A DNA stretch of 64,000 bases, taken from positions 1-64,000 of the forward strand of contig NZ_JAJTBB010000039.1 in the NCBI RefSeq assembly GCF_021287135.1, written 5' to 3'. The notes under the pieces are model-generated. The model made no database searches and was not told the DNA's origin. It was given only the letters and a program-made list of their open reading frames with translations. Below, in pieces: positions 1 to 64,000 of the stretch. This DNA is from Acidovorax sp. GTDB lineage: Bacteria > Pseudomonadota > Gammaproteobacteria > Burkholderiales > Burkholderiaceae_C. The stretch's first letter is position 1, and each line of letters starts with the position of its first letter. Position numbers and translations under genes: made by a program.

Positions 1-32
1 GCGCCGCGTGCATCTGCGGCCTCGGGCAGTCT

Positions 33-90
33 GCTGCGTTGCAAATCCTCGCAATAGCTGCGGCTATTGCTGCGTTTTGCGCCTTGCAGC
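33..90. repeat. Imperfect hairpin repeat at the window edge
   Basis: A perfect 8-bp stem, GCAATAGC (51-58) and GCTATTGC (63-70), encloses a TGCG loop. It is flanked by imperfectly complementary arms, CTGCGTTGCAAA on the left and TTTTGCGCCTTGCAG on the right. From memory, similar elements are scattered between genes in Comamonadaceae, but no second copy was found in this window. It lies downstream of the minus-strand lipoprotein gene and probably belongs to an intergenic repeat family. Confidence 0.5.
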
Positions 91-151
91 CCCTCCCGAT
101 CCGCAGCGCCCACTTACCGCTCAATTCGTGCAGAGCATCCCAAGGGCTGTT

Positions 152-169
152 AGAACGTCAACACGTTCT
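152..169 (-). terminator. Short hairpin abutting the lipoprotein stop codon
   Basis: AGAACGT (152-158) pairs with ACGTTCT (163-169) around a CAAC loop, giving a 7-bp stem that touches the minus-strand stop codon at 169-171. There is no T-run after it on the minus strand, so it could be a weak terminator or an mRNA 3'-end stabiliser for the lipoprotein gene. Confidence 0.4.
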
Positions 170-765
170 CAGGCCGGCAGGCACTGCACCGTGGTGTCGG
201 GCAACGCCAGCTTTTCGGCAAAGAGCCCGTTGCGCTCGGGCGAGATCAGCGCGCCCAGGCCTTGCATCACCGTGACTTCGGCACCCGGCTGCCGGTCGCG
301 GTAGCACTTGCCCAGCAGATCCAGCGTCTGCACCAGCGCCTGCGCCTGCGGCGGTGAAGTTTTCTCCAGCGACTGCGCGTGCTGGCGCAGCCAGCCTTCG
401 TACGCCTCCAGGCTGGGCTGCGGCAGCTTGGCCCGCTCCGCCTCGGGGATCATGCCGGCGAACAGGTTCTGCAGGCTTTGTGTGCCCGGCTGCCCCATCA
501 CCAGCACCGCGTCGTAGCGCGCCTCGTAGGCCCCCTGGCGGTAGATGACCTGGTGGATCTGGTAGCGCAGCCGGCCTTTCTCACCCCCCAGCGTGCGCAC
601 CAGTTCGCGGGCCGCCGCGCTGTGCGGGTCTGCAGCGAACTGCGCCTCCAGCGCCGCCGAGATCTGCGCGTCCGAGGGGAAGGACGGCGCCGCCTGCGGG
701 GTACAGGCCACCAGGCCCGCGCCGGCCGCCAAATACAAAAAGCCACGCAAGATAATAAATTTCAT
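169..765 (-). CDS. Putative lipoprotein of unknown function
   Basis: This 198-aa protein begins with a short lipoprotein signal peptide whose lipobox LVAC places the acylated cysteine at residue 21; Thr at +2 predicts retention in the outer membrane. The rest is soluble, largely helical, and has one internal Cys pair candidate (GKCYRD and VQCLPA near the C-terminus). I do not recognise the family. The gene is transcribed away from the CsgG-type cluster that starts at 1131, sharing a 365-bp intergenic region with it, so co-regulation is possible but unproven. The reading frame is uninterrupted and its codon bias matches the neighbours, which supports it being real. Confidence 0.75.
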   Translation of the reverse strand: MKFIILRGFLYLAAGAGLVACTPQAAPSFPSDAQISAALEAQFAADPHSAAARELVRTLGGEKGRLRYQIHQVIYRQGAYEARYDAVLVMGQPGTQSLQNLFAGMIPEAERAKLPQPSLEAYEGWLRQHAQSLEKTSPPQAQALVQTLDLLGKCYRDRQPGAEVTVMQGLGALISPERNGLFAEKLALPDTTVQCLPA

Positions 766-1130
766 ATTGATGACAACGCTCTGGAAAATCCAGCGGAATT
801 ATCAATGTCCGAATGTTCCTCCAGGTATCAGACGGATTTGAAGTGTGAAAACTTGTATGGATTTTGGCCCCCTGCCGGGGCATGGCGCGCGGGCCGTTCG
901 TGTGGGAATGTTTCCTGGCGCGAAGTCATTGCCTGTCCTACAACGCGCAAACTGCCGGCTTTGCCCAGGTGATCGTCGTGCCCGGCGGCTGTGGATAAGT
1001 TGGGCCGGCCGGCCCATCTGCGCTGTCTACATTTGTTAACTGTCGCGTTGCAGGCCCCCTTCAAGAATTCGCCCGCAGGCCGCACAAGGCTGCCCGTCGA
1101 TTAATTTCAACCCTTGGAAGGATTATTGAA
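766..1130. promoter_or_regulatory. Divergent intergenic region with a perfect DnaA-box sequence
   Basis: This 365-bp stretch separates two divergent genes and should hold promoters for both, but I cannot assign -35/-10 boxes with confidence. It is visibly more AT-rich near 740-850 than the genes around it. At 990-998 it contains TGTGGATAA, the exact complement of the DnaA-box consensus TTATCCACA. A clear ribosome-binding site GGAAGGA (1116-1122) precedes the ATG at 1131. Confidence 0.45.
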
Positions 1131-1490
1131 ATGCGTACCTTTGCCATTACCGCCGCCGCCACCTTGGCCCTGTCCTGCGGCGCTGCATTTGCCCAGAGCG
1201 GCAACGTCACCATCCCCGGCCTGCTGTCTGGCAAAGGGTCTGCGGGGTCGGAAGTCACCAACAGCAAGATCTCCGTGACTGGCAACAAGGCCACCAATGT
1301 CATCGCGGGCGGCGGCAAGGCCGGCATCAAGGTGGCGGAGGTGTCCATGGAAGGCGTGGCCAACGTCAACAGCATCAACATCACCGGCTCCAAGATCCGC
1401 AACTCGGAAATCACGGTCAGCGGCAACGAAGCCACCGACATCAAAGCCATTGGCGGCACCGCCAACGTCAACAGCGTGAACATCAACTAA
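1131..1490 (+). CDS. Small secreted repeat protein, putative minor fibre subunit
   Basis: This 119-aa protein has a classical signal peptide (residues 1-21, cleavage after AFA). The mature ~98 residues are two copies of the repeat that fills the 1193-aa protein downstream. The first is a long unit (ISVTGNKATNVIAGGGKA, then a VNSINI tail, ~45 aa) and the second a short unit (ITVSGNEATDIKAIGGTA, then VNSVNI, ~30 aa). The pattern VxVxGNxAxxIxAxGGxAxxNSV suggests beta-strand/turn rungs with stacked Asn. It is the first gene of the CsgG-type cluster and has a strong Shine-Dalgarno (GGAAGGA, 8 nt from ATG). By analogy with curli it could be a nucleator or minor subunit; that is inference. No cysteines remain after cleavage. 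Confidence 0.8.
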   Translation: MRTFAITAAATLALSCGAAFAQSGNVTIPGLLSGKGSAGSEVTNSKISVTGNKATNVIAGGGKAGIKVAEVSMEGVANVNSINITGSKIRNSEITVSGNEATDIKAIGGTANVNSVNIN

Positions 1491-1509
1491 GACCGTACCG
1501 CGCTGTGGG

Positions 1510-1551
1510 GGCCGGCGGGAGCCGGCCAGCCGCCGACCGGCCAAGGGCCGG
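1510..1551 (+). promoter_or_regulatory. Tandem hairpins between two fibre-like genes
   Basis: Two perfect stem-loops lie between the 119-aa and 1193-aa genes: GGCCGGC (1510-1516) with GCCGGCC (1521-1527), and CCGGCC (1537-1542) with GGCCGG (1546-1551). Neither has a T-run. They could act as mRNA processing or stability elements, or a leaky terminator, letting the first gene be expressed at a different level from the second. Confidence 0.45.
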
Positions 1552-1615
1552 GCGCACCCCCACGGCAGCCACCACGACCATCACCACGACCATCACCACC
1601 ACAAGGGGCTTCTGA

Positions 1616-4600
1616 GTGTCCACACCGCGCAAGACGCACCGGCGTGAATCTGCCGCCGCGCTAGGGTTGCTTGGCCTTTCCCTGGCCCTGGCCTGCGGGC
1701 GTGCGGGCGCGCAGGAATCCATGCTGGCCGGCCTGGGGTGGCACAAGAACAGCGCCGGCACGCAGGTGGACGCCAACAGCCAGATCCAGGTGCTGGACAA
1801 CCGCTCCACCGGGCCGGTGGTTTCCACCGGCGGCAAGGGATCGGCCCTGGCCAACGCCGGGATGCGCGTGGACCTGGCCGGCACCGCGCAGGCGAACGGC
1901 ATCGGCCTGGCCGCCATGGACGTGCGGCAGTCCCAGGTGCAGGTGCTGGGCAACCAGGTGACCGGCTTCATCCATGCACTGGGCGGGGCCGCCACCGTCA
2001 ACATGGTGCTGGCCGCCAGCGCGGAAGGCACCAAGCAGCTCACCGCCAGCCGGCTGCTGGTGCAGGGCAACCGCGCGGCCGAGGTGGCCGCCTTTGGTGC
2101 CAAGACGGAGGTGCTGCTGGGCACCGGCTCCCTGCAGATGCCGGGGCGCGCCAGCGCCAACAGCGTGCTGCTGGACGCCACGGACGTGCGCAACTCCGAA
2201 CTGGCCGTGGTGGGCAACGACGCACGGCGCATCACCTCCATCGGCGGCTCGGCGCTGGCCAATGCGCTCACGGCGGCACGGTCCACTCTGGTGGACACAC
2301 GAATTTTGCAGACCGCCAACCGCGCGGAGGATGTACGCGCCGGCGGGGGCGGCGGCGGGGTGGGGCGCGGCACGATCGCGCAGGTCAACCTGACCGGCGT
2401 GGCCGCCGCCAACGCTGTCACGCTGGCCTCCAGCCAGTTGCGGGGGGCGCAGCTGGTGCTGTCCCGCAACGAGGCCGCCCAGGTCATTGCCACGGGCGGC
2501 AGCGCCCTGGCCAACAGCATCAGCCTGACCGACCACCAGCTCGCCGGTTCTGCTGGCTACCAGGCGGGCGTGACCGGCAATACCGCGCGCAACGTGCAGG
2601 CCTGGGGCGGCGAAGGTTCCATCCTGGGCGGCGCGCTGGCCGACGTGCGCGTGGCCGCCACCGCCCTTGCCAACACTATTTCGGTGACCCGCGGCGAACT
2701 GGCCGAAAGGCCGGTGCACCAGCTGGCCGCCAACGAGGCCCGCGATGTGGTGGCGACCGGTGGCGGTGCCGCGGGCAACAGTCTGTGGCTGGACAACGCC
2801 GCCGTGCGCGGCGGCAGCGTGCTGCTGGCGGGCAACACGGCCGACCGGGTGCGCACGGCCGGGGGCAGCGGCAGCATCGGCGCGGGTGCCGTGGGCGCGC
2901 TGGAGCGCAACGGCCGCGCGCTGGCCAATACCGTGGTGGCCGACCACCAGGCCACGCTGGAGCGCGCAGCCGTCACCGTCACGGGCAATCGCGGCGCGTC
3001 CGTGACCGGCGCGGGTGGCCTGGCCGCGGCCAACAGCGTGATGGTGACGGAAGGGCGCGTGCAGAACACGACCGTCACGCTGGCGGGCAACCGTGCCGAC
3101 GGCGTGCAGTCCACCGGCTACGCGGCGCAGGCGGGCGGCGGGCTGCTGTTTTCGGCCAGCCAGCAGTCGGCCGCGCTGGCCAACACGCTGTCGGTCACGG
3201 GCTCGCAGCTGGATGCGGCCACGCTGACGGTGGCCGGCAACACGGCCTCGCGCCTGTCGGCCCGGGGCGGCGCCTTGCAGGCCAATAGCATCGCGGTCGA
3301 AAACGGCGCGGGCGCGCCCTCGCGGCTGTCGGCCGACGGCGCGCTGAGCGGCAACACGGCCAGCGACATGAGCACCACGGCCGACTCCGTCTCCGGCGCC
3401 GGGGGGCTGGCCAGCCGCGAAAGCCGCGCCCGCGCAGCCGCCAACGCGCTGGTGCTGCACGATGGCGCGCAGGTGGATGCGTCGTCGTCGTGGCTGGTGG
3501 CTGGCAACAGTGCGCGTGGCGTACACGCCACCGGCGGCACGGCGCTGGTCAATGCGCTGGCGGCCTACCGTGGGGCCTCCGTGCAGGGCAGCCCGGTCGT
3601 CATCGCGGGCAACACCGGCCAGGGCATCCGCGCCGCAGGCAGCGGCGCGCAGGCGCTGGGGGTGGGCAGCAAATCCAATGGCGTGCTGGCGGCCAACGGC
3701 CTGTACATGGATGGCGCGGGCGCGACGGCCCTGGCGCAGAGCAGCCTGCTGGTGGCGGGCAACACCGCCCGGCAGCTGAACGCCGATGGCGGCCGCATCA
3801 ATACCAATGCGCTGTCGCTCAATGCCCAGGGCCGCGTGCAGGGCAGCAGCATCACCGTGGCCGCCAACACGGCCGCCGACGTGCGCAGCGAGGGCCGTGA
3901 AGGCACCGTGGCGGGCTTTGCAGCCTTCGGCAAGGGCATTGGGCAAGCCAATGCCAATGCCGTGCAGGTGCTGGGCGAGATGCGGGCTGCCAGCCTGCAG
4001 CTCATCGCCAACCAGGCGGGGCGCGTGGTGGCCACCGAGGGGTTGGCCGCGGCCAACAGCTTCTCCCAGGGCGCGGGTGGCCGGGTGGAAGGGGTGCAGG
4101 CGCTGGTGGCCGCCAACACGGCCGTGTCCACGCAGGCCGAACAGGGCAGCACGGCCCTGGCCAACAGCGTGCAGGCCGACGGCACGCTACAGGGCAGCAC
4201 GGTGCAGGTGATGGCCAACCAGGGCAGCGCCCGCGCGGCCGCCCGCGACGGGCTGGCCAACAGCGTGCGGGCGCAAAGCCGCGGCCGCATTGCCGGCTCC
4301 AACGTCACGGTGACCGCCAACCAGGGATCGGGCCAGGAGGGTGTGGCCAACAGCGTGGACGTGGCGGGCACGCTGCAGGGCGGCAGCATCACCATCCTGG
4401 GCAACCAGGGCTCGGCCCGCGATGGCGGCGCCATCAACAGCGTGGCGGGCAGCGGGCGCATCACCGGCAGCCAGATCACCGTCATCGGCAATGCAGGGTC
4501 GGCCAGCGGCGGCTTGGCCAACAGCGTGCGCGCGGACGGCAGCATCACCGCGTCCAGCATCACCATCCTGGGCAACCAGGCGAGCGTGCAAGGCAGCGGC

Positions 4601-5197
4601 AGCAAGGTCAACAGCGTCACGGGCTCGGGCTCCATGAAGGGCAGCCAGGTCCTGATCGCGGGCAACACCGGCCGCGCCAGCGGGGGCGGCCTGGTCAACG
4701 GCCTGCACAACCGCGGCAGCATGAGCGGAGCGCAAGTGGTGATTACGGGCAACCAGGGCGACGCCACCGGCGGCGGCACGGTGAACAGCGTGGACAACCG
4801 CGGCCAGTTGTCGGGCCGCGTGATCATCGCGGGCAACCGGGGCAGCACCACGCTGGGCGGCACGGTCAACTCGCTGGTGAACCGCGGCGTGGTCACGGGC
4901 ACCGTGGTGATTGCGGGCAACCAGGGCCGCGCCGCCGTGGGGGGCGTGTCCAACTCGGTCATCAACCAGGGCCTCATCACCGGCGTGGTCACCGTGGTGG
5001 GCAACAACACGGTGGCGGGGGTGGGCATGACCTCGGGCAGTGTGCGCAACCTGGGCGGGGCCGTCACCGGCGCGGTGGGCGTGGCGGGCAACGCGGCGTT
5101 TGCGGCCAACCCGGGCTACACCTACACCCTTCCGTCCATGGGGGTGGTGAACCAGTCGGTCACGGTGCTGCCGGCGTTCAATGTTCTGAACATGTAG
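1616..5197 (+). CDS. Large secreted Asn/Gly-repeat protein, candidate surface fibre or adhesin
   Basis: This 1193-aa protein starts at a GTG (1616) with AAGGGG at 1603-1608; an in-frame TGA immediately before rules out an earlier start. A signal peptide (~33 aa, ending RAGAQ) precedes about 30 imperfect repeats and almost nothing else. Each repeat follows xGSxVxVxGNxAxxVxAxGGxAxANSV. Up to about residue 780 they alternate between long units (~46-52 aa, with an insert after the GG turn) and short units (mostly ~33-37 aa). The last dozen become uniform at 28-30 aa with a GNQG core. The mature part is rich in Gly, Ala, Asn, Ser and Val and has no Cys. The C-terminus (~50 aa) is a distinct tail ending FNVLNM. 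I see no autotransporter barrel, LPXTG motif or type I secretion signal, so export through the neighbouring CsgG-like pore is the likely route. A beta-solenoid or amyloid-like fold is inferred. Confidence 0.8.
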   Translation: MSTPRKTHRRESAAALGLLGLSLALACGRAGAQESMLAGLGWHKNSAGTQVDANSQIQVLDNRSTGPVVSTGGKGSALANAGMRVDLAGTAQANGIGLAAMDVRQSQVQVLGNQVTGFIHALGGAATVNMVLAASAEGTKQLTASRLLVQGNRAAEVAAFGAKTEVLLGTGSLQMPGRASANSVLLDATDVRNSELAVVGNDARRITSIGGSALANALTAARSTLVDTRILQTANRAEDVRAGGGGGGVGRGTIAQVNLTGVAAANAVTLASSQLRGAQLVLSRNEAAQVIATGGSALANSISLTDHQLAGSAGYQAGVTGNTARNVQAWGGEGSILGGALADVRVAATALANTISVTRGELAERPVHQLAANEARDVVATGGGAAGNSLWLDNAAVRGGSVLLAGNTADRVRTAGGSGSIGAGAVGALERNGRALANTVVADHQATLERAAVTVTGNRGASVTGAGGLAAANSVMVTEGRVQNTTVTLAGNRADGVQSTGYAAQAGGGLLFSASQQSAALANTLSVTGSQLDAATLTVAGNTASRLSARGGALQANSIAVENGAGAPSRLSADGALSGNTASDMSTTADSVSGAGGLASRESRARAAANALVLHDGAQVDASSSWLVAGNSARGVHATGGTALVNALAAYRGASVQGSPVVIAGNTGQGIRAAGSGAQALGVGSKSNGVLAANGLYMDGAGATALAQSSLLVAGNTARQLNADGGRINTNALSLNAQGRVQGSSITVAANTAADVRSEGREGTVAGFAAFGKGIGQANANAVQVLGEMRAASLQLIANQAGRVVATEGLAAANSFSQGAGGRVEGVQALVAANTAVSTQAEQGSTALANSVQADGTLQGSTVQVMANQGSARAAARDGLANSVRAQSRGRIAGSNVTVTANQGSGQEGVANSVDVAGTLQGGSITILGNQGSARDGGAINSVAGSGRITGSQITVIGNAGSASGGLANSVRADGSITASSITILGNQASVQGSGSKVNSVTGSGSMKGSQVLIAGNTGRASGGGLVNGLHNRGSMSGAQVVITGNQGDATGGGTVNSVDNRGQLSGRVIIAGNRGSTTLGGTVNSLVNRGVVTGTVVIAGNQGRAAVGGVSNSVINQGLITGVVTVVGNNTVAGVGMTSGSVRNLGGAVTGAVGVAGNAAFAANPGYTYTLPSMGVVNQSVTVLPAFNVLNM

Positions 5198-5263
5198 CCG
5201 CAGGCCGTTTCGGTGCGAAGACGGCTTTGGCGTTTCCCATTTGAAATGGACGAAGGAGTGGCG

Positions 5264-5722
5264 ATGACAACACGAAACCCCGATCTCCCAGCGCGCGCAC
5301 GGCGGGCGCTGGGCCTGTGCTGCGGTGCAGGAGCACTGGCCCTGCTGGGCACCGGCGCGCAGGCGCAGCTGGTGAACTACGGCGAGCAGCTGGGCGCCTA
5401 CAAGGACATGGCCAGCAGCGGCGTGCGGCTCAATGACGGCGTGTACCCGTCGGTGAGTGCCAAGGCCCGCGTGAACCGGGCCATCTCGCAGAACACGCTG
5501 GTGGACCAGAGTGCGCTGGTGCAGCCCGACGGCACCCTCAAGCTGCCCGAGGGGCAAAAGAACATCGTGATCCGCTCCACCTATTCCGACGTGCAGCGGG
5601 GCGCCGACGGCACGCTGCGCATTGCCAGCCCCGTCATCCAGGGCAATGTCACCGGCAACGTGACGCTGTATGTCGAAGGCAAGGGGGTGGAAAACATCAC
5701 TGTCCTCAATTCAGGCCGCTGA
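5264..5722 (+). CDS. Secreted accessory protein of the CsgG-type cluster
   Basis: This 152-aa protein starts at ATG 5264, chosen for the GAAGGAG at 5252-5258; in-frame upstream codons add only an arginine-rich extension. A signal peptide (about residues 1-30, ending AQAQ) leads to a ~120-aa mature domain with polar, strand-prone sequence and a C-terminal stretch VIQGNVTGNVTLYVEGKG that echoes the GN motif of the repeat proteins without forming full repeats. It sits between the 1193-aa protein and the CsgG-like lipoprotein, the position expected for a chaperone, pore cap or nucleator. I do not recognise the family and see no convincing similarity to CsgE or CsgF. A 12-bp hairpin follows its stop codon by 6 nt. 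Confidence 0.75.
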   Translation: MTTRNPDLPARARRALGLCCGAGALALLGTGAQAQLVNYGEQLGAYKDMASSGVRLNDGVYPSVSAKARVNRAISQNTLVDQSALVQPDGTLKLPEGQKNIVIRSTYSDVQRGADGTLRIASPVIQGNVTGNVTLYVEGKGVENITVLNSGR

Positions 5723-5728
5723 CGCACT

Positions 5729-5755
5729 GCGGCCCAGGCCGCGGGCCTGGGCCGC
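5729..5755 (+). promoter_or_regulatory. Perfect 12-bp hairpin between accessory and CsgG-like genes
   Basis: GCGGCCCAGGCC (5729-5740) pairs perfectly with GGCCTGGGCCGC (5744-5755) around a 3-nt GCG loop, six bases after the TGA at 5720-5722. There is no T-tract, so it is probably not a full terminator. A stable 3' hairpin of this kind could protect the upstream subunit mRNA or attenuate transcription into the secretion genes. Confidence 0.6.
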
Positions 5756-5807
5756 AAGGTCCCGAGAGAGCGGGGCCGTGGATACCCACTACACCAAGAA
5801 GACCACC

Positions 5808-6956
5808 ATGATCCAAAGAACTTTGCGATGGGGCGCGCTGGCGCTCGCCGTCGCTGCCCTGGGCGGATGCGCCTCCACCGAAAACGCCCTCAAGGACGCC
5901 AAGACCCTGATGGAAGAGCGCGAGGCCGACAAGCTGCTGCCCGTGACCAATCTCAGCCCCTATGCGCTGGCCCTGGGCCGCTTCGGGCGCATGCTGGACA
6001 TCTACAAGGAAGGCGACCCCGTCATCTATCTGCAGACCCGCAGCATCCTGGACGCCACCAACCTCTCCAGCCCTCTGGTGGGCGCCGAGATCCCGGGCGA
6101 CATCACGGAAATGGTGCGCACTGCCGTGAACCGCATTGGCGCCCGGGTGGTGTATGTGCCGTACCACCCGGACTACCTGGTGTCCCAGGCCCAGCTGGGG
6201 GCCAAGTTCGGGGTGACCATGCCCGACTTCCTGATCACCGGCGCGCTCACGGAATTCGACCGCGCCATCGCGGGGGCGGGGCGGGTGAACTCCGCAGGCA
6301 TCGAGTTCGGCAAGGGGGACGGCAAGGTCACGCTGGGCGGGGACGTCAAGCGCACGGCCATCTATTCCGCCCTGGCGCTGGACCTGAACCTGGTGAGCTT
6401 TTCCACCCAGCAGATGGTGCCGCAGATCCAGGCCTCCAACGTGGTGAAGGTGCTCAACTTCAGCTCCGAGGACAACGCCAGCCTGGGCTTCTACGGCGAT
6501 GCCTTCGGCTTCAAGCTGGAGGGCAAGTACCTGCAGGGCCGCCACTCGGCCATCCGCACCCTGGTGGACCTGAGCGTGCTGGAACTGGTCGGCAAGGCCA
6601 CCAACACCCCGTATTGGCGCTGCATTCCCAATGGCAAGCCCGATCCGGTGGTGGTTGAGAACATGCGCGCCGCGTACAACGCGCTGTCGCCCGAACTCAA
6701 GCTCGGCCTGATCCAGGTGACTCTGCGCAAGTACGGCGAGCCCGTACAGGTCACGCAGAAGTACGACGCAGAGACCCAGCAGGCCCTGGAAAAGGTGTAC
6801 GCCGAGCGGTATGCCGCGCTGGGGCCGGTGGACGTGATGACCTGGCAGGGCTTTGAACCCCTGTTCTTTGGCGTGCCCATGGCTTGGGAGACGGCCGCCA
6901 CCGCGCCCGTGGCCGGCGCCGGCGCGCCCGCGGCTGCTGCGAAGGCGGGCACATGA
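5808..6956 (+). CDS. CsgG-like outer-membrane secretion lipoprotein
   Basis: This 382-aa lipoprotein is the marker gene of the cluster. Its lipobox LGGC puts the lipid-bearing Cys at 21, and Ala at +2 predicts outer-membrane sorting. From about residue 90 to 270 it follows the CsgG layout: a nucleotide-binding-like alpha/beta region, the segment DFLITGALTEFDRAI, a Gly-rich hairpin region (residues ~165-185), an AIYSALALDLNLVSFST strand matching the CsgG beta-barrel strand after it, and LEGKYLQGRHSAIRTLVDLS near the end. CsgG forms a nonameric ungated pore exporting curli subunits, and HfaB of Caulobacter is a relative that exports holdfast anchors. A ~110-aa C-terminal extension ending in an Ala-rich tail is not typical. 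Its TGA overlaps the next gene's ATG by 4 nt, indicating translational coupling. It is presumably the export pore for the repeat proteins. Confidence 0.85.
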   Translation: MIQRTLRWGALALAVAALGGCASTENALKDAKTLMEEREADKLLPVTNLSPYALALGRFGRMLDIYKEGDPVIYLQTRSILDATNLSSPLVGAEIPGDITEMVRTAVNRIGARVVYVPYHPDYLVSQAQLGAKFGVTMPDFLITGALTEFDRAIAGAGRVNSAGIEFGKGDGKVTLGGDVKRTAIYSALALDLNLVSFSTQQMVPQIQASNVVKVLNFSSEDNASLGFYGDAFGFKLEGKYLQGRHSAIRTLVDLSVLELVGKATNTPYWRCIPNGKPDPVVVENMRAAYNALSPELKLGLIQVTLRKYGEPVQVTQKYDAETQQALEKVYAERYAALGPVDVMTWQGFEPLFFGVPMAWETAATAPVAGAGAPAAAAKAGT

Positions 6957-7789
6957 GGCCGGGCGTGCGCACCCCGTTGCGGCCCGTCTGGAGGGGGCTG
7001 GTGTGTGGGGTTGTGTGGGGGGGTGGCCTGCTCGGGCCGGCCCTGGCGCAGCAGGCCCCCGCGCAGGCCGTTCCGCCCGCCGGAGCTCAGGCCCCCGCCC
7101 AGCCGGCCACGCCCCCCGCTGCCGCCACGGCGGGGGCGCGGTTTCTGGAGGCCTGCAATGAGGCACTGGAGCGCGGCGTGGCCGAACTCGGGTGCCAGGG
7201 GCCGATCTACCGCAACGAACTGGAGCGCCTGCAGCGCGAGGCCCTGGCCACGCAGAACCCCCAACTGCTCTCGTTCGTGGGCGATGCCTATCGCAACCCG
7301 CGCGCCGGCATCGGCGACATGGGGCAGGCCTACCGCTGGTACCTGCTGGCGGCTGTGCGCGGCGACCCTCGGGCGATGCAGCGCCTGGCCGAGATGAACC
7401 GCAAAGGCCAGGGCGTGCCCCGCGACAACGTGAAGGCGCTGGGCTATGCCCGGCTGCTGGAGCGCCTGGCGCAGCCCGACACCGGCACCCAGCGCAACGT
7501 GCTGTCGCTCATCAACGAGTTGGGTGCCGAGATGGCCGTGGAAGAGGTGGCGCTGGCCGAGCGGTTTGCGTCCGAACTGGAGGCCCGCATCCAGCGCCAG
7601 GCCACGGCGGACGTCGGCGGCAAGCCGGTGGACGTGCCGCCGGCCCCGGCGGGTGCGGTGCGGCCGGGCTCGGGGCTCCCCGGCATGTCGGCCGTTCCGC
7701 GTTCGCTGCCGGTGCCGGCCACGGCCGCACCCGCCGCGCCGCTGCCTGGCAGTACCTTGCCGGGAACCCCTGGCAAGGCGCCGCCTTGA
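6953..7789 (+). CDS. Exported SEL1-like repeat protein
   Basis: This 278-aa protein starts at ATG 6953, overlapping the CsgG-like gene by ATGA. A signal peptide (cleavage near ALAQ, residue 33) is followed by a Pro/Ala/Gln linker, then a helical domain (about residues 62-205). That domain includes a recognisable SEL1 repeat, AYRWYLLAAVRGDPRAMQRL, continuing to an NRKGQGVPRDN turn. A Pro/Ala/Gly-rich tail follows. SEL1 repeats usually mediate protein-protein contacts in the periplasm. Its coupling to the pore gene suggests a scaffold or adaptor for the export complex; the exact partner is unknown. Confidence 0.75.
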   Translation: MRPGVRTPLRPVWRGLVCGVVWGGGLLGPALAQQAPAQAVPPAGAQAPAQPATPPAAATAGARFLEACNEALERGVAELGCQGPIYRNELERLQREALATQNPQLLSFVGDAYRNPRAGIGDMGQAYRWYLLAAVRGDPRAMQRLAEMNRKGQGVPRDNVKALGYARLLERLAQPDTGTQRNVLSLINELGAEMAVEEVALAERFASELEARIQRQATADVGGKPVDVPPAPAGAVRPGSGLPGMSAVPRSLPVPATAAPAAPLPGSTLPGTPGKAPP

Positions 7790-7818
7790 CGGCGATGGAT
7801 ACACAGAAGGTGACCGCC

Positions 7819-8274
7819 ATGGAACAACGCTGCCCCGTGTCCCCCCGCCGTTCGCGGGCCTGGCTGCTGGCGCTGCTGCTGCCCTGCGCCGCAACGGCGG
7901 GCCCGGTGGGGCCGCAGGGGACCATCGGCCCCACCGGACCGTTGGGCCCTGCCGCCGCCGACCGGCCCGTGGTGCCGCAGCGCAGCGCCCGCAGCACGGC
8001 CTCCGCACCGGCGGCACCTGCGTCTTCGGTGCAGCCCGCCGCCGCGGCCGCGGAGGGCAACCGCATCGAGGTGTCGGGCAATACCGCGTCGGGCACCCGT
8101 TGCGCTGGCCCGGGCCACGCCTCCGTCAACAGTGTCGACGTGTCCGGCGCGCGCCTGGAAGGCCGCACGGTCATCGTGCAGGGCCGCAACGCCAACCAGG
8201 TACGCACCGAGGACTGTCCGCAGTCGCCGGCGCGTCCGCGGCAGGAGCAGACCCACAGCATCCGCATCCGCTGA
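7819..8274 (+). CDS. Secreted protein with collagen-like triplets and one fibre-type repeat
   Basis: This 151-aa protein is assigned the ATG at 7819 because AGAAGG (7804-7809) lies at ideal distance; an ATG at 7795 is possible. The signal peptide ends near CAATA. The mature N-terminus carries six consecutive Gly-X-Y triplets (GPVGPQGTIGPTGPLGP), a collagen-like run, then an Ala/Pro/Ser linker. After this comes a single unit related to the cluster's repeat: NRIEVSGNTASG, then ASVNSVDVSG, then RTVIVQGRNANQVR. Two cysteines (in GTRCAG and TEDCPQ) bracket that unit and could form a disulfide. Its role may be a cap, linker or minor subunit of the fibre; this is inference from shared repeats and position. 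Confidence 0.75.
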   Translation: MEQRCPVSPRRSRAWLLALLLPCAATAGPVGPQGTIGPTGPLGPAAADRPVVPQRSARSTASAPAAPASSVQPAAAAAEGNRIEVSGNTASGTRCAGPGHASVNSVDVSGARLEGRTVIVQGRNANQVRTEDCPQSPARPRQEQTHSIRIR

Positions 8275-8311
8275 GCCGCGCAGTGCAGTGAAGCGCTTTT
8301 CTACCGAACCC

Positions 8312-8935
8312 ATGACCTACCCAGCACCCAACCCCCGTTCGTTCCCACCCACTCCCTGGCCGCGTGCGGCCGCCGCCGCGATGGCCGCCGCTGCCCTGCT
8401 GTTGGCCGCGTGCAAGGAGCCGGCCGCACCGCAACCCAAGGTGTCCGCGGCTGCGGAGCCTGCCCCGGCGCCCGCGGCCGCGCCACCAGCCCCCGCACCC
8501 GCTGCGGCTCCTGCGGCGCAGCCCGCGCCTGCAGCGCCTGCTGCTGCGGCCGCCCCGCGCAAGCAGACCCTGGCCATCCAGGGCGTGGCTCCGGCCGGCG
8601 TCACGGTGCGCGTGAAGGGCGTGGAAATGGGGGCCGACGCCACGGTGCTCGACGTGAGCATCTCGTTTGCCAACCGCATCACCGACACCACCATGCTGGC
8701 GCTGGCGGACACGTACCTGCAGGATGAAAGCGGCGCCCGCCTGCACATCAAGCGGCCCGACAACAACCGCGACATCACCCTCCGCGAGGGCGAAACGCTG
8801 GACGGGCAACTGGTGTTCCTGGGGGCGGTGGCGCCCTCGGCCCGCAAGCTCAAGCTGGTGTTCAACGACGGCAACCAGGGCGACAACATCGTGGCGCCGG
8901 GGCTGGTCATCGACCTGCCGCTGCAGGGCGGCTGA
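8312..8935 (+). CDS. Lipoprotein with long Ala/Pro tether and a beta-domain
   Basis: This 207-aa protein (ATG 8312; ATG 8381 and GTG 8288 are alternatives, with no clear ribosome-binding site to decide) has a lipobox LAAC with Cys34 and Lys at +2. A ~65-residue Ala/Pro-rich stretch follows, likely an extended tether. The C-terminal ~115 aa form a strand-rich domain (VRVKGVEMGADATVLDVSIS, then a DITLREGETLDGQLVF segment) resembling the immunoglobulin-like domains of exported lipoproteins. Its TGA overlaps the ATG of the OmpA-like gene (TGATG), so the two are coupled. It may position the secretion complex in the outer membrane, but its specific role is unknown. Confidence 0.75.
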   Translation: MTYPAPNPRSFPPTPWPRAAAAAMAAAALLLAACKEPAAPQPKVSAAAEPAPAPAAAPPAPAPAAAPAAQPAPAAPAAAAAPRKQTLAIQGVAPAGVTVRVKGVEMGADATVLDVSISFANRITDTTMLALADTYLQDESGARLHIKRPDNNRDITLREGETLDGQLVFLGAVAPSARKLKLVFNDGNQGDNIVAPGLVIDLPLQGG

Positions 8936-9672
8936 TGCGCGCCGGATGGACGGCTGCTGGCGTGCGCGCGTTGCGCACCCTGGTCCCTGCGGGGATGGCG
9001 GCAGTGCTGGCCTTGGCCGGCGTGCCTGCGCGGGCGTGGGAGGTGGTGCGCAGCCAGCGTGCGCTGGCCGATGTGCCGACGCGGCTGGTGCCAGCCTCTG
9101 AAGCGCCGGCCACGGTGCTGCGTCCGCCGCAGCCGGCGGGCGGCCTCGCGGCCCGCACGCAGGAGTCCACGTTGCAGCGCAGCGCCGGCCCGCAGACGGT
9201 GCTGCGCGAGGCCGAGGTCCCGCGCGAGCGGCTGGCGCAGACGCGTGCCCTGTGGGCCGAGCTCAAGGCGCGCCCCACGCCGGAGCAGGCCATTTCCATT
9301 GACCTGCCGGCCGACGTGCTGTTCGACTTCGACAAGGCCGATCTGCGGCCGGACGCGGCCCCGTCGCTGGACAAGGCGGCCGAACTCATCAAGAGCTACG
9401 CTGCGGCGCCCCTGACCGTGCGCGGCCATACCGATGGCAAGGGCACGGACGCGTACAACGACAGCCTGTCGCTGCGCCGTGCCGAGACGGTTTCTGCCGC
9501 GCTGCGCCAGCGCACGGGCCGCCCCGCGCGGGTGGAAGGCCTGGGCAAGCGCGAGCCCGTGGCGCCCAACACCACGCCGGACGGCCGCGACGACCCGCAG
9601 GGGCGCCAGCTCAACCGGCGGGTGCAAATCCTCATCGGCGTGCCGGGCACGCAGCCCAAGGAAGGCAGGTAG
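8935..9672 (+). CDS. OmpA-family peptidoglycan-binding protein
   Basis: This 245-aa protein has an N-terminal signal peptide (~34 aa) and a ~90-aa linker, then a C-terminal OmpA/MotB domain (residues ~120-240). The domain contains ADVLFDFDKADLRPDA, the VRGHTDGKGTD segment that carries the meso-diaminopimelate-binding Asp, and the closing GRQLNRRVQILI with its Arg. No beta-barrel is present, so it is a periplasmic or outer-membrane-associated cell-wall anchor. Inside this cluster it most likely ties the secretion assembly to peptidoglycan. It starts at the overlapping TGATG junction with the preceding lipoprotein gene. Confidence 0.85.
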   Translation: MRAGWTAAGVRALRTLVPAGMAAVLALAGVPARAWEVVRSQRALADVPTRLVPASEAPATVLRPPQPAGGLAARTQESTLQRSAGPQTVLREAEVPRERLAQTRALWAELKARPTPEQAISIDLPADVLFDFDKADLRPDAAPSLDKAAELIKSYAAAPLTVRGHTDGKGTDAYNDSLSLRRAETVSAALRQRTGRPARVEGLGKREPVAPNTTPDGRDDPQGRQLNRRVQILIGVPGTQPKEGR

Positions 9673-9678
9673 AACAGC

Positions 9679-9933
9679 ATGGCCCTGGTCCGTTGCCCGG
9701 AATGTGGGCGTGAAGTGTCATCGCAGGCGCCGGCCTGCCCGGGGTGCGGCTACCCGCTGCAAGAGCGCCCGTCCCCCGCGCCGGGGCCCCAGGGCGCGCT
9801 GCAGTCGCCGCACCTGTGGGGCCGCCTCGCCATGGTGTTGGGCGCGTGGCTGGTCACGCCCTGGATCGCCCGGCTGATCGTGGCGCTGGCGGTGTGCGTG
9901 CTGGCGTACTTCCTGTTCACCGGCGCACGCTGA
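9679..9933 (+). CDS. Zinc-ribbon single-pass membrane protein
   Basis: This 84-aa protein opens with a zinc ribbon made of two CxxC knuckles (CPEC at 6-9 and CPGC near 20-23), continues through a Pro-rich linker, and ends in a hydrophobic segment (~residues 50-80) that should span the membrane once or form a hairpin. It starts 6 nt after the OmpA-like gene and is the last gene of the cluster. Zinc-ribbon/TM proteins of this size are common and mostly uncharacterised; a regulatory or assembly role is possible. The ribbon would face the cytoplasm if the single TM runs N-in. Confidence 0.7.
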   Translation: MALVRCPECGREVSSQAPACPGCGYPLQERPSPAPGPQGALQSPHLWGRLAMVLGAWLVTPWIARLIVALAVCVLAYFLFTGAR

Positions 9934-9952
9934 CGCCGCCGCGGGCCTGGCA

Positions 9953-10729
9953 TCACTCGGCAAGGGCGTGCGCCGGTCGCGTCGCTTGTACCGCACTGGC
10001 CAGGGCCACTGCGTCCGCGCCTGCGGCATAGCGCAGGCGCGGCGTCGTATCGGTGGCCGCTGTCCACACCACCTCGGCCACGTCCTGTTCGGTGGTCAGC
10101 GCGGCGGGCTGGCTGTAGGCCGCAAACACCGATTGCGCATAGGGCGCGTAAGCGGGCGGGATCAGGCCCTGCAGGCGCTCGGTGCTGTTGGCGGTGAACT
10201 GCGTGGTGGGGCCGTAGCCGGGCTGGACGAGCTTTACCCGCACGCCAAAGGTCTGAAGCTCGAACGCGAGCGAGGCGGTGAACCCCTCAATGGCGGCCTT
10301 GCTGGCCGTGTAGGCCGCCACCAGGGGCATGGGCGCAAGGGTGGCGCTGGAGGTGACGTTGATCACCAGGCCCGCTGCGCGTGCGCGCATTTGCGGCAGC
10401 ACGGCCTGGGTCAGGGCCATGGTGCCGAAGGTGTTCGTCTCGAAGATGTCGCGCACGGTGGCCATGGGGGTGGCCTCGAAGGCGCCGAAGAGGCCCACGC
10501 CCGCATTGTTGACCAGCACGTCGATGGGGCCCGCGTCGCTCAGCGCCTGGGCAATGCTGGCGGGCTGGGTCACGTCCAGCGGCAGCACCCGCAGACGTTC
10601 CGACGTGGGCAGCACATCGGTGCGGGGCGTGCGCATGGTGGCGATGACGTTCCAGCCCTGGGCCAGAAAGTGGCGGGCGGTGGCCAGGCCGTAGCCGGAT
10701 GAGCAGCCGGTGATGAGGATGGTTTTCAT
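9953..10729 (-). CDS. Short-chain dehydrogenase/reductase (SDR)
   Basis: This 258-aa classical SDR has the NAD(P)-binding TGCSSGYG motif (residues 7-14), the NNAG motif in DVLVNNAGVGLFG, the catalytic Ser in NVTSSATLAPM and the YxxxK pair in AAYTASKAAIEG. It should catalyse an NAD(P)-dependent oxidoreduction of an alcohol or ketone; the substrate cannot be read from sequence. A good Shine-Dalgarno (AGGAG) precedes its start. It is divergent from an AraC-type regulator across 115 bp, the usual arrangement for a regulator and its target. Its end faces the zinc-ribbon gene only 19 bp away. Confidence 0.9.
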   Translation of the reverse strand: MKTILITGCSSGYGLATARHFLAQGWNVIATMRTPRTDVLPTSERLRVLPLDVTQPASIAQALSDAGPIDVLVNNAGVGLFGAFEATPMATVRDIFETNTFGTMALTQAVLPQMRARAAGLVINVTSSATLAPMPLVAAYTASKAAIEGFTASLAFELQTFGVRVKLVQPGYGPTTQFTANSTERLQGLIPPAYAPYAQSVFAAYSQPAALTTEQDVAEVVWTAATDTTPRLRYAAGADAVALASAVQATRPAHALAE

Positions 10730-10844
10730 GGTTGGACTCCTGGAGAAGGATGGGTTGCACTGCGAAATCAGTAGGGCAACGATACCGGCCTGAAGCAGAA
10801 TTATCTACAATCAATGGTCGTGTTTTCTTTTGCAGGAGTCCGGT

Positions 10845-11756
10845 TTGGTCGATCCTTTGGCCGAGGTAATTGCGCTGCTGCGGCCGCGCGCCGTGTTCTC
10901 CAAGGTCGTCAGCGGTGCGGGGGCTTGGGCCGTGCGGTACGCTGAATTCGGCCAGCCCAGCTTCTGCGCCGTGCTGGAAGGGGAATGCGTGCTGGCGGTG
11001 GAGGGGCAGGAGCCGGTGATGCTGCGGTCCGGTGATTTCATCTTGATGCCGGCCACGCCGGGCTTCACGCTGTCCGCGGTGGAGGCGGGGGCCGCCGCGC
11101 CCGTACTCCGGGACCCCCGCAACAAGCCGCCCGTGCCCGAGGGCGAGCAGGGGCTGCGGCACGGCACGCCCGATGGGCCTGCGGACATGCGCATGCTGGG
11201 CGGTTATTTTGAATTCGACTCGCCGGACGCGGCGTTGCTGGTGGCCCTGTTGCCCGCGCTGCTCCTGGTGCGCGAAACGGCCGCGCTGCCCACGCTGGTG
11301 CAACTGGTGCGGCAGGAATGCCTGGCCACGCTGCCAGGGCGCGATCTGGTGCTGGGGCGGCTGGTGGAGGTGCTGCTGATCGAGGCACTGCGCAGCGGCC
11401 ACCACGACGGCGCCCCGCCGGGCTTGCTGCGCGGGCTGGCCGATGCGCGGGTGGCCGTCGGGCTGCGGCTGATGCACAGCGCCCCCGGGCATTCCTGGAC
11501 GGTGGATGCGCTGGCGCGCGAGGCGGCGCTGTCGCGCTCCACGTTTTTCGAGCGGTTTTCGCGCGCCGTGGGCCAGCCGCCCATGGAATACCTTTTGGCC
11601 TGGCGCATGGCCCTGGCCAAAAGGTTGCTCAACGGCGGCGAACTGGGGGTGGCCGAAGTGGCCGAGCGTGTGGGCTACAGCTCGGCCAGCACCTTCAGCA
11701 CGGCCTTCAGCCGGCATGTGGGCCTGCCGCCAGGGCGCTATGCGCGGCAGGCGTGA
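10845..11756 (+). CDS. AraC-family transcriptional regulator with cupin sensor domain
   Basis: This 303-aa regulator is assigned the TTG at 10845, where GGAG (10834-10837) is well spaced. An N-terminal cupin-type sensor domain (residues ~15-185; VRYAEFGQPSFCAVLEGECV) precedes two AraC helix-turn-helix motifs at the C-terminus (WTVDALAREAALSRSTFFER and LGVAEVAERVGYSSASTFST). The layout matches the cupin-6 AraC group that often controls adjacent reductase genes. It probably regulates the divergent SDR gene. Ligand unknown. Confidence 0.88.
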   Translation: MVDPLAEVIALLRPRAVFSKVVSGAGAWAVRYAEFGQPSFCAVLEGECVLAVEGQEPVMLRSGDFILMPATPGFTLSAVEAGAAAPVLRDPRNKPPVPEGEQGLRHGTPDGPADMRMLGGYFEFDSPDAALLVALLPALLLVRETAALPTLVQLVRQECLATLPGRDLVLGRLVEVLLIEALRSGHHDGAPPGLLRGLADARVAVGLRLMHSAPGHSWTVDALAREAALSRSTFFERFSRAVGQPPMEYLLAWRMALAKRLLNGGELGVAEVAERVGYSSASTFSTAFSRHVGLPPGRYARQA

Positions 11757-11796
11757 GGGTCTCTTGGGGACGCGGTGCCGCGCAGTGGCCGCCGCC

Positions 11797-11822
11797 AAAA
11801 AAAGAAAAGGGCCCGAAGGCCC
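11797..11822 (-). terminator. Rho-independent terminator of the PhoX gene
   Basis: On the minus strand GGGCC-TTCG-GGCCC is followed by TTTTCTTTTTTT. The stable UUCG tetraloop and long U-tract make this a convincing intrinsic terminator for the phosphatase gene. It lies in the convergent gap and may also slow read-through from the AraC gene. Confidence 0.85.
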
Positions 11823-11875
11823 GGTTCTTTCGTGGCGGCCCGAGCGTGCAGCACGCACGCGGGCCGCATAGCCGC

Positions 11876-13825
11876 TTAACGCTGGCGCAGCGCGGGCTGC
11901 TTGGCGGTGCCGGTGAGGTAGCCCACGCCAGCGCCCGCCTTGTTCTTGTAATTGGCGTTGATGAGGGGATCCAGCGTGCCCTTGACCACGCTGTGGATGC
12001 CGCCCCAGTCGCCGGGGTGCTGGAAGTTGCTCATGATGTAGGTCCAGCCGTTGATCTCGTCCACGGCGTGCAGGCCGGTGGATTCGCCGCCCGCGGGGAT
12101 GGACATGAGGCGCGACAGCTCCTTGGTGTCCACGTTGTAGGCCCACAGGAAGTTGTTCACGTGCTGGCTGCTGTCCTCGCCGATGAACAGGGTGCGCATC
12201 TTTTCCGAGAACTTGAGGTTGTCGGGGTTGCAGACCTTGTTGGGGTTGCCGGTGTTGCCCAGGGCGTCGGCGGCGATGTCCTCGCCGGCCAGCAGGGCCT
12301 TGGTGTCGACAGGCATCCACTCGCTGTTGATGGCGCCACCAGCGGTGTCCTTCTGGCCGCCGCGCAGGTTCAGGGCCATCACCACACCAGCCTTCAGGGT
12401 CTTAGGGATGGAAATGCCATTGCCCGGCACGTTGGCGGCGTCGCCCGCCACCATCGACTTTTCGCAGTTCTGCAGGGCCGAGTACGCGATCTTGTCCTTG
12501 GCGTTGACGGTGGTGCCTTCCATCTTGGTGAAGCCCATGCTGGCGCCCTTGAAGGCTGCGTAGCGGTGGGTTTCCAGGAAGGCGGCGGCCTTTTCCATGC
12601 CGGGGTTGATCTTGATCCACTCGGTCTTGCCGTTGGCCACGATCTTGGTGTAGCTGGCGTCGCCAGGGTCCTTGCTGGCCACGCTCATGATGTCCGTAGG
12701 CTTGAGCGTGTTGGCCAGCTGCTCGATCTCGGCGCTAGTGGCCGAGCCCAGCTTGATCCAGGTGAGCGGAGCACCGTTGGCGGCCGCAGGGTCGATGGAG
12801 AAGCCGGCGCCCACCTTGGCGGCGTACAGCGTGCCCGAGGACAGGTCCTTTTCCTTGTCGGCCACGAACACGAAGTAGGCGCTGTTGGTGGCGTCGTCGC
12901 CCATCAGCGCGGTGCGCTGGTCGGGCATCACCTGCACCAGTTCGTGCGAGATGCGGCCCATGCAGAAGTGCTTTTTGATGGACGCGGTGCCATCGGGGTT
13001 CACCGTCACTTCGGGCATGTGGCCGTAGTGATAGGGGTTGGCCTTGGTCTCGTCGCCAAACAGGTTCTTGCTGTAGGCCTTGAGCTGGGCGTTGCTGCTG
13101 TTGAAGGCATCGGGCTCGTACTCTTCGCTGGACAGGTGCGTGCCCCAGGGCGACAGGCTGGCGCCGCAGGTGATCCACAGGCCGTGCACCTTGGAGGTGT
13201 CCACGTTGTGGTACTTCACCAGGCTGAGCTTGCCGGTGTTGGGGTCCTGGTCCAGCGTGAGCACGGCGATGGGCGAGGGCAGCTTGCCGTACATGTCGGT
13301 CTTGCCGTCTTGCGCCCAGGTGGTGTATTCAAACTGCACCACGGCGAACACGGGGTTGCCCTTGACCCCGTCCACCTTGGCGTTGGGCACGGTGAGCAGC
13401 GAGGTGCCGTCGGGCGAATCCGAGAAGAACTGGCGTTCCGCGCCGGGCACGGAGGTGTCGATGATGGCCTTGTTGTTGATGTCGTAGTAGCCGCCAGCCA
13501 GCACCTTGCCGCCCTTGCCGTCCGGCACCAGGTCGCCGGTGATGAAGAAGGGCTGGTAGGCCAGGGCATACGACTGCGTGCTGCCGTCGCTGAGCTTCAC
13601 GTTCAACGAGGAGCCCACCGAGGTGGTGGCCATGGCGGCGGCGCTGGCCAGCGTGGGGGCGGCCATCGACGTGAACGATGCGGAGGCAAAGGTCGCCTCA
13701 TCGCTGCCGCCGCCGCACCCGGTGGCCAGCAGCGAAGCGGCCGCCGAGGTACCGATGGGCAGCATGGGAATGCCGGCCAGAAGTTGCAGGGCCTTGCGGC
13801 GGGTGGGCGTGGTCGTGTGGGACAT
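11876..13825 (-). CDS. phoX: PhoX-type alkaline phosphatase
   Basis: This 649-aa protein belongs to the PhoX (DUF839) family, Tat-exported calcium/iron-dependent phosphatases that release phosphate from phosphoesters in the periplasm. The N-terminus carries a Tat-like TRRKALQLLAG motif (residues 8-18); a Cys in LLATGCGGGS (about residue 37) also makes a lipidated form possible. Family hallmarks include the SPWGTHLSSEEYEPDAF segment, the YHYGHMPEV stretch and LFIGEDSSQHVNN near the C-terminus. The start at 13825 was chosen because it begins directly before the Tat motif. A strong terminator follows the gene. I see no convincing Pho box upstream, though one may be present. Confidence 0.88.
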   Translation of the reverse strand: MSHTTTPTRRKALQLLAGIPMLPIGTSAAASLLATGCGGGSDEATFASASFTSMAAPTLASAAAMATTSVGSSLNVKLSDGSTQSYALAYQPFFITGDLVPDGKGGKVLAGGYYDINNKAIIDTSVPGAERQFFSDSPDGTSLLTVPNAKVDGVKGNPVFAVVQFEYTTWAQDGKTDMYGKLPSPIAVLTLDQDPNTGKLSLVKYHNVDTSKVHGLWITCGASLSPWGTHLSSEEYEPDAFNSSNAQLKAYSKNLFGDETKANPYHYGHMPEVTVNPDGTASIKKHFCMGRISHELVQVMPDQRTALMGDDATNSAYFVFVADKEKDLSSGTLYAAKVGAGFSIDPAAANGAPLTWIKLGSATSAEIEQLANTLKPTDIMSVASKDPGDASYTKIVANGKTEWIKINPGMEKAAAFLETHRYAAFKGASMGFTKMEGTTVNAKDKIAYSALQNCEKSMVAGDAANVPGNGISIPKTLKAGVVMALNLRGGQKDTAGGAINSEWMPVDTKALLAGEDIAADALGNTGNPNKVCNPDNLKFSEKMRTLFIGEDSSQHVNNFLWAYNVDTKELSRLMSIPAGGESTGLHAVDEINGWTYIMSNFQHPGDWGGIHSVVKGTLDPLINANYKNKAGAGVGYLTGTAKQPALRQR

Positions 13826-14007
13826 GGTGGATCGTTGTGGATTGAGGAGAACAAAGAGGCAGGGACCGCCGCGCAGGCCGGGGCCGGAGCAAGCGGGTTG
13901 TCCGGCTGCGGATGCTAAGAACGCTGTGTGACAGTGGCGTGAATGCCGGCGGCGACGCCAGTCACGCTGGCGGCCGGCGGCTGCGCTCGGGCCTGCGCGC
14001 ACGCACG

Positions 14008-14051
14008 CAGGCCGCATGCAGGCCGCATTCAGGCCGCATTCAGGCCGCCTG
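14008..14051. repeat. Four tandem copies of an 11-bp unit
   Basis: Four copies of CAGGCCGCATT or near variants (CATG, CATT, CATT, CCTG endings) run head to tail from 14008 to 14051. They sit in the 341-bp gap (13826-14166) between the PhoX gene and a membrane-protein gene, both on the minus strand. Nothing else in that gap looks like a gene or a clear terminator. Confidence 0.6.
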
Positions 14052-14166
14052 TGCCCTCGCCGGGCCGGGTGTCGTTTTTCGGGTGGGGCAGCGGCGCTGC
14101 GGGCGCCGCAGCGGCGGCCTTCCGCAGGCCGTTGGCCGGTGGGGCGGGCGGGCGGGTGGGGGCCGC

Positions 14167-14988
14167 TCAGGCCGCGGGTGCCGGCGGCTGGGCTGCGTCG
14201 GCAGCGTCGCTGCCGGGGGCGTCAAAGCAGTCGCGGAACGTGAACACGACCGAGGTGAAGAACATGGCCGCCAGCATCATGGCCGCGCCCACCATGATGC
14301 CCCCGGCGGCCGTGTTGGCCAGCCCGGCCAGCGCCAGGAGGGTGGCGACGGTGGCCACCACCAGCCCGCCCAGCAGGAACACGCCCATCCAGCCCAGGCC
14401 GTAGACCAGAAACGCCCCGAAATTGCGCACGCAGGCCACGATGCTGAAGAACAGCGCCTTGACCGGCGGCACGCCGTGCCAGTGCACGAGCCCGGGGGCA
14501 TGCCAGAACAGCAGCGACAACGGGAGGTACAGCGTCATGGAAAGCCACATGGCGCGCTGGAAGGCCGGGTCTTCGGCGATCTCCTGCGTCATCTTGGCGC
14601 CGCCCAGGTACACGCTGGCGAACTGCCCGCCGTCCAGCAGGGCGGACAGCCCCATTACGCCCAGGAAGCACGCGGCATACAGTCCCCCCAGCACCATCAT
14701 GTCGCGCAGGCGCTGCTGGCCGGTGCGAAACGCCACCAGCAGCAACGCCGGCGTGGGAAAGCGCCCCTGGGACGCCTGGGCGGCAGCCACCATCATCACC
14801 AGCGTGGACGTAGGCAGCAGCACCAGCGCAACGGCCGGGCCGATCAGCGGGATCAGCGTGGCCAGCGACATGATCGCCATGGTCATGAAGAACAGCGCCG
14901 CCAGCGCCATGGGCTGCCGCCAGAACGTCCGGATGCCAAGCGTGACCCAGTCCAGGCCCGTGCGGGCGGAGACGATGCGGAGTTTCAT
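14167..14988 (-). CDS. BPSS1780-type multi-pass membrane protein
   Basis: This 273-aa integral membrane protein has about six hydrophobic segments (near residues 28-50, 52-72, 95-125, 150-170, 185-215 and 225-255). It opens with the short amphipathic segment SARTGLDWVTLGIRTFWRQP, typical of the BPSS1780 family found next to thrB in many Burkholderiales. No enzymatic motif is visible and the function of the family is unknown. It lies 141 bp downstream of thrB on the same strand and may be co-transcribed with it. The C-terminus is an Ala/Pro-rich cytosolic tail. Confidence 0.75.
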   Translation of the reverse strand: MKLRIVSARTGLDWVTLGIRTFWRQPMALAALFFMTMAIMSLATLIPLIGPAVALVLLPTSTLVMMVAAAQASQGRFPTPALLLVAFRTGQQRLRDMMVLGGLYAACFLGVMGLSALLDGGQFASVYLGGAKMTQEIAEDPAFQRAMWLSMTLYLPLSLLFWHAPGLVHWHGVPPVKALFFSIVACVRNFGAFLVYGLGWMGVFLLGGLVVATVATLLALAGLANTAAGGIMVGAAMMLAAMFFTSVVFTFRDCFDAPGSDAADAAQPPAPAA

Positions 14989-15129
14989 TGCGTTAGGGCA
15001 GAAGAGAAGGAAGCAGCGGCACGTGGCGGCGGCTGATGGGCCAGGAATTTACTCCAGCCGTCCAAACCGCAGCGCCGGGCAGGGGATCGCGGCAGGCCGT
15101 CCGGCCGCGGGCGGCACTGCCGTTGCGGT

Positions 15130-16080
15130 TCAGGCATGCACCGGCTGCGCGATGCGGCTGCGCAGCACGCGTTCGAAATGCGTGGGGTCGTGGGGCTTGA
15201 GCATCGAGGCCTCGCGGGGCAGGTAGAAGTCCCACAGGCGCGAAATCCAGAAACGCAGGGCGCCGGCACGCAGCATGGCCGGCAGCAGCTCCCGCTCGGG
15301 CGCGGTGAGCGGGCGCACGGCCTGGTAGGCCTCCAGCATGCGCGTGGCACGCTCGGCATCGTGTGCGCCGGTGGACAGGTCGATGCACCAGTCGTTCAGG
15401 CACACCGCCAGGTCGAACAGCCAGGTGTCCACGCCCGCGAAATAGAAGTCGAAGAACCCGGTCAGCTCCTCGCCCTCGAACATCACGTTGTCACGGAACA
15501 GGTCGGCATGCACCGGGCCCCGGGGCAGGGCCGCGTAGGCAGCGCCGGCCGCCACATGGTTCTGGTAGGCCAGTTCCGAGCGCAGCAGCGCCGAGGCGGA
15601 TTCGCCGATGTGGGGCAGCACCACGGGCACGGTTTCGTTCCACCACGGCAGGCCCCGCAGATTGGGCTGCTGGCGGTCAAAGCTTCGGCCCACCAGGTGC
15701 ATGCGGGCCAACATGCCGCCCACGGCGGCGCAGTGCGCGCCCTGCGGGGCCAGCTGGCTTTTGCCGCGCAGCTTGTTCACCACGGCGGCGGGCTTGCCGC
15801 ACACGGTGTGCAGGATGTCGCCGTTCTTGTCGGCGCGCGGGTCGGGCACGGGAATGCCGCCGTGCGCCAGGTGCTTCATCAGGAACAGGTAGAAGGGCAG
15901 CTGCTCGGCCGTGAGGCGCTCGAACAGGGTGAGCACGAACTCGCCCTGTTCGCTGGTGAGGAAGTAGTTGGTGTTCTCGATGCCCCCTTCGATGCCGCGC
16001 AGCGCCACCAGCTCGCCCAGTTGCAAACGGCGCAGCAGTTCGCGCGCCTCTTCATTGGAGACTTCGGTAAAGACGGCCAT
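15130..16080 (-). CDS. thrB: Homoserine kinase
   Basis: This 316-aa protein is the aminoglycoside-phosphotransferase-like form of homoserine kinase used by beta- and gammaproteobacteria. It phosphorylates homoserine in threonine biosynthesis. Diagnostic features are the N-terminal MAVFTEVS start, [13 protein letters not shown] near residue 30, the catalytic loop [14 protein letters not shown] with its Asp, and the metal-binding FFDFYFAG. Its length is normal for the family. It forms the conserved neighbourhood membrane protein / thrB / small exported protein / polA. Confidence 0.93.
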
Positions 16081-16201
16081 CGCTCAGGACAGGGGAAGAA
16101 AAACGACTGGTGAAAGCAAAAGGGTGCGCAAGGCAGGGCGGTGCCAGGGGGCCGGGCGCGTGGTACCCCAGCCGGCCGGGGCCGGCGGGATGCGCCGGCG
16201 C

Positions 16202-16561
16202 TCAGAACTTCATGACGTTCCAGACGCGCGGGGCGGTCGTGGTTTCGGCGCCGTTGTGGCTGCCGGCGCGGCTGCGGGCGCCGTCGGGGGATTGCACCAT
16301 GTAGCCGGGGAGGTTGCCGGTCTTGGGCTGCACCGAGATGCTCTGGGTTTGCCCGCCCACGCGCAGCTCGTCCACCCGGCTGCCGGCATCCTCGATGTGG
16401 ATGCGCTCCGTGCGCTGGTTGGCGCGGCCCGTCAGTTGCTCTGGATTTGAGAGCGCCTCGCGCTGATCTGGTGCGCCCTGGGGTGCATTTTGGGTGGTAT
16501 TTTGGGCCAGGGCGGTGCCGCAGGCCACGCCCAGCAGCAAAAATAGGTGAACAGCGCGCAT
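16202..16561 (-). CDS. Small exported protein of unknown function
   Basis: This 119-aa protein has a signal peptide (residues 1-19, cleavage near ALAQ) and a Gln/Asn-rich spacer. A short C-terminal domain contains RIHIEDAGSRVDELRVGGQT and ends WNVMKF. It resembles the DUF2782-type proteins found between thrB and polA in related genomes; the role is unknown. It is divergent from polA across 65 bp, so the two promoters overlap. Confidence 0.75.
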   Translation of the reverse strand: MRAVHLFLLLGVACGTALAQNTTQNAPQGAPDQREALSNPEQLTGRANQRTERIHIEDAGSRVDELRVGGQTQSISVQPKTGNLPGYMVQSPDGARSRAGSHNGAETTTAPRVWNVMKF

Positions 16562-16626
16562 GCTTGCATTGTAGAGGGCGCACCCGCGGGCGCGGCCAGC
16601 GCCCGGCAGCCGTGCACAATCCGTGC

Positions 16627-19494
16627 ATGAACGACGAATCCCTGCCCCCCAACGCCGCCCCCGTCTCCGTGGGGGAACCGCCCTCCGCGCCGCAGCAGCC
16701 GGGCGGCAAAAAGACCCTGGTGCTGGTGGATGGATCCAGCTACCTGTACCGCGCCTTCCATGCCATGCCCGACCTGCGGGCGGTGCCCGGCGACCGCACC
16801 AGCCCGGCCACCGGCGCCATCCGGGGCATGATCAACATGATGCAGGCCCTGCGCAAGGAAGTGCGGGCAGACTACGCCGCCTGCGTGTTTGACGCCTCCG
16901 GCCCGACCTTTCGCGACGCGCTCTACCCCGAATACAAGGCCCAGCGCGCCCCCATGCCCGACGACCTGCGCACGCAGATCGACCCCATCCACGAGGTGGT
17001 GCGCCTGCTGGGCTGGACCGTGCTGGCCATCCCCGGGGTGGAGGCTGACGACGTGATCGGCACGCTGGCCGTCACCGCCGCCGCCCAGGGCATCGAGGTG
17101 GTGGTCTCCAGCGGCGACAAGGACCTGAGCCAGCTGGTCAACGAGCACATCACCATCATCGACACCATGAGCGGCAAGAAGCGCGACATTGCCGGCGTGA
17201 CGTCCGAGTTTGGCGTGCCCCCGCACCTGATGGTCGACTACCAGACCCTGGTGGGCGACACCGTGGACAACGTTCCCGGTGTGCCCAAGGTCGGCCCCAA
17301 GACGGCCGCCAAGTGGCTGCAGGAATACGGATCGCTGGACGCGCTGCTGGCCCGCGCGGGCGAGATCAAGGGCGTGGCCGGCGAAAACCTGCGCGGCGCG
17401 CTGGGCTGGCTGCCCACCGGGCGTCAGCTGGTCACCATCAAGACCGACTGCGACCTGACCGAGCACGTGCTCGGCCTGCCCGCACTGGACGCCGTGGCCC
17501 TGGGCGAGCCCCAGACCGAGCCGCTGCGCGCCTTCTACGAGAAATATGGCTTCAAGGGCCTGGCCCGCACGCTGGGCGGGGGAGACGCGGCAGCCGCCGG
17601 CGCAGCGCCCCCGGTGGCCATGCCCGGCCAGAGCGGCGACCTGTTTGCCGACCACTCGGCCAGCAACGTGGCCGAGCAGGCCCAGCACCGCACGGTGGTG
17701 TACGACACCATTCTCAACTGGGCCGACTTCGACCAGTGGCTGGAGCGCCTGCAAAAAGCCCCGCTGGTGGCGCTGGACACCGAAACCGATTCGCTGGACG
17801 AGATGCGCGCGCAGATCGTGGGTGTCTCCTTCAGCGTGCAGCCCGGCGAGGCCGCCTACGTCCCGCTGGCGCATGTGGGCCCCGACGCACCCGTGCAGCT
17901 GCCGCGCGACGAGGTGCTCGAGCGCCTCAAACCCTGGCTGGAGGATGCCCGGCATGCCAAGCTGGGCCAGCACATCAAGTACGACCGCCACGTGTTCGCC
18001 AACCACGGCATCGAGGTGCAGGGCTACGTGCACGACACGATGCTGCAAAGCTACGTGCTGGAAGTGCACAAGCCCCATGGCCTGGCCAGCCTGGCCGAGC
18101 GCCACACCGGCCGCAAAGGCATCAGCTACGAAGACCTCTGCGGCAAGGGCGCGCACCAGATCCCCTTTGCCCAGGTGCCCGTGGACAAGGCCGCCGCCTA
18201 CTCGTGCGAAGACTCCGACCAGACGCTGGACGTGCACCAGGCCCTGTGGCCGCTGCTGGAGGCCGACGAGAAACTGCGCTTCATCTACGCGCTGGAGATC
18301 GCCAGCAGCGAGGCGCTGTACCGCATCGAACGCAACGGCGTGCTCATCGACGCCGCCACGCTGGCCGCCCAGAGCCACGAGCTGGGCCAGCGCATCCTGC
18401 AGCTGGAAACCGAGGCCTACGAAATCGCCGGGCAGCCCTTCAACCTGAGCAGCCCCAAGCAGCTGGGCGAAATCTTCTTCGACAAACTGGGCATGCCCGT
18501 GGTGAAGAAAACCGCCACCGGCGCGCGCAGCACCGACGAAGAAGTGCTGGAGAAGCTGGCCGAGGACTACCCCCTGCCCGCCAAGCTGCTGGAGCACCGC
18601 AGCCTGTGCAAGCTCAAGGGCACCTACACCGACAAGCTGGCCCAGCTGGCCCTGCCGCGCACCGGCCGCGTGCACACGCACTACGCGCAGGCCGTGGCCG
18701 TCACCGGGCGCCTGTCCAGCAACGACCCCAACCTGCAGAACATCCCCATCCGCACGCCGGAAGGCCGCCGCGTGCGCGAAGCCTTCATCGCGCCGCCCGG
18801 CCGCGTCATCGCCAGCGCCGACTACTCGCAGATTGAGCTGCGCATCATGGCCCACCTGAGCGGTGACCACTCGCTGCTGCACGCCTTCCACGCCGGCCTG
18901 GACGTGCACCGCGCCACCGCTGCCGAAGTGTTTGGCGTGGAGGTGGACCAGGTCACCAGCGAACAGCGCCGCTACGCCAAGGTCATCAACTTCGGCCTCA
19001 TCTACGGCATGAGCAGCTTCGGCCTGGCCAAGAACCTGGGCATTGAAACGAAAGCCGCCGCCGCCTACATCGACCGCTACTTCCAGCGCTACCCCGGCGT
19101 GAAGCAGTACATGGACGACACCAAGGCCTCCGCCAAGTCCATGGGCTATGTCGAGACCGTGTTCGGCCGCCGCCTGTACCTGCCCGAAATCAACTCCCCC
19201 AACGGCCCCCGCCGCGCCGGCGCCGAACGTGCGGCCATCAATGCGCCCATGCAGGGCACCGCCGCCGACCTCATCAAGATGGCCATGGTGGCCGTGCAAA
19301 AGGAGCTGGATGCGCACAAGCCCGACATCAAGATGGTGCTGCAGGTGCACGATGAACTGGTGTTCGAGCTGCCCGAGGGCGAGGTGGACTGGCTCAAGAG
19401 CCATATCCCGCGACTGATGGCGGAAGTGGCGGCGCTGAAGGTGCCGTTATTGGCGGAGGTGGGGGTGGGGCCGAACTGGGATAAGGCGCACTGA
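16627..19494 (+). CDS. polA: DNA polymerase I
   Basis: This 955-aa enzyme fills gaps and removes primers during replication and repair. All three modules are present. The 5'-nuclease domain begins at LVDGSSYLYRAFH (about residue 33). The 3'-5' exonuclease domain carries the metal ligands of DTETDS (about 384), KYDRHVF and the YSCEDSDQT segment. The polymerase domain has DYSQIELR (about 731), the O-helix KVINFGLIYGMSSFG and the catalytic VHDELVFEL (about 907), so both activities look intact. A ~27-residue Pro/Ala-rich N-terminal extension is longer than in E. coli. The ATG at 16627 is the earliest in-frame start compatible with the divergent gene. Confidence 0.97.
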   Translation: MNDESLPPNAAPVSVGEPPSAPQQPGGKKTLVLVDGSSYLYRAFHAMPDLRAVPGDRTSPATGAIRGMINMMQALRKEVRADYAACVFDASGPTFRDALYPEYKAQRAPMPDDLRTQIDPIHEVVRLLGWTVLAIPGVEADDVIGTLAVTAAAQGIEVVVSSGDKDLSQLVNEHITIIDTMSGKKRDIAGVTSEFGVPPHLMVDYQTLVGDTVDNVPGVPKVGPKTAAKWLQEYGSLDALLARAGEIKGVAGENLRGALGWLPTGRQLVTIKTDCDLTEHVLGLPALDAVALGEPQTEPLRAFYEKYGFKGLARTLGGGDAAAAGAAPPVAMPGQSGDLFADHSASNVAEQAQHRTVVYDTILNWADFDQWLERLQKAPLVALDTETDSLDEMRAQIVGVSFSVQPGEAAYVPLAHVGPDAPVQLPRDEVLERLKPWLEDARHAKLGQHIKYDRHVFANHGIEVQGYVHDTMLQSYVLEVHKPHGLASLAERHTGRKGISYEDLCGKGAHQIPFAQVPVDKAAAYSCEDSDQTLDVHQALWPLLEADEKLRFIYALEIASSEALYRIERNGVLIDAATLAAQSHELGQRILQLETEAYEIAGQPFNLSSPKQLGEIFFDKLGMPVVKKTATGARSTDEEVLEKLAEDYPLPAKLLEHRSLCKLKGTYTDKLAQLALPRTGRVHTHYAQAVAVTGRLSSNDPNLQNIPIRTPEGRRVREAFIAPPGRVIASADYSQIELRIMAHLSGDHSLLHAFHAGLDVHRATAAEVFGVEVDQVTSEQRRYAKVINFGLIYGMSSFGLAKNLGIETKAAAAYIDRYFQRYPGVKQYMDDTKASAKSMGYVETVFGRRLYLPEINSPNGPRRAGAERAAINAPMQGTAADLIKMAMVAVQKELDAHKPDIKMVLQVHDELVFELPEGEVDWLKSHIPRLMAEVAALKVPLLAEVGVGPNWDKAH

Positions 19495-19506
19495 GTTGCA
19501 AGAGCG

Positions 19507-19537
19507 GGCGGAAACGGTCGTCCGTGCGCCTTTTTTT
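19507..19537 (+). terminator. Probable polA terminator
   Basis: GGCG...CGCC encloses an inner ACGG-TCGT-CCGT stem and is followed by seven T residues (19531-19537), 12 bases after the polA stop. The stem is interrupted, so efficiency is uncertain, but position and T-run fit an intrinsic terminator. Confidence 0.65.
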
Positions 19538-19706
19538 GGGGCTGGGGTGCCCGTCTTTTAGGCGCAGGCAGCGATCCCAACGATGGAGGCAAGCCTGTCT
19601 GCAGGGCATTCGCTCCAGCCCAGCGGCGAATCGATCGCGTCGCTAGACTCATTCGTCACCGCTAGCGATCCCGCTTGCTTCCACCAACTCTTTGTTTGGA
19701 GCCCGC

Positions 19707-20609
19707 ATGTCTGATCTCACCCCCTACACCCCGCCCGCCATCTGGCAATGGAACAAGGAAAACGGCGGCCAGTTCGCCAGCATCAACCGCCCCATTGCCG
19801 GGGCCACGCACGACAAGGAACTGCCCGTGGGCAAGCACCCGCTGCAGCTGTATTCGCTGGGCACGCCCAATGGCGTGAAGGTGACGGTGATGCTGGAAGA
19901 GCTGCTGGCCCTGGGCCACGCCGGTGCGGAGTACGACGCGTGGCTGATTCGCATCAACCAGGGGGAGCAGTTTGGCAGCGGGTTTGTGGCGGTGAATCCC
20001 AACTCCAAGATCCCCGCGCTGCTGGACCGCACCGATCCGGCCCACCCGGTGCGGGTGTTCGAATCCGGCGCCATCCTGATGTACCTGGCTGAGAAGTTCG
20101 GTAGCGCGTTTTTGCCCAAGGACGGCGCGGCGCGGGCGGAGTGCCTGTCGTGGCTGTTCTGGCAGATGGGCAGCGCGCCGTTCGTGGGCGGCGGGTTCGG
20201 GCATTTCTATGCGTATGCGCCGGTGAAGATCGAGTACGCGATTGACCGCTATGCGATGGAGGCCAAGCGCCAGCTCGATGTGCTGAACCGGCGCCTGGCC
20301 GAGCACGAGTACGTGGCGGGCAGCGAGTACACGGTGGCGGACATTGCCATCTGGCCCTGGTATGGCTTGCTGGTGAAGGGCCAGGCGTATGACGCGGGCG
20401 AGTTTTTGCAGGTGCACGAATACACGCACGTGGTGCGCTGGGCCGAGCAGGTGGCGCAGCGCCCCGCGGTGCAGCGCGGGCGCAAGGTGAACCGCGTGAC
20501 GGGCGACCCGGCCAACCAGCTGCGCGAGCGGCACGACGCCAGCGACTTTGACACCAAGACGCAGGACAAGATCGAAGCGGCAGCGGCTTCCTCTTCGCCC
20601 GCGCCCTGA
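19707..20609 (+). CDS. yghU: YghU-like glutathione-dependent disulfide-bond oxidoreductase
   Basis: This 300-aa protein is a nu-class glutathione transferase related to E. coli YghU/YfcG, which reduce disulfides using two bound glutathiones. The thioredoxin fold starts at PLQLYSLGTPNGVKVTVMLE (about residue 48), with NPNSKIPALLD and the FESGAILMYLAEKFG glutathione-binding turn. The all-helical C-terminal domain has the GSEYTVADIAIWPWYG N-capping motif. The N-terminal extension (QWNKENGGQFASINRP) is diagnostic for the YghU group. A second GST-fold gene follows after 20 bp, suggesting a two-gene operon. Confidence 0.88.
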   Translation: MSDLTPYTPPAIWQWNKENGGQFASINRPIAGATHDKELPVGKHPLQLYSLGTPNGVKVTVMLEELLALGHAGAEYDAWLIRINQGEQFGSGFVAVNPNSKIPALLDRTDPAHPVRVFESGAILMYLAEKFGSAFLPKDGAARAECLSWLFWQMGSAPFVGGGFGHFYAYAPVKIEYAIDRYAMEAKRQLDVLNRRLAEHEYVAGSEYTVADIAIWPWYGLLVKGQAYDAGEFLQVHEYTHVVRWAEQVAQRPAVQRGRKVNRVTGDPANQLRERHDASDFDTKTQDKIEAAAASSSPAP

Positions 20610-20629
20610 GCCCTTTGCAGGACGCCGCC

Positions 20630-21262
20630 ATGATCACCCTCTACGACTGCGCCACGGCGCCCAGCCCGCGCCGCGCGCGCATCCTGCTCGCAGAAAAGGG
20701 CGTGGCCCACGACACCGTGCAGGTGGACCTGAAAAGCGGCGAGCAGATGGGCGAGGCCTACCGCCGCATCAACCCGCAGTGCACCGTGCCCGCGCTGCGC
20801 ACCGAAGAAGGCCTGCTGCTGGCCGACAACGCGGCGATCACCGCGTATGTGGAGGCGCGCTACCCCGAGCCTCCGCTGCTGGGCGCCACACCGGCCGAGA
20901 AGGCCGAGATCGCCAGCTGGAACTGGCGCGCGGAGTTCGAAGGCTTGCTGGCCATTGCCGAGGCGCTGCGCAACAGCTCGCCCGCCATGGCCAACCGCGC
21001 GCTGCCCGGCGCGGTGGACTACCCGCAGATTCCGGCCCTGGCCGAGCGGGGGCTGGCGCGGGTGGCGAATTTCTTCGCATTGCTCAACGACCGTCTGGCG
21101 GACCGCGACTACATCGCCGCCGGCCGCTTCAGCGTGGCCGACATCACGGCCGTGGTGGCCGTGGACTTTGCGCGCGTGGTGAAGCAAAAGCCGGGCGATC
21201 AGCACCCGCACCTGCTGCGCTGGCGCGCGGCCATGGCACAGCGGCCGTCCATGGCGCTGTAG
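20630..21262 (+). CDS. Glutathione S-transferase family protein
   Basis: This 210-aa protein has the two-domain cytosolic GST layout. The N-terminal thioredoxin fold starts LYDCATAPSPRRARILLAEK, with TVPALRTEEG and the Glu/Asp-Asn turn LLADNAAITAYVEARYP. The helical C-terminal domain has GRFSVADITAVVAVDFAR. It likely conjugates or reduces electrophiles with glutathione; the substrate class cannot be deduced. It follows the yghU-like gene closely. ATG 20630 was chosen over an upstream TTG because it starts right at the first beta-strand. Confidence 0.85.
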   Translation: MITLYDCATAPSPRRARILLAEKGVAHDTVQVDLKSGEQMGEAYRRINPQCTVPALRTEEGLLLADNAAITAYVEARYPEPPLLGATPAEKAEIASWNWRAEFEGLLAIAEALRNSSPAMANRALPGAVDYPQIPALAERGLARVANFFALLNDRLADRDYIAAGRFSVADITAVVAVDFARVVKQKPGDQHPHLLRWRAAMAQRPSMAL

Positions 21263-21329
21263 CCGGCGGCGGGCTGCATTGGGGGATTCAAGGATTGCCG
21301 GCCCGGCGCGTTCCTTGCATCGTGGCCCC

Positions 21330-22253
21330 ATGCGCCTGCGCCATATCGAAGTCTTCAACGCCGTCATGCTCACCGGCAGCGTGAGCGCGGCGGCCCGCCT
21401 CATCAACGTCACGCAGCCCGCGGTCAGCCGCATCCTGGCCCATGCGGAGCTGCAGCTCGGGTTCCCGCTGTTCCACCGGCTCAAGGGCAAGCTCGTGCCC
21501 ACCAGCGAGGCGCAGACCCTGTACCCGCACATCGAGCGCCTGTTCAACCAGCTGGACGACGTGCAGCGCCTGGCCAACAGCCTCAAGGGCGACCAGCGCG
21601 AGGGGGAGCTGCACATCCTGAGCGTGCTGGCACTGAGCTACGAGGTGCTGCCGCGCGCGCTGCGGTTCTTTCGGCAAAAGCACCCGGACGTGAAGGTGAC
21701 CATCGACGCGCTGCATTCGCCGCAGATCGTGTCGGCCCTGGTGCTGCAGGAGGCGGACGTGGGCTTTGTATTCAGCGCGGTGGCGCACCCGGCGCTCGCG
21801 CAAGAGCACCTGGCCGACGGCCGCATGGTGTGCGTGGCCCCCAAGGGCATGCTGGACGCGGCCTTGGTCGCGTCCGGCGTGGTGCACCTGGCGGATCTGT
21901 CGGGCACGCCGGTGGTGCGGCTGGACGTGCGCGACCCGATCGGCACCCTCGTCAGCCATGCCTGCCGCGAGGCCGGGGTGGGGCTGCAGACGGCGATCAC
22001 CGTGCAGACCTACCACGCCGCGCTGGCCCTGGCGCACCACGGCCATGCCGTTGCGGTGGTGGACCAGTGCACGGCGGCGTCTGCCGACGACCGCAAGGTG
22101 GATGTGCTGGCCCTGGCCCCCCACATTGCCGTGCCGATCAAATCGCTGCGCACGGTCAACCGCCCGGGCTCGCTGCTGGCCAGTGCCATGACCCAGTGCA
22201 TGCGCCGGGCGGTGGCCGAAACGCTGGAATCCGTGGGCCTGCGGGAGGCGTAG
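21330..22253 (+). CDS. LysR-family regulator, amino-acid/opine type
   Basis: This 307-aa regulator has an N-terminal winged helix-turn-helix (VFNAVMLTGSVSAAARLINV, then TQPAVSRILAHAELQLG) and a C-terminal periplasmic-binding-like effector domain from about residue 90. Its sequence style is that of the NocR/OccR and related amino-acid-responsive subgroup. It converges on a D-amino-acid-dehydrogenase-like gene 12 bp away and is near an amino-acid binding protein and a racemase, so it probably controls that small catabolic locus. Ligand identity is inferred only from context. Confidence 0.87.
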   Translation: MRLRHIEVFNAVMLTGSVSAAARLINVTQPAVSRILAHAELQLGFPLFHRLKGKLVPTSEAQTLYPHIERLFNQLDDVQRLANSLKGDQREGELHILSVLALSYEVLPRALRFFRQKHPDVKVTIDALHSPQIVSALVLQEADVGFVFSAVAHPALAQEHLADGRMVCVAPKGMLDAALVASGVVHLADLSGTPVVRLDVRDPIGTLVSHACREAGVGLQTAITVQTYHAALALAHHGHAVAVVDQCTAASADDRKVDVLALAPHIAVPIKSLRTVNRPGSLLASAMTQCMRRAVAETLESVGLREA

Positions 22254-22265
22254 ATCCGACGGGGG

Positions 22266-23510
22266 CTATTCGCCTGCGCCGGCGACCGCCCGGCCCGCTG
22301 CGGGCGCCACCAGTTCGGCCACCTGGGCCGCCGTGCCAAACGCCAGCGTAAAGCCCAGCGCGCCGTGGCCCGTGTTCAGCAGCAGGTTGTGCGGCGCCCG
22401 GGGGTGCCGCCCCGCCAGGGGCACGCCGGTGGGCGTGGCGGGGCGCAGGCCGGTCCAGGGATGCAGGTCGCGGAAGTCGCTGCAACCGGGAAACAGCGCT
22501 CCGGCGGCTTCGCGCAGGCTCTGGATGCGGCCGGGCGGGATGCGGTCGTCATGCCCCACCAGCTCGGCCATGCCGGCCACGCGCAGGCGCTGGCCGATGC
22601 GTGCAAACACCACCTTGCGCGCCGCGTCGGTCACGTTGACGCGCGGCGCCGCACCCGGGGCGTGCGCGGTGTCCAGCGTGATGCTGTAGCCCTTGAGCGG
22701 GTAGACGGGCAGGCGAAAGCCCAGCTCCTGCGCTGCCCGGTGGCTGGCGCTGCCCAGGGCCAGCACGAACTGCTGCGCCTCGACGGTACCGCCGTCCGTC
22801 CGGACTGCGGCGATGCGCCCCGCAGCGTGCACGAAGCCCTGCACCCGCGCGCCCAGTACAAAGCGCACACCGCGCGCGCTCAGCACCCGGTGCAGGCCAC
22901 GGCAGACAGCCAGGCAGTCGGCCGCGCATTCGCTGGGCGTGTAGATGGCGCCGGCGATGTGGCGCTGGTGGTGCGCCAGCGTGGGTTCTATGTCCACGCA
23001 CCGCTGGGCCGACACGGCCTCCTGCGGGCTGCTCCAGGGGCGCTGCAGTTCCATCTGGCGGCGGGCCGCCGCCAGGCCCGCGGGGCTGTCGTACAGCACC
23101 AGCTTGCCGGTGCGCGAGAAGTCGCAGTCCAACTGCTCGGCCTGCAGCATCGCTTCAAAGCCCTGGCGGCTGAGTGCGGCCAGGGCCAGCAGGCGCTGCG
23201 TGCTGCGCGCGGAGGTGCTGCGGTTGCAGGCGCGCAGGAAGTCCACGCACCAGCGCCATTGTTCGCGGTCCCATTGCGGGCGCAGCTTGAGGGGCGAGCG
23301 CGGCGACAGCAGCAGCTGGGGCAGCTGGCGCCAGATGCCGGCATCGGCCAGGGGCTGGACGTAGCTGTAGCTCAGTTGCGCGCCGTTGCCGCCGCTGGCT
23401 CCGGCGCCAGGCTGGGCCTGGTCGATCACGGTTACCCGCAGTCCGCGCTGGTGGAGTTCATACGCGGTGGCCAGGCCCACGATGCCCGCGCCAAGGACAC
23501 ATACGTGCAT
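22266..23510 (-). CDS. FAD-dependent D-amino-acid dehydrogenase-like enzyme
   Basis: This 414-aa flavoprotein belongs to the DadA/DAO superfamily, which oxidatively deaminates D-amino acids and passes electrons to the respiratory chain. The Rossmann dinucleotide motif GAGIVGLATAYELHQRG sits at residues 7-23. The DadA-like signature LSYSYVQPLADAGIW follows, and FAD-contact motifs PWTGLRPATPTGVPLAG and NTGHGALGFTLAFG close the protein. The start at 23510 gives the usual distance from N-terminus to the Rossmann motif. It is divergent from an amino-acid binding-protein gene and close to a racemase, consistent with uptake, racemisation and oxidation of an amino acid. Confidence 0.88.
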   Translation of the reverse strand: MHVCVLGAGIVGLATAYELHQRGLRVTVIDQAQPGAGASGGNGAQLSYSYVQPLADAGIWRQLPQLLLSPRSPLKLRPQWDREQWRWCVDFLRACNRSTSARSTQRLLALAALSRQGFEAMLQAEQLDCDFSRTGKLVLYDSPAGLAAARRQMELQRPWSSPQEAVSAQRCVDIEPTLAHHQRHIAGAIYTPSECAADCLAVCRGLHRVLSARGVRFVLGARVQGFVHAAGRIAAVRTDGGTVEAQQFVLALGSASHRAAQELGFRLPVYPLKGYSITLDTAHAPGAAPRVNVTDAARKVVFARIGQRLRVAGMAELVGHDDRIPPGRIQSLREAAGALFPGCSDFRDLHPWTGLRPATPTGVPLAGRHPRAPHNLLLNTGHGALGFTLAFGTAAQVAELVAPAAGRAVAGAGE

Positions 23511-23826
23511 CTTGCTTGTTCCGGGAGCGTGGACGCGTTCCCAGGGGTGGTTGACGGAAAAGCCAATGTAGGCGCCCCGCGGCGCGGTGACCAATGCCAA
23601 TGCCATGCGAGCCCATGCCGGGAAGTTATGCGGTCCGTCGGGCAGGCGCGTCCCCGAAGACGGCACTGTCGTGGTGCAGCGGCACGCACCACGGCGCGGC
23701 ATAACTTTTGGTCATGGCCCACCCGCGCAAAGGAATTGTTCAACCGCGCTGCGGCTTCTTACAGTGCGACTGCGTTCCGCTTTTTGTCCATCCACCTGTC
23801 CGCCTTTTTTGATGCAAAGGGATTCC
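23511..23826. promoter_or_regulatory. Divergent control region with a 9-bp inverted repeat
   Basis: The 316-bp gap between the flavoenzyme and the binding-protein gene holds AAGTTATGC (23623-23631) and its exact complement GCATAACTT (23699-23707), 67 bp apart. Such a split dyad between divergent catabolic genes could be two half-sites for the nearby LysR regulator or another looping repressor. I could not assign promoters reliably. Confidence 0.4.
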
Positions 23827-24717
23827 ATGAAGCTCTCCGCCGTTACCTTCGTTGCCGTCGCGGCCGCCGGCCTGCTGGCCGGTCCGTCGGCCAGTGCCGA
23901 CACGCTCAAGAAAATTGCCGAGTCGGGCAAGATCACGCTGGCTTACCGGGAATCGTCCGTGCCGTTCAGCTACCTGTCGGGCCCCGGTGCGCCGGTGGGC
24001 TTTGCGGTGGACATCTCCAATGCCGTGGTCGAGGCCGTGAAGAAGCAGGTGAACAACCCGGCGCTCAAGGTGGAACTGCAGGCGGTGACGTCGCAAAACC
24101 GCATACCGTTGCTGACCAACGGGACCATCGACCTGGAATGCGGGTCCACCACCAACAACACGGTGCGGGGCAAGGACGTGCAGTTCGCGGTCAACTATTT
24201 CTACACGGGCACGCGGATGCTGACCAAGAAGACCTCGGGCGTCAGGAACTATGCCGACCTGGCCCGCAAGAAGGTGGCCAGCACGTCGGGCACCACCAAC
24301 GCCCAGGTGATCCGCAAGTACAGCCGCGACAACAACCTGGACATGGACATCGTGCTGGGCAAGGACCACGACGACTCCATGCTGCTGGTGGACACCGGGC
24401 GGGCCGAGGCTTTTGCCATGGACGACATCCTGCTCTTCGGGCTGATGGGCAATGCGCGCAACCCGGCCGAGTGGACGGTGGTGGGGGATTCGCTGCAGGT
24501 GGAGCCCTATGCCTGCATGCTGCGCAAGGACGACCCGCAGTTCCAGGCGCTGGTCAACGGGGTGATCGTTTCGCTGATGAAGTCCGGCGAATTTGAAAAG
24601 CTCTATACCAAGTGGTTCATGTCCCCCGTGCCGCCGCGCAACCAGAACCTGAATCTGCCCATGAGCAAGGAGCTGCGCGACAACCTGGTGGCGCAGAGCG
24701 ACAAGCCTGCCCAGTAG
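23827..24717 (+). CDS. Amino-acid ABC transporter substrate-binding protein
   Basis: This 296-aa periplasmic protein has a signal peptide (cleavage near ASA, residue 24) and a full type-II solute-binding fold of the GltI (glutamate/aspartate) group. Landmarks are GKITLAYRESSVPFSYL, the DLECGSTTNNT segment in the binding cleft, GKDHDDSMLL and the closing KLYTKWFMSPVPP. It is a clear paralogue of the protein at 59191-60105. No permease or ATPase gene is adjacent, so it must use a transporter encoded elsewhere or act as a sensor partner. AGGG precedes the ATG at 23827 closely. Confidence 0.9.
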   Translation: MKLSAVTFVAVAAAGLLAGPSASADTLKKIAESGKITLAYRESSVPFSYLSGPGAPVGFAVDISNAVVEAVKKQVNNPALKVELQAVTSQNRIPLLTNGTIDLECGSTTNNTVRGKDVQFAVNYFYTGTRMLTKKTSGVRNYADLARKKVASTSGTTNAQVIRKYSRDNNLDMDIVLGKDHDDSMLLVDTGRAEAFAMDDILLFGLMGNARNPAEWTVVGDSLQVEPYACMLRKDDPQFQALVNGVIVSLMKSGEFEKLYTKWFMSPVPPRNQNLNLPMSKELRDNLVAQSDKPAQ

Positions 24718-24732
24718 CCGGCGGCCGTGCGC

Positions 24733-25575
24733 ATGTCTTCTGCCGTCTTGTCTGCGAGCGCCGCCCCCGTCCACGCGCCGCAGGTGGTGGGGATCCTGGG
24801 CGGCATGGGGCCCGCCGCCGGGGCGGATTTTGTGCGGCTGTTCGTGCAGGCCTGCACGGCGCGCATGGAGGCGCTGGGCATTCCGGTGCAGGACCAGGCG
24901 TACCCGGAGCACTGGCTGGCCCAGGTGCCGATTCCGGACCGCACGGCGGCGCTGCGCGACCGGCGCCCCGGTGCCCACCAGCCCGAGGATCCCTTGCTGC
25001 AGGCCACGGGGCGGCTGGCCGCGCTGGGCGTGCGGGTGGTGGCGATTGCGTGCAACACCGCCCATGCATGGCACGGGGTTCTGCAGCAGCGGTTTCCGCA
25101 CCTTGTGGTGCTGCACGGTGTGCGGGAAGTGGCCGCCGAGCTGTCCGCGCGCGGAGTGCCGGGCGTGGGCCTGCTGGCCACGCGTGGCGCCTACGACGCC
25201 GGGCTGTACCAGGACGCGCTGGAGTGTGCAGGCATTGCTTGCCACCTGCCCGATGAGGCGCAGCGCGAGCAACTGATGCAGGGTATCTACAGCGGGGTGA
25301 AAGCCGGCAACTATGCGCTGGCGCGCGAACGGTTTGAGGCAGTGGCCCTGGCCCTGCAGCAGCGCCATGGCGTGTCCACTCTGGTCATGGGGTGCACCGA
25401 GATTCCGCTGGCCTTGTCAGAGCACCCGGGGCTGCCCGGCATGGCCCTGGTGAACCCTTCGGGGGTGCTGGCGTCCGCCCTGGCCTGGCACGCCTACGGG
25501 CCAGCCGGCGACGCCGCAGCACAGCCGTGCGGCCGCGGGGATCACCGCCAGGCCGCGGCCACCAGCTCGCGGTAG
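24733..25575 (+). CDS. Aspartate/glutamate racemase family protein
   Basis: This 280-aa protein has the two-domain racemase fold with both catalytic cysteines in place: Cys in VVAIACNTAHAWHG and Cys in LVMGCTEIPLAL. The N-terminal glycine motif GILGGMGPAAGADF is typical of the PLP-independent aspartate-racemase group. It lies 15 bp downstream of the amino-acid binding-protein gene, so the pair is probably an operon for uptake and racemisation. The C-terminal ~25 residues overlap the oppositely oriented epimerase gene by 34 bp and look unstructured. A GTG at 24727 is an alternative start. Confidence 0.87.
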   Translation: MSSAVLSASAAPVHAPQVVGILGGMGPAAGADFVRLFVQACTARMEALGIPVQDQAYPEHWLAQVPIPDRTAALRDRRPGAHQPEDPLLQATGRLAALGVRVVAIACNTAHAWHGVLQQRFPHLVVLHGVREVAAELSARGVPGVGLLATRGAYDAGLYQDALECAGIACHLPDEAQREQLMQGIYSGVKAGNYALARERFEAVALALQQRHGVSTLVMGCTEIPLALSEHPGLPGMALVNPSGVLASALAWHAYGPAGDAAAQPCGRGDHRQAAATSSR

Positions 25576-26432
25576 TGCACCCCCGGGCGGCCCAGCAATT
25601 GCGCGAACACCGCCGGGTTGCCCACGTTGTCGCTGCCCAGCATCCGCAGGGTTTCGGTGCACCAGGGCGCGCTGGGTACGGCGTCGCCCAGGCGTGCGCT
25701 GAGCTGCGTCAGCACGTCGGGCAGGCGCAGCAGGCGGGCAGGGCGGCGGCCCTGTTGCTGGCGCAGGCTGGCCACCAGGCCGGCCAGGGTCACGGCTTCG
25801 GGGCCGGCGCATTCGACGATGCCCTCGGTTTCTGATGCCGGGCCCAGCAGGGCCGCCACCACCTCGGCCACCTCGTGCACGGCCACGGGCTGCACGCGGG
25901 CGGTGAACAGGGGGCCGGGCAGCAGCGCCACGGGCAGCCGCGCCAGATTCATGAACAGGCTGCTGCTGTCCCCGCCGCGGCCGAACACGATGCTGGGCCG
26001 CAGGATGGCGGCACGCAGCCGGCCCTGTGCGGCCAGCTCCAGCAGGTGCGCGTCGGCGGCGCGCTTGGTGCGGGCGTAGCGGGTGTCGTTGGCCTCGATG
26101 CCCAGTGCCGAAATGTGCACGACGCGCCGCACGCCCGCTTCCGCGCAGGCGTCGAACAAGGCCGCGGGCGCCCGGTGGTGGATGGCATCAATGGGGCGCG
26201 CGGGCGTGTCGCGCAGCACGCCCACGGCGTTGACCACGGCATCGATGCCTGCCAGCCGCGGCAGCCACGCGGCAGGGGTGGTGTCGCGAGCGAAATCCAT
26301 GGGGACGTCCAGCGCCCCGCTGGCGGGGCGCCGACCCGACACGCCGCCGTGCACCGTGTGCCCCGCGCGGGCGAGGGCGGCGGCCACGCTGCGGCCGATG
26401 AACCCGGTGGAGCCGGTCAGCAGGATGTGCAT
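25542..26432 (-). CDS. NAD(P)-binding epimerase-like (extended SDR) protein
   Basis: This 296-aa protein is an atypical extended SDR related to the NDUFA9/complex-I-assembly and NmrA-like group. It starts with the Rossmann motif LLTGSTGFIGRSVAAAL (residues 4-20). VVHISALG (catalytic Ser region), YARTKRAAD (YxxxK, displaced) and RPSIVFGRGG follow. Members often bind NADPH and act in quinone or envelope metabolism, but no reaction can be assigned. Its 3' end overlaps the racemase gene by 34 bp in a convergent arrangement. Confidence 0.82.
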   Translation of the reverse strand: MHILLTGSTGFIGRSVAAALARAGHTVHGGVSGRRPASGALDVPMDFARDTTPAAWLPRLAGIDAVVNAVGVLRDTPARPIDAIHHRAPAALFDACAEAGVRRVVHISALGIEANDTRYARTKRAADAHLLELAAQGRLRAAILRPSIVFGRGGDSSSLFMNLARLPVALLPGPLFTARVQPVAVHEVAEVVAALLGPASETEGIVECAGPEAVTLAGLVASLRQQQGRRPARLLRLPDVLTQLSARLGDAVPSAPWCTETLRMLGSDNVGNPAVFAQLLGRPGVHYRELVAAAWR

Positions 26433-26495
26433 TCGCTGTGCCTCAAGAAAAGAACGGGGAAAACTAGGAAAGCACGGGAAGCGCCGTCGGCGCGC

Positions 26496-28907
26496 TCATT
26501 CGCGGGCGACTGCCGTGGGCGCCTGGACGGCGGGCCCGGGGTCGAAGGTCTCCATGCGGTTGCGTCCGCCGTACTTGGCGCGGTACAGCGCGGCATCGGC
26601 TGCCTGCACCAGTGTGTCAGAGTGGGCGTCGGCCTGCGGCACCACGCTGGCAATGCCCACGCTGAAGGTGATGACGGGTGCGGTGGGCGAGCGCGGGTGG
26701 GGCAGGGCGGCGGTGCGCAGGCTGTCCATGCAGCGCTGCGCCACGGTCACGGCCGCGGGCAGCGGCGTGTCGGGCAGCAGCAGCACGAACTCCTCGCCGC
26801 CGTAGCGGGCGGCCACCTCGTCCGCGCGGCGGATGGTGGCCTGCAGCAGCTGGGCCACGCGCCGCAGGCATTCGTCGCCGGCCAGGTGCCCGTAGTGGTC
26901 GTTGTAGAGCTTGAAGTGGTCGATGTCGATCAGCACCACGGCCAGGGGCAGCCGCTGGCGGCCGCAGCGCAGCCATTCCACCGCCAGCCGCTCGTCAAAC
27001 CGGCGCCGGTTGCCGATGCCGGTGACGCCGTCGGTGGTGGATAGCAGGGCCAGCTTGGCGTTGGCGGCGGCCAGCTCCTGCTCCTTGCGCACCAGCTGGG
27101 TCACGTCGGTGCGCACGCCGGCAATGCCGCCCTGGGGCGTGCGCCGTTCGTCGGCCTGCACCCAGCGGCCTTCAGGCAGGCGCTGCAGCACCGCGTGCCG
27201 GGCGGCCCGGTGGTTGGCCACGCACTGGGCCAGCCAAGTCTCCACCCGGCCGATGGCGTCGGGGTACTGGCCGCGCTCCGCGCCGTAGCGCGCGATCTGC
27301 TCGAAGGTGTTGCCGGGCGCGATCATCGGGGCCGAGATGGGGTAGATGCGGCGGTATTGCGCGTTGCACACCACCAGGCGGTCTTCGGCATCAAAGAGCG
27401 CAAACCCCTCGGGCAGCGATTCCACCGCGTCGCGCAACAGCTGCTGCGCCGCCTGGGCCGCCTCCTGGGCGGCTTCCAGGGCCTGGCGCTGCTCGATCAG
27501 GTTGGTGATGTCCAGGCGCACGGCCACCACGTAGTTCTCGGGGGTGCGGGTCTCGTAAACGTTGATCCAGCGGCCGTCGGCCAGCCGCTGCACCAGGTTG
27601 GAGGCGCGGCTGCCGTGCTCGGACAGCCGCTCGGCGATCCAGGCTTCCTCGCGCCCCTGGGCGGAAGGGATTTTCTCGGTCTCCACCGAGTGGCGCAGGA
27701 TGTCGGCAAAGCGCCGGCCGAGGTACTGCGCATAGTTCATGTGCGGGTACATGCGCGAGAGCTGCTGGTTGAAGAGCACCAGCCGGTCCTGCTCGTCGAA
27801 GATCTCGATGCTCACCGGCAGGGCCTCCACGGCGCGCTCCAGCAGCTGCCGCGTGCGCTGGCTTTCCTGCCGGGCGGCTTCCGCCTTGTGCCGCTGTTCG
27901 ATGAGGTCGGTGATGTCCAGGCTCACGCACACGGTCATGCCCGAGGGCGTGCGGCACTCGTGCCGGTGCACCCAGGCGCCGCCGGGACAGCGGCGCACCT
28001 CGGGCCCCTGGCGGTGGCCGCGCAGGGCCAGTTCGTGCGCCAGCCACAGCTCTTCCTGGCCGCTGGCCTCCTCGGGCACACCCTGGCGCAGGCCCTCGCG
28101 CAGCAGCTCCTCGTAGGTCTTGCCCAGCGATGTCTGCACCGGCAACTGGGGGCGCAGCCGCTCCATGTGCTCGTTGCACAGCACCAGCCGGTCCTGCGCG
28201 TCATAGATCTCCAGCCCGGCGGGCATCGCGTCCACCGCCTCGCGCAGGCTGCGCTGCGCGTTCTCGGCATCCTGCAGGGCTTGCTGCAGCGCGCGCTCCT
28301 TGTGCACGGTGTCGGTGATGTCGGTGCGCAGCACCACCACGCCGCCGTCGTCCAGGCGGCGCTCCGACAGCTGCATCCACCGGTCGCCGCACACTTCCTG
28401 CACCGCCGGGTCGCCGAAGGTGCGGTGCGAGGCCAGGCGCTGCGCGAGCCAGGGCTCGACATCCTCGGGCCGCAGCCCGGTCAATTCGCCGGAGGCGGCA
28501 ATGCGGCGCAGCACCTCCTCAAACCGCAGGCCGTACTCCAGCGGCAGCGTGACGCCTGGCGCCACCGCGCGGTAGCTGGCGTTGCACAGCACCAGGCGGT
28601 CGTCGGCGTCGTAGATGGCCAGGCCGTCGGGCAGGATGTCGAGCGTGGCGGCCAGCTGGGCGCGGGCCTGCTGGGCGGCCTGCCGGGCCGCTTGCGCCTC
28701 GCCGGCCCATTGCCGGGCACGGCGGGCCAGCCGCCAGTGCAGCCCGGCCACGGCCAGCAGCGCAAGCCCGGCTGCCAGCAGGGCGGGGGCTGCCCGCTCC
28801 GCATGCCACCAGGCAGCCGCCAGGCCCAGGGCGCCCAGACCTGCCGCGCCGCAGGCGGCCGCCACCAGCAGGGCCAGGGGGTCTTCGCGCGGTGGGGCGG
28901 GCGGCAT
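26496..28907 (-). CDS. Membrane-anchored diguanylate cyclase with four PAS domains
   Basis: This 803-aa protein makes cyclic di-GMP in response to an unknown cue. Two N-terminal hydrophobic segments (residues ~10-60) are followed by a short coiled coil. Four consecutive PAS-7-type domains come next, each beginning with a DxLPxGxxIYDxxDRLVLCN-like core (about residues 90, 220, 345 and 475) and separated by short coiled coils. The C-terminal GGDEF domain (about 620-790) has an intact catalytic RYGGEEF (about 701-707). Four near-identical PAS modules in series suggest internal duplication. The start at 28907 places the first hydrophobic segment at the N-terminus. No EAL domain is present. Confidence 0.9.
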   Translation of the reverse strand: MPPAPPREDPLALLVAAACGAAGLGALGLAAAWWHAERAAPALLAAGLALLAVAGLHWRLARRARQWAGEAQAARQAAQQARAQLAATLDILPDGLAIYDADDRLVLCNASYRAVAPGVTLPLEYGLRFEEVLRRIAASGELTGLRPEDVEPWLAQRLASHRTFGDPAVQEVCGDRWMQLSERRLDDGGVVVLRTDITDTVHKERALQQALQDAENAQRSLREAVDAMPAGLEIYDAQDRLVLCNEHMERLRPQLPVQTSLGKTYEELLREGLRQGVPEEASGQEELWLAHELALRGHRQGPEVRRCPGGAWVHRHECRTPSGMTVCVSLDITDLIEQRHKAEAARQESQRTRQLLERAVEALPVSIEIFDEQDRLVLFNQQLSRMYPHMNYAQYLGRRFADILRHSVETEKIPSAQGREEAWIAERLSEHGSRASNLVQRLADGRWINVYETRTPENYVVAVRLDITNLIEQRQALEAAQEAAQAAQQLLRDAVESLPEGFALFDAEDRLVVCNAQYRRIYPISAPMIAPGNTFEQIARYGAERGQYPDAIGRVETWLAQCVANHRAARHAVLQRLPEGRWVQADERRTPQGGIAGVRTDVTQLVRKEQELAAANAKLALLSTTDGVTGIGNRRRFDERLAVEWLRCGRQRLPLAVVLIDIDHFKLYNDHYGHLAGDECLRRVAQLLQATIRRADEVAARYGGEEFVLLLPDTPLPAAVTVAQRCMDSLRTAALPHPRSPTAPVITFSVGIASVVPQADAHSDTLVQAADAALYRAKYGGRNRMETFDPGPAVQAPTAVARE

Positions 28908-29111
28908 CGTGGGGAGGGGGCGGGTTCGCGGAAAGTCTAGCAGCGCTGTTCTGTTTGCGATAGCACGCAAGGCAAGCCCGGCGCCCCCGGGCTGCGGGCT
29001 TCCCAGGGCGCCGGCCGTATCGCTGCGGCTTGCTCCGCGTTGCCCTAGACTGCGGGTCCGTCCGTCCCGTTGTCCTTGTCCGTCCCTCTCTTTTCTATTC
29101 AGGAGAAACCG

Positions 29112-30008
29112 ATGTTCACTGAAGACCTCGATTCCGATGCCCGGGCCCTGCTGCCGGGCCGCGCCACCGGTGCCGGCACCACGCGCCGCACGGCGCTGCA
29201 GGCGGCGCTGGGCCTGGGCTACGCGGCCGCTGCCGCACCCGTCATGGCCCAGACGGCCATTGCCACGCCCAGCGACGGCCTGACCACCGGGGAAGTGGCC
29301 TTCACGGTCAATGGCTTCAAGGTGCCGGCCTACCGCGCCGCGCCGGTGGGCAAGACCGGGCTGCCGGTGGTGCTGGTGGTGCAGGAGATCTTCGGCGTGC
29401 ACGAGTACATCGCCGACACCTGCCGCCGCTTTGCCAAGGCCGGCTACCTGGCCATTGCGCCGCAGCTGTATGCGCGGCAGGGCGATCCGTCGCAGTACAC
29501 CGAGATCGCCAAGCTCATGGCCGAGGTGGTGGCCAAGGTGCCCGATGCGCAGGTGATGGCCGACCTGGACGGTGCCGTGCAGTGGGCCACGGCCAACGGC
29601 GGCGACGCTGCGCGCGTGGGCATCACCGGCTTTTGCTGGGGCGGGCGCATCACCTGGCTCTACGCGGCCCATGGGCCCGTCAAGGCCGGCGTGGCCTGGT
29701 ACGGCCGGCTGGTGGGCCAGGCCAGCGACCTCACGCCCAAGCACCCGGTGGACCTGGCCCCGGTGCTCAAGGCGCCCGTGCTGGGGCTGTATGGCGAAAA
29801 AGATACCGGCATCCCCCTTGACACGATTGATAAGATGAAAACCGCCCTGGCCGCCGGCTCGCCGCAGGCCAAGGCATCGGAATTTGTGGTGTACCCCGAT
29901 GCGCCCCATGCCTTCCACGCCGACTACCGCGCCAGCTACCGCAAGGAAGCGGCCGAGGACGGCTGGAAGCGGGCCCTGGCCTGGTTCAAGGCCCACGGGG
30001 TGGTGTGA
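29112..30008 (+). CDS. Tat-exported dienelactone hydrolase family protein
   Basis: This 298-aa alpha/beta hydrolase has a twin-arginine signal (TTRRTALQAALGLGY, residues ~23-37, ending VMAQ). The catalytic triad of the family is visible: Cys in GITGFCWGGRITW, Asp in LYGEKDTGIPLD and His in PDAPHAFHADY. Dienelactone hydrolases open lactone rings in aromatic degradation, but exported members such as this one have broader or unknown substrates. AGGAGA precedes the ATG at 29112, and a strong terminator follows. Confidence 0.9.
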   Translation: MFTEDLDSDARALLPGRATGAGTTRRTALQAALGLGYAAAAAPVMAQTAIATPSDGLTTGEVAFTVNGFKVPAYRAAPVGKTGLPVVLVVQEIFGVHEYIADTCRRFAKAGYLAIAPQLYARQGDPSQYTEIAKLMAEVVAKVPDAQVMADLDGAVQWATANGGDAARVGITGFCWGGRITWLYAAHGPVKAGVAWYGRLVGQASDLTPKHPVDLAPVLKAPVLGLYGEKDTGIPLDTIDKMKTALAAGSPQAKASEFVVYPDAPHAFHADYRASYRKEAAEDGWKRALAWFKAHGVV

Positions 30009-30048
30009 GGCCTGGGCCCGCTCCGCCGGCACCGCGATTCCGCCCGCA

Positions 30049-30076
30049 GCCGCCCCCCGCCGGGGGCGGCTTTTTT
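30049..30076 (+). terminator. Intrinsic terminator of the dienelactone hydrolase gene
   Basis: GCCGCCCCC (30049-30057) pairs perfectly with GGGGGCGGC (30062-30070) around a CGCC loop, followed by six T residues. This is a textbook Rho-independent terminator 40 bp after the stop codon. Confidence 0.92.
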
Positions 30077-30100
30077 CATGCCGCGGGAGCTGCCGTTTGA

Positions 30101-30160
30101 TATAAAAACGGCCTCTCGGGCTTATCTGGCGAGCGCAAGAAGCTATGAATTTAGTAGCAA
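30101..30160 (-). repeat. Dispersed 55-60 bp repeat, copy 1 (provides a start codon)
   Basis: Read on the minus strand this is TTGCTACTAAATTCATAGC, then a GCGCT...AAGC core and GAGGCCGTTTTTATA. It matches the plan of the copies near 31022 and 48110. The ATG of the ZIP transporter gene (30145) and its first five codons lie inside it. Confidence 0.75.
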
Positions 30161-30963
30161 TCATATTGGCCACTCTGGCCGCGGGCATCGGCAGCGTGTG
30201 GGTCGCGGCCCTGCTGATGCGGGCCGGGCTGGGCGGGCGTGCCGAGGGGGTGGGGCCGCAGCACCTGCTCAGCCTGGCGGCGGGCGCCCTGCTGGCCACG
30301 GCGTTCATGCACCTGCTGCCAGAGGCGTTTGAAAGCCAGGCGGGCGCGCACGACCTCTTTGCCACCCTGCTGGTCGGCGTGGTGTTCTTCTTCCTGCTGG
30401 ACAAGGCCGAACTGTGGCACCACGGGCACGAGCACAGCCATCCCGAGGCCGCGCATGCCGGCCACGCGCATGCACATGGCGACCATCACCATCATCACCA
30501 CCACGCGCCCCGTGCCGGAGGCTGGGCCGTGCTGACCGGCGACAGCGTGCATTGCTTTGGCGACGGCATCCTGATCGCGTCGGCCTTCATGGCGGACATG
30601 CGGCTGGGCGTGATCGCGGCGCTGTCGGTGCTGGCCCACGAGGTGCCGCACCACATGGGCGACCTGGTCGTGCTGCGCCAGACCAGCCCCAACCGGCGCA
30701 TGGCGCTGGTCAAGGTGTCGCTGGCCGGCGCCGTGACGGCGCTGGGGGGCGTGGTGGGCTATTTCCTGGTGGAGCAGCTGCACGACTTTCTTCCGTACTT
30801 CCTGGCGGTGGCCTCCAGCAGCTTTGTGTATGTGGCGCTGGCGGACCTGATCCCCCAGCTGCAAAAGCGCCTGACCGCGCGCGAGACGGTGCTGCAGATC
30901 GTCTGGCTGGTGGCGGGCATGGCCATCGTCACGCTGGTGAGCGGGCTGGCACACGCGCATTGA
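30145..30963 (+). CDS. ZIP-family divalent metal transporter
   Basis: This 272-aa inner-membrane protein has about eight hydrophobic segments and the ZIP family signature. A His-rich cytosolic loop (residues ~91-122, with seven consecutive His) follows TM3. The metal-binding helices contain HCFGDGILIASAF and AHEVPHHMGDLV, corresponding to the HN..DG and HE.PH motifs of ZIP transporters. It should import zinc, iron or manganese; the metal is not determined by sequence. The start codon is embedded in a dispersed repeat and there is no obvious Shine-Dalgarno, so translation initiation may be unusual. Confidence 0.88.
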   Translation: MNLVAIILATLAAGIGSVWVAALLMRAGLGGRAEGVGPQHLLSLAAGALLATAFMHLLPEAFESQAGAHDLFATLLVGVVFFFLLDKAELWHHGHEHSHPEAAHAGHAHAHGDHHHHHHHAPRAGGWAVLTGDSVHCFGDGILIASAFMADMRLGVIAALSVLAHEVPHHMGDLVVLRQTSPNRRMALVKVSLAGAVTALGGVVGYFLVEQLHDFLPYFLAVASSSFVYVALADLIPQLQKRLTARETVLQIVWLVAGMAIVTLVSGLAHAH

Positions 30964-31021
30964 GCGCGGCGCCCAACCCCCCCCCGAGGCCCGCGCGGTG
31001 GGGGTCGCGCGAGGCCGCTGG

Positions 31022-31080
31022 TTGCTATGATTTTTGGAGCTGCCAGCGCTTACTGGAAAAGGGCTAGAGGCTAAAAACTC
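31022..31080 (+). repeat. Dispersed repeat, copy 2
   Basis: A full-length copy, TTGCTATGATTTTTGGAGCT, then GCCAGCGCTTACTGG and GGGCTAGAGGCTAAAAA, in the 137-bp gap between the ZIP transporter gene and the convergent response-regulator gene. The imperfect palindrome around AGCGCTTACTGGAAAAGGGCT could fold as a hairpin for either transcript. Confidence 0.75.
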
Positions 31081-31100
31081 TAAAAAACTGGCGCCCCAGT

Positions 31101-31862
31101 TCACCGCGCCAGCTCTTCGCGCACGGCCGCCATCTGCCGGCGCGAGACGGCCAGCAGCTCGGTGGAGCCCTGCAGCCGCACGGCCCAGCCTTCGCCCTCT
31201 TCGGGGTCGTAGTGCTTTTCCAGCGCACGCACCGCGCGGCGCGCCACCAGGGCGTTGCGGTGGATGCGCAGGAAGCGCGGCGCGTACTTGGCCTCCAGCT
31301 CGCTCAGCGCACCGTCCATGACGTAGCTGCGCGTAGTGGTGCGCACCGTCACGTATTTCTGCTCGGCCTTGAAGTACAGCACCTCGGCCAGCGGCACGCG
31401 TTCAGTGCGGCCGCGGTCCTGGATCAGCAGGGTTTCGCCCTCGGGCATGCCGGGCGGCGGCGCGGGCAGGGTGGCGCGGGTGCTGTTGCGCTGCACCTTG
31501 GTCAGCGCCTGCTGCAGCCGCTCGCGCCGCACGGGCTTGGTCAGGTAGTCCACCGCGTCCAGCTCGAACGCGCTCACCGCATGGTCGGCGTGGGCGGTCA
31601 CGAACACCACGGCGGGCGGGTGCGGCAGGGTCTGCAGCGTGTGCGCGAGCGACAGTCCGTCCTGGCCAGGCATGTGGATGTCCAGCAGCACCAGGTCGAA
31701 CGCACGGCCCCCGGTGGGGCCGAGCTGCGCCAGCGTTTCGCCCGCGCTGGCCGCCTCGGCCACCAGCATGCGCTGGCCGGGCTGGTCGTGCGCGCAGTCG
31801 GCCAGCAGGGTGCGCAGGCGGCTGCGGGCCAGCGCCTCGTCGTCAACGATCAGGATGTTCAT
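31101..31862 (-). CDS. LytTR-type response regulator
   Basis: This 253-aa regulator of the AlgR/LytR group has an N-terminal receiver domain (residues 1-125) with the acidic pair DDE at 7-9, phospho-acceptor Asp in LVLLDIHMPGQDG, Thr in VFVTAHAD and Lys in DYLTKPV. A C-terminal LytTR DNA-binding domain (~150-250) contains EVLYFKAEQKYVTVRT and FLRIHRNALVA. It overlaps its sensor-kinase gene by 4 bp (ATGA), so they are translated together. Confidence 0.92.
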   Translation of the reverse strand: MNILIVDDEALARSRLRTLLADCAHDQPGQRMLVAEAASAGETLAQLGPTGGRAFDLVLLDIHMPGQDGLSLAHTLQTLPHPPAVVFVTAHADHAVSAFELDAVDYLTKPVRRERLQQALTKVQRNSTRATLPAPPPGMPEGETLLIQDRGRTERVPLAEVLYFKAEQKYVTVRTTTRSYVMDGALSELEAKYAPRFLRIHRNALVARRAVRALEKHYDPEEGEGWAVRLQGSTELLAVSRRQMAAVREELAR

Positions 31863-33097
31863 GGGGCGTCCGTGAAACGGTGGTGGGTGTCGTCATGGGT
31901 GGGGTCTGCGGCGCTGCTGGCGTCGCCCGCCATGCGGCGCGGCCCGCCGGGCCGGCGGGCGGAGGCGGATGCGCGACGGCCGCGGCCGCGCGCCCGGGCT
32001 GCGGGCGTGGGGGCGGGCAGGGTGATGCGCACCTGGTACAGCCCTTCCTGGACGCCCGCGGTGAATTCGCCCTGCACATCGTGCAGCAGCGCCAGGCGGG
32101 CGCGCACGTTGGCCAGGGCAATGCCGTGGCCGCGCGCAGGCTCGTCGCCCGCACCGCCGCGGCCCTCCTTGGGCGGCAGGGTGTTGGTGATGCGCACCAC
32201 CACGCGGCTGCCACGCAGCTCGGTCATCACGCGCAGCCGCCCGCCGCGCGCGCTGGGCTCCACGCCGTGCTTGACGGCGTTCTCCACCAGGGGCTGCAGC
32301 AGCAGGGGGGGCAGCCGGGCGCCGTCGGTGCGGGGGTCCAGGCTCCACTGCACCTGCAGGCGGGGGCCGAACCGCACCTGCTCGATGCCCAGATAGCGCC
32401 GGGCCAGCGTGATCTCCTCGGCCAGCGTGGTCGACTCTCCCTGCTCGACCAGCGCCACGCGGAACAGGTCCGACAGGTCTTCCAGCAGCGACTCGGCCTT
32501 GGCCGGCTCCTCGCGCACCAGCGCGATGGCGCTGTTGAGCGTGTTGAACAGGAAGTGCGGGCGGATGCGCGACTGCAGTTCGGTGAGCCGCGCCGTCGTG
32601 GCCGCAGGCGTGCGGCCGCGCGCGCGCAGCACCAGCGCCGACACCAGCATGGCCGCCAGCAGCGCCCCCGTGGCCGCGCTGGCCAGCCACGGTGGCGCGG
32701 CGGTGCGCGGCACCACCAGCGTGAGCATGCCGCAGGCATACGCCCCCGCCAGCGCGCCCAGCAGCACCCCGGCGGCATATTGCTGCACGGTGCTCAGCCG
32801 CTGCAGCACGGTCTTGAGGCTGCAGGCCGTGATCAGCCACACCAGCGTGGCCGGCAGCGCACCGCCCGTCAGCAGGGCCAGCGTGGCCAGCCATTCGGCC
32901 GGCGAGGCCGCGCCGTACATGGCGCCCACGCCCATCACCGTCTCGACAAACAGCACCGCGCGCAGCACGACGCCCACCTGGCAGGCATCGAACACCAGCG
33001 CCCGCCGCGGGGGCGGCAGGCCGCGCCGTGCAGAGGCCCGGGGCAGGGCCGAATCGGACGGCAGGGGCGGGGTCGATAAAATTTGCGTGTCTTGCAT
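31859..33097 (-). CDS. LytS/AlgZ-type sensor histidine kinase
   Basis: This 412-aa kinase has an N-terminal membrane domain of four hydrophobic segments (residues ~40-170). A His-kinase domain of the LytS type follows, with phospho-His in [13 protein letters not shown] (~190) and an ATPase region with [13 protein letters not shown] (N box) and a G box [13 protein letters not shown]. The C-terminal 40 residues are Arg/Ala/Pro-rich and disordered. Together with the overlapping LytTR regulator it forms a two-component pair resembling AlgZ/AlgR, which in Pseudomonas controls surface functions. The argH gene is divergent 51 bp away, as in many Burkholderiales. Confidence 0.9.
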
Positions 33098-33148
33098 TGC
33101 GGCATCCGGGCAGTCCGGGTGTCTGAACCACCGGATTATTGCCCTCCC

Positions 33149-34621
<1,473 letters not shown>

Positions 34622-34666
34622 CCCCTGCCGTGTAGCACCCACCCATCCTTATCCCGGAGCCTGAAC

Positions 34667-35662
34667 ATGACCACCTCCCTGCACCGCCGCAGCCTGTTGT
34701 CCCGCGCTGTGCGCACCACCGCCGCGCTGGCGGCCACGCTCACCATGGGCCTGGCCTCGGCCCAGTCCGACAAGCCCATCCGGCTGCTGGTGGGTTTTCC
34801 GCCTGGTGGCGGGTCGGACGCGATTGCGCGCCTGCTGTCGGAAAAGCTCAAGGACGCGCTGGGCATGCCCGTGGTGGTGGACAACCGCCCGGGCGCCGGT
34901 GGCCAGATCGCAGCGCAGACGCTCAAGGCCGCCCCGGCCGACGGGCACACGCTGTTCCTGTCGCACGACCACACCATCTCCATCCTGCCGCAGGTCATCA
35001 AGAACCCCGGCTTTGACCCCGTGCACGACTTCGTGCCCGTGGGCGGCTTTGCCACGTTCGTGAACGCCTTTGCGGTCTCGGGCAGCAATCCGGCCAAGTC
35101 GTTCAACGACTACGTGGCCTGGGTCAAAGCCCAAGGCCACGGCAAGGGCGCGGTGGGCGTTCCTGCGCCCGCGTCCACGCCGGAATTCTTGGTAAAGCTG
35201 GTGGGCCAGAAGTACCAGCTGGACCTGGTGGCCGCGCCCTACCGCGGCAGCGCCCCGATGATGGCCGACATGCTGGGCAACCAGATCGCGGCGGGCGTGG
35301 GCTCCATCCCCGACTTCATCGAGAACCACAAGGCCGGCAAGGTGCGCGTGGTGGCCGTGCTGGGCACCAAGCGCCAGGCCGCCATGCCCGACGTGCCCAC
35401 GTTCGACGAGCTGGGGCTCAAGGGCTTTGAGGACCTGCCGTACTACGGCATCTATGCGCCGGCCGGCACGCCAGCGAAGTTCATTGCCGACTTCTCGGCC
35501 GCCCTGGCCAAGGTGGTGGTGCTTCCCGAGGTGCACGGCCCGCTCACGGCCATGGGCCTCACCGTGGGCTACATGGCACCCCAGCAGCTGGCAGCCCGCC
35601 AGCAGGCGTACACGGCGGCCTGGACGCGCATCATCCAGAACACCGGGTTTGTAGCGCAGTAG
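34667..35662 (+). CDS. Bug-type (TctC family) substrate-binding protein
   Basis: This 331-aa periplasmic protein has an N-terminal signal peptide (ending GLASAQ, ~33 aa; an RRSLLSR stretch makes Tat export conceivable). The TctC fold starts IRLLVGFPPGGGSDAIARLL, followed by VVVDNRPGAGGQIA. The Bug family binds carboxylates or other small acids and is greatly expanded in Comamonadaceae and Bordetella. No TctA/TctB membrane genes are adjacent, so it is an orphan receptor and its ligand is unknown. ATG 34667 follows a CCGGAG motif, and an intrinsic terminator lies downstream. Confidence 0.9.
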   Translation: MTTSLHRRSLLSRAVRTTAALAATLTMGLASAQSDKPIRLLVGFPPGGGSDAIARLLSEKLKDALGMPVVVDNRPGAGGQIAAQTLKAAPADGHTLFLSHDHTISILPQVIKNPGFDPVHDFVPVGGFATFVNAFAVSGSNPAKSFNDYVAWVKAQGHGKGAVGVPAPASTPEFLVKLVGQKYQLDLVAAPYRGSAPMMADMLGNQIAAGVGSIPDFIENHKAGKVRVVAVLGTKRQAAMPDVPTFDELGLKGFEDLPYYGIYAPAGTPAKFIADFSAALAKVVVLPEVHGPLTAMGLTVGYMAPQQLAARQQAYTAAWTRIIQNTGFVAQ

Positions 35663-35716
35663 GCGCGCGCTCTGCTCCCGCCCGGATGGGGCGCGTAGCG
35701 TCCCGCCCCAAGAGCG

Positions 35717-35749
35717 TGCCGCGCAGGACACACCCGCGCGGCATTTTTT
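35717..35749 (+). terminator. Intrinsic terminator after the Bug-type gene
   Basis: TGCCGCGC (35717-35724) pairs with GCGCGGCA (35736-35743) across an 11-nt loop and is followed by six T residues. It ends the transcript 55 bp after the stop codon, before the convergent ferritin-like gene. Confidence 0.85.
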
Positions 35750-35794
35750 ATGGAGGGTCCATGGCGCCGCTGGCCGCTGCTGCAGCCGGGGCGC

Positions 35795-36403
35795 TCAGAG
35801 CATGGATTCGCGCTGCTGCTCTGCGCGCGAGGCGCCGATGGCGGACTCCACGTTCTTCACTTCCTCGGGTGGCGGCAGCACGGCGGGCATGCCCAGCGCC
35901 TCGATGGCCAGCTCGCGGCACCAGCCCTTGGTGTGGTAGAGGTGGTGGTCCTCGTCCTTCTCCACGGCTTGGTGCGCGGCCTGGAGCGCCTGGCCCACGT
36001 CGCCGGTGGCTGCCTGGGCCACCTTGCCCAGCAGCTCCCAGTTGGCGTGGTCCTTGGTCTCGGCGTGCACCACGCACTCGCAGGCCACCAGTTGCGCGGC
36101 CTGCGGGTTGCCGCCCTGGCGCGCCAGCTCCATGGCTTTCACCAGCGACTCGCCGATGTGCCGGACCACCTGGCGCGTGTGGGACTGCTGTTCGGGGTCC
36201 AGGCCCAGCGCATCGCACAGGCTGCGCACCACGTTCTGGTGGGTGAGCGTTTCCTGCAGGTACTCTTCCCATTCCTTTTTCAGGTCCGGGTTCACGGCGC
36301 AGGCCAGTGCGGCGCGGTACACCTGCTCGCCGCCCAGTTCGGTTTCCATCATCTGCAGCACCAGGTCGTCCAGCTGGTGGCTGTCGTATTGCACTTTGGG
36401 CAT
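35795..36403 (-). CDS. Ferritin-like domain protein
   Basis: This 202-aa helical protein resembles the ferritin-like/DUF892-type four-helix proteins of Burkholderiales. Glu and His residues recur at helix positions expected for a di-metal site (MMETELGGEQVYRAAL, then EYLQETLTHQNVVRSL, ECVVHAETKDHANWELL, and VEKDEDHHLYHTKGWCREL). It may store iron or protect against peroxide, but the metal site is predicted only. It is monocistronic and divergent from the alpha-2-macroglobulin gene, with a 261-bp GC-rich gap (36404-36664) in which I see no other gene. Confidence 0.75.
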   Translation of the reverse strand: MPKVQYDSHQLDDLVLQMMETELGGEQVYRAALACAVNPDLKKEWEEYLQETLTHQNVVRSLCDALGLDPEQQSHTRQVVRHIGESLVKAMELARQGGNPQAAQLVACECVVHAETKDHANWELLGKVAQAATGDVGQALQAAHQAVEKDEDHHLYHTKGWCRELAIEALGMPAVLPPPEEVKNVESAIGASRAEQQRESML

Positions 36404-36664
36404 GGGTTCTCCTAAGGTGGGGATGGGGGAGGGCGCCGGCGGCCGGCCCTGTGGAAGGCCGGCGTCCCGGGGCTCGCAGCCCGCATCTTCGGTCGAGCGT
36501 GCTGCGGGGCGGGTAGGACGCAGCCCCCTGTCGGCGTCGTCGGCGGGCGGCACCGGCCCGGCCGGCGCAGGCGAAGGGCTACGAGTTGTTACTTTCGGCC
36601 GCTGCGCTCGCTGCGGGCGCGGCAGCCCAGATCGGCTACCCTCGCAGGCGCGTTGGACAGAGGG

Positions 36665-39600
36665 ATGGCAAACATGGGTTTCTTTTTCAGAGGGTGGGCT
36701 GTGGTGGCGGGGGCCATGGTGTCGCTGGGCGCGCACGCCTTGCAGGTCACCAGTTTTTCGCCCCAGGGTGAGGTGGCGCGGGTGCGCCAGGTGGTGGCCA
36801 AGTTCGATGCCGCCGCCGTCAACTTCGGCGACCCCAAGGCGCCCGCGCCCTTCACGCTCAGCTGCAGCGACGCCAACGCGACCAAAGGCACGGGCCGCTG
36901 GACGGGCGAGCGCGAATGGGTGTTCGACTTCGAGCGCGACCTGCCTCCGGGCGTGCGCTGCACGGCCGCCGTCAAGCCCGGCTTCAAATCGGCCGCTGGG
37001 GCAGAACTGACGGGCGCTAAAAGCTATCAATTCAATAGCGGTGGGCCGTTTGTACAGTCGGTGCACCCCAATACCTACGAGCCCATCGACGAAGATCAGT
37101 TCTTTGTGCTGCAGCTCAGCGGCCCGGCCACCCTGGCCAGCGTGCAGGCGCATGTGTGGTGCACGGCCGATGGCGTGGGCGAGCGCATTCCCGTCCGGAT
37201 GGTGGATGGCGCGCAGCGCACCGACATCCTCAAGACCCTCGGCCTGGACAAGAGCGCCGCGCGCGAGCCCTTGCAGTACGCGACCTTGGCCTGCAACCGG
37301 CGCCTGACCTCGGGCGTGCGCATGCAGCTGGTGTTCGGCCAGGGCGTGGCCACGCCCAGCGGCATTGCCAATGCGGTGGAAAAGCGGTTCGAGTTTCGCG
37401 TGCGCGAGGCGTTTGCGGCCGAGTTCAGCTGCGAGCGCGAGAACGCGCAGGCCGCGTGCCTGCCCATCCGGCCCATGCAGCTGTCGTTCAATGCACCGGT
37501 ACCGCGCAAGCTGGCCGAGGCCATCCGCCTCAAGTCCGGCAAGGAAACCCTCAAGCCCCAGGCCGGCGAGACCGGCGAGGGCCAGCAGGGCGACGCGCTG
37601 GTCAACAGCGTGCAGTTTGCCGCGCCACTGGCCGAGAACACCGCGTTCACGATCGAGCTGCCCAAGGATTTCAAGGACGCCTCGGGCCGCGCGCTGCGCA
37701 ATGCCGACAACTTTCCGCTGAAGGTGGCCACCGGGGGCATGCCGCCCCTGGCCAAGTTCGCGGCGGCGCCGTTCGGCATCGTCGAACGCTTTGCCGAAGG
37801 CCCCGCGGCCGACAAGCCGCCAGCCCTGCTGCCCGTGACGCTGCGCAATGTCGAGGCCGAGCTGCGCGTGCAGGGCCTGCAGGCGGGCGCTCCCCTGCGC
37901 ATGAATGCCCCGCCGCCCCCGGGCAAGGTCAGCACGCTCAAGCCCCGCACCGACGCCGAGATCATTGCCTGGTTCAAGAAGGTCCAGCGCTACGACAGCT
38001 ACCTGGTGGGCCGCAAGCAGGCTCGGCAGGACGTGACCGGCCCGCTGCCCAAGGTGCTGGGGGATGAGGACGCGGGCTCCGTGCAGTCGCGCATGGTGTC
38101 CCTGCTGGCGGGCAAGAGCGGCGTGAAGACGCTGGACCTGCCCAAGCCGGCCAGCAAAGACCCCCGCCCGTTCGAGGTGGTGGGCATTCCGCTGGCGCCG
38201 GGCTTCCACGTGGTGGAGATCGCCTCGCAAAAGCTGGGCGCCTCGCTGCTGGACGAACGCCATGGCGACGGGCGCACCATGTACGTGCGCACCTCCGCCC
38301 TGGTCACCAACCTGGGCGTGCACTTCAAGCTGGGCCGCGAGAACGCGCTGGCCTGGGTGACCACGCTGGACAAGGGCCAGCCCGTGCAGGGCGCCACCGT
38401 GCGCGTGTCGGACTGCCGCGGCAACGAACTGGCCAACGCCACCACCGATGCCCAGGGCGTGGCCCGCATCGAGGGGCTGTCGTCCGACCCCACCCGCTGC
38501 AACAACGACGGCTACTACGTCGAAGGCGGCAACGCCTACTTTGTGAGCGCGCGCCACAGCGGCGCCGATGGCGTGGAGGACATGGCCTTCACCTGGAGCG
38601 ACTGGCAGCGCGGCATCGAGCCCTGGCGCTTCAACGTGCCCACCAGCAGCGAGCCGCGCCCCGACGAGCGTGCCCACACCCTCTTCGACCGCACGCTGTT
38701 CCGCGCGGGCGAAACGGTCTCCATGAAGCACTTCGTGCGAACCGAAACCCGCCAGGGCTTCGGGTTGCCCCAGGCCCTGCCGGAAACCCTGGTCATCACC
38801 CACGTGGGCAGCGGCCAGCAGTTCACGCAGACGCTGGCCTGGCGGGGCACAGCCACGGGCGGCCAGAGCGCGCTGAGCAGCTTCGCCATTCCGCCCGCCG
38901 CCAAGCTGGGCATGTACCAGGTGGAGCTGCGCAGGGAAGCCGAGCGCGGCCGCAGCTTCAGCTCGGGCATGTTCCGGGTGGAGGAATTCCGCCTGCCGGT
39001 GCTGGAAGGGCGCATCGCCCCCGCGGACAAGAAGCCCTTGGTACGCGTGCGCTCGGTGCCCACCGACGTGCAGATCAACTACGTGGCCGGTGGCGGCGCG
39101 GCCAACCTGCCGGTGCGCGTGTCGGCCCTGGTGCGCGGCAAGACCCTGCAGTTCAACGACTACGACAGCTTCAGCTTCAACCCGCCCCGCAAGGGCGACC
39201 AAGGCAACGCCAGCAGCGACGACGAGGAGTCCACGGCCGGCGAGGACGCCCGCGTGATCGCCGACAAGCTGCCGCTGACGCTGGACCGCAATGGCGCGGG
39301 CAAGGTGACCATCGACAACGTGCCCCCGTCGCGCCAGCCGCAGGAGCTGCTGCTGGAGGCCACCTACGCCGACCCCAACGGCGAGGTGCAGACGATCCGC
39401 AGCACCCAGAACCTGTGGCCCGCCGGCGTGGTGGCGGGCATCAAGACCGAGGGTTGGGTGTCCGCCCGCCAGAAGATCCGCTTCCAGGCCCTGGCGCTGC
39501 GCCACGACGGCAAGCCGGCCGCCGATACCTCGCTCCAGGTGCAGGCGATTGCGCGCATCACCACCACCACGCGCAAGCGCATGGTGGGCGGCTTCTACAG

Positions 39601-42600
39601 CTACGACAACCAGACCGAGACCAAAGACCTGGGCACGGTGTGCACCGGCAAGAGCGACGCGCGCGGCCTGCTGCTGTGCGAATCCAAGCTCGACGAGGCG
39701 GGCGAGGTGGAACTGGTGGCCACGGCCACGGACAAGGACGGCAACACCAGCGTGGCCGCGTCGTCCGTGTGGGTCACGCGCCAGGGCGAGCTGTGGTTCG
39801 GCGGCGAGGACCACGACCGCATCGACCTGCTGCCCGAAAAGAAGAGCTACCAGCCCGGTGAGGTGGCCAAGTTCCAGGTGCGCATGCCGTTCCGCTTTGC
39901 CACCGCCCTGGTGGCGGTGGAGCGCGAAGGCATCATCGACACGCAGGTGGTGCAGCTCAACGGCCAGGACCCCACGGTAAGCCTGAAGGTGCAGCCCGAT
40001 TGGGGACCCAATGTGTACGTGAGCGTGCTGGCCCTGCGCGGCCGCCTGCGCGAGGTGCCGTGGTACAGCTTCTTCACCTGGGGCTTCAAGTCGCCGCGCG
40101 AGTGGTGGACGTCCTTCTGGTACGAGGGTCGCGAGTACCAGGCGCCCACGGCGCTGGTCGATTTGTCCAAGCCCGCGTTCCGACTGGGCCTGGCCGAGAT
40201 CCGCGTGGGCACCCAGGCCCACCAGATCGACGTGAAGGTGGCGGCCGACAAGGAAAGCTACCCCGTGCGCGGCAAGGCGCAGGTCACCATCACGGCCCTG
40301 CTGCCGGGCGGCAAGCCCGCCGCCCACGCTGAGGTGGCCGTGGCCGCCGTGGACCAGGCGCTGCTGGAGCTGATGCCCAACACCAGCTGGAACCTGCTGG
40401 ACGCCATGCTCCAGCGCCGCAGCTGGGGCGTGGAGACCTCCACCGCGCAGATGGAGATCATCGGACGCCGCCACTACGGCAAGAAGGCCGTGCCCGCGGG
40501 CGGCGGCGGGGGGCGCTCGCCCACGCGCGAGCTGCTGGACACGCTGCTGCTGTGGGAGCCGGCGATCAAGCTCGACGCCAACGGCCAGGCCAAGGTGACG
40601 GTGCCGCTCAATGACGCGCTCACCACCTTCAAGATCGTGGCCGTGGCCGACGCATCCACGGGCCTGTTCGGCACCGGCGCTACCCAAATCCGTGCCACGC
40701 AGGACCTGCAGATCATCAGCGGCCTGCCGCCCCTGGTGCGCGAGGACGACCAGTTCCGCGCCCAGATCACGCTGCGCAACACCACCAAGGCGGCGATGAA
40801 GGTGGAGGTGGCGCCGCGTGCCACGCTGCTGGAGTTGAAGCCCCAGACCGTGGACATCCCGGCCGGCGAATCGCGCGAGGTGGCCTGGACCGTCACCGCA
40901 CCCGCCCAGCTGGCGCAGACCCGCGCCCAGGCGATCCTGTGGGAGATCGAGGCCAAGGACACCGTCAGCGGCGCGCGCGACGCCCTCAAGGCGAGCCAGA
41001 AGCTGATTCCGGCCGTGCCCCTCACGGTGCAGCAGGCGACGCTGGTGCAGGTGGATGGCAGCTTCAGCCTGGACGTGAACCCGCCGGCGGACGCCAGCCC
41101 GGGCCGCGGCGGCCTCAAGATGTCGCTGCAGCCCAAGCTGGCCGAAGGCCTGCCCGGCGTGCGCGACTGGTGGGCCCGCTACCCGTTCGCCTGCCTGGAG
41201 CAAAAGACCAGCAAGGCCGTGGGCCTGCGCGACGGCGCGCTCTGGCAGAGCGTGGTGGCGCAGCTGCCCACCTACCTGGACAGCGACGGCCTGGCCAACT
41301 ACTTCCCGCCACGGGACGGCGACGCCAACCGCGGCAGCGACACGCTCACGGCCTACGTGCTGGCGGCCACGCACGAGGCGGCCAGCATCAACCCGGCGTT
41401 CGCCCTGCCCGACGAGGCCCGTGCGCCGATGGAGCGCGGCCTGATCGCGTTTGTCGAAGGCCGCATCCAGCGCGACTTCTGGAGCCCGCGCAAGGACCTG
41501 GACGTGCGCAAGCTCGCCGCCCTGGAGGCGCTGTCGCGCTACGGCAAGGCCCAGGGCCGCATGGTCAGCAGCATCACCATTGCGCCCAACCAGTGGCCCA
41601 CGCACGCGGTGATCGACTGGGTGAACATCTTGAAGCGCGTGGCCGACGTGCCCGAGCGCGACAAGCGCCTGGCCGAGGCGATGCAGATCCTGCGCGCGCG
41701 CCTGTCGTTCCAGGGCACCAAGCTCATTTTCAGCACCGAGCAGGACGACTACTGGTGGTGGCTGATGCAAAACGGCGACGTGAACACGGCGCGCCTGATG
41801 CTGGCGGTGATGGACGACCCGGCCTGGAAGGACGACATGGGCCGCCTGGCCAACGGCTTCATCAGCCGCCAGCAGGCCGGTGCCTGGCACACCACCACGG
41901 CCAACCTGTGGGGCGGGCTGGCGCTGGAGAAATTCAGCGCCAAGTTCGAGGCCACGCCGGTGGCTGGCACCACCAAGGCCACGATGTCCGGCAACACCGC
42001 GAGCGTGGACTGGAGCAAGGTGGAGCGGGTGAAGGCCAGCGACGCCGCCGGCGCCCCGCACCAGACCACCTGGTTCGGCGCCCCGGCAGCGCCTGGCAAC
42101 CTGAAGAACAACGCCATGTTCCTGCCCTGGGGCAAGTCGGGCGGCAAGGAGAACCTGACCGTCACGCAGCAGGGCGCGGGCAAGCCCTGGCTCACGCTGC
42201 AGTCGGTGGCGGCGGTGCAGCTGAAAGCGCCGTTTGCGGCCGGCTACCGCCTGACCAAGACGGTGACGCCGGTAGAGCAGGCCAACAAGTCACTGCCCGC
42301 CGGGCAGTACACCCGCGGCGACGTGCTGCGCGTGAAGCTGGAGGTGAACGCCAGCGCCGACATGACCTGGGTGGCCATCACCGACCCGATCCCGGGCGGC
42401 GCCACCATCCTGGGCAGCGGCCTGGGGCGCGACTCCGCCATCGCCACGCAGGGCGAGAAGCCCGCGGGCGGCGCCGGGTGGCCCGCGTTCGAGGAGCGCA
42501 GCTTCGAGTCCTTCCGCAGCTACTACCAGTTCCTGCCCAAGGGCACCATCAGCCTGGAATACACCGTGCGGTTGAACAACGCGGGCGACTTCGCGCTGCC

Positions 42601-42688
42601 CCCGACCCGCGTGGAGGCCATGTACGCGCCCGAGATGTTCGGCGAGACGCCGAACGCGCGGGTGAAGGTGGAGGCCCCGGCGCGCTAG
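36665..42688 (+). CDS. Bacterial alpha-2-macroglobulin (YfhM-like)
   Basis: This ~2007-aa protein is a large periplasmic protease trap. An N-terminal signal (to about AHALQ) precedes a series of MG domains, the alpha-2-macroglobulin middle region (ALVRGKTLQF, then TEGWVSARQKIRFQALAL), and the thioester domain with an intact CLEQ motif at about residue 1510, followed by helical repeats and the MG10/receptor-binding-like C-terminus. The thioester is thought to trap attacking proteases covalently while PBP1C, encoded next door, repairs peptidoglycan. It is longer than E. coli YfhM (~1650 aa) but of a size seen in Burkholderiales. I see no lipobox. ATG 36665 is preferred; TTG 36653 and ATG 36674 are alternatives. 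Confidence 0.92.
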   Translation: MANMGFFFRGWAVVAGAMVSLGAHALQVTSFSPQGEVARVRQVVAKFDAAAVNFGDPKAPAPFTLSCSDANATKGTGRWTGEREWVFDFERDLPPGVRCTAAVKPGFKSAAGAELTGAKSYQFNSGGPFVQSVHPNTYEPIDEDQFFVLQLSGPATLASVQAHVWCTADGVGERIPVRMVDGAQRTDILKTLGLDKSAAREPLQYATLACNRRLTSGVRMQLVFGQGVATPSGIANAVEKRFEFRVREAFAAEFSCERENAQAACLPIRPMQLSFNAPVPRKLAEAIRLKSGKETLKPQAGETGEGQQGDALVNSVQFAAPLAENTAFTIELPKDFKDASGRALRNADNFPLKVATGGMPPLAKFAAAPFGIVERFAEGPAADKPPALLPVTLRNVEAELRVQGLQAGAPLRMNAPPPPGKVSTLKPRTDAEIIAWFKKVQRYDSYLVGRKQARQDVTGPLPKVLGDEDAGSVQSRMVSLLAGKSGVKTLDLPKPASKDPRPFEVVGIPLAPGFHVVEIASQKLGASLLDERHGDGRTMYVRTSALVTNLGVHFKLGRENALAWVTTLDKGQPVQGATVRVSDCRGNELANATTDAQGVARIEGLSSDPTRCNNDGYYVEGGNAYFVSARHSGADGVEDMAFTWSDWQRGIEPWRFNVPTSSEPRPDERAHTLFDRTLFRAGETVSMKHFVRTETRQGFGLPQALPETLVITHVGSGQQFTQTLAWRGTATGGQSALSSFAIPPAAKLGMYQVELRREAERGRSFSSGMFRVEEFRLPVLEGRIAPADKKPLVRVRSVPTDVQINYVAGGGAANLPVRVSALVRGKTLQFNDYDSFSFNPPRKGDQGNASSDDEESTAGEDARVIADKLPLTLDRNGAGKVTIDNVPPSRQPQELLLEATYADPNGEVQTIRSTQNLWPAGVVAGIKTEGWVSARQKIRFQALALRHDGKPAADTSLQVQAIARITTTTRKRMVGGFYSYDNQTETKDLGTVCTGKSDARGLLLCESKLDEAGEVELVATATDKDGNTSVAASSVWVTRQGELWFGGEDHDRIDLLPEKKSYQPGEVAKFQVRMPFRFATALVAVEREGIIDTQVVQLNGQDPTVSLKVQPDWGPNVYVSVLALRGRLREVPWYSFFTWGFKSPREWWTSFWYEGREYQAPTALVDLSKPAFRLGLAEIRVGTQAHQIDVKVAADKESYPVRGKAQVTITALLPGGKPAAHAEVAVAAVDQALLELMPNTSWNLLDAMLQRRSWGVETSTAQMEIIGRRHYGKKAVPAGGGGGRSPTRELLDTLLLWEPAIKLDANGQAKVTVPLNDALTTFKIVAVADASTGLFGTGATQIRATQDLQIISGLPPLVREDDQFRAQITLRNTTKAAMKVEVAPRATLLELKPQTVDIPAGESREVAWTVTAPAQLAQTRAQAILWEIEAKDTVSGARDALKASQKLIPAVPLTVQQATLVQVDGSFSLDVNPPADASPGRGGLKMSLQPKLAEGLPGVRDWWARYPFACLEQKTSKAVGLRDGALWQSVVAQLPTYLDSDGLANYFPPRDGDANRGSDTLTAYVLAATHEAASINPAFALPDEARAPMERGLIAFVEGRIQRDFWSPRKDLDVRKLAALEALSRYGKAQGRMVSSITIAPNQWPTHAVIDWVNILKRVADVPERDKRLAEAMQILRARLSFQGTKLIFSTEQDDYWWWLMQNGDVNTARLMLAVMDDPAWKDDMGRLANGFISRQQAGAWHTTTANLWGGLALEKFSAKFEATPVAGTTKATMSGNTASVDWSKVERVKASDAAGAPHQTTWFGAPAAPGNLKNNAMFLPWGKSGGKENLTVTQQGAGKPWLTLQSVAAVQLKAPFAAGYRLTKTVTPVEQANKSLPAGQYTRGDVLRVKLEVNASADMTWVAITDPIPGGATILGSGLGRDSAIATQGEKPAGGAGWPAFEERSFESFRSYYQFLPKGTISLEYTVRLNNAGDFALPPTRVEAMYAPEMFGETPNARVKVEAPAR
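37014..37040 (-). repeat. Dispersed repeat, partial copy inside the macroglobulin gene
   Basis: GCTATTGAATTGATAGC on the minus strand, followed by TTTTAGCGC, matches the head of the dispersed repeat. It is in frame and encodes GAKSYQFNSGG, at a place where relatives have a similar YxFxTGG sequence, so it may be convergence rather than insertion. Confidence 0.4.
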
Positions 42689-42854
42689 CCGCGCGCTGCG
42701 CGAGCCCGGCGATCCCTGTGAACTGCCCGCCCAACCCCGTGACGTCCATCAGGCAGCCCCCCGCCCCGCGCCCCGCAGGGAGGGCCGGGCGTGCCATGTG
42801 CCGCGGCCGCGGCGCCGCGGTGAACCGACGGCGCGCCGCGCACTCTCATGCACC

Positions 42855-43226
42855 ATGAGCCTGAGCGTTTTTGTGGAACTGCGGTTCTGGGTGCTGGTGG
42901 TGTTTTCGCTGGTCTTGCCGGGGGCCATCTACGCGGTGCTGCTGGTGTCGCGATCCCTGTCGCGCGCGGCGGTGCTGGGCTTTGGCGTGGCGCTGGTGCT
43001 GATCGCGGGCGTGGATGGGTACCTGCTGCAGTCGCTGGCCAACCTGGCCAGGACCTCGCCATCGCTGGCGGATGACGCCGTGTTCCTCTCCGAGCTGTCC
43101 ATCGGCCTGTACGTGCTGCCCCTGGTGTGCGGCGGCATCGGCGTGAACCTCCTCTCGCACGTGCTGTTGCGCCACCTGGCCGAGGCCGAAGCCCGGTTTG
43201 AAAAGGAGCACCCCGGTGGCGGATGA
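42855..43226 (+). CDS. Small multi-pass membrane protein between YfhM and PBP1C
   Basis: This 123-aa protein has three strongly hydrophobic segments (residues ~8-30, 37-60 and 85-107) and a short charged C-terminus. No family signature is recognised. It starts 166 bp after the alpha-2-macroglobulin gene and its 3' end overlaps the PBP1C start by 11 bp; the PBP1C Shine-Dalgarno (AAAAGGAG, 43201-43208) lies within it. Coupling suggests it works with PBP1C at the inner membrane, which is speculative. Confidence 0.7.
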   Translation: MSLSVFVELRFWVLVVFSLVLPGAIYAVLLVSRSLSRAAVLGFGVALVLIAGVDGYLLQSLANLARTSPSLADDAVFLSELSIGLYVLPLVCGGIGVNLLSHVLLRHLAEAEARFEKEHPGGG

Positions 43227-45681
43227 CCGGCCGGCGTGCGGGACCCGTGGGGCCCCCGGGGCTTGCAGCGGGTGGAGCCAGGGCAGGGTCTGGGCTACTC
43301 TCTTTTTGATAGCTGCTTGCGCTCTGCCAGCGCGGGCCATACCGGCTTTTGAGGAGGTCCGCCAGGACTTCCGCCCGTCCGAGACCCAGATCCTCTCGCG
43401 CGAAGGCGAGGTGCTGCAGCGCCTGCGCACCGACACCTCCGTGCGGCGCGGGCAGTGGGTGCCGCTGGCCGACGTGTCGCCCGCGCTGCGCACGGCGCTG
43501 GTGCTGAGCGAGGACAAGCGCTTTTACGAGCACAGCGGCGTGGACTGGCGTGCCGCGTCGGCCGCCGCCTGGGGCAATCTGTGGAACCAGCGCACGCGCG
43601 GTGCCAGCACCCTCACCATGCAGCTGGCGGGCCTGCTCGATGGTGACTGGCGGCAGGGGCCGGGCGGGCGCACCGTGGTGCAAAAGCTCGGCCAGACGGT
43701 GGCCGCGCAGGTGCTGGACCGGCGCTGGCGCAAGGACCAGATCCTGGAGGCCTACTTGAACCTGGTGCCGTTCCGTGGCGAGCTGGTGGGCATCGACGCC
43801 CTGAGCCGCACCTTGTTCGGCAAGGCCGCCCACGGGCTGGACGACCGCGAGGCGGCGGTCGCAGCGGCCCTGGTGCGTGCACCCAATGCCCGCCCTGCGC
43901 TGGTGGCGCAGCGGGCCTGCGGTGTGCTGCGCGAGATGGCGGCGGCCCCTGCGCCGGCCCGCACCGCAACGGCGGTTTCCACCCCGCGCGCGGGCGTGGA
44001 CTGCGACGCCATGGACCTGTTCACCACGGCGGCGCTGCAGCGCCGGGCGTTCGACGCCAGCGAAGGCGTGGCCCCGCACTTTGCGCGCTACCTGCTGCGC
44101 CAGCGCTTTGGCCCGGGCGTGCCCGTGCCCGAGCGGGTGGCCACCACGCTGCGCGCGCCGCTGCAGCGCTTTGCGGTGCAGAGCCTGCAGCAGCACCTGC
44201 GCGAGCTGCGCGGGCGCAACGTGGAAGACGGTGCCGTGCTGGTGCTGGACAACGCCACCGGCGCGGTGCTGGCCTGGGTGGGATCGTCCGGCCAGCTCAG
44301 CCAGGCCGGCGAGGTGGACGGCGTGCTGGCGCTGCGCCAGCCCGGCTCTACGCTCAAGCCCTTCCTGTACGGGCAGGCCATTGCCGAGCGCCGCCTCACG
44401 GCGGCGTCGCTGGTGGAGGATTCGCCCGCGCAGATCACCACGCCCAGCGGCCTGTACATACCGCAGAACTACGACCGGCAGTTCAAGGGCTGGGTGTCGG
44501 TGCGCACGGCGCTGGCGGCGTCGCTCAACGTGCCGGCCGTGCGCACGCTGGTCATGGTCACGCCCGATGCGTTCCACCGCCAGCTGGGCGCAGTGGGCCT
44601 GCCGCTGCGTGAAAGCGGGGACTACTTTGGCTACAGCCTGGCCCTGGGCAGCCCCGAGGTGCCGCTCCTGCACCTGACCAATGCCTACCGCACGCTCGCC
44701 AACGGCGGGCGGGCGGGCCCTGTTGCAGGCACGCTCGCCAACGGCGGGCGGGCGGGCCCTGTTGCAGGCACGCTCGCCAACGGCGGGCGGGCGAGCCCCG
44801 TGGCGCTGGCGGACGCGCCGCAGCCGCCGCGCTTCACGCAGGGCCTGGACGCCAGGGCGGCGTACATCGTGGGCGACATCCTGTCGGACGGCAATGCGCG
44901 CGCGCGCACGTTTGGCACCGACAGCGTGCTCGCCACGCGGTTCTGGTCGGCCGTCAAGACCGGCACCAGCAAGGACATGCGCGACAACTGGGCCGTGGGC
45001 TGGTCGGAGCGCTACACGGTGGGCGTGTGGGTGGGCAACGCCAGCGGCGCGGCCATGCACGACGTGAGCGGCACCAGCGGCGCCGCGCCCATCTGGGCCG
45101 CGGTGATGGGCTTTCTGCATGCGCGCGAGCCCAGCCGCGCGCCGCGGCCGCCGCAAGGCCTGGTGCAGGCGCCGGTGCGGTTCGGCCCCTCCGCCAGCGG
45201 CCCGGCAGGCGTGGGCGCGGCGATGCCGCTGGAGGCGGCGCGGCAGGAGTGGTTTCTGGCGGGCACGCAGCAGCCCCTGTTTGCTATGGATTCAATAGCT
45301 TCCAGCGCTTTGCCGACGGGCGCTGGCGGCAAAAAAGACCCGCGTTCTCCACGCCCAGGCCAGCGCTCTGCTCCTGGCGGGGAGTTGGCAGAGCCGGTGG
45401 CGGCGCGCATCACGGCGCCCGCGGCCGGCACCATCGTGGCGCTGGACCCGGACATTCCCCCCGCCCGCCAGCGCCTGCACTTCACGGCCACGGGCGATGG
45501 CGGAGTCTGGCGCATGGACGGCAAGCTCCTGGGCCGTGGCGCGCACGTGGCCTGGCTGCCCTGGCCCGGGCGGCACCGGGTGGAGCTGACCGACGCCCGG
45601 GGCCGCGTGCTGGACGAGATCCGGCTGGAGGTGCGGGGCGCGGGCGCCACCGGCCCGGCGCCGGCCGCAGCGCCCCGGTAG
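43216..45681 (+). CDS. pbpC: Penicillin-binding protein 1C
   Basis: This 821-aa bifunctional enzyme polymerises and cross-links peptidoglycan. GTG 43216 is chosen for the AAAAGGAG at 43201-43208; TTG 43198 is possible. A signal-anchor (residues ~28-45) precedes the glycosyltransferase domain (LSEDKRFYEHSGVDW with the catalytic Glu; RGASTLTMQLAG). The transpeptidase domain follows, with S378-TLK, SLN at 436-438 and KTG at 581-583, and then the PBP1C C-terminal domain (from ~730). Unusually, residues ~493-527 contain a 13-residue stretch (TLANGGRAGPVAG) in two full copies plus a partial third. The anchor and the ~690-705 linker overlap dispersed repeats. It pairs with the alpha-2-macroglobulin gene upstream, as in many proteobacteria. 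Confidence 0.93.
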   Translation: MADDRPACGTRGAPGACSGWSQGRVWATLFLIAACALPARAIPAFEEVRQDFRPSETQILSREGEVLQRLRTDTSVRRGQWVPLADVSPALRTALVLSEDKRFYEHSGVDWRAASAAAWGNLWNQRTRGASTLTMQLAGLLDGDWRQGPGGRTVVQKLGQTVAAQVLDRRWRKDQILEAYLNLVPFRGELVGIDALSRTLFGKAAHGLDDREAAVAAALVRAPNARPALVAQRACGVLREMAAAPAPARTATAVSTPRAGVDCDAMDLFTTAALQRRAFDASEGVAPHFARYLLRQRFGPGVPVPERVATTLRAPLQRFAVQSLQQHLRELRGRNVEDGAVLVLDNATGAVLAWVGSSGQLSQAGEVDGVLALRQPGSTLKPFLYGQAIAERRLTAASLVEDSPAQITTPSGLYIPQNYDRQFKGWVSVRTALAASLNVPAVRTLVMVTPDAFHRQLGAVGLPLRESGDYFGYSLALGSPEVPLLHLTNAYRTLANGGRAGPVAGTLANGGRAGPVAGTLANGGRASPVALADAPQPPRFTQGLDARAAYIVGDILSDGNARARTFGTDSVLATRFWSAVKTGTSKDMRDNWAVGWSERYTVGVWVGNASGAAMHDVSGTSGAAPIWAAVMGFLHAREPSRAPRPPQGLVQAPVRFGPSASGPAGVGAAMPLEAARQEWFLAGTQQPLFAMDSIASSALPTGAGGKKDPRSPRPGQRSAPGGELAEPVAARITAPAAGTIVALDPDIPPARQRLHFTATGDGGVWRMDGKLLGRGAHVAWLPWPGRHRVELTDARGRVLDEIRLEVRGAGATGPAPAAAPR
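43304..43333 (+). repeat. Dispersed repeat fragment coding for the PBP1C membrane anchor
   Basis: TTTTTGATAGCTGCTTGCGC followed by TCTGCCAGCG matches the core of the repeat (compare GAATAGCTGCTCGCGCTTGC at 48121). Read in the pbpC frame it encodes the hydrophobic stretch LFLIAACALPA, the heart of the signal-anchor. Confidence 0.6.
44692..44797 (+). repeat. In-frame 39-bp tandem repeat in pbpC
   Basis: Two identical 39-bp units (44692-44730 and 44731-44769) are followed by a partial third (44770-44797). Each unit adds TLANGGRAGPVAG to the transpeptidase domain. Identity between units indicates recent slippage duplication; copy number may vary between strains. Confidence 0.9.
45281..45336 (+). 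repeat. Dispersed repeat, copy inside pbpC linker
   Basis: TTGCTATGGATTCAATAGCT, then TCCAGCGCTTTGCCG, GGGCGCTGGCGGC and an AAAAAA run reproduce the whole repeat plan. It is translated in frame as FAMDSIASSALPTGAGGKK, forming part of the linker between the transpeptidase and C-terminal domains. Confidence 0.7.
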
Positions 45682-45821
45682 GGCGCTCCCGCCCTGGCGG
45701 GGGCTGCTATCCCGTCGGCGGGGCCGCGCGCCGCGCCCGGCAAAAGGGGTTGGATGGCGCTCCCTAGGCTTGCACGGCGCAGCAGGCCACCGGGGCACTA
45801 AAATCGTTACAAGATATTTCC

Positions 45822-48119
45822 ATGCTTCCCGTGCGCCAATTTTTCTCCCACCGCCTGTTCTGGCTGGCCTTGCTGGTCTCCCTGGGCATTGGCGCGCTGT
45901 TTGCCCGCTCGATCTGGACCATTCGCAGCGACGAGTGGAACTACGCGGCGCAGTCCAATACCCAGCTGGTGCGGTCCCTGGACCAGGGCCTGGGCTGGAT
46001 GCTGGACACGCTGGACAAGTCGCTGGAGGGCGTGGCGCGCGAAGTCGGCCGGCCCGAAGTCTGGGGGCTGCCCGCCGAACTGCGGGCGCGGGTGGTGTTC
46101 GACAACTCCTTCCAGGCGCGCGGGGCGGGCGACGTGCTCGTTTTGGACAGCCAGGGCGACGTGGTGCTGGACTCCGCCGCGACGGTGCCGCGCAAGCTCA
46201 ACCTGGGCGACCGCGACTATTTTCGAGCGTTCCAGTCGGGCGGCCACCAGGGCCTGTTCATCGGCCAGCCCGTGCCTTCGCGGGCCACCGGCCTCAACAT
46301 CCTGCCGCTGGCCCGGGGCTACTACCACCCGGATGGCTCTTTTGCAGGGGTGGTGGTGGCGGCCATCCGGCTGAGCTACTTCAACGAAATTTTCGGCGCC
46401 CTGGACCTGGGGCCCTACCACGGCATCAACCTGCTGCGCAGCGACGGCGTGGTGATCAGCCGGTTCCCCTATGGCGACCTGGACGTGGGGCGCAGCCTGG
46501 CGGATTCGCCCAACATCCGCCGCTTTCAGCAGGAAGGCTCCGGCATGTTGGTCGCCAACGCCGCCGTTGACGGCGCGGAGCGGCTGTACACCTTCCGGCA
46601 CGTGGGCAACTACCCGCTCATCCTCAACGTGTCGCAGTCCACGGACAGCATTCTGGCCCGCTGGTACCGCAGTGCCTGGGGGCTGGGCGCCTTCGCGCTG
46701 CTGCTCATGGCCAGCTGCGTGGGGCTGGCGGCGCTGTTCGTGCGCGAACTGACCTTGCGCCAGCAGGTCTCGGCCCGCCTGCGCGAGGCCGAGCACAACA
46801 CGCGCACCATCCTGGACAACATGCCTTCCATGATCGGCTACTGGGACGACGGGCTGCGCAACCGCTTTGCCAACAAGGCATATTTCGAGTGGTTTGGCGT
46901 GCAGGCCGAAAAGATGCCCGGCATGCACCTGAGCGACCTGCTGGGCGCCGACCTGTTTGCCCACAACAAGCCCTTTCTCGACCGCGCGCTGCAAGGCGAG
47001 CCCCAGGTCTTCGAATGCACCTTTTCCGACGTGCACGGCGTGGCCCGCCACGCCATGGCGTCGTACCTGCCAGACCCGGACGAAACCGGCAAGGTGCGGG
47101 GCGTGTTCGTGCAGGTGACGGACATCTCCGACCGGAAGCGGCTGGAGGACGAGCAGTTCAATGAAAAGGAGCGCATGCGCCTCACGCTGCAGTCCATCGG
47201 CGACGCGGTGGTCAGCGCCGACGCGCGCGGGCAGGTCACCTACCTGAACCCCGTGGCCGAGCGGCTGACGGGCTGGCAGGCGTTCGATGCCGCCGGCCAC
47301 AACGTTGACGAAGTCGTGCACCTGCGCAGCCCCGAGGACGAGTCGCGCCACATCAGCCCACTGCGCCAGGCCATGGAGCAGGGCGCGGCCGTGGAGGCGG
47401 TGCGCGGCGTGGTCGTGCACCGCACCAGCGGGCAGCGGTTCCTGGTGGAGGAAACCTCCAGCCCCATCACCGACCGCCACGGCGCGGTGACTGGCGCCGT
47501 GGCCGTGCTGCGCGACGTGACCGAATCCGTGGCCATGGCCGAGCGCATGGCGCACCTGGCGCAGTACGACGCCCTGACCGACCTGCCCAACCGCGTGCTG
47601 CTGCAGGACCGCGCACAGCTGGCGATCGCGCAGGCCCGCCGCGACGGCAAAAGCCTGGCCGTCATGTACCTGGACCTGGATGGCTTCAAGGCCGTCAACG
47701 ACAGCCTGGGGCACGACGTGGGTGACCACCTGCTGGCCCAGTTCGCCCAGCGCCTGAAGGCCGCGGTGCGCGCCACCGACACGGTGTGCCGCCAGGGCGG
47801 CGACGAGTTCGTGGTGCTGCTGCCCGGACTGGACGGCTCCGCGCCCGCCTGCAACGTGGCGCGCAAGATTCTTGCGGCCTGCGATGCACCGTTCGAGCTG
47901 GCGGGTGAGTGGGTGCGTGTGGGGCTCAGCGGCGGCATCGCCCTCTACCCCGAGCACGGCGACACGCTGGACGCCCTCTCGCGCCACGCCGACAGCGCCA
48001 TGTACGCCGCCAAGCACAGCGGGCGCCGGCGCTTCATGCTGTATGCGGGGGAGGGGGCGGAGCCGGTGCCGGTGCTGCCGGATGCGGCGGCGGAGCCCGG
48101 TGTCGAGGTTGCTATATAA
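45822..48119 (+). CDS. Sensor diguanylate cyclase with periplasmic dCache-like and PAS domains
   Basis: This 765-aa protein has an N-terminal membrane segment (~11-31), a periplasmic sensor region of about 250 aa of dCache type (GDVLVLDSQGDVVLDS, then LNLGDRDYFRAFQSGGHQG), a second membrane segment (~285-307) and a short coiled coil. Two PAS domains follow (ILDNMPSMIGYWDDGLRNRF; LQSIGDAVVSADARGQVTYL), then a GGDEF domain with intact GGDEF (about 659-663). No EAL domain follows, so it is predicted to synthesise cyclic di-GMP. Its last codons (VAI) and TAA stop are supplied by a dispersed repeat, implying the original C-terminus was altered. Confidence 0.9.
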   Translation: MLPVRQFFSHRLFWLALLVSLGIGALFARSIWTIRSDEWNYAAQSNTQLVRSLDQGLGWMLDTLDKSLEGVAREVGRPEVWGLPAELRARVVFDNSFQARGAGDVLVLDSQGDVVLDSAATVPRKLNLGDRDYFRAFQSGGHQGLFIGQPVPSRATGLNILPLARGYYHPDGSFAGVVVAAIRLSYFNEIFGALDLGPYHGINLLRSDGVVISRFPYGDLDVGRSLADSPNIRRFQQEGSGMLVANAAVDGAERLYTFRHVGNYPLILNVSQSTDSILARWYRSAWGLGAFALLLMASCVGLAALFVRELTLRQQVSARLREAEHNTRTILDNMPSMIGYWDDGLRNRFANKAYFEWFGVQAEKMPGMHLSDLLGADLFAHNKPFLDRALQGEPQVFECTFSDVHGVARHAMASYLPDPDETGKVRGVFVQVTDISDRKRLEDEQFNEKERMRLTLQSIGDAVVSADARGQVTYLNPVAERLTGWQAFDAAGHNVDEVVHLRSPEDESRHISPLRQAMEQGAAVEAVRGVVVHRTSGQRFLVEETSSPITDRHGAVTGAVAVLRDVTESVAMAERMAHLAQYDALTDLPNRVLLQDRAQLAIAQARRDGKSLAVMYLDLDGFKAVNDSLGHDVGDHLLAQFAQRLKAAVRATDTVCRQGGDEFVVLLPGLDGSAPACNVARKILAACDAPFELAGEWVRVGLSGGIALYPEHGDTLDALSRHADSAMYAAKHSGRRRFMLYAGEGAEPVPVLPDAAAEPGVEVAI

Positions 48120-48165
48120 AGAATAGCTGCTCGCGCTTGCTGCATAAGCGCTGGAGGCATTTTTT
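48110..48165 (+). repeat. Dispersed repeat, copy 6 (provides a stop codon)
   Basis: TTGCTATATAAAGAATAGCT, then GCTCGCGCTTGCTGC, ATAAGCGCTGGAGGC and ATTTTTT form one of the best full copies. The core can fold as GCGCTTGCTGCATAAGCGC, and the T-run after it may let it serve as a terminator for the diguanylate cyclase gene. It lies in the 224-bp gap to the next gene. Confidence 0.8.
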
Positions 48166-48343
48166 ACTCAAATCCACCGGCGGATGCACGCGCTGCCTGT
48201 GTCTGCGTGGAAGCGCGCCGCCCCGGGGGCTGGAAATTTGTTGCAGGTCCGCAAAATTTTTTTGATGGCCGGCGTGCGCGCTTGCACCTACCATGCAGCG
48301 CTGTTGTTCTTTGTGACCCACCCCCCGAGCCTGGAGCCTGCGC

Positions 48344-49507
48344 GTGCCCGACCTTTCCAAAATCACCTGCATTGAAGACCTGCGTGTCATTGCCAAGCGG
48401 CGCGTGCCGCGCATGTTCTACGACTACGCCGATTCGGGCTCGTACACCGAGGGGACCTACCGCGCCAACACCCAGGACTTCCAGTCCATCAAGCTGCGCC
48501 AGCGCGTGGCCGTGAACATGGAAGGCCGCAGCACCCGCACCACCCTGGTGGGGCAGGAGGTGGCCATGCCCGTGGCCATTGCACCCACAGGGCTCACCGG
48601 CATGCAGCATGCCGACGGCGAAATCCTGGGCGCGCGGGCTGCCAAGGCCTTCGGCATCCCGTTCACCCTCTCCACCATGAGCATTTGCTCCCTGGAGGAC
48701 GTGGCCGAGCACACCGGCCGCCACCCGTTCTGGTTCCAGCTGTACGTGATGCGCGACCGCGACTTCATCGAGCGCCTGATCGACCGGGCCAAGGCGGCCA
48801 ACTGCTCGGCGCTGCAGCTCACGCTGGACCTGCAGATCCTGGGGCAGCGGCACAAGGACATCAAGAACGGCCTGTCCACCCCGCCCAGGCCCACCCTGGC
48901 CAACCTCATCAACCTGGCCACCAAGCCCCACTGGTGCCTGGGCATGCTGGGCACCCGCCGCCGCACCTTCGGCAACATCGTGGGCCACGCGAAGGGCGTG
49001 GGCGACCTGTCCTCGCTCTCGTCCTGGACGGCCGAGCAGTTTGACCCGCAGCTCAACTGGGGCGACGTGGAGTGGATCAAGAAGCGCTGGGGCGGCAAGC
49101 TGATCTTGAAGGGCATCATGGACGCCGAGGACGCGCGCCTGGCGGTGAACAGCGGTGCGGACGCCCTCATCGTCAGCAACCACGGCGGGCGCCAGCTGGA
49201 CGGCGCGCCATCCTCCATTGCCGCGCTGCCCGCCATTGCCGAGGCGGTGGGCCGCGACATCGAAGTCTGGATGGACGGCGGCATCCGCAGCGGGCAAGAC
49301 GTGCTCAAGGCCCGCGCCCTGGGCGCGCGGGGCACCCTCATCGGCCGCAGCTTCCTCTACGGCCTGGGCGCCTTCGGCGAGGCGGGCGTGGCCCGCGCGC
49401 TGCAGATCATCCAGAAAGAACTGGACATCACCATGGCCTTCTGCGGCCACACCCACATCGACAACGTGGACCGGTCCATCCTCCTGCCGGGCACCTACCC
49501 GACCTGA
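48344..49507 (+). CDS. FMN-dependent alpha-hydroxy-acid oxidase/dehydrogenase (LldD-like)
   Basis: This 387-aa TIM-barrel flavoprotein oxidises L-lactate or a related 2-hydroxy acid. It shows the family opening (IEDLRVIAKRRVPRMFYDYADSG), the FMN contacts PVAIAPTGLTG and LSTMSICSLEDVAEHTG, the FQLYVMRDRDF strand, Lys in KLILKGIMDAEDA, and the active-site SNHGGRQLDGA with catalytic His280 followed by Arg283, then DGGIRSGQDVLKARALGA. GTG 48344 is used, with GGAGCC ahead. The di-haem cytochrome c gene that follows convergently could accept its electrons, but no link is proven. Confidence 0.9.
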   Translation: MPDLSKITCIEDLRVIAKRRVPRMFYDYADSGSYTEGTYRANTQDFQSIKLRQRVAVNMEGRSTRTTLVGQEVAMPVAIAPTGLTGMQHADGEILGARAAKAFGIPFTLSTMSICSLEDVAEHTGRHPFWFQLYVMRDRDFIERLIDRAKAANCSALQLTLDLQILGQRHKDIKNGLSTPPRPTLANLINLATKPHWCLGMLGTRRRTFGNIVGHAKGVGDLSSLSSWTAEQFDPQLNWGDVEWIKKRWGGKLILKGIMDAEDARLAVNSGADALIVSNHGGRQLDGAPSSIAALPAIAEAVGRDIEVWMDGGIRSGQDVLKARALGARGTLIGRSFLYGLGAFGEAGVARALQIIQKELDITMAFCGHTHIDNVDRSILLPGTYPT

Positions 49508-49549
49508 TCGCCGGACCGACCTGAGCGATCTGATCGCAGCGCGGGCGGG

Positions 49550-50563
49550 TCAGCCGGGCAGCTTCAGGCCGCCAGGGCCCGACAGCGCAGGGCTGGCACT
49601 GCTGGTGCGGCTGTTGCCGCCGCTGCCGCTTTGCGGCACCGTGCCGCCCAGTCCGCTGGCGGGTGCGGACTGGCTGAGCTTGGCCGTGGCGGCGGCACTG
49701 TTCAGGAACAGGTAGAGCGCCTGCGCATCCACATCGCTGAGCTGGCCCAGCGACTCGAACGGCATGACCTGGATGGGGGTGCCGTCCGGCCGCTTGCCCG
49801 TGCGCAGCATGGCCACGAAGCTGGCCGCCGTGGGGTAGCGGGCCATGGCGCTGGCGCCGCCGGGGCGGATGTCCGCAGCCGCCGGCCAGTCGGGCGGGCC
49901 GCCGGGAATCTTGCCGCCCGACAGGTCCGCGCCATGGCAGCCGATGCACATGTTGGCCACGTACTGGCCGTTGGCCACGCTCACTGCGGCGGGCACAGGG
50001 CGCGACGGCGCCAGCTGGTGGTCGATGCGCGCGGCCGCATCCTGGATGGCTCCCAGCCCGTACAGCACCCAGGCCGGATGGGGCAGGTCCACGACGGCCG
50101 TGGCGCCCTCCTTGGGCGGCAGCTGGCGGATGTACGACACCAGCGCGTTGAGGTCGTCGTTGGTGAAGCGGTTGTAGTCTTCGCTGGGCATCACCAGCAC
50201 CGGCCGGCCGTTGGGCTTGACGCCATGGCGGATCACGCTGTTCCAGTCCTCGGGCTGGTAGCGCGCCACCACCCCGGCGGGCGTGATGTTGGGGCCCACG
50301 ATGCGCGTGCCCTTGCCGTCGTTGACGAATTCGCGCCCCGTGCCCTGCGCGCCGTGGCAGTCCGTGCAGCCGCGCGACGTGTACAGGTAGCGCCCGCGCT
50401 CGACGGTCTGCGTGTCGGTGGTGTAGGCCACGGGCCGGGGCTTGATCTCGATGGTGCGGTTGCGCTTCTGTTCGGCCAGGTACAGGCCGCTGGCGGCCGT
50501 GGCGGCAACGAGCACGCCCAGCAGCAGCGTGCCGCCCGTGGTCCATTTGATCCAGCGTTTCAT
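49550..50563 (-). CDS. Di-haem cytochrome c, alcohol-dehydrogenase-subunit type
   Basis: This 337-aa periplasmic or membrane-tethered protein has an uncleaved signal-like N-terminal segment (residues ~8-30) and two haem-c domains, with CTDCH (about residue 66) and CIGCH (about 211) attachment motifs. Likely axial Met ligands occur in PVLVMPSEDYN and IQVMPFESLG. The arrangement matches cytochrome subunits of membrane-bound dehydrogenases that pass electrons to a terminal oxidase. The last ~45 residues are Gly/Ser/Ala-rich and disordered. It ends 42 bp from the alpha-hydroxy-acid oxidase gene. Confidence 0.88.
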   Translation of the reverse strand: MKRWIKWTTGGTLLLGVLVAATAASGLYLAEQKRNRTIEIKPRPVAYTTDTQTVERGRYLYTSRGCTDCHGAQGTGREFVNDGKGTRIVGPNITPAGVVARYQPEDWNSVIRHGVKPNGRPVLVMPSEDYNRFTNDDLNALVSYIRQLPPKEGATAVVDLPHPAWVLYGLGAIQDAAARIDHQLAPSRPVPAAVSVANGQYVANMCIGCHGADLSGGKIPGGPPDWPAAADIRPGGASAMARYPTAASFVAMLRTGKRPDGTPIQVMPFESLGQLSDVDAQALYLFLNSAAATAKLSQSAPASGLGGTVPQSGSGGNSRTSSASPALSGPGGLKLPG

Positions 50564-50709
50564 GGTGGGTCCCTCTTCTTCGGTGGTATTCCAGTGCGGC
50601 GAATTCTGGATTCGAAGAGGGTTCTCGCGGCACCCTGCCGCAGCAGGGTGTTGCGGCGCCGGTGACATTTGTCACAAACGGCCCGCCGGCATCGCGCGGC
50701 GCGCCGGGC

Positions 50710-50991
50710 TCAGCGCTCGATGGTCTTGTTCCAGCGCGCGTTCCAGGCCGGGCGGTTGGCGTTCACGCTGTCCCAGTCCAGCGTCACGGCGTTTTTCATC
50801 CACTGCGTGATCTGCGCGACCTGCGCGGCACCTTCGCCCACGGCCGGCGCCTTGGGGTTGCGCCCGCGCCCGTGCAGAATGCCAGTGCGGTGGTGCGCGC
50901 GCGGGTTGTCGGGCTGTAGCGTGCAGGCGCTGCCCCACGACCGAACTCCCGGCGCTGGCGCCTTTCGCCGGCCCGTCTCGTCTGATCTCAT
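50710..50991 (-). CDS. Possible small protein or gene remnant
   Basis: This 93-aa open frame has an ordinary-looking C-terminal half (VAQITQWMKNAVTLDWDSVN, then a Trp-rich NRPAWNARWNKTIER) but an N-terminal half that looks like random GC-rich translation. It could be the surviving 3' end of a larger gene. No Shine-Dalgarno or family match is evident. It lies in the 445-bp gap (50564-51008) between the cytochrome gene and the EAL gene, which otherwise holds nothing I can name. Confidence 0.3.
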   Translation of the reverse strand: MRSDETGRRKAPAPGVRSWGSACTLQPDNPRAHHRTGILHGRGRNPKAPAVGEGAAQVAQITQWMKNAVTLDWDSVNANRPAWNARWNKTIER

Positions 50992-51008
50992 CTGATCGCA
51001 GGTATCCC

Positions 51009-51839
51009 ATGACCATTGCCGTGCCCGTCAACCCATCGTTTCCCGCAGGCTTTGTGCCCCTGGCCGGCACGCGGCATGACTGCGACGCCTGTGGCAATGC
51101 CGAGCGCGTGGGCTTTGCCTTTGACTTTGCCTACCAGCCCATCGTGGATGTGGAGACGCGCGCCATCTTTGCCCACGAAGCGCTGGTGCGCGGCCCGGCC
51201 GGCGAAAGTGCGTACAGCGTGCTCGCGCAGGTCAACGAGCACAACCGCTACCGCTTTGACCAGGCCTGCCGTGTGAAGGCGCTCAAACACGCGCGGGAGC
51301 TGGGCGTTGAAGGCAGCGTCTCCATCAATTTTTTGCCCAACGCCATCTACAAGCCCGAGCTGTGCATCCGCACCACGCTGGAGGCGGCGCGGGTGCATGG
51401 CTTCCCGCTCGATCAGATCATCTTCGAGGTGACCGAAGGTGAGCGCGTGGAAGATGGGCCCTGGTTTGCGCAGATCCTGCGCGAGTACCAGCGCTGCGGC
51501 TTTCGCACTGCCATCGACGACTTTGGCGCCGGCTTTGCGGGCCTGAAGCTGCTGTCGGACTTCCAGCCCGACATCATCAAGATCGACATGGACCTGGTGC
51601 GCAACATCGACAAGAGCCGTCCGCGCCAGGCCATCGTGCGCAACCTGGCGCGTCTGTGTGAAGACATGGGCATCACCCTGGTTGCCGAAGGCATCGAGAC
51701 GGCGGCCGAGCGCGACTTTGTGCACGGCTGCGGCATCCGGCTGATGCAGGGCTACCTTTTTGCCAGGCCCGCGTTCAAGGCCGCGGCGCAGTTGGACGCA
51801 GGGGCGTTTCCCGCGGCGGCTGGCCCGGCCGCGCCTTGA
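51009..51839 (+). CDS. Stand-alone EAL-domain cyclic di-GMP phosphodiesterase
   Basis: This 276-aa protein is a single EAL domain without a sensor. The signature Glu-Ala-Leu sits in HEALVRG (about residue 57), and the metal and catalytic residues appear in order: Asn in VSINFLPNAIY, Glu in IFEVTEGERVED, the DDFGAGFAGL loop, Lys in IIKIDMDLVR, and Glu in LVAEGIETAAER. All look intact, so it should hydrolyse c-di-GMP. A CDAC..C knuckle-like stretch (about residues 25-30) lies just before the domain and is unusual. It counters the two diguanylate cyclases also encoded here. Confidence 0.9.
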   Translation: MTIAVPVNPSFPAGFVPLAGTRHDCDACGNAERVGFAFDFAYQPIVDVETRAIFAHEALVRGPAGESAYSVLAQVNEHNRYRFDQACRVKALKHARELGVEGSVSINFLPNAIYKPELCIRTTLEAARVHGFPLDQIIFEVTEGERVEDGPWFAQILREYQRCGFRTAIDDFGAGFAGLKLLSDFQPDIIKIDMDLVRNIDKSRPRQAIVRNLARLCEDMGITLVAEGIETAAERDFVHGCGIRLMQGYLFARPAFKAAAQLDAGAFPAAAGPAAP

Positions 51840-51940
51840 GGTACGGGCGCGCCGGTGCCTCCGGGTTCAACACGCCGCAGCGCGGCCGGTAGCGGCAGGC
51901 GGCAGCGGGGTTGTGCCGTACCGGCGCACGGGGCTGGGCT

Positions 51941-52828
51941 TCAGGGGGCGCCCACTGCAGCGCGTGGTGCCGCCGCGATGTTGGCCAGAATGCCGCTCAT
52001 CGGCCCGAGGTTCAGGCCCAGTTCCTGGATCAGCTGGCCGAAGCGTTGGCCCACCAGCACCTGGTACTCCGTCTTGCGGGCTTGCGCCATGCCGGCGTGG
52101 CTGGCGGGTTCCTGTCCCGGGTGGCACATCAGCAAATCACCGTCCTGCGCCGACGCCAGCCAGGCCTGCAAGAGCTGCAGGTAGCGCGCTTCGCTGGCAC
52201 GGAAGTCATAGATCCCCAGCAGTGCCGTGTTCTGCAGATAGCCATGGTGGCGCGCCGCATCGGTCATGTCGGCGCCTCCGAGGGCCGAGATCGTGACCGC
52301 CTTGAGCCACCCCAACAAGCCGGTGCTGGCGCCAGGAATGGCGCGCCAGTGGGTGTTGCGCACCCAGGGGGATCGGCCGCTGTACCGTTCATCGAGCTCC
52401 TCCAGCAACTCCTCGCGGATCACGGAGAACTGGTGCACATGCTGGTGCCCATCCACAAAGCTGGGCGCGGCTCCCACGGCCTGCTCGAACGCATTCAGCT
52501 GTGCGCGAATCTCCTGGCGGATGGCGCGCCGGTCTTGGCGGTGCATGCAGCTCTGCAGGATCAGCTGCGACAATCCGCGCGGCGCCATGGTCAGAGAACA
52601 TTCCGTGAAATCCAGATGCAACCCTGCGTCCACCCCGGCGGCGCCCAGGCTGCGCAGCCGCTGGGCGCCGGATGTCCAGGCCGGGGCACCCACCAGGGCG
52701 CTGGTGGCATGTACGCGCCCCAGGGAAATGAGGCGAAGCACCGCGTCATTGATGCCCTCGTTCAGGCCAAAATCGTCCGCACACAGGCATACCCGCGCAC
52801 CCTGGTGCGATGGATGCGATTGATTCAA
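51941..52828 (-). CDS. ChbG/YdjC-like carbohydrate deacetylase
   Basis: This 295-aa protein belongs to the YdjC/ChbG family of metal-dependent deacetylases. The metal-binding ADDFGLNEGINDAVL lies near residue 15, with GLHLDFTE and FVDGHQHVHQF supplying His ligands and LMCHPGQEP near the end. HpnK-like relatives act on hopanoid or glycolipid sugars. The family-typical N-terminus suggests a start near the TTG at 52828; longer starts would run deep into the opposite GtrA gene. The starts of the two divergent genes are only 12 bp apart. Neighbouring GtrA and ArnT-type genes point to an envelope glycolipid substrate. Confidence 0.82.
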   Translation of the reverse strand: MNQSHPSHQGARVCLCADDFGLNEGINDAVLRLISLGRVHATSALVGAPAWTSGAQRLRSLGAAGVDAGLHLDFTECSLTMAPRGLSQLILQSCMHRQDRRAIRQEIRAQLNAFEQAVGAAPSFVDGHQHVHQFSVIREELLEELDERYSGRSPWVRNTHWRAIPGASTGLLGWLKAVTISALGGADMTDAARHHGYLQNTALLGIYDFRASEARYLQLLQAWLASAQDGDLLMCHPGQEPASHAGMAQARKTEYQVLVGQRFGQLIQELGLNLGPMSGILANIAAAPRAAVGAP

Positions 52829-52840
52829 CAGGGAAACTTC

Positions 52841-53239
52841 ATGTCCGCTCGATCTGTTCGCCCGTTGTGGTTCATTGCGGTAGGTTGCATGGCCACTGGG
52901 GTGCACTGGCTGACGGTGGTGGTGCTGGTGGAAGCCCTGGGGTTGCGTCCCTTGCTGGCCAACATTGGGGGATGGTTGGTTGCTTTGGGCGTTTCGTTTG
53001 CCGGCCATCATCTTCTGACCTTTCGAGGGCATGGGGTGCCGCTGGGGCGGTCTGCTCCGCGCTTTGCCTTGGTGTCCGCCAGCGGCTTTGCCGTCAACGA
53101 GGCCCTGTACGCCGCGGCACTGAGCTGGGGGCGCTTCAGATACCAGGCGCTTCTTGCTGGCGTGCTGCTGCTGGTGGCCGTCATGACGTGGGTGCTGAGC
53201 CGTTACTGGGTATTCCGGGGCAGGTCAGTGCCCCGCTGA
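52841..53239 (+). CDS. GtrA-family membrane protein
   Basis: This 132-aa protein has four transmembrane helices (residues ~8-30, 36-58, 72-92 and 100-124) and the GtrA pattern: FIAVGCMATGVHWLTVVVLV at the first helix, NIGGWLVALGVSFAGHHLLTF in the middle, and a closing LSRYWVFRGR. GtrA proteins are thought to flip polyprenyl-linked sugars across the inner membrane for cell-surface glycosylation. AGGG precedes the ATG at 52841. Its 3' end overlaps the glycosyltransferase gene by 59 bp on the other strand. Confidence 0.88.
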   Translation: MSARSVRPLWFIAVGCMATGVHWLTVVVLVEALGLRPLLANIGGWLVALGVSFAGHHLLTFRGHGVPLGRSAPRFALVSASGFAVNEALYAAALSWGRFRYQALLAGVLLLVAVMTWVLSRYWVFRGRSVPR

Positions 53240-54767
53240 CGATGGCCTGGCTGCGGTCCAGGCGCCACACGTTCGTGTGGTTGGCGCTGGCCACGACAGA
53301 GGCGTCTGCGGATGCGTTGCCCAGCAGCGGGAACTGCGCGCCCGCATCGCTGGGCCCCACCCACCAGCTGACCGGCGATGCGCACAGCGACGGGCTGAGC
53401 GCCTCCGGGTCGATCAGCCGCCGGGCGTCCGCTGCGGGGGCAAAGGCTGCGGCATCGGCCAGCTCCTTGCGCCAGTTGTCGCGTTGCTGGATGGCCGGGT
53501 CTGACCAGTTCAACACCACGTAGGCGGGCTCGCGCAGGCCCGCGTAGACGGGTAGATCAAAGTAGTAGTTGCCCAGCATGTAGACCGGCTCGTCCCCCGT
53601 GCGGAGGTGGCGCAAGGCCAGGCCCAACGGCTTGTCCGAGTGGCCGGTGTGCGTGGCCAGGAAGCCGATCACCCCGGTGCTGAATGCCACCGTGAGGGCG
53701 GCGCTCACGCGCCACAGCCGCCCGGTGCGTGCGTCGCGCTGGCGCCAGCTCTCCACGCCGTCGGCCAGCAGCACCGCCAGAGGTGCCACCGCGGGCAGCA
53801 CGTAGCCCACCAGCTTGGACGCGGGTATCGAGAAAAAGGCAACCACCAGCACGAACCACAGCACCATCAACCACCGCACGTCGCCGCGCAGCGGGTCGGA
53901 CAGGCGTGCGCGATCGAGTTGCGGCCTGAGCCAGGGCAGCCAGGGCAGGGTCAGTGCCACCACCACCGCGGGGTAGAACCACAACGGCTGCACGTTGTTG
54001 AATCCCCCGGCGGCGAAGCGCCGAAAATGCTGCACCACGAAGAAGTAGTCCAGGAAGCCGGCGAAACGGCTTTGCATGGCCACGAACCAGGGGGCCGTGA
54101 TGGCCAGAAAAACCGCGGCCCCGGCCGGGGAGACCAGCGCAACCACCGTGCGCCAGCGGCGGCGCACCAGCAGCCAGGCGCCCACCACGAGTGCGGGCAG
54201 CACAAAGCCGATCAGCCCTTTGGCCAGCACCCCCACGGCGGCCGCCGCATACCCGGCCGCCAAGGGCCACCGGAAGGACTCTTGCCGCTCATACGCCAAG
54301 GCTGCATGCGCCAGCAGCAGAATGGTGACGGTGATGCAGCCCGCGACGAGCATGTCGAGGTTGGCAAACTGCCCGCCAATGTAGAAAAGGGGCTGGGCCA
54401 GCAGCACCGCCAGTGCGAGCTGCGCCGCAGAGGTCCCCCACCAGCGCCGCAGGAACAGGAAGACGGCCATCGCACCTGCCCATGCGCCCAGCAGGGGCGC
54501 CGCCCGGGCGGGCAGTTCTCCGACGCCGAAGAGGGACATCGACGCAGCGGTAATCCAGTAGAACAGGGGCGGCTTGTGGAAGTAGGGCAGGCCGTTCAGC
54601 GTCGGCGTCAGCCAGTCCCCGCTGCGCATCATCTCCCAGGCGACACCTACGTAGCGCCCTTCGTCCGGAAGCATGAGGGGCCGGGCCCAGGCCAGCAGCG
54701 CCAGCCACAGGAGCGCCACCGCTGCCGTGCTCGCCGCACTGCGGGGCCATCGGATCGCGGGGCTCAA
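53181..54767 (-). CDS. ArnT/PMT-family membrane glycosyltransferase
   Basis: This 528-aa multi-pass protein resembles ArnT, which moves 4-amino-arabinose or another sugar from an undecaprenyl carrier to lipid A. It has the GT-C hallmarks: the first periplasmic loop with PLMLPDEGRYVGVAWEMM (acidic catalytic residues), then DWLTPTLNGLPYFHKPPLFY, and about twelve hydrophobic segments. The C-terminal ~100 aa are a soluble periplasmic domain. TTG 54767 is chosen because GAGGTG lies 7 nt upstream and it begins just before the first helix. The GtrA and ChbG neighbours suggest a lipid A or glycolipid modification module. Confidence 0.86.
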   Translation of the reverse strand: MSPAIRWPRSAASTAAVALLWLALLAWARPLMLPDEGRYVGVAWEMMRSGDWLTPTLNGLPYFHKPPLFYWITAASMSLFGVGELPARAAPLLGAWAGAMAVFLFLRRWWGTSAAQLALAVLLAQPLFYIGGQFANLDMLVAGCITVTILLLAHAALAYERQESFRWPLAAGYAAAAVGVLAKGLIGFVLPALVVGAWLLVRRRWRTVVALVSPAGAAVFLAITAPWFVAMQSRFAGFLDYFFVVQHFRRFAAGGFNNVQPLWFYPAVVVALTLPWLPWLRPQLDRARLSDPLRGDVRWLMVLWFVLVVAFFSIPASKLVGYVLPAVAPLAVLLADGVESWRQRDARTGRLWRVSAALTVAFSTGVIGFLATHTGHSDKPLGLALRHLRTGDEPVYMLGNYYFDLPVYAGLREPAYVVLNWSDPAIQQRDNWRKELADAAAFAPAADARRLIDPEALSPSLCASPVSWWVGPSDAGAQFPLLGNASADASVVASANHTNVWRLDRSQAIVSGALTCPGIPSNGSAPTS

Positions 54768-55235
54768 GACGAAGCACCTCTGGCGCCATGGCCGCGCGTG
54801 GGGTGAGCGACGCAACGCAGACGACGGGCTTTGCCGTGTCCCGCCGCGCCGGCTGCCCCTGTGGCCGGGTTGGCGCGGGAAAATTGCCAGAGCGCCCTCG
54901 CAAGGCGGCGCGCGGGAGGGCTGCAAGCCCCGAAGGCGCCTGCGGGCGAAAGCAGGCGGGAGCTGGCGGATGGCAGGCTCATGGAACGTTGGTGCGGCAA
55001 GAATCTGCAACCAGTGTGGTGCGCGCCACTTAATAGGCGCTTAAAAGAGGGGCGGTGCGGGCCGGGTGGCGCACGGATTCCGGCCGCGAGGGCTTCTGCA
55101 GTGAGTGGGGCGCAAGCGCCGCCGCACCCGTGCTTTCGGAACGAGGGTGCCAGGGGCGGCGCACGGCGCACGCCCCGGAAGTGGGCTCCAGCGGCTGCGT
55201 GCCCTTGCCGCGGGCCAGCGACGGGCACCCCTGCG
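54768..55235. other. Intergenic stretch without a recognisable gene
   Basis: This 468-bp region lies between the ArnT-type gene and the LysR gene, both on the minus strand. Open frames here continue as out-of-frame shadows into neighbouring genes and none has a plausible start plus ribosome-binding site. The part near 55020-55050 is locally AT-richer (CACTTAATAGGCGCTTAAAA) and could hold the ArnT-type promoter. I see no clear hairpin with a T-run. Confidence 0.5.
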
Positions 55236-56168
55236 TCAGCGACTGCTTTTGCGGGCCGTCACGGGCCGGGGCTCCGCGCACTCGGCAACCACCCAGTCCC
55301 GGAACGCCTTCACCAACGGTGTCTGCGCCCGCGACTCCGGGTACACCAGGTAATACGCGTCGGTGCTGGTCAGCACCTGGTCGGACAGCTCCACCAGGCT
55401 GCCGGCCTCCAGTTCCTGCTCGATCAGGAAGCGTGGCAGCAGCGCCGCGCCCAGGTGCGAGACGGCGGCCTGGGCGATCATGGCGAAGTGTTCGGACTGG
55501 GGGCCGCGCAGCGCCAGTGCCGTGGGGGCACCGACCCGCTCGAACCATTCGGCCCATTGCGTGGGGCGGGTGCTTTGCTGCAGCAGCACCACGCGCGCCA
55601 GGTCCTGCGGGGTGCGGATGCCGTGGCGGTCGCGGTAGGCGGGGCTGCACACGGGCACGGTCTCCTCGTGCATGAGGTATTCGCACACGGCGCCGGCCCA
55701 GTGCGGGGCGCCGAAGTGGATGGCGGCGTCAAACGGCGTGCCGGTGAAATCGAACGGCTCGGTGCGCGACGACAGGTTCACCATGACCTGCGGGTGCAGT
55801 GCCATGAAGCGGCCCAGGCGCGGGATGAGCCAGCGCGTGCCCAGCGTGGGCAGCACGGCCAGGTTGAGCAGGCCGTCCGTGCTGGCAAACGCCATGGCCT
55901 TTTGCGTGCAGGCCGACAGCTGCTGCAGCACGGCCTGCACGTCGGCGGCGTAGACGCGGCCGGCATCCGTCAGCACCACACGCTGGCGCACGCGGTGGAA
56001 GAGGGCGGTGCCCAGCTGCTCCTCCAGCTGGCGAATCTGGCGCGACACGGCGCTTTGCGTCAGGTGCAACTCGCCCGCCGCGCGCGAGATGCTCTGGTGG
56101 CGCGCCGCCGCCTCGAAGGCGAGCAGGTCGGCGGTGGACGGCAGGAAGGCTCGGCGCAGCAGGGTCAT
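55236..56168 (-). CDS. LysR-family regulator (GcvA-like) of the adjacent lysine/pipecolate genes
   Basis: This 310-aa regulator has the LysR helix-turn-helix at residues ~16-60 (LLAFEAAARHQSISRAAGEL, then LTQSAVSRQIRQLEEQLG) and a GcvA-type effector domain (DFTGTPFDAAIHFGAPHWAG). It is divergent from the ALDH gene at 56413 across 244 bp. In Pseudomonas putida a LysR gene is likewise next to amaB and amaA, so control of this locus is likely. The reading frame is complete. Confidence 0.9.
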   Translation of the reverse strand: MTLLRRAFLPSTADLLAFEAAARHQSISRAAGELHLTQSAVSRQIRQLEEQLGTALFHRVRQRVVLTDAGRVYAADVQAVLQQLSACTQKAMAFASTDGLLNLAVLPTLGTRWLIPRLGRFMALHPQVMVNLSSRTEPFDFTGTPFDAAIHFGAPHWAGAVCEYLMHEETVPVCSPAYRDRHGIRTPQDLARVVLLQQSTRPTQWAEWFERVGAPTALALRGPQSEHFAMIAQAAVSHLGAALLPRFLIEQELEAGSLVELSDQVLTSTDAYYLVYPESRAQTPLVKAFRDWVVAECAEPRPVTARKSSR

Positions 56169-56221
56169 GCCAGGTTATGCAGTGGGGGAATGATGGCGGG
56201 GCGGAAGTTTGGGATGTTTTG

Positions 56222-56260
56222 GGCTGCTAGCGCTTTTGGAGCAAGCGCTGGCTGCTATGC
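56222..56260 (-). repeat. Dispersed repeat, copy 7
   Basis: GGCTGCTAGCGCTTTTGGAG followed by CAAGCGCTGGCTGCTAT repeats the core of the dispersed element as a near-perfect palindrome (AGCGCTTTTGGAGCAAGCGCT). It lies between the divergent LysR and ALDH genes and might influence their promoters. Confidence 0.6.
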
Positions 56261-56412
56261 CATTGTGCCGTTGGTTCAATCCAAATTGCGATCAAGTCGT
56301 TCCGTTTTTTTGCTATGCAGGGCGGGGCGGATTCACCGATAGTGGCGTTTTGCCGGGGTGCGTCCCGGCCCTGTTCCTTCGGTTTCTCCTCTCCTCTTCA
56401 CGGGTTTCCGCC

Positions 56413-57960
56413 ATGTCCGCCATTCCCAGCGCCGCCTCCCCTGCCACCTCTTTGGTGAGCGAAGTCGATCAACTGCTGCAACGCCTGGGCGTGCCCCGCG
56501 CGGCCTACTCGGGCGGCAGTCTGCCGGTGCGCTCGCCCATCACGGGCGAGGCGATCGGCGCGGTGGCGCAGGCGTCGCCCGCCGATGCCACGGCCGCCAT
56601 CGGTCGCGCGCATGCGGCCTTCCAGGCGTGGCGCAACGTGCCCGCGCCGCGCCGCGGGGAGCTGGTGCGCCTGCTGGGCGAAGAGCTGCGCGCCGCCAAG
56701 GCCGACCTGGGACGCCTGGTGACGATCGAAGCCGGCAAGATCCCGTCCGAAGGCCTGGGCGAGGTGCAGGAGATGATCGACATTTGCGACTTTGCCGTGG
56801 GCCTGTCGCGCCAGCTGTACGGCCTGACGATTGCCACCGAGCGCCCCGGCCACCGCATGATGGAGACTTGGCATCCGCTGGGCGTGTGCGGCGTCATCTC
56901 CGCCTTCAACTTCCCCGTGGCCGTGTGGTCGTGGAACGCCGCGCTGGCGCTGGTGTGCGGCGATTCGGTGGTGTGGAAGCCGTCGGAGAAAACGCCCCTC
57001 ACGGCCCTGGCCACGCACGCCATCGCGCAGCGCGCCCTGGCACGCTTCGGCAGCGATGCGCCCGAGGGCCTGCTGGAGCTGCTCATCGGCCAGCGCGACA
57101 TTGGCGAGGTGCTGGTGGATGACGCCCGCGTGCCCGTGCTGTCGGCCACCGGCTCCACCGCCATGGGCCGCGCCGTGGGCCCGCGCCTGGCGGCACGCTT
57201 TGCGCGCGGCATCCTGGAACTGGGCGGCAACAACGCCGCCATCGTGGCCCCCTCGGCCGACCTGGACCTGGCCCTGCGCGGCATCGCCTTTGCGGCCATG
57301 GGCACGGCAGGCCAGCGCTGCACCACGCTGCGCCGCTTGTTCGTGCACGAAAGCATTTACGACCAGCTGGTGCCCCAGCTCGCCAAGGTGTACGGCAACG
57401 TTCAGGTGGGCGACCCGCGCACCGAGGGCACGCTGGTGGGCCCGCTGATCGACCGCATGGCGTTTGACGGCATGCAAAAGGCGCTGGAGCAAAGCCGCGC
57501 GCTGGGCGCCACGGTGCACGGCGGTGGCCGCGTGGAGGGCGTTGGCGGTGCGGACGCGTACTACGTGCGTCCCGCGCTGGTCGAACTGAAGGCGCACGAG
57601 GGCCCCGCCCTGCACGAGACCTTCGCGCCCATCCTGTACGTGGTGCGCTACAGCACGCTGGATGAAGCCATCGCCATGAACAACGCCGTGGGCGCGGGTC
57701 TGTCGTCGTCCATCTTCACGCTGAACCTGCGCGAGGCCGAGCAGTTCATGTCGGCCGCCGGTTCGGACTGCGGCATTGCCAACGTCAACATCGGCCCCAG
57801 CGGCGCGGAGATTGGCGGTGCGTTCGGCGGCGAGAAGGAAACCGGTGGCGGGCGCGAGGCCGGGTCAGACAGCTGGAAGGCGTACATGCGGCGCGCGACG
57901 AACACCATCAACTATTCCACCGCGCTGCCGCTGGCGCAGGGCGTGAAGTTTGACGTGTGA
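56413..57960 (+). CDS. ALDH7-type aldehyde dehydrogenase, AmaB-like (piperideine-6-carboxylate dehydrogenase)
   Basis: This 515-aa NAD-dependent aldehyde dehydrogenase belongs to the antiquitin/ALDH7 group, which oxidises aminoadipate semialdehyde (piperideine-6-carboxylate) to 2-aminoadipate in lysine breakdown. Key features are VISAFNFPVAVWSWNAALAL, GSTAMGRAVG, the active-site Glu in LELGGNNAAIV and the nucleophile Cys in GTAGQRCTTLRRLF. The KETGGGREAGSDSWKAYMRR end is typical of ALDH7. It overlaps the FAD oxidase gene by one base (TGATG), so both are co-translated. The LysR-amaB-amaA order supports the assignment. Confidence 0.87.
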   Translation: MSAIPSAASPATSLVSEVDQLLQRLGVPRAAYSGGSLPVRSPITGEAIGAVAQASPADATAAIGRAHAAFQAWRNVPAPRRGELVRLLGEELRAAKADLGRLVTIEAGKIPSEGLGEVQEMIDICDFAVGLSRQLYGLTIATERPGHRMMETWHPLGVCGVISAFNFPVAVWSWNAALALVCGDSVVWKPSEKTPLTALATHAIAQRALARFGSDAPEGLLELLIGQRDIGEVLVDDARVPVLSATGSTAMGRAVGPRLAARFARGILELGGNNAAIVAPSADLDLALRGIAFAAMGTAGQRCTTLRRLFVHESIYDQLVPQLAKVYGNVQVGDPRTEGTLVGPLIDRMAFDGMQKALEQSRALGATVHGGGRVEGVGGADAYYVRPALVELKAHEGPALHETFAPILYVVRYSTLDEAIAMNNAVGAGLSSSIFTLNLREAEQFMSAAGSDCGIANVNIGPSGAEIGGAFGGEKETGGGREAGSDSWKAYMRRATNTINYSTALPLAQGVKFDV

Positions 57961-59135
57961 TGCCCATCGTCATCATCGGCGGTGGCGTCATCGGCAGCGC
58001 CATCGCTTACTTTCTCACGCTGCAGCGGCCGGGCTGCGAGGTGGTGGTGGTCGAGCGTGATCCGACCTACGCGCGGGCCTCGTCGGCGCTGTCGGCCAGC
58101 TCCATACGCCAGCAGTTTTCTACCGATATCAACATCCAGATCTCGGCCTACGGCATTGGCTTCTTGCGCACCGTGGGCACGCTGCTGGCCTGCCACGGCG
58201 ATGTGCCGAACATCGGCCTGCACGAAGGCGGTTACCTGTACCTGGCTACGCAGGCGGGCGAGGCCACGCTGCGCCAGAACCACGCACTGCAAAAGCAGTA
58301 TGGCGCCGATGTGGCGCTGCTGAGCCCGCCGCAACTGGCCATGCGTTTTCCGTGGCTGGCGCTGCAGGATGTGGCACTGGGCTCGCTGGGCTTGTCGGGC
58401 GAGGGCTGGTTTGACGGCTACCTGTTGCTCACGGCCCTGCGCAAGAAGGCGCAGAGCCAGGGCGTGCGCTATATCGCCGACGAGGCCGTCGGTGTGGACA
58501 CCGCAGCCAGCGATGGCGTACTGCATGTGAACGCGGTGCGGCTGCGCAGTGGCGCCGCGCTGCCCTGCCGCTACGCCGTGAACGCCGGCGGCCCGTGGGC
58601 GGCGGCTATTGCGGGCTGGGCGGGCATTGATCTGCCCGTGGTGGGCAAGCGCCGCACCGTCTTCCACCTGGCCAGCCCCGCGGCGCTGCCGGGTTGCCCG
58701 CTGCTCATCGACCCCAGCGGCATCTGGCTGCGGCCCGAAGGCCAAGGCTTTATCTGTGGCTTCGCGCCGGACGCGGACAACGACGCGGACTTTGCGCCGC
58801 TGGAGCCCGAGTACGCAGCGTTTGAAGGCCACATCTGGCCCACGCTGGCCGAGCGCATCCCCGGCTTTGAGGCATTGCGCATGCAGGGCGCCTGGGCGGG
58901 CTACTACGAGATGAACACCTTCGATCACAACGCCATCGTGGGCCTGCACCCGGCGTGCGACAACCTGGTGTTTGCCAACGGCTTCTCGGGTCACGGCCTG
59001 CAGCAATGCCCTGCCGTGGGGCGCGGCCTGGCGGAATGGATGCTGACGGGCCGCTACCAGAGCCTGGACCTGTCGCCGCTGTCTATCGAACGCATTGCGC
59101 GCAACGCGCCGCTGCTGGAAAAGAACGTGATCTGA
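57960..59135 (+). CDS. FAD-dependent oxidase, AmaA-like (candidate pipecolate oxidase)
   Basis: This 391-aa DAO-family flavoprotein begins with the Rossmann motif VIIGGGVIGSAIAYFLTLQ and ends with GFSGHGLQQCPAVGRGLAEW, the FAD-contacting motif of the glycine/sarcosine oxidase group. In Pseudomonas, AmaA oxidises L-pipecolate to piperideine-6-carboxylate, which AmaB then consumes; here the two genes overlap. Sarcosine or another cyclic or N-methyl amino acid is a possible alternative substrate. No signal peptide is present. Confidence 0.83.
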   Translation: MPIVIIGGGVIGSAIAYFLTLQRPGCEVVVVERDPTYARASSALSASSIRQQFSTDINIQISAYGIGFLRTVGTLLACHGDVPNIGLHEGGYLYLATQAGEATLRQNHALQKQYGADVALLSPPQLAMRFPWLALQDVALGSLGLSGEGWFDGYLLLTALRKKAQSQGVRYIADEAVGVDTAASDGVLHVNAVRLRSGAALPCRYAVNAGGPWAAAIAGWAGIDLPVVGKRRTVFHLASPAALPGCPLLIDPSGIWLRPEGQGFICGFAPDADNDADFAPLEPEYAAFEGHIWPTLAERIPGFEALRMQGAWAGYYEMNTFDHNAIVGLHPACDNLVFANGFSGHGLQQCPAVGRGLAEWMLTGRYQSLDLSPLSIERIARNAPLLEKNVI

Positions 59136-59190
59136 GCCCGCCTTTTCTTTTCCCAGCCTGCCGACCAACAACACACCAGGAGACAACGAC

Positions 59191-60101
59191 ATGGCAATTT
59201 CCCGCAAGACCTTCCCTGCACTGGCCGCAGGCCTGGCCCTGGCCTGCATGGCCGCAGCGCCCGCGCGGGCGCAGACGGTCACCCAGCCCACGCTGGAGAA
59301 GATCAAGGCCAGCGGCAAGGTGGTGCTGGGCGTGCGCGAGACCTCGCCGCCCATGGCCTATGCGCTGGGCGCGAACGAAAAATACGTGGGCTACCACGTG
59401 GAGCTGTGCGAGCGCGTGCTCAAGGAGATCGCGCCCGACGCCAAGCTCGAATACATGGCCGTGACCGCGCAGAACACGCTGCCGCTGGTGCAAAACGGCA
59501 CGCTGGACATGGGCTGCGGCCCCACCACCAACAACACCGCGCGCCAGCAGCAGGTGGCCTTTGCGGTGACTACCTACGTGAGCGAAGTGCGCATGGCCGT
59601 GCGCAAGGGCTCGGACCTCCAGTCCATCAAGCAGCTGGGTGGCCGCACCATTGCCGCCTCCACCGGCACCACGGCCGTGCAGCTGCTGCGCAAGCAGGAG
59701 CGTGCGCTGGGCGCGCCCATCAAGACGATTTTGGGCAAGGACCACCACGAGAGCTTCATGCTGCTCGAATCGGGCCGCGCCGATGCGTTCGTGCTCGACG
59801 ACAACCTCCTGGCCGGGATGATCGCCAACTCCAAGGACCCCTCGGCCTACCGCATCGTGGGCGAGCCCCTGGGCGCGGAGCCGATTGCGTTGCTGTTCCG
59901 CAAGGACGACCCCGGGTTCAAGGTGGCGGTGGACGGCGTGCTCACCCGGCTCATGCAAAGCGGCGAGATGGAAAAGATCTACACCAAGTGGTTTGTAAAC
60001 CCCATTCCGCCCAAGAACGTGAGCCTGAACCTGCCGCTGGGCACCACGCTGCGCCAGCTGTTTGCCACCCCCAACGACAAGCCCCTGGAGACCTACCAGC
60101 A

Positions 60102-60105
<4 letters not shown>
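59191..60105 (+). CDS. Amino-acid ABC transporter substrate-binding protein (paralogue)
   Basis: This 304-aa periplasmic protein has a signal peptide (ending ARAQ, ~28 aa). The fold is that of the 23827-24717 protein: GKVVLGVRETSPPMAYALG, DMGCGPTTNNTARQQQVAF, GKDHHESFMLLESGRADAFV and KIYTKWFVNPIPP. AGGAGA precedes the ATG at 59191. Its TGA overlaps the aminotransferase ATG by 4 bp, so it is part of the catabolic operon. No permease genes lie in the window. Confidence 0.9.
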
Positions 60106-61328
<1,223 letters not shown>

Positions 61329-61353
61329 TTTCATTTTTATCGCCCTTGCCGAC

Positions 61354-63039
61354 ATGAACACGACTTCTCTCACCCCCCGCACCGGCGGCCAAATCCTGGT
61401 GCAGCAGCTCATCACCCACGGGGTGAAGCAGCTCTTTTGCGTGCCCGGTGAAAGCTACCTGGCTGTGCTCGATGCGCTGCACGATGCCAACATCGCCGTC
61501 ACCGTGTGCCGCCAGGAGGGCGGTGCGGCCATGATGGCCGAGGCGCAGGGCAAGCTCACCGGCCGGCCTGGCATCTGCTTTGTGACGCGCGGACCTGGCG
61601 CCACCAATGCGTCGGCGGGCATTCACATCGCGCACCAGGACTCGACCCCCATGCTCCTGTTCGTGGGCCAGGTGGCCCGCAACGCCAAGGGGCGCGAAGC
61701 TTTCCAGGAGCTGGACTACCGCGCCGTGTTCGGCACCATGGCCAAGTGGGTGGTGGAAATTGACGACCCCGCGCGCGTGCCCGAGCTGATCTCGCGCGCC
61801 TTCCATGTCGCCACCTCGGGCCGTCCCGGCCCGGTGGTCATTGCCCTCCCGGAAGACATGCTGACCGAGACCGCCACCGTGGCCGACGCGCAGCCCTACC
61901 AAGTGACAGAGACGTACCCCGGTGCCGCACAGCTGGCCGAGCTGGCGCAGCGCCTGCAGTCCGCCAGGAGCCCCGTGGCCATCGTGGGCGGCAGCCGCTG
62001 GTCCGAGCAGGCGGTGCGCGACTTCACCGCGTTTGCGCAGGCGTGGTCGATTCCCGTCTACTGCTCGTTCCGCCGCCAGATGCTGTTCCCGGCCACGCAC
62101 CCCTGCTACGGCGGGGACCTGGGCCTGGGTGTCAACCCCAAGCTGCTGGCGCGCATCCGGGCGTCCGACCTGGTGCTGGTGGTGGGTGGGCGGCTTTCCG
62201 AAGTGCCGTCGCAAGGCTACGAGCTGTTCGACATTCCCTCGCCCGCGCAGCCCCTGGTGCATGTGCATGCCGATGGGGACGAGCTGGGCAAGCTCTACCG
62301 TCCCGCCCAGGCCATCCACGCCACGCCCCAGGCGTTTGCAGCGGCTTTGAGCGGCGTGCGGCCCACGGCCGCCGTGCCTTGGAAGGGGCACGCCGAGGCG
62401 GCCCATGCCGAATACCAGGCCTGGAGCGACACCACGCCGATCCGCATCCCCGGCGACTTGCAAATGGGCCAGGTGATGCAGCACCTCAAGGAGGTGATGC
62501 CCGCCGACACCATCTTCTGCAACGGCGCGGGCAACTTCGCCACCTGGATCCACCGCTTCTGGCCCTTCACCACCTATGCCAGCCAGTTGGCTCCCACCAG
62601 CGGGTCGATGGGCTACGGCCTGCCCGCGGGCGTGGGCGGCAAGCGCCTGTGGCCGCAGCGCGAAGTGGTGATCTTTGCGGGCGACGGGGACTTTCTCATG
62701 CACGGCCAGGAGTTCGCGACCGCCGTGCAATACGGCCTGCCCATCATCGTGGTGGTGCTGGACAACGGCATGTACGGCACCATCCGCATGCACCAGGAGC
62801 GCGAATACCCCGGCCGCGTGAGCGCCACGCAGCTCAGGAACCCGGACTTCAAGGCCTACGCCCTGGCGTTTGGCGGCCACGGTGAGCGCGTGGAGCGCAC
62901 CGAGGACTTTGGCCCGGCGCTCGCCCGCGCCCGCGCCAGCGGCCTGCCCAGCGTGCTGCACTGCCTGATCGACCCCGAGGCGATCACGCCCACGGGCACG
63001 CTGCAGGGCATCCGCAGTGCGGCGTTGGCCAAACAGTGA
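61354..63039 (+). CDS. Thiamine-diphosphate-dependent enzyme, acetolactate-synthase-like
   Basis: This 561-aa enzyme has the three-domain ThDP fold. The N-terminal PYR domain carries the catalytic Glu in VCRQEGGAAMMAEAQG. A central domain follows (PVAIVGGSRWSEQ). The C-terminal PP domain has FAGDGDFLMHGQEF and VVLDNGMYGTIRMHQ, the GDG-N cofactor motif. It could be a decarboxylase or carboligase; acetolactate synthase itself is less likely because no ilvN-type small subunit lies adjacent. It starts 25 bp after the aminotransferase gene, so a role on the 2-oxoacid made by that enzyme is plausible. Confidence 0.88.
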   Translation: MNTTSLTPRTGGQILVQQLITHGVKQLFCVPGESYLAVLDALHDANIAVTVCRQEGGAAMMAEAQGKLTGRPGICFVTRGPGATNASAGIHIAHQDSTPMLLFVGQVARNAKGREAFQELDYRAVFGTMAKWVVEIDDPARVPELISRAFHVATSGRPGPVVIALPEDMLTETATVADAQPYQVTETYPGAAQLAELAQRLQSARSPVAIVGGSRWSEQAVRDFTAFAQAWSIPVYCSFRRQMLFPATHPCYGGDLGLGVNPKLLARIRASDLVLVVGGRLSEVPSQGYELFDIPSPAQPLVHVHADGDELGKLYRPAQAIHATPQAFAAALSGVRPTAAVPWKGHAEAAHAEYQAWSDTTPIRIPGDLQMGQVMQHLKEVMPADTIFCNGAGNFATWIHRFWPFTTYASQLAPTSGSMGYGLPAGVGGKRLWPQREVVIFAGDGDFLMHGQEFATAVQYGLPIIVVVLDNGMYGTIRMHQEREYPGRVSATQLRNPDFKAYALAFGGHGERVERTEDFGPALARARASGLPSVLHCLIDPEAITPTGTLQGIRSAALAKQ

Positions 63040-63041
63040 AT

Positions 63042-63186
63042 TTATTCATAGAAGCTCGGTGTAGAGCGTCTGTGCGTATTTCTATGAATAATGAGTGCGA
63101 TTCAACTGGCATCGATCGGGGGTTGGAAGGTGGGAAAATTATTCATAGAGTTGCATAAATTACCGGTTTGGATACGATCTATGAAT
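63042..63186. promoter_or_regulatory. Two equally spaced inverted-repeat operator pairs before hipB
   Basis: ATTCATAGA (63044-63052) faces TCTATGAAT (63081-63089), and a second ATTCATAGA (63141-63149) faces TCTATGAAT (63178-63186). Both pairs have the same 37-bp start-to-start offset; the first pair matches over 12 bp (TTATTCATAGAA / TTCTATGAATAA). The last half-site overlaps the hipB start codon. This is what an autoregulated HipB-type antitoxin operon would show, with cooperative binding blocking transcription. Confidence 0.8.
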
Positions 63187-63604
63187 GCCAAAACAAGTCA
63201 CCCCGCCTGCCGACTACCCGCGCGCCGTCCTGCAGCAGATTGAACTGCTAGGCCAGCACATCGCGATTGCCCGCAAGCGCCGGGGCGAAACACAGGCTGA
63301 GTGGGCGCGGCGCCTGGGGGTATCGCAGCCGACGATGGCACGCATCGAGCGCGGCGACCCGTCTGTGGCCATGGCCAGCTATGTGATGTGCATGTGGCTG
63401 GTGAACCCGGCGGTGGCGGTGGCCGACCTGGTGGCGCCGCAACACGACAGCGCGGCGCTGGAGCGGGAAGTCAGCCGGGTGCGCAAACCGCGCTCGCGCG
63501 CAGCGGGCGTATCCCTTTTGGCCGCACCGGCGGCGGCACCCCAAGGCGCGGCCGCAGGGCTGGCGGCGTTGCTCAATCCGGGCGCCTCCAAGGCTGCGCG
63601 ATGA
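63185..63604 (+). CDS. HipB-like XRE antitoxin/repressor
   Basis: This 139-aa protein has a helix-turn-helix of the Cro/XRE type at about residues 18-75 (LLGQHIAIARKRRGETQAEW, then ARRLGVSQPTMARIERGDP). An Arg/Ala-rich C-terminal tail follows, longer than in E. coli HipB. It overlaps the following hipA gene by 4 bp (ATGA) and likely represses the operon by binding the paired sites that precede it, while neutralising the toxin. No Shine-Dalgarno is evident upstream of ATG 63185; a leaderless or weakly translated mRNA is possible. Confidence 0.85.
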   Translation: MPKQVTPPADYPRAVLQQIELLGQHIAIARKRRGETQAEWARRLGVSQPTMARIERGDPSVAMASYVMCMWLVNPAVAVADLVAPQHDSAALEREVSRVRKPRSRAAGVSLLAAPAAAPQGAAAGLAALLNPGASKAAR

Positions 63605-64000
63605 AACCTGCCAAGCGCGCCGCGGCGGTCACCGCCCACACCTACGTACCGCAGGACCAGCTCTACGTCTGGGCCTTGGTCAACCCCGCCCAGCCTGCGC
63701 TGGTGGGTGAACTCCGCCTGTCGCACCTGGTGGCCGATTGCGCCACCTTCCGGTACGCGCCGGACTGGTGGCACTTCCCGCTCAGCGAAGACTTGCCGCT
63801 GGTGGCCGGGCAGGAGTTCACCGCTGGCGAACGCGGCAGCGCGCCCGGTGCCATCGACGATGCGCGACCCGACCGCTGGGGCGAGCGCATCATCCGCCAC
63901 GTGGACCGGCCGGCGCGGCTGTCCATTCTGGAAATGCTTCTGTTTGCCGGCGACGACAGGTTTGGCGCTTTGGGCGTTTCGGTATCTGCCGAGCGCTACG
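63601..64000 (+). CDS. hipA: HipA-family toxin kinase, N-terminal part (runs off the window)
   Basis: The first 133 codons of a HipA homologue are present; the gene continues beyond base 64000. The N-terminal subdomain is recognisable from QLYVWALVNPAQPALVGELR, the FRYAPDWW stretch, the ARPDRWGERIIRH motif (HipA has a similar DxxPDxWGR) and FAGDDRFGALGVS. HipA kinases phosphorylate glutamyl-tRNA synthetase or other targets and induce dormancy. The kinase active site lies outside the window. The start overlaps the hipB-like stop. Confidence 0.85.
   Translation, partial: MKPAKRAAAVTAHTYVPQDQLYVWALVNPAQPALVGELRLSHLVADCATFRYAPDWWHFPLSEDLPLVAGQEFTAGERGSAPGAIDDARPDRWGERIIRHVDRPARLSILEMLLFAGDDRFGALGVSVSAERY

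Follow-up and report, generated by a model that had tools for sequence, protein, structure and literature searches.

Gene content and conservation of the locus

The window, a 64,000-nucleotide stretch of Acidovorax sp. DNA, contains nine plus-strand open reading frames between positions 1131 and 9933, and all nine were confirmed where the initial annotation had placed them. A tenth conserved gene, encoding a divergent lipoprotein on the minus strand (u169m), was absent from that annotation and is added here. The ten genes are as follows:

u169m, 169–765, minus strand: divergent 198 aa lipoprotein; lipobox (...LVAC) recognised by eye; without a family
g1, 1131–1490, plus strand: 119 aa protein with a signal peptide (by eye) and about two Asn/Gly repeat coils
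g2, 1616–5197, plus strand: 1193 aa protein predicted to form a beta-solenoid of about 29 coils; GTG start; signal peptide recognised by eye
g3, 5264–5722, plus strand: 152 aa exported protein forming its own family, encoded between the repeat genes and the pore gene
g4, 5808–6956, plus strand: 382 aa lipoprotein, by profile a distant CsgG/HfaB-superfamily member; candidate outer-membrane pore
g5, 6953–7789, plus strand: 278 aa exported Sel1-repeat protein
g6, 7819–8274, plus strand: 151 aa protein; signal peptide recognised by eye; g1/g2 repeat in one to two coils
g7, 8312–8935, plus strand: 207 aa lipoprotein with a Pro/Ala linker and a weak DUF4352-like domain
g8, 8935–9672, plus strand: 245 aa OmpA-domain protein; candidate peptidoglycan anchor
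g9, 9679–9933, plus strand: 84 aa protein with a zinc ribbon and a hydrophobic segment at its C-terminus

Several genes had been described as coupled by overlaps of 1–4 bp; this applies to two junctions (g4/g5, 4 bp, and g7/g8, 1 bp), whereas the remaining gaps measure 6–125 bp. Alternative starts at 7786 or 7795 are possible for g6. Pfam bore out the domain calls made earlier for g8 (OmpA, 4e-18), g9 (Zn_ribbon_3, 2e-7) and g5 (Sel1, 7.5e-7, with 29.9 bits just under the 30.7-bit cut-off), and the DUF4352 match of g7 was below the Pfam cut-off (E 0.0092). Pfam and NCBIfam scans assigned no family at curated cut-offs to g1, g2, g3, g4, g6, g7 or u169m, and no Rfam family was found within window positions 1–12000.

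A genome scan with the g4 alignment yielded 36 loci, in which the presence of each gene was scored by best match. They come from Acidovorax, Ottowia, Diaphorobacter, Variovorax, Xylophilus, Xenophilus, Pseudacidovorax, Brachymonas and Vandammella, together with unclassified records. Genes g2, g3 and g4 were present in 36/36 loci, g1 in 35, g5 in 33, u169m in 32, and g6, g7 and g8 in 31 each. Five of the loci (L114, L116, L124, L130 and L138) end at contig ends; g1–g8 were complete in 31/31 loci not so interrupted. The synteny check proposed for all nine genes thus gave a full row for g1–g8 in the intact loci and a lower figure for g9, found in 27/36. The two genes that follow downstream in the window were kept in only 1/36 loci. 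In eight other genomes of the family with a close g4, u169m and g1–g8 were present in 8/8 and g9 in 7/8; this set is not independent of the 36 loci, since some of the loci come from the same genomes. When the window was compared with five of the 36 loci, all from Acidovorax, dN/dS was 0.06–0.09 for g4, 0.09–0.18 for g1–g3, 0.16–0.27 for g5 and g7–g9, and 0.27–0.45 for g6. The synteny in 36 loci and the dN/dS range of 0.06–0.45 place the arrangement beyond chance, and we conclude that the nine genes and u169m are a conserved Comamonadaceae locus.

The candidate pore and its relatives

The initial annotation had called g4 CsgG-like and had named failure against CsgG HMMs and in structure comparison as refuting its reading. 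The search gave no PF03783 match (E up to 1), yet profile–profile comparison restores a distant relation by way of HfaB, so that the call holds at the level of the CsgG/HfaB superfamily and fails for the CsgG family itself. Against the HfaB model NF037935, g4 scored 19.9 bits (E 3.3e-4), short of the equivalog cut-off of 300 bits. In hhalign, g4 and HfaB aligned over 275 columns (P 5.9e-14), whereas the reversed and ten shuffled controls all gave 0.06 or worse. HfaB and CsgG are linked by the same kind of comparison (1.2e-23), and the direct comparison of g4 with CsgG was not significant (0.04). Judged from these profiles, g4 is a distant member of the superfamily, and it likely forms an outer-membrane pore. 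Cys21 of its lipobox, identified by eye, is invariant in 45/45 aligned rows. In the tree, g4 pores form their own group, separate from CsgG. Searches of PDB sequences with g4 alone and with the g4 alignment returned no matches, and the predicted g4 structure was too uncertain for fold comparison (pLDDT 51).

More distant g4 homologues (24–34% identity) occur in 23 further genomes of the family and in 5/9 clade A genomes. Eleven loci of such homologues make up a second Burkholderiales pore group (group B; members include L041, L042, L043, L044, L045, L046, L047, L048 and L051), which matches g4 in profile comparison (2.6e-25) and falls on the same side of the tree (100/99). The group B layout resembles that of the g4 locus, with a repeat protein, a small exported protein and the pore encoded in this order. 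A motif screen found the repeat gene in 9/11 loci and the small exported gene in 7, an eighth being seen separately. The short repeat proteins of group B end in (A/T)SN motifs, and most loci encode an exported protein of ~140 aa ending in VVLRGDxVNIC. Pfam detected DUF4384 in 2/2 pores tested. The protein encoded after the pore matched Sel1 in 2/2 loci tested, once below the cut-off, and a LuxR-type response regulator was identified in the single case tested; three repeat proteins received no family at cut-off. In contrast to the g4 locus, the group B pore protein is larger, no giant solenoid was seen, and only 2/11 loci (L043 and L049) have OmpA-domain genes close to the pore. Profiles of g1, g2, g3 and g6 matched no open reading frame of seven group B loci. 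Two proposed correspondences were rejected: that of g2 with a group B repeat protein, for want of a BLASTP match (one protein compared), and that of g3 with the small exported proteins, which scored 0.037 against 0.027 for the reversed control. Downstream of another distant CsgG-like pore, L143:10826-12001 encodes a 391 aa exported protein with regular NIxQSQAGLLNxQxMxIGN repeats and no Pfam family.

The repeat proteins and their comparison with known systems

BLASTP and profile comparison agree with the earlier observation that the 119, 1193 and 151 aa proteins have one repeat in common. Profiles linked g1 to g2 (4.2e-13; BLASTP 4e-12), g1 to g6 (5.2e-14) and g6 to g2 (2.2e-4; weak in plain BLASTP, 0.011); none of the six controls run per pair (one reversed, five shuffled) did better than 0.046. 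g2 has its signal peptide only if translation begins at the GTG codon. This start is used in the NCBI record of the g2 relative P0121 (1193 aa), and among the 59 matches listed a 1158 aa form, which would begin at ATG 1721 and lack the signal peptide, is given for five. Among the matches listed, Acidovorax sp. M2(2025) has the closest relative, at 97% identity; the NCBI name of such proteins is 'beta strand repeat-containing protein'.

The structure prediction that had been suggested for the 1193 aa protein gave a confident AlphaFold2 model, a long predicted beta-solenoid (pLDDT 79.6, pTM 0.78). Of the 83 Asn residues of g2, 54 are conserved at ≥90%, and the model has conserved Asn ladders; from the Asn spacing the coils measure 28–51 residues. 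Foldseek returned no match to the model at E 1e-3 or better. In VIA the model matched many beta-helix proteins, which indicates fold class only. The C-terminal tail of g2 (residues 1160–1193) is conserved and has low model confidence. The mature N-termini of g1 and g2 have a GS.GSEV / SPGSEV signature in common, ahead of the first coil, which we note as a lead only, a candidate export signal. In g6 a collagen-like (Gly-X-Y)n stretch follows the signal peptide near the N-terminus; at least four consecutive Gly-X-Y triplets are found in 10/31 g6 orthologues.

These features invite comparison with curli, whose subunits stay unfolded to pass CsgG and fold as beta-solenoids (PMC10192328), and of which two systems have been reported in Burkholderiales (PMC3521004). 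Curli and the g4 locus both combine a pore of the CsgG superfamily, which g4 reaches via HfaB, with Asn-rich solenoid repeats, stacked Asn and secreted repeat proteins of unequal length. The pore superfamily and the Asn-rich repeats would fit a curli variant whose curlins and accessory factors have diverged strongly. We disfavour this explanation as highly improbable. The coils measured here differ from those of curlins, which have 23 ± 5 residues (PMC10192328), and the g4 pore group stands apart from CsgG in the tree. Neither PF07012 curlin repeats nor PF10614 (CsgF) were found in any of the nine clade A genomes, which carry this locus (0/9 for each), whereas the E. coli positive controls were detected. 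None of the nine locus proteins matched a Pfam model for curlin repeats, CsgE or CsgF, in line with the initial annotation. g2 is also ~8 times as long as CsgA (151 aa); CsgA homologues with up to 22 repeats are known to accompany CsgG of unchanged size (PMC3521004).

The HfaABD system of Caulobacterales is the other point of comparison. In this system HfaB is required for the outer-membrane localisation of HfaA and HfaD, the proteins that anchor the holdfast (PMC6707917). HfaB is the nearest described pore to g4, belonging by profile to the same superfamily, and in HfaABD, too, the gene for a small exported protein lies beside the pore gene and that for a long Asn-rich exported protein after it. 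The locus could accordingly encode a polysaccharide anchor like that of Caulobacter, in which a few surface solenoid proteins hold a glycan and no protein fibre is made. Such a role would suit the OmpA-domain wall anchor encoded in the locus and the many beta-helix rows matching the g2 model that are polysaccharide-active enzymes or phage tailspikes. However, no polysaccharide-enzyme family was found in the ten conserved genes, and the two downstream genes are rarely retained. Moreover, neither g3 nor g2 has a convincing profile match to HfaA or HfaD (g3–HfaA, 0.008 over 13 columns; g2–HfaD, 0.3; few references, 4 and 3, chosen by their position beside HfaB). We therefore regard the polysaccharide anchor as unlikely. 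The g4 locus differs further from HfaABD in having, in addition, genes for a giant solenoid, a Sel1 protein, an OmpA-domain protein and lipoproteins, and g4 itself is far under the HfaB cut-off. By eye the C-terminus of g3 resembles HfaA; the 13 columns of the profile alignment lie in another part of the protein and were not taken as a match. From the type V beta-helix adhesins EtpA and Vag8, g2 differs in having no two-partner-secretion or autotransporter domain (Pfam, E up to 1).

Gene co-occurrence, a minimal locus and the proposed export

Close g4 homologues (66% or more), g3 and g1 were each found in 9/150 genomes of the family, the same nine in every case, and none of the three occurs alone among the 150 genomes (E 0.001; for g3, the best candidates per genome were scored, up to 25). 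Across the order, 18/399 genomes matched the g4 alignment when the best 4 candidates per genome were scored; four of these matches belong to the g4 group (three Comamonadaceae and G455, from another family of the same order), and the remainder are distant. The g3 profile, scored on the best 9 candidates per genome in the 399 genomes, recovered three clade A cases and missed G455. Absences in the order and family searches are thus not absolute, given the limited number of candidates scored per genome. A marginal g3 profile match from the 399-genome search (6.3e-4, 42 positions) lies in a genome of another family, at G471:C16:163108-163233 (L165).

The locus of G455 (L140) has a shorter gene row: an OmpA gene, g1-like, g3-like and g4-like genes, then a DUF2807 protein. 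Its g4-like protein is 44.5% identical to g4. The g1-like and g3-like proteins were each the sole match to the respective profile among the open reading frames of 11 loci (g1, E 1.5e-9, BLASTP 0.007; g3, 5.8e-4, BLASTP 1e-4), and no g2 was present within the 19 kb examined. The lack of g2 suggests a core of g1, g3 and g4 with g2 as a later expansion, on the basis of one genome, the only representative of its family. We take g1–g3–g4 as the likely core and g2 as an apparent Comamonadaceae expansion of the g1 coil. Next to the minimal locus (L140:8563-17857) lie genes for a WD40/caspase-domain protein and for a ShlB-type transporter of two-partner secretion.

We propose that the g4 pore exports the g1, g2 and g6 solenoid proteins, which would build a surface fibre or anchor, and we consider this reasonably probable. 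It is suggested by the profile link between g4 and HfaB, by the confinement of g1, g3 and close g4 to the same nine genomes, by the synteny of the locus, by a g2 that combines a signal peptide and a solenoid model with the lack of domains for two-partner secretion or autotransport, by the minimal L140 locus, by the similar layout of group B, and by the HfaB and CsgG precedents. The initial annotation had proposed a curli-like exporter with a different substrate family; of this, a superfamily pore linked to non-curlin exported repeats stands, and the remainder, that is, export, surface location and fibre formation of the repeat proteins, we infer.

Alternatively, g4 might belong to the superfamily as an outer-membrane lipoprotein without being the exporter of g2, which would then stay in the periplasm or leave by other means. 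CsgG-family matches outside curli are common and have been judged likely paralogues (PMC3521004), and the g4 model is of low confidence. Against this possibility, g1, g3 and close g4 occur only together among the 150 family genomes (E 0.001), the minimal locus likewise holds its g1-like, g3-like and g4-like genes together, and Pfam detects in g2 no domain typical of a different secretion route. We consider a non-exporting g4 quite improbable.

Under the proposed export by g4, Sec would carry g1, g2 and g6 to the periplasm, and g4 would pass them unfolded, by analogy with CsgG and CsgA. The repeat proteins would fold outside the cell, their Asn ladders stacking coil on coil, and g1 and g6, with one to two coils each (by eye), may serve the long g2 rod as nucleators, caps or joints. 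g3, whose gene immediately precedes g4, may assist at the pore, and the OmpA-domain protein g8, the lipoprotein g7 and the Sel1 protein g5 may hold the complex at the wall.

A bolder extension, which we advance tentatively and at rather less than an even chance, is that the locus makes a third kind of CsgG-superfamily surface polymer, built of g2 rods with g1 and g6. The 1193 aa chain would be exported unfolded and take the shape of a ~29-coil rod outside the cell; two Asn ladders would run along it, and every second coil in its first two thirds would carry a flexible loop. The short subunits g1 and g6, open-ended and of the same coil, would start, join or cap such rods. Burkholderiales would then have at least two such pore groups outside curli, each paired with a separate repeat family.

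To our knowledge, detailed work on CsgG-type pores concerns curli, and HfaB is the other described case. No description of the locus was found among the titles and abstracts listed from the open-access journal literature, so absence is unproven. NanoporeDB surveys CsgG-like pores, and its main text names no HfaB, Comamonadaceae, Acidovorax or Burkholderia (PMC13397529). The Neisseria lipoprotein MafA has been compared to CsgG in a discussion (PMC7738311). The locus is, in our assessment, a real and conserved export-type operon, apparently undescribed, whose function we infer from the comparisons above. If its pore group indeed has its own giant solenoid substrate, the superfamily would appear to be a general exporter of ladder-repeat proteins; Acidovorax, Variovorax and their relatives would have a surface structure that is so far nameless, and nanopore and materials research would gain new pores and large solenoid rods. 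With so small a core (g1, g3 and g4), the export question can be tested directly. Elsewhere in the genome from which the window comes, the sole PF03783 CsgG match (25 bits) lies at C49:71021-71515 (L001).
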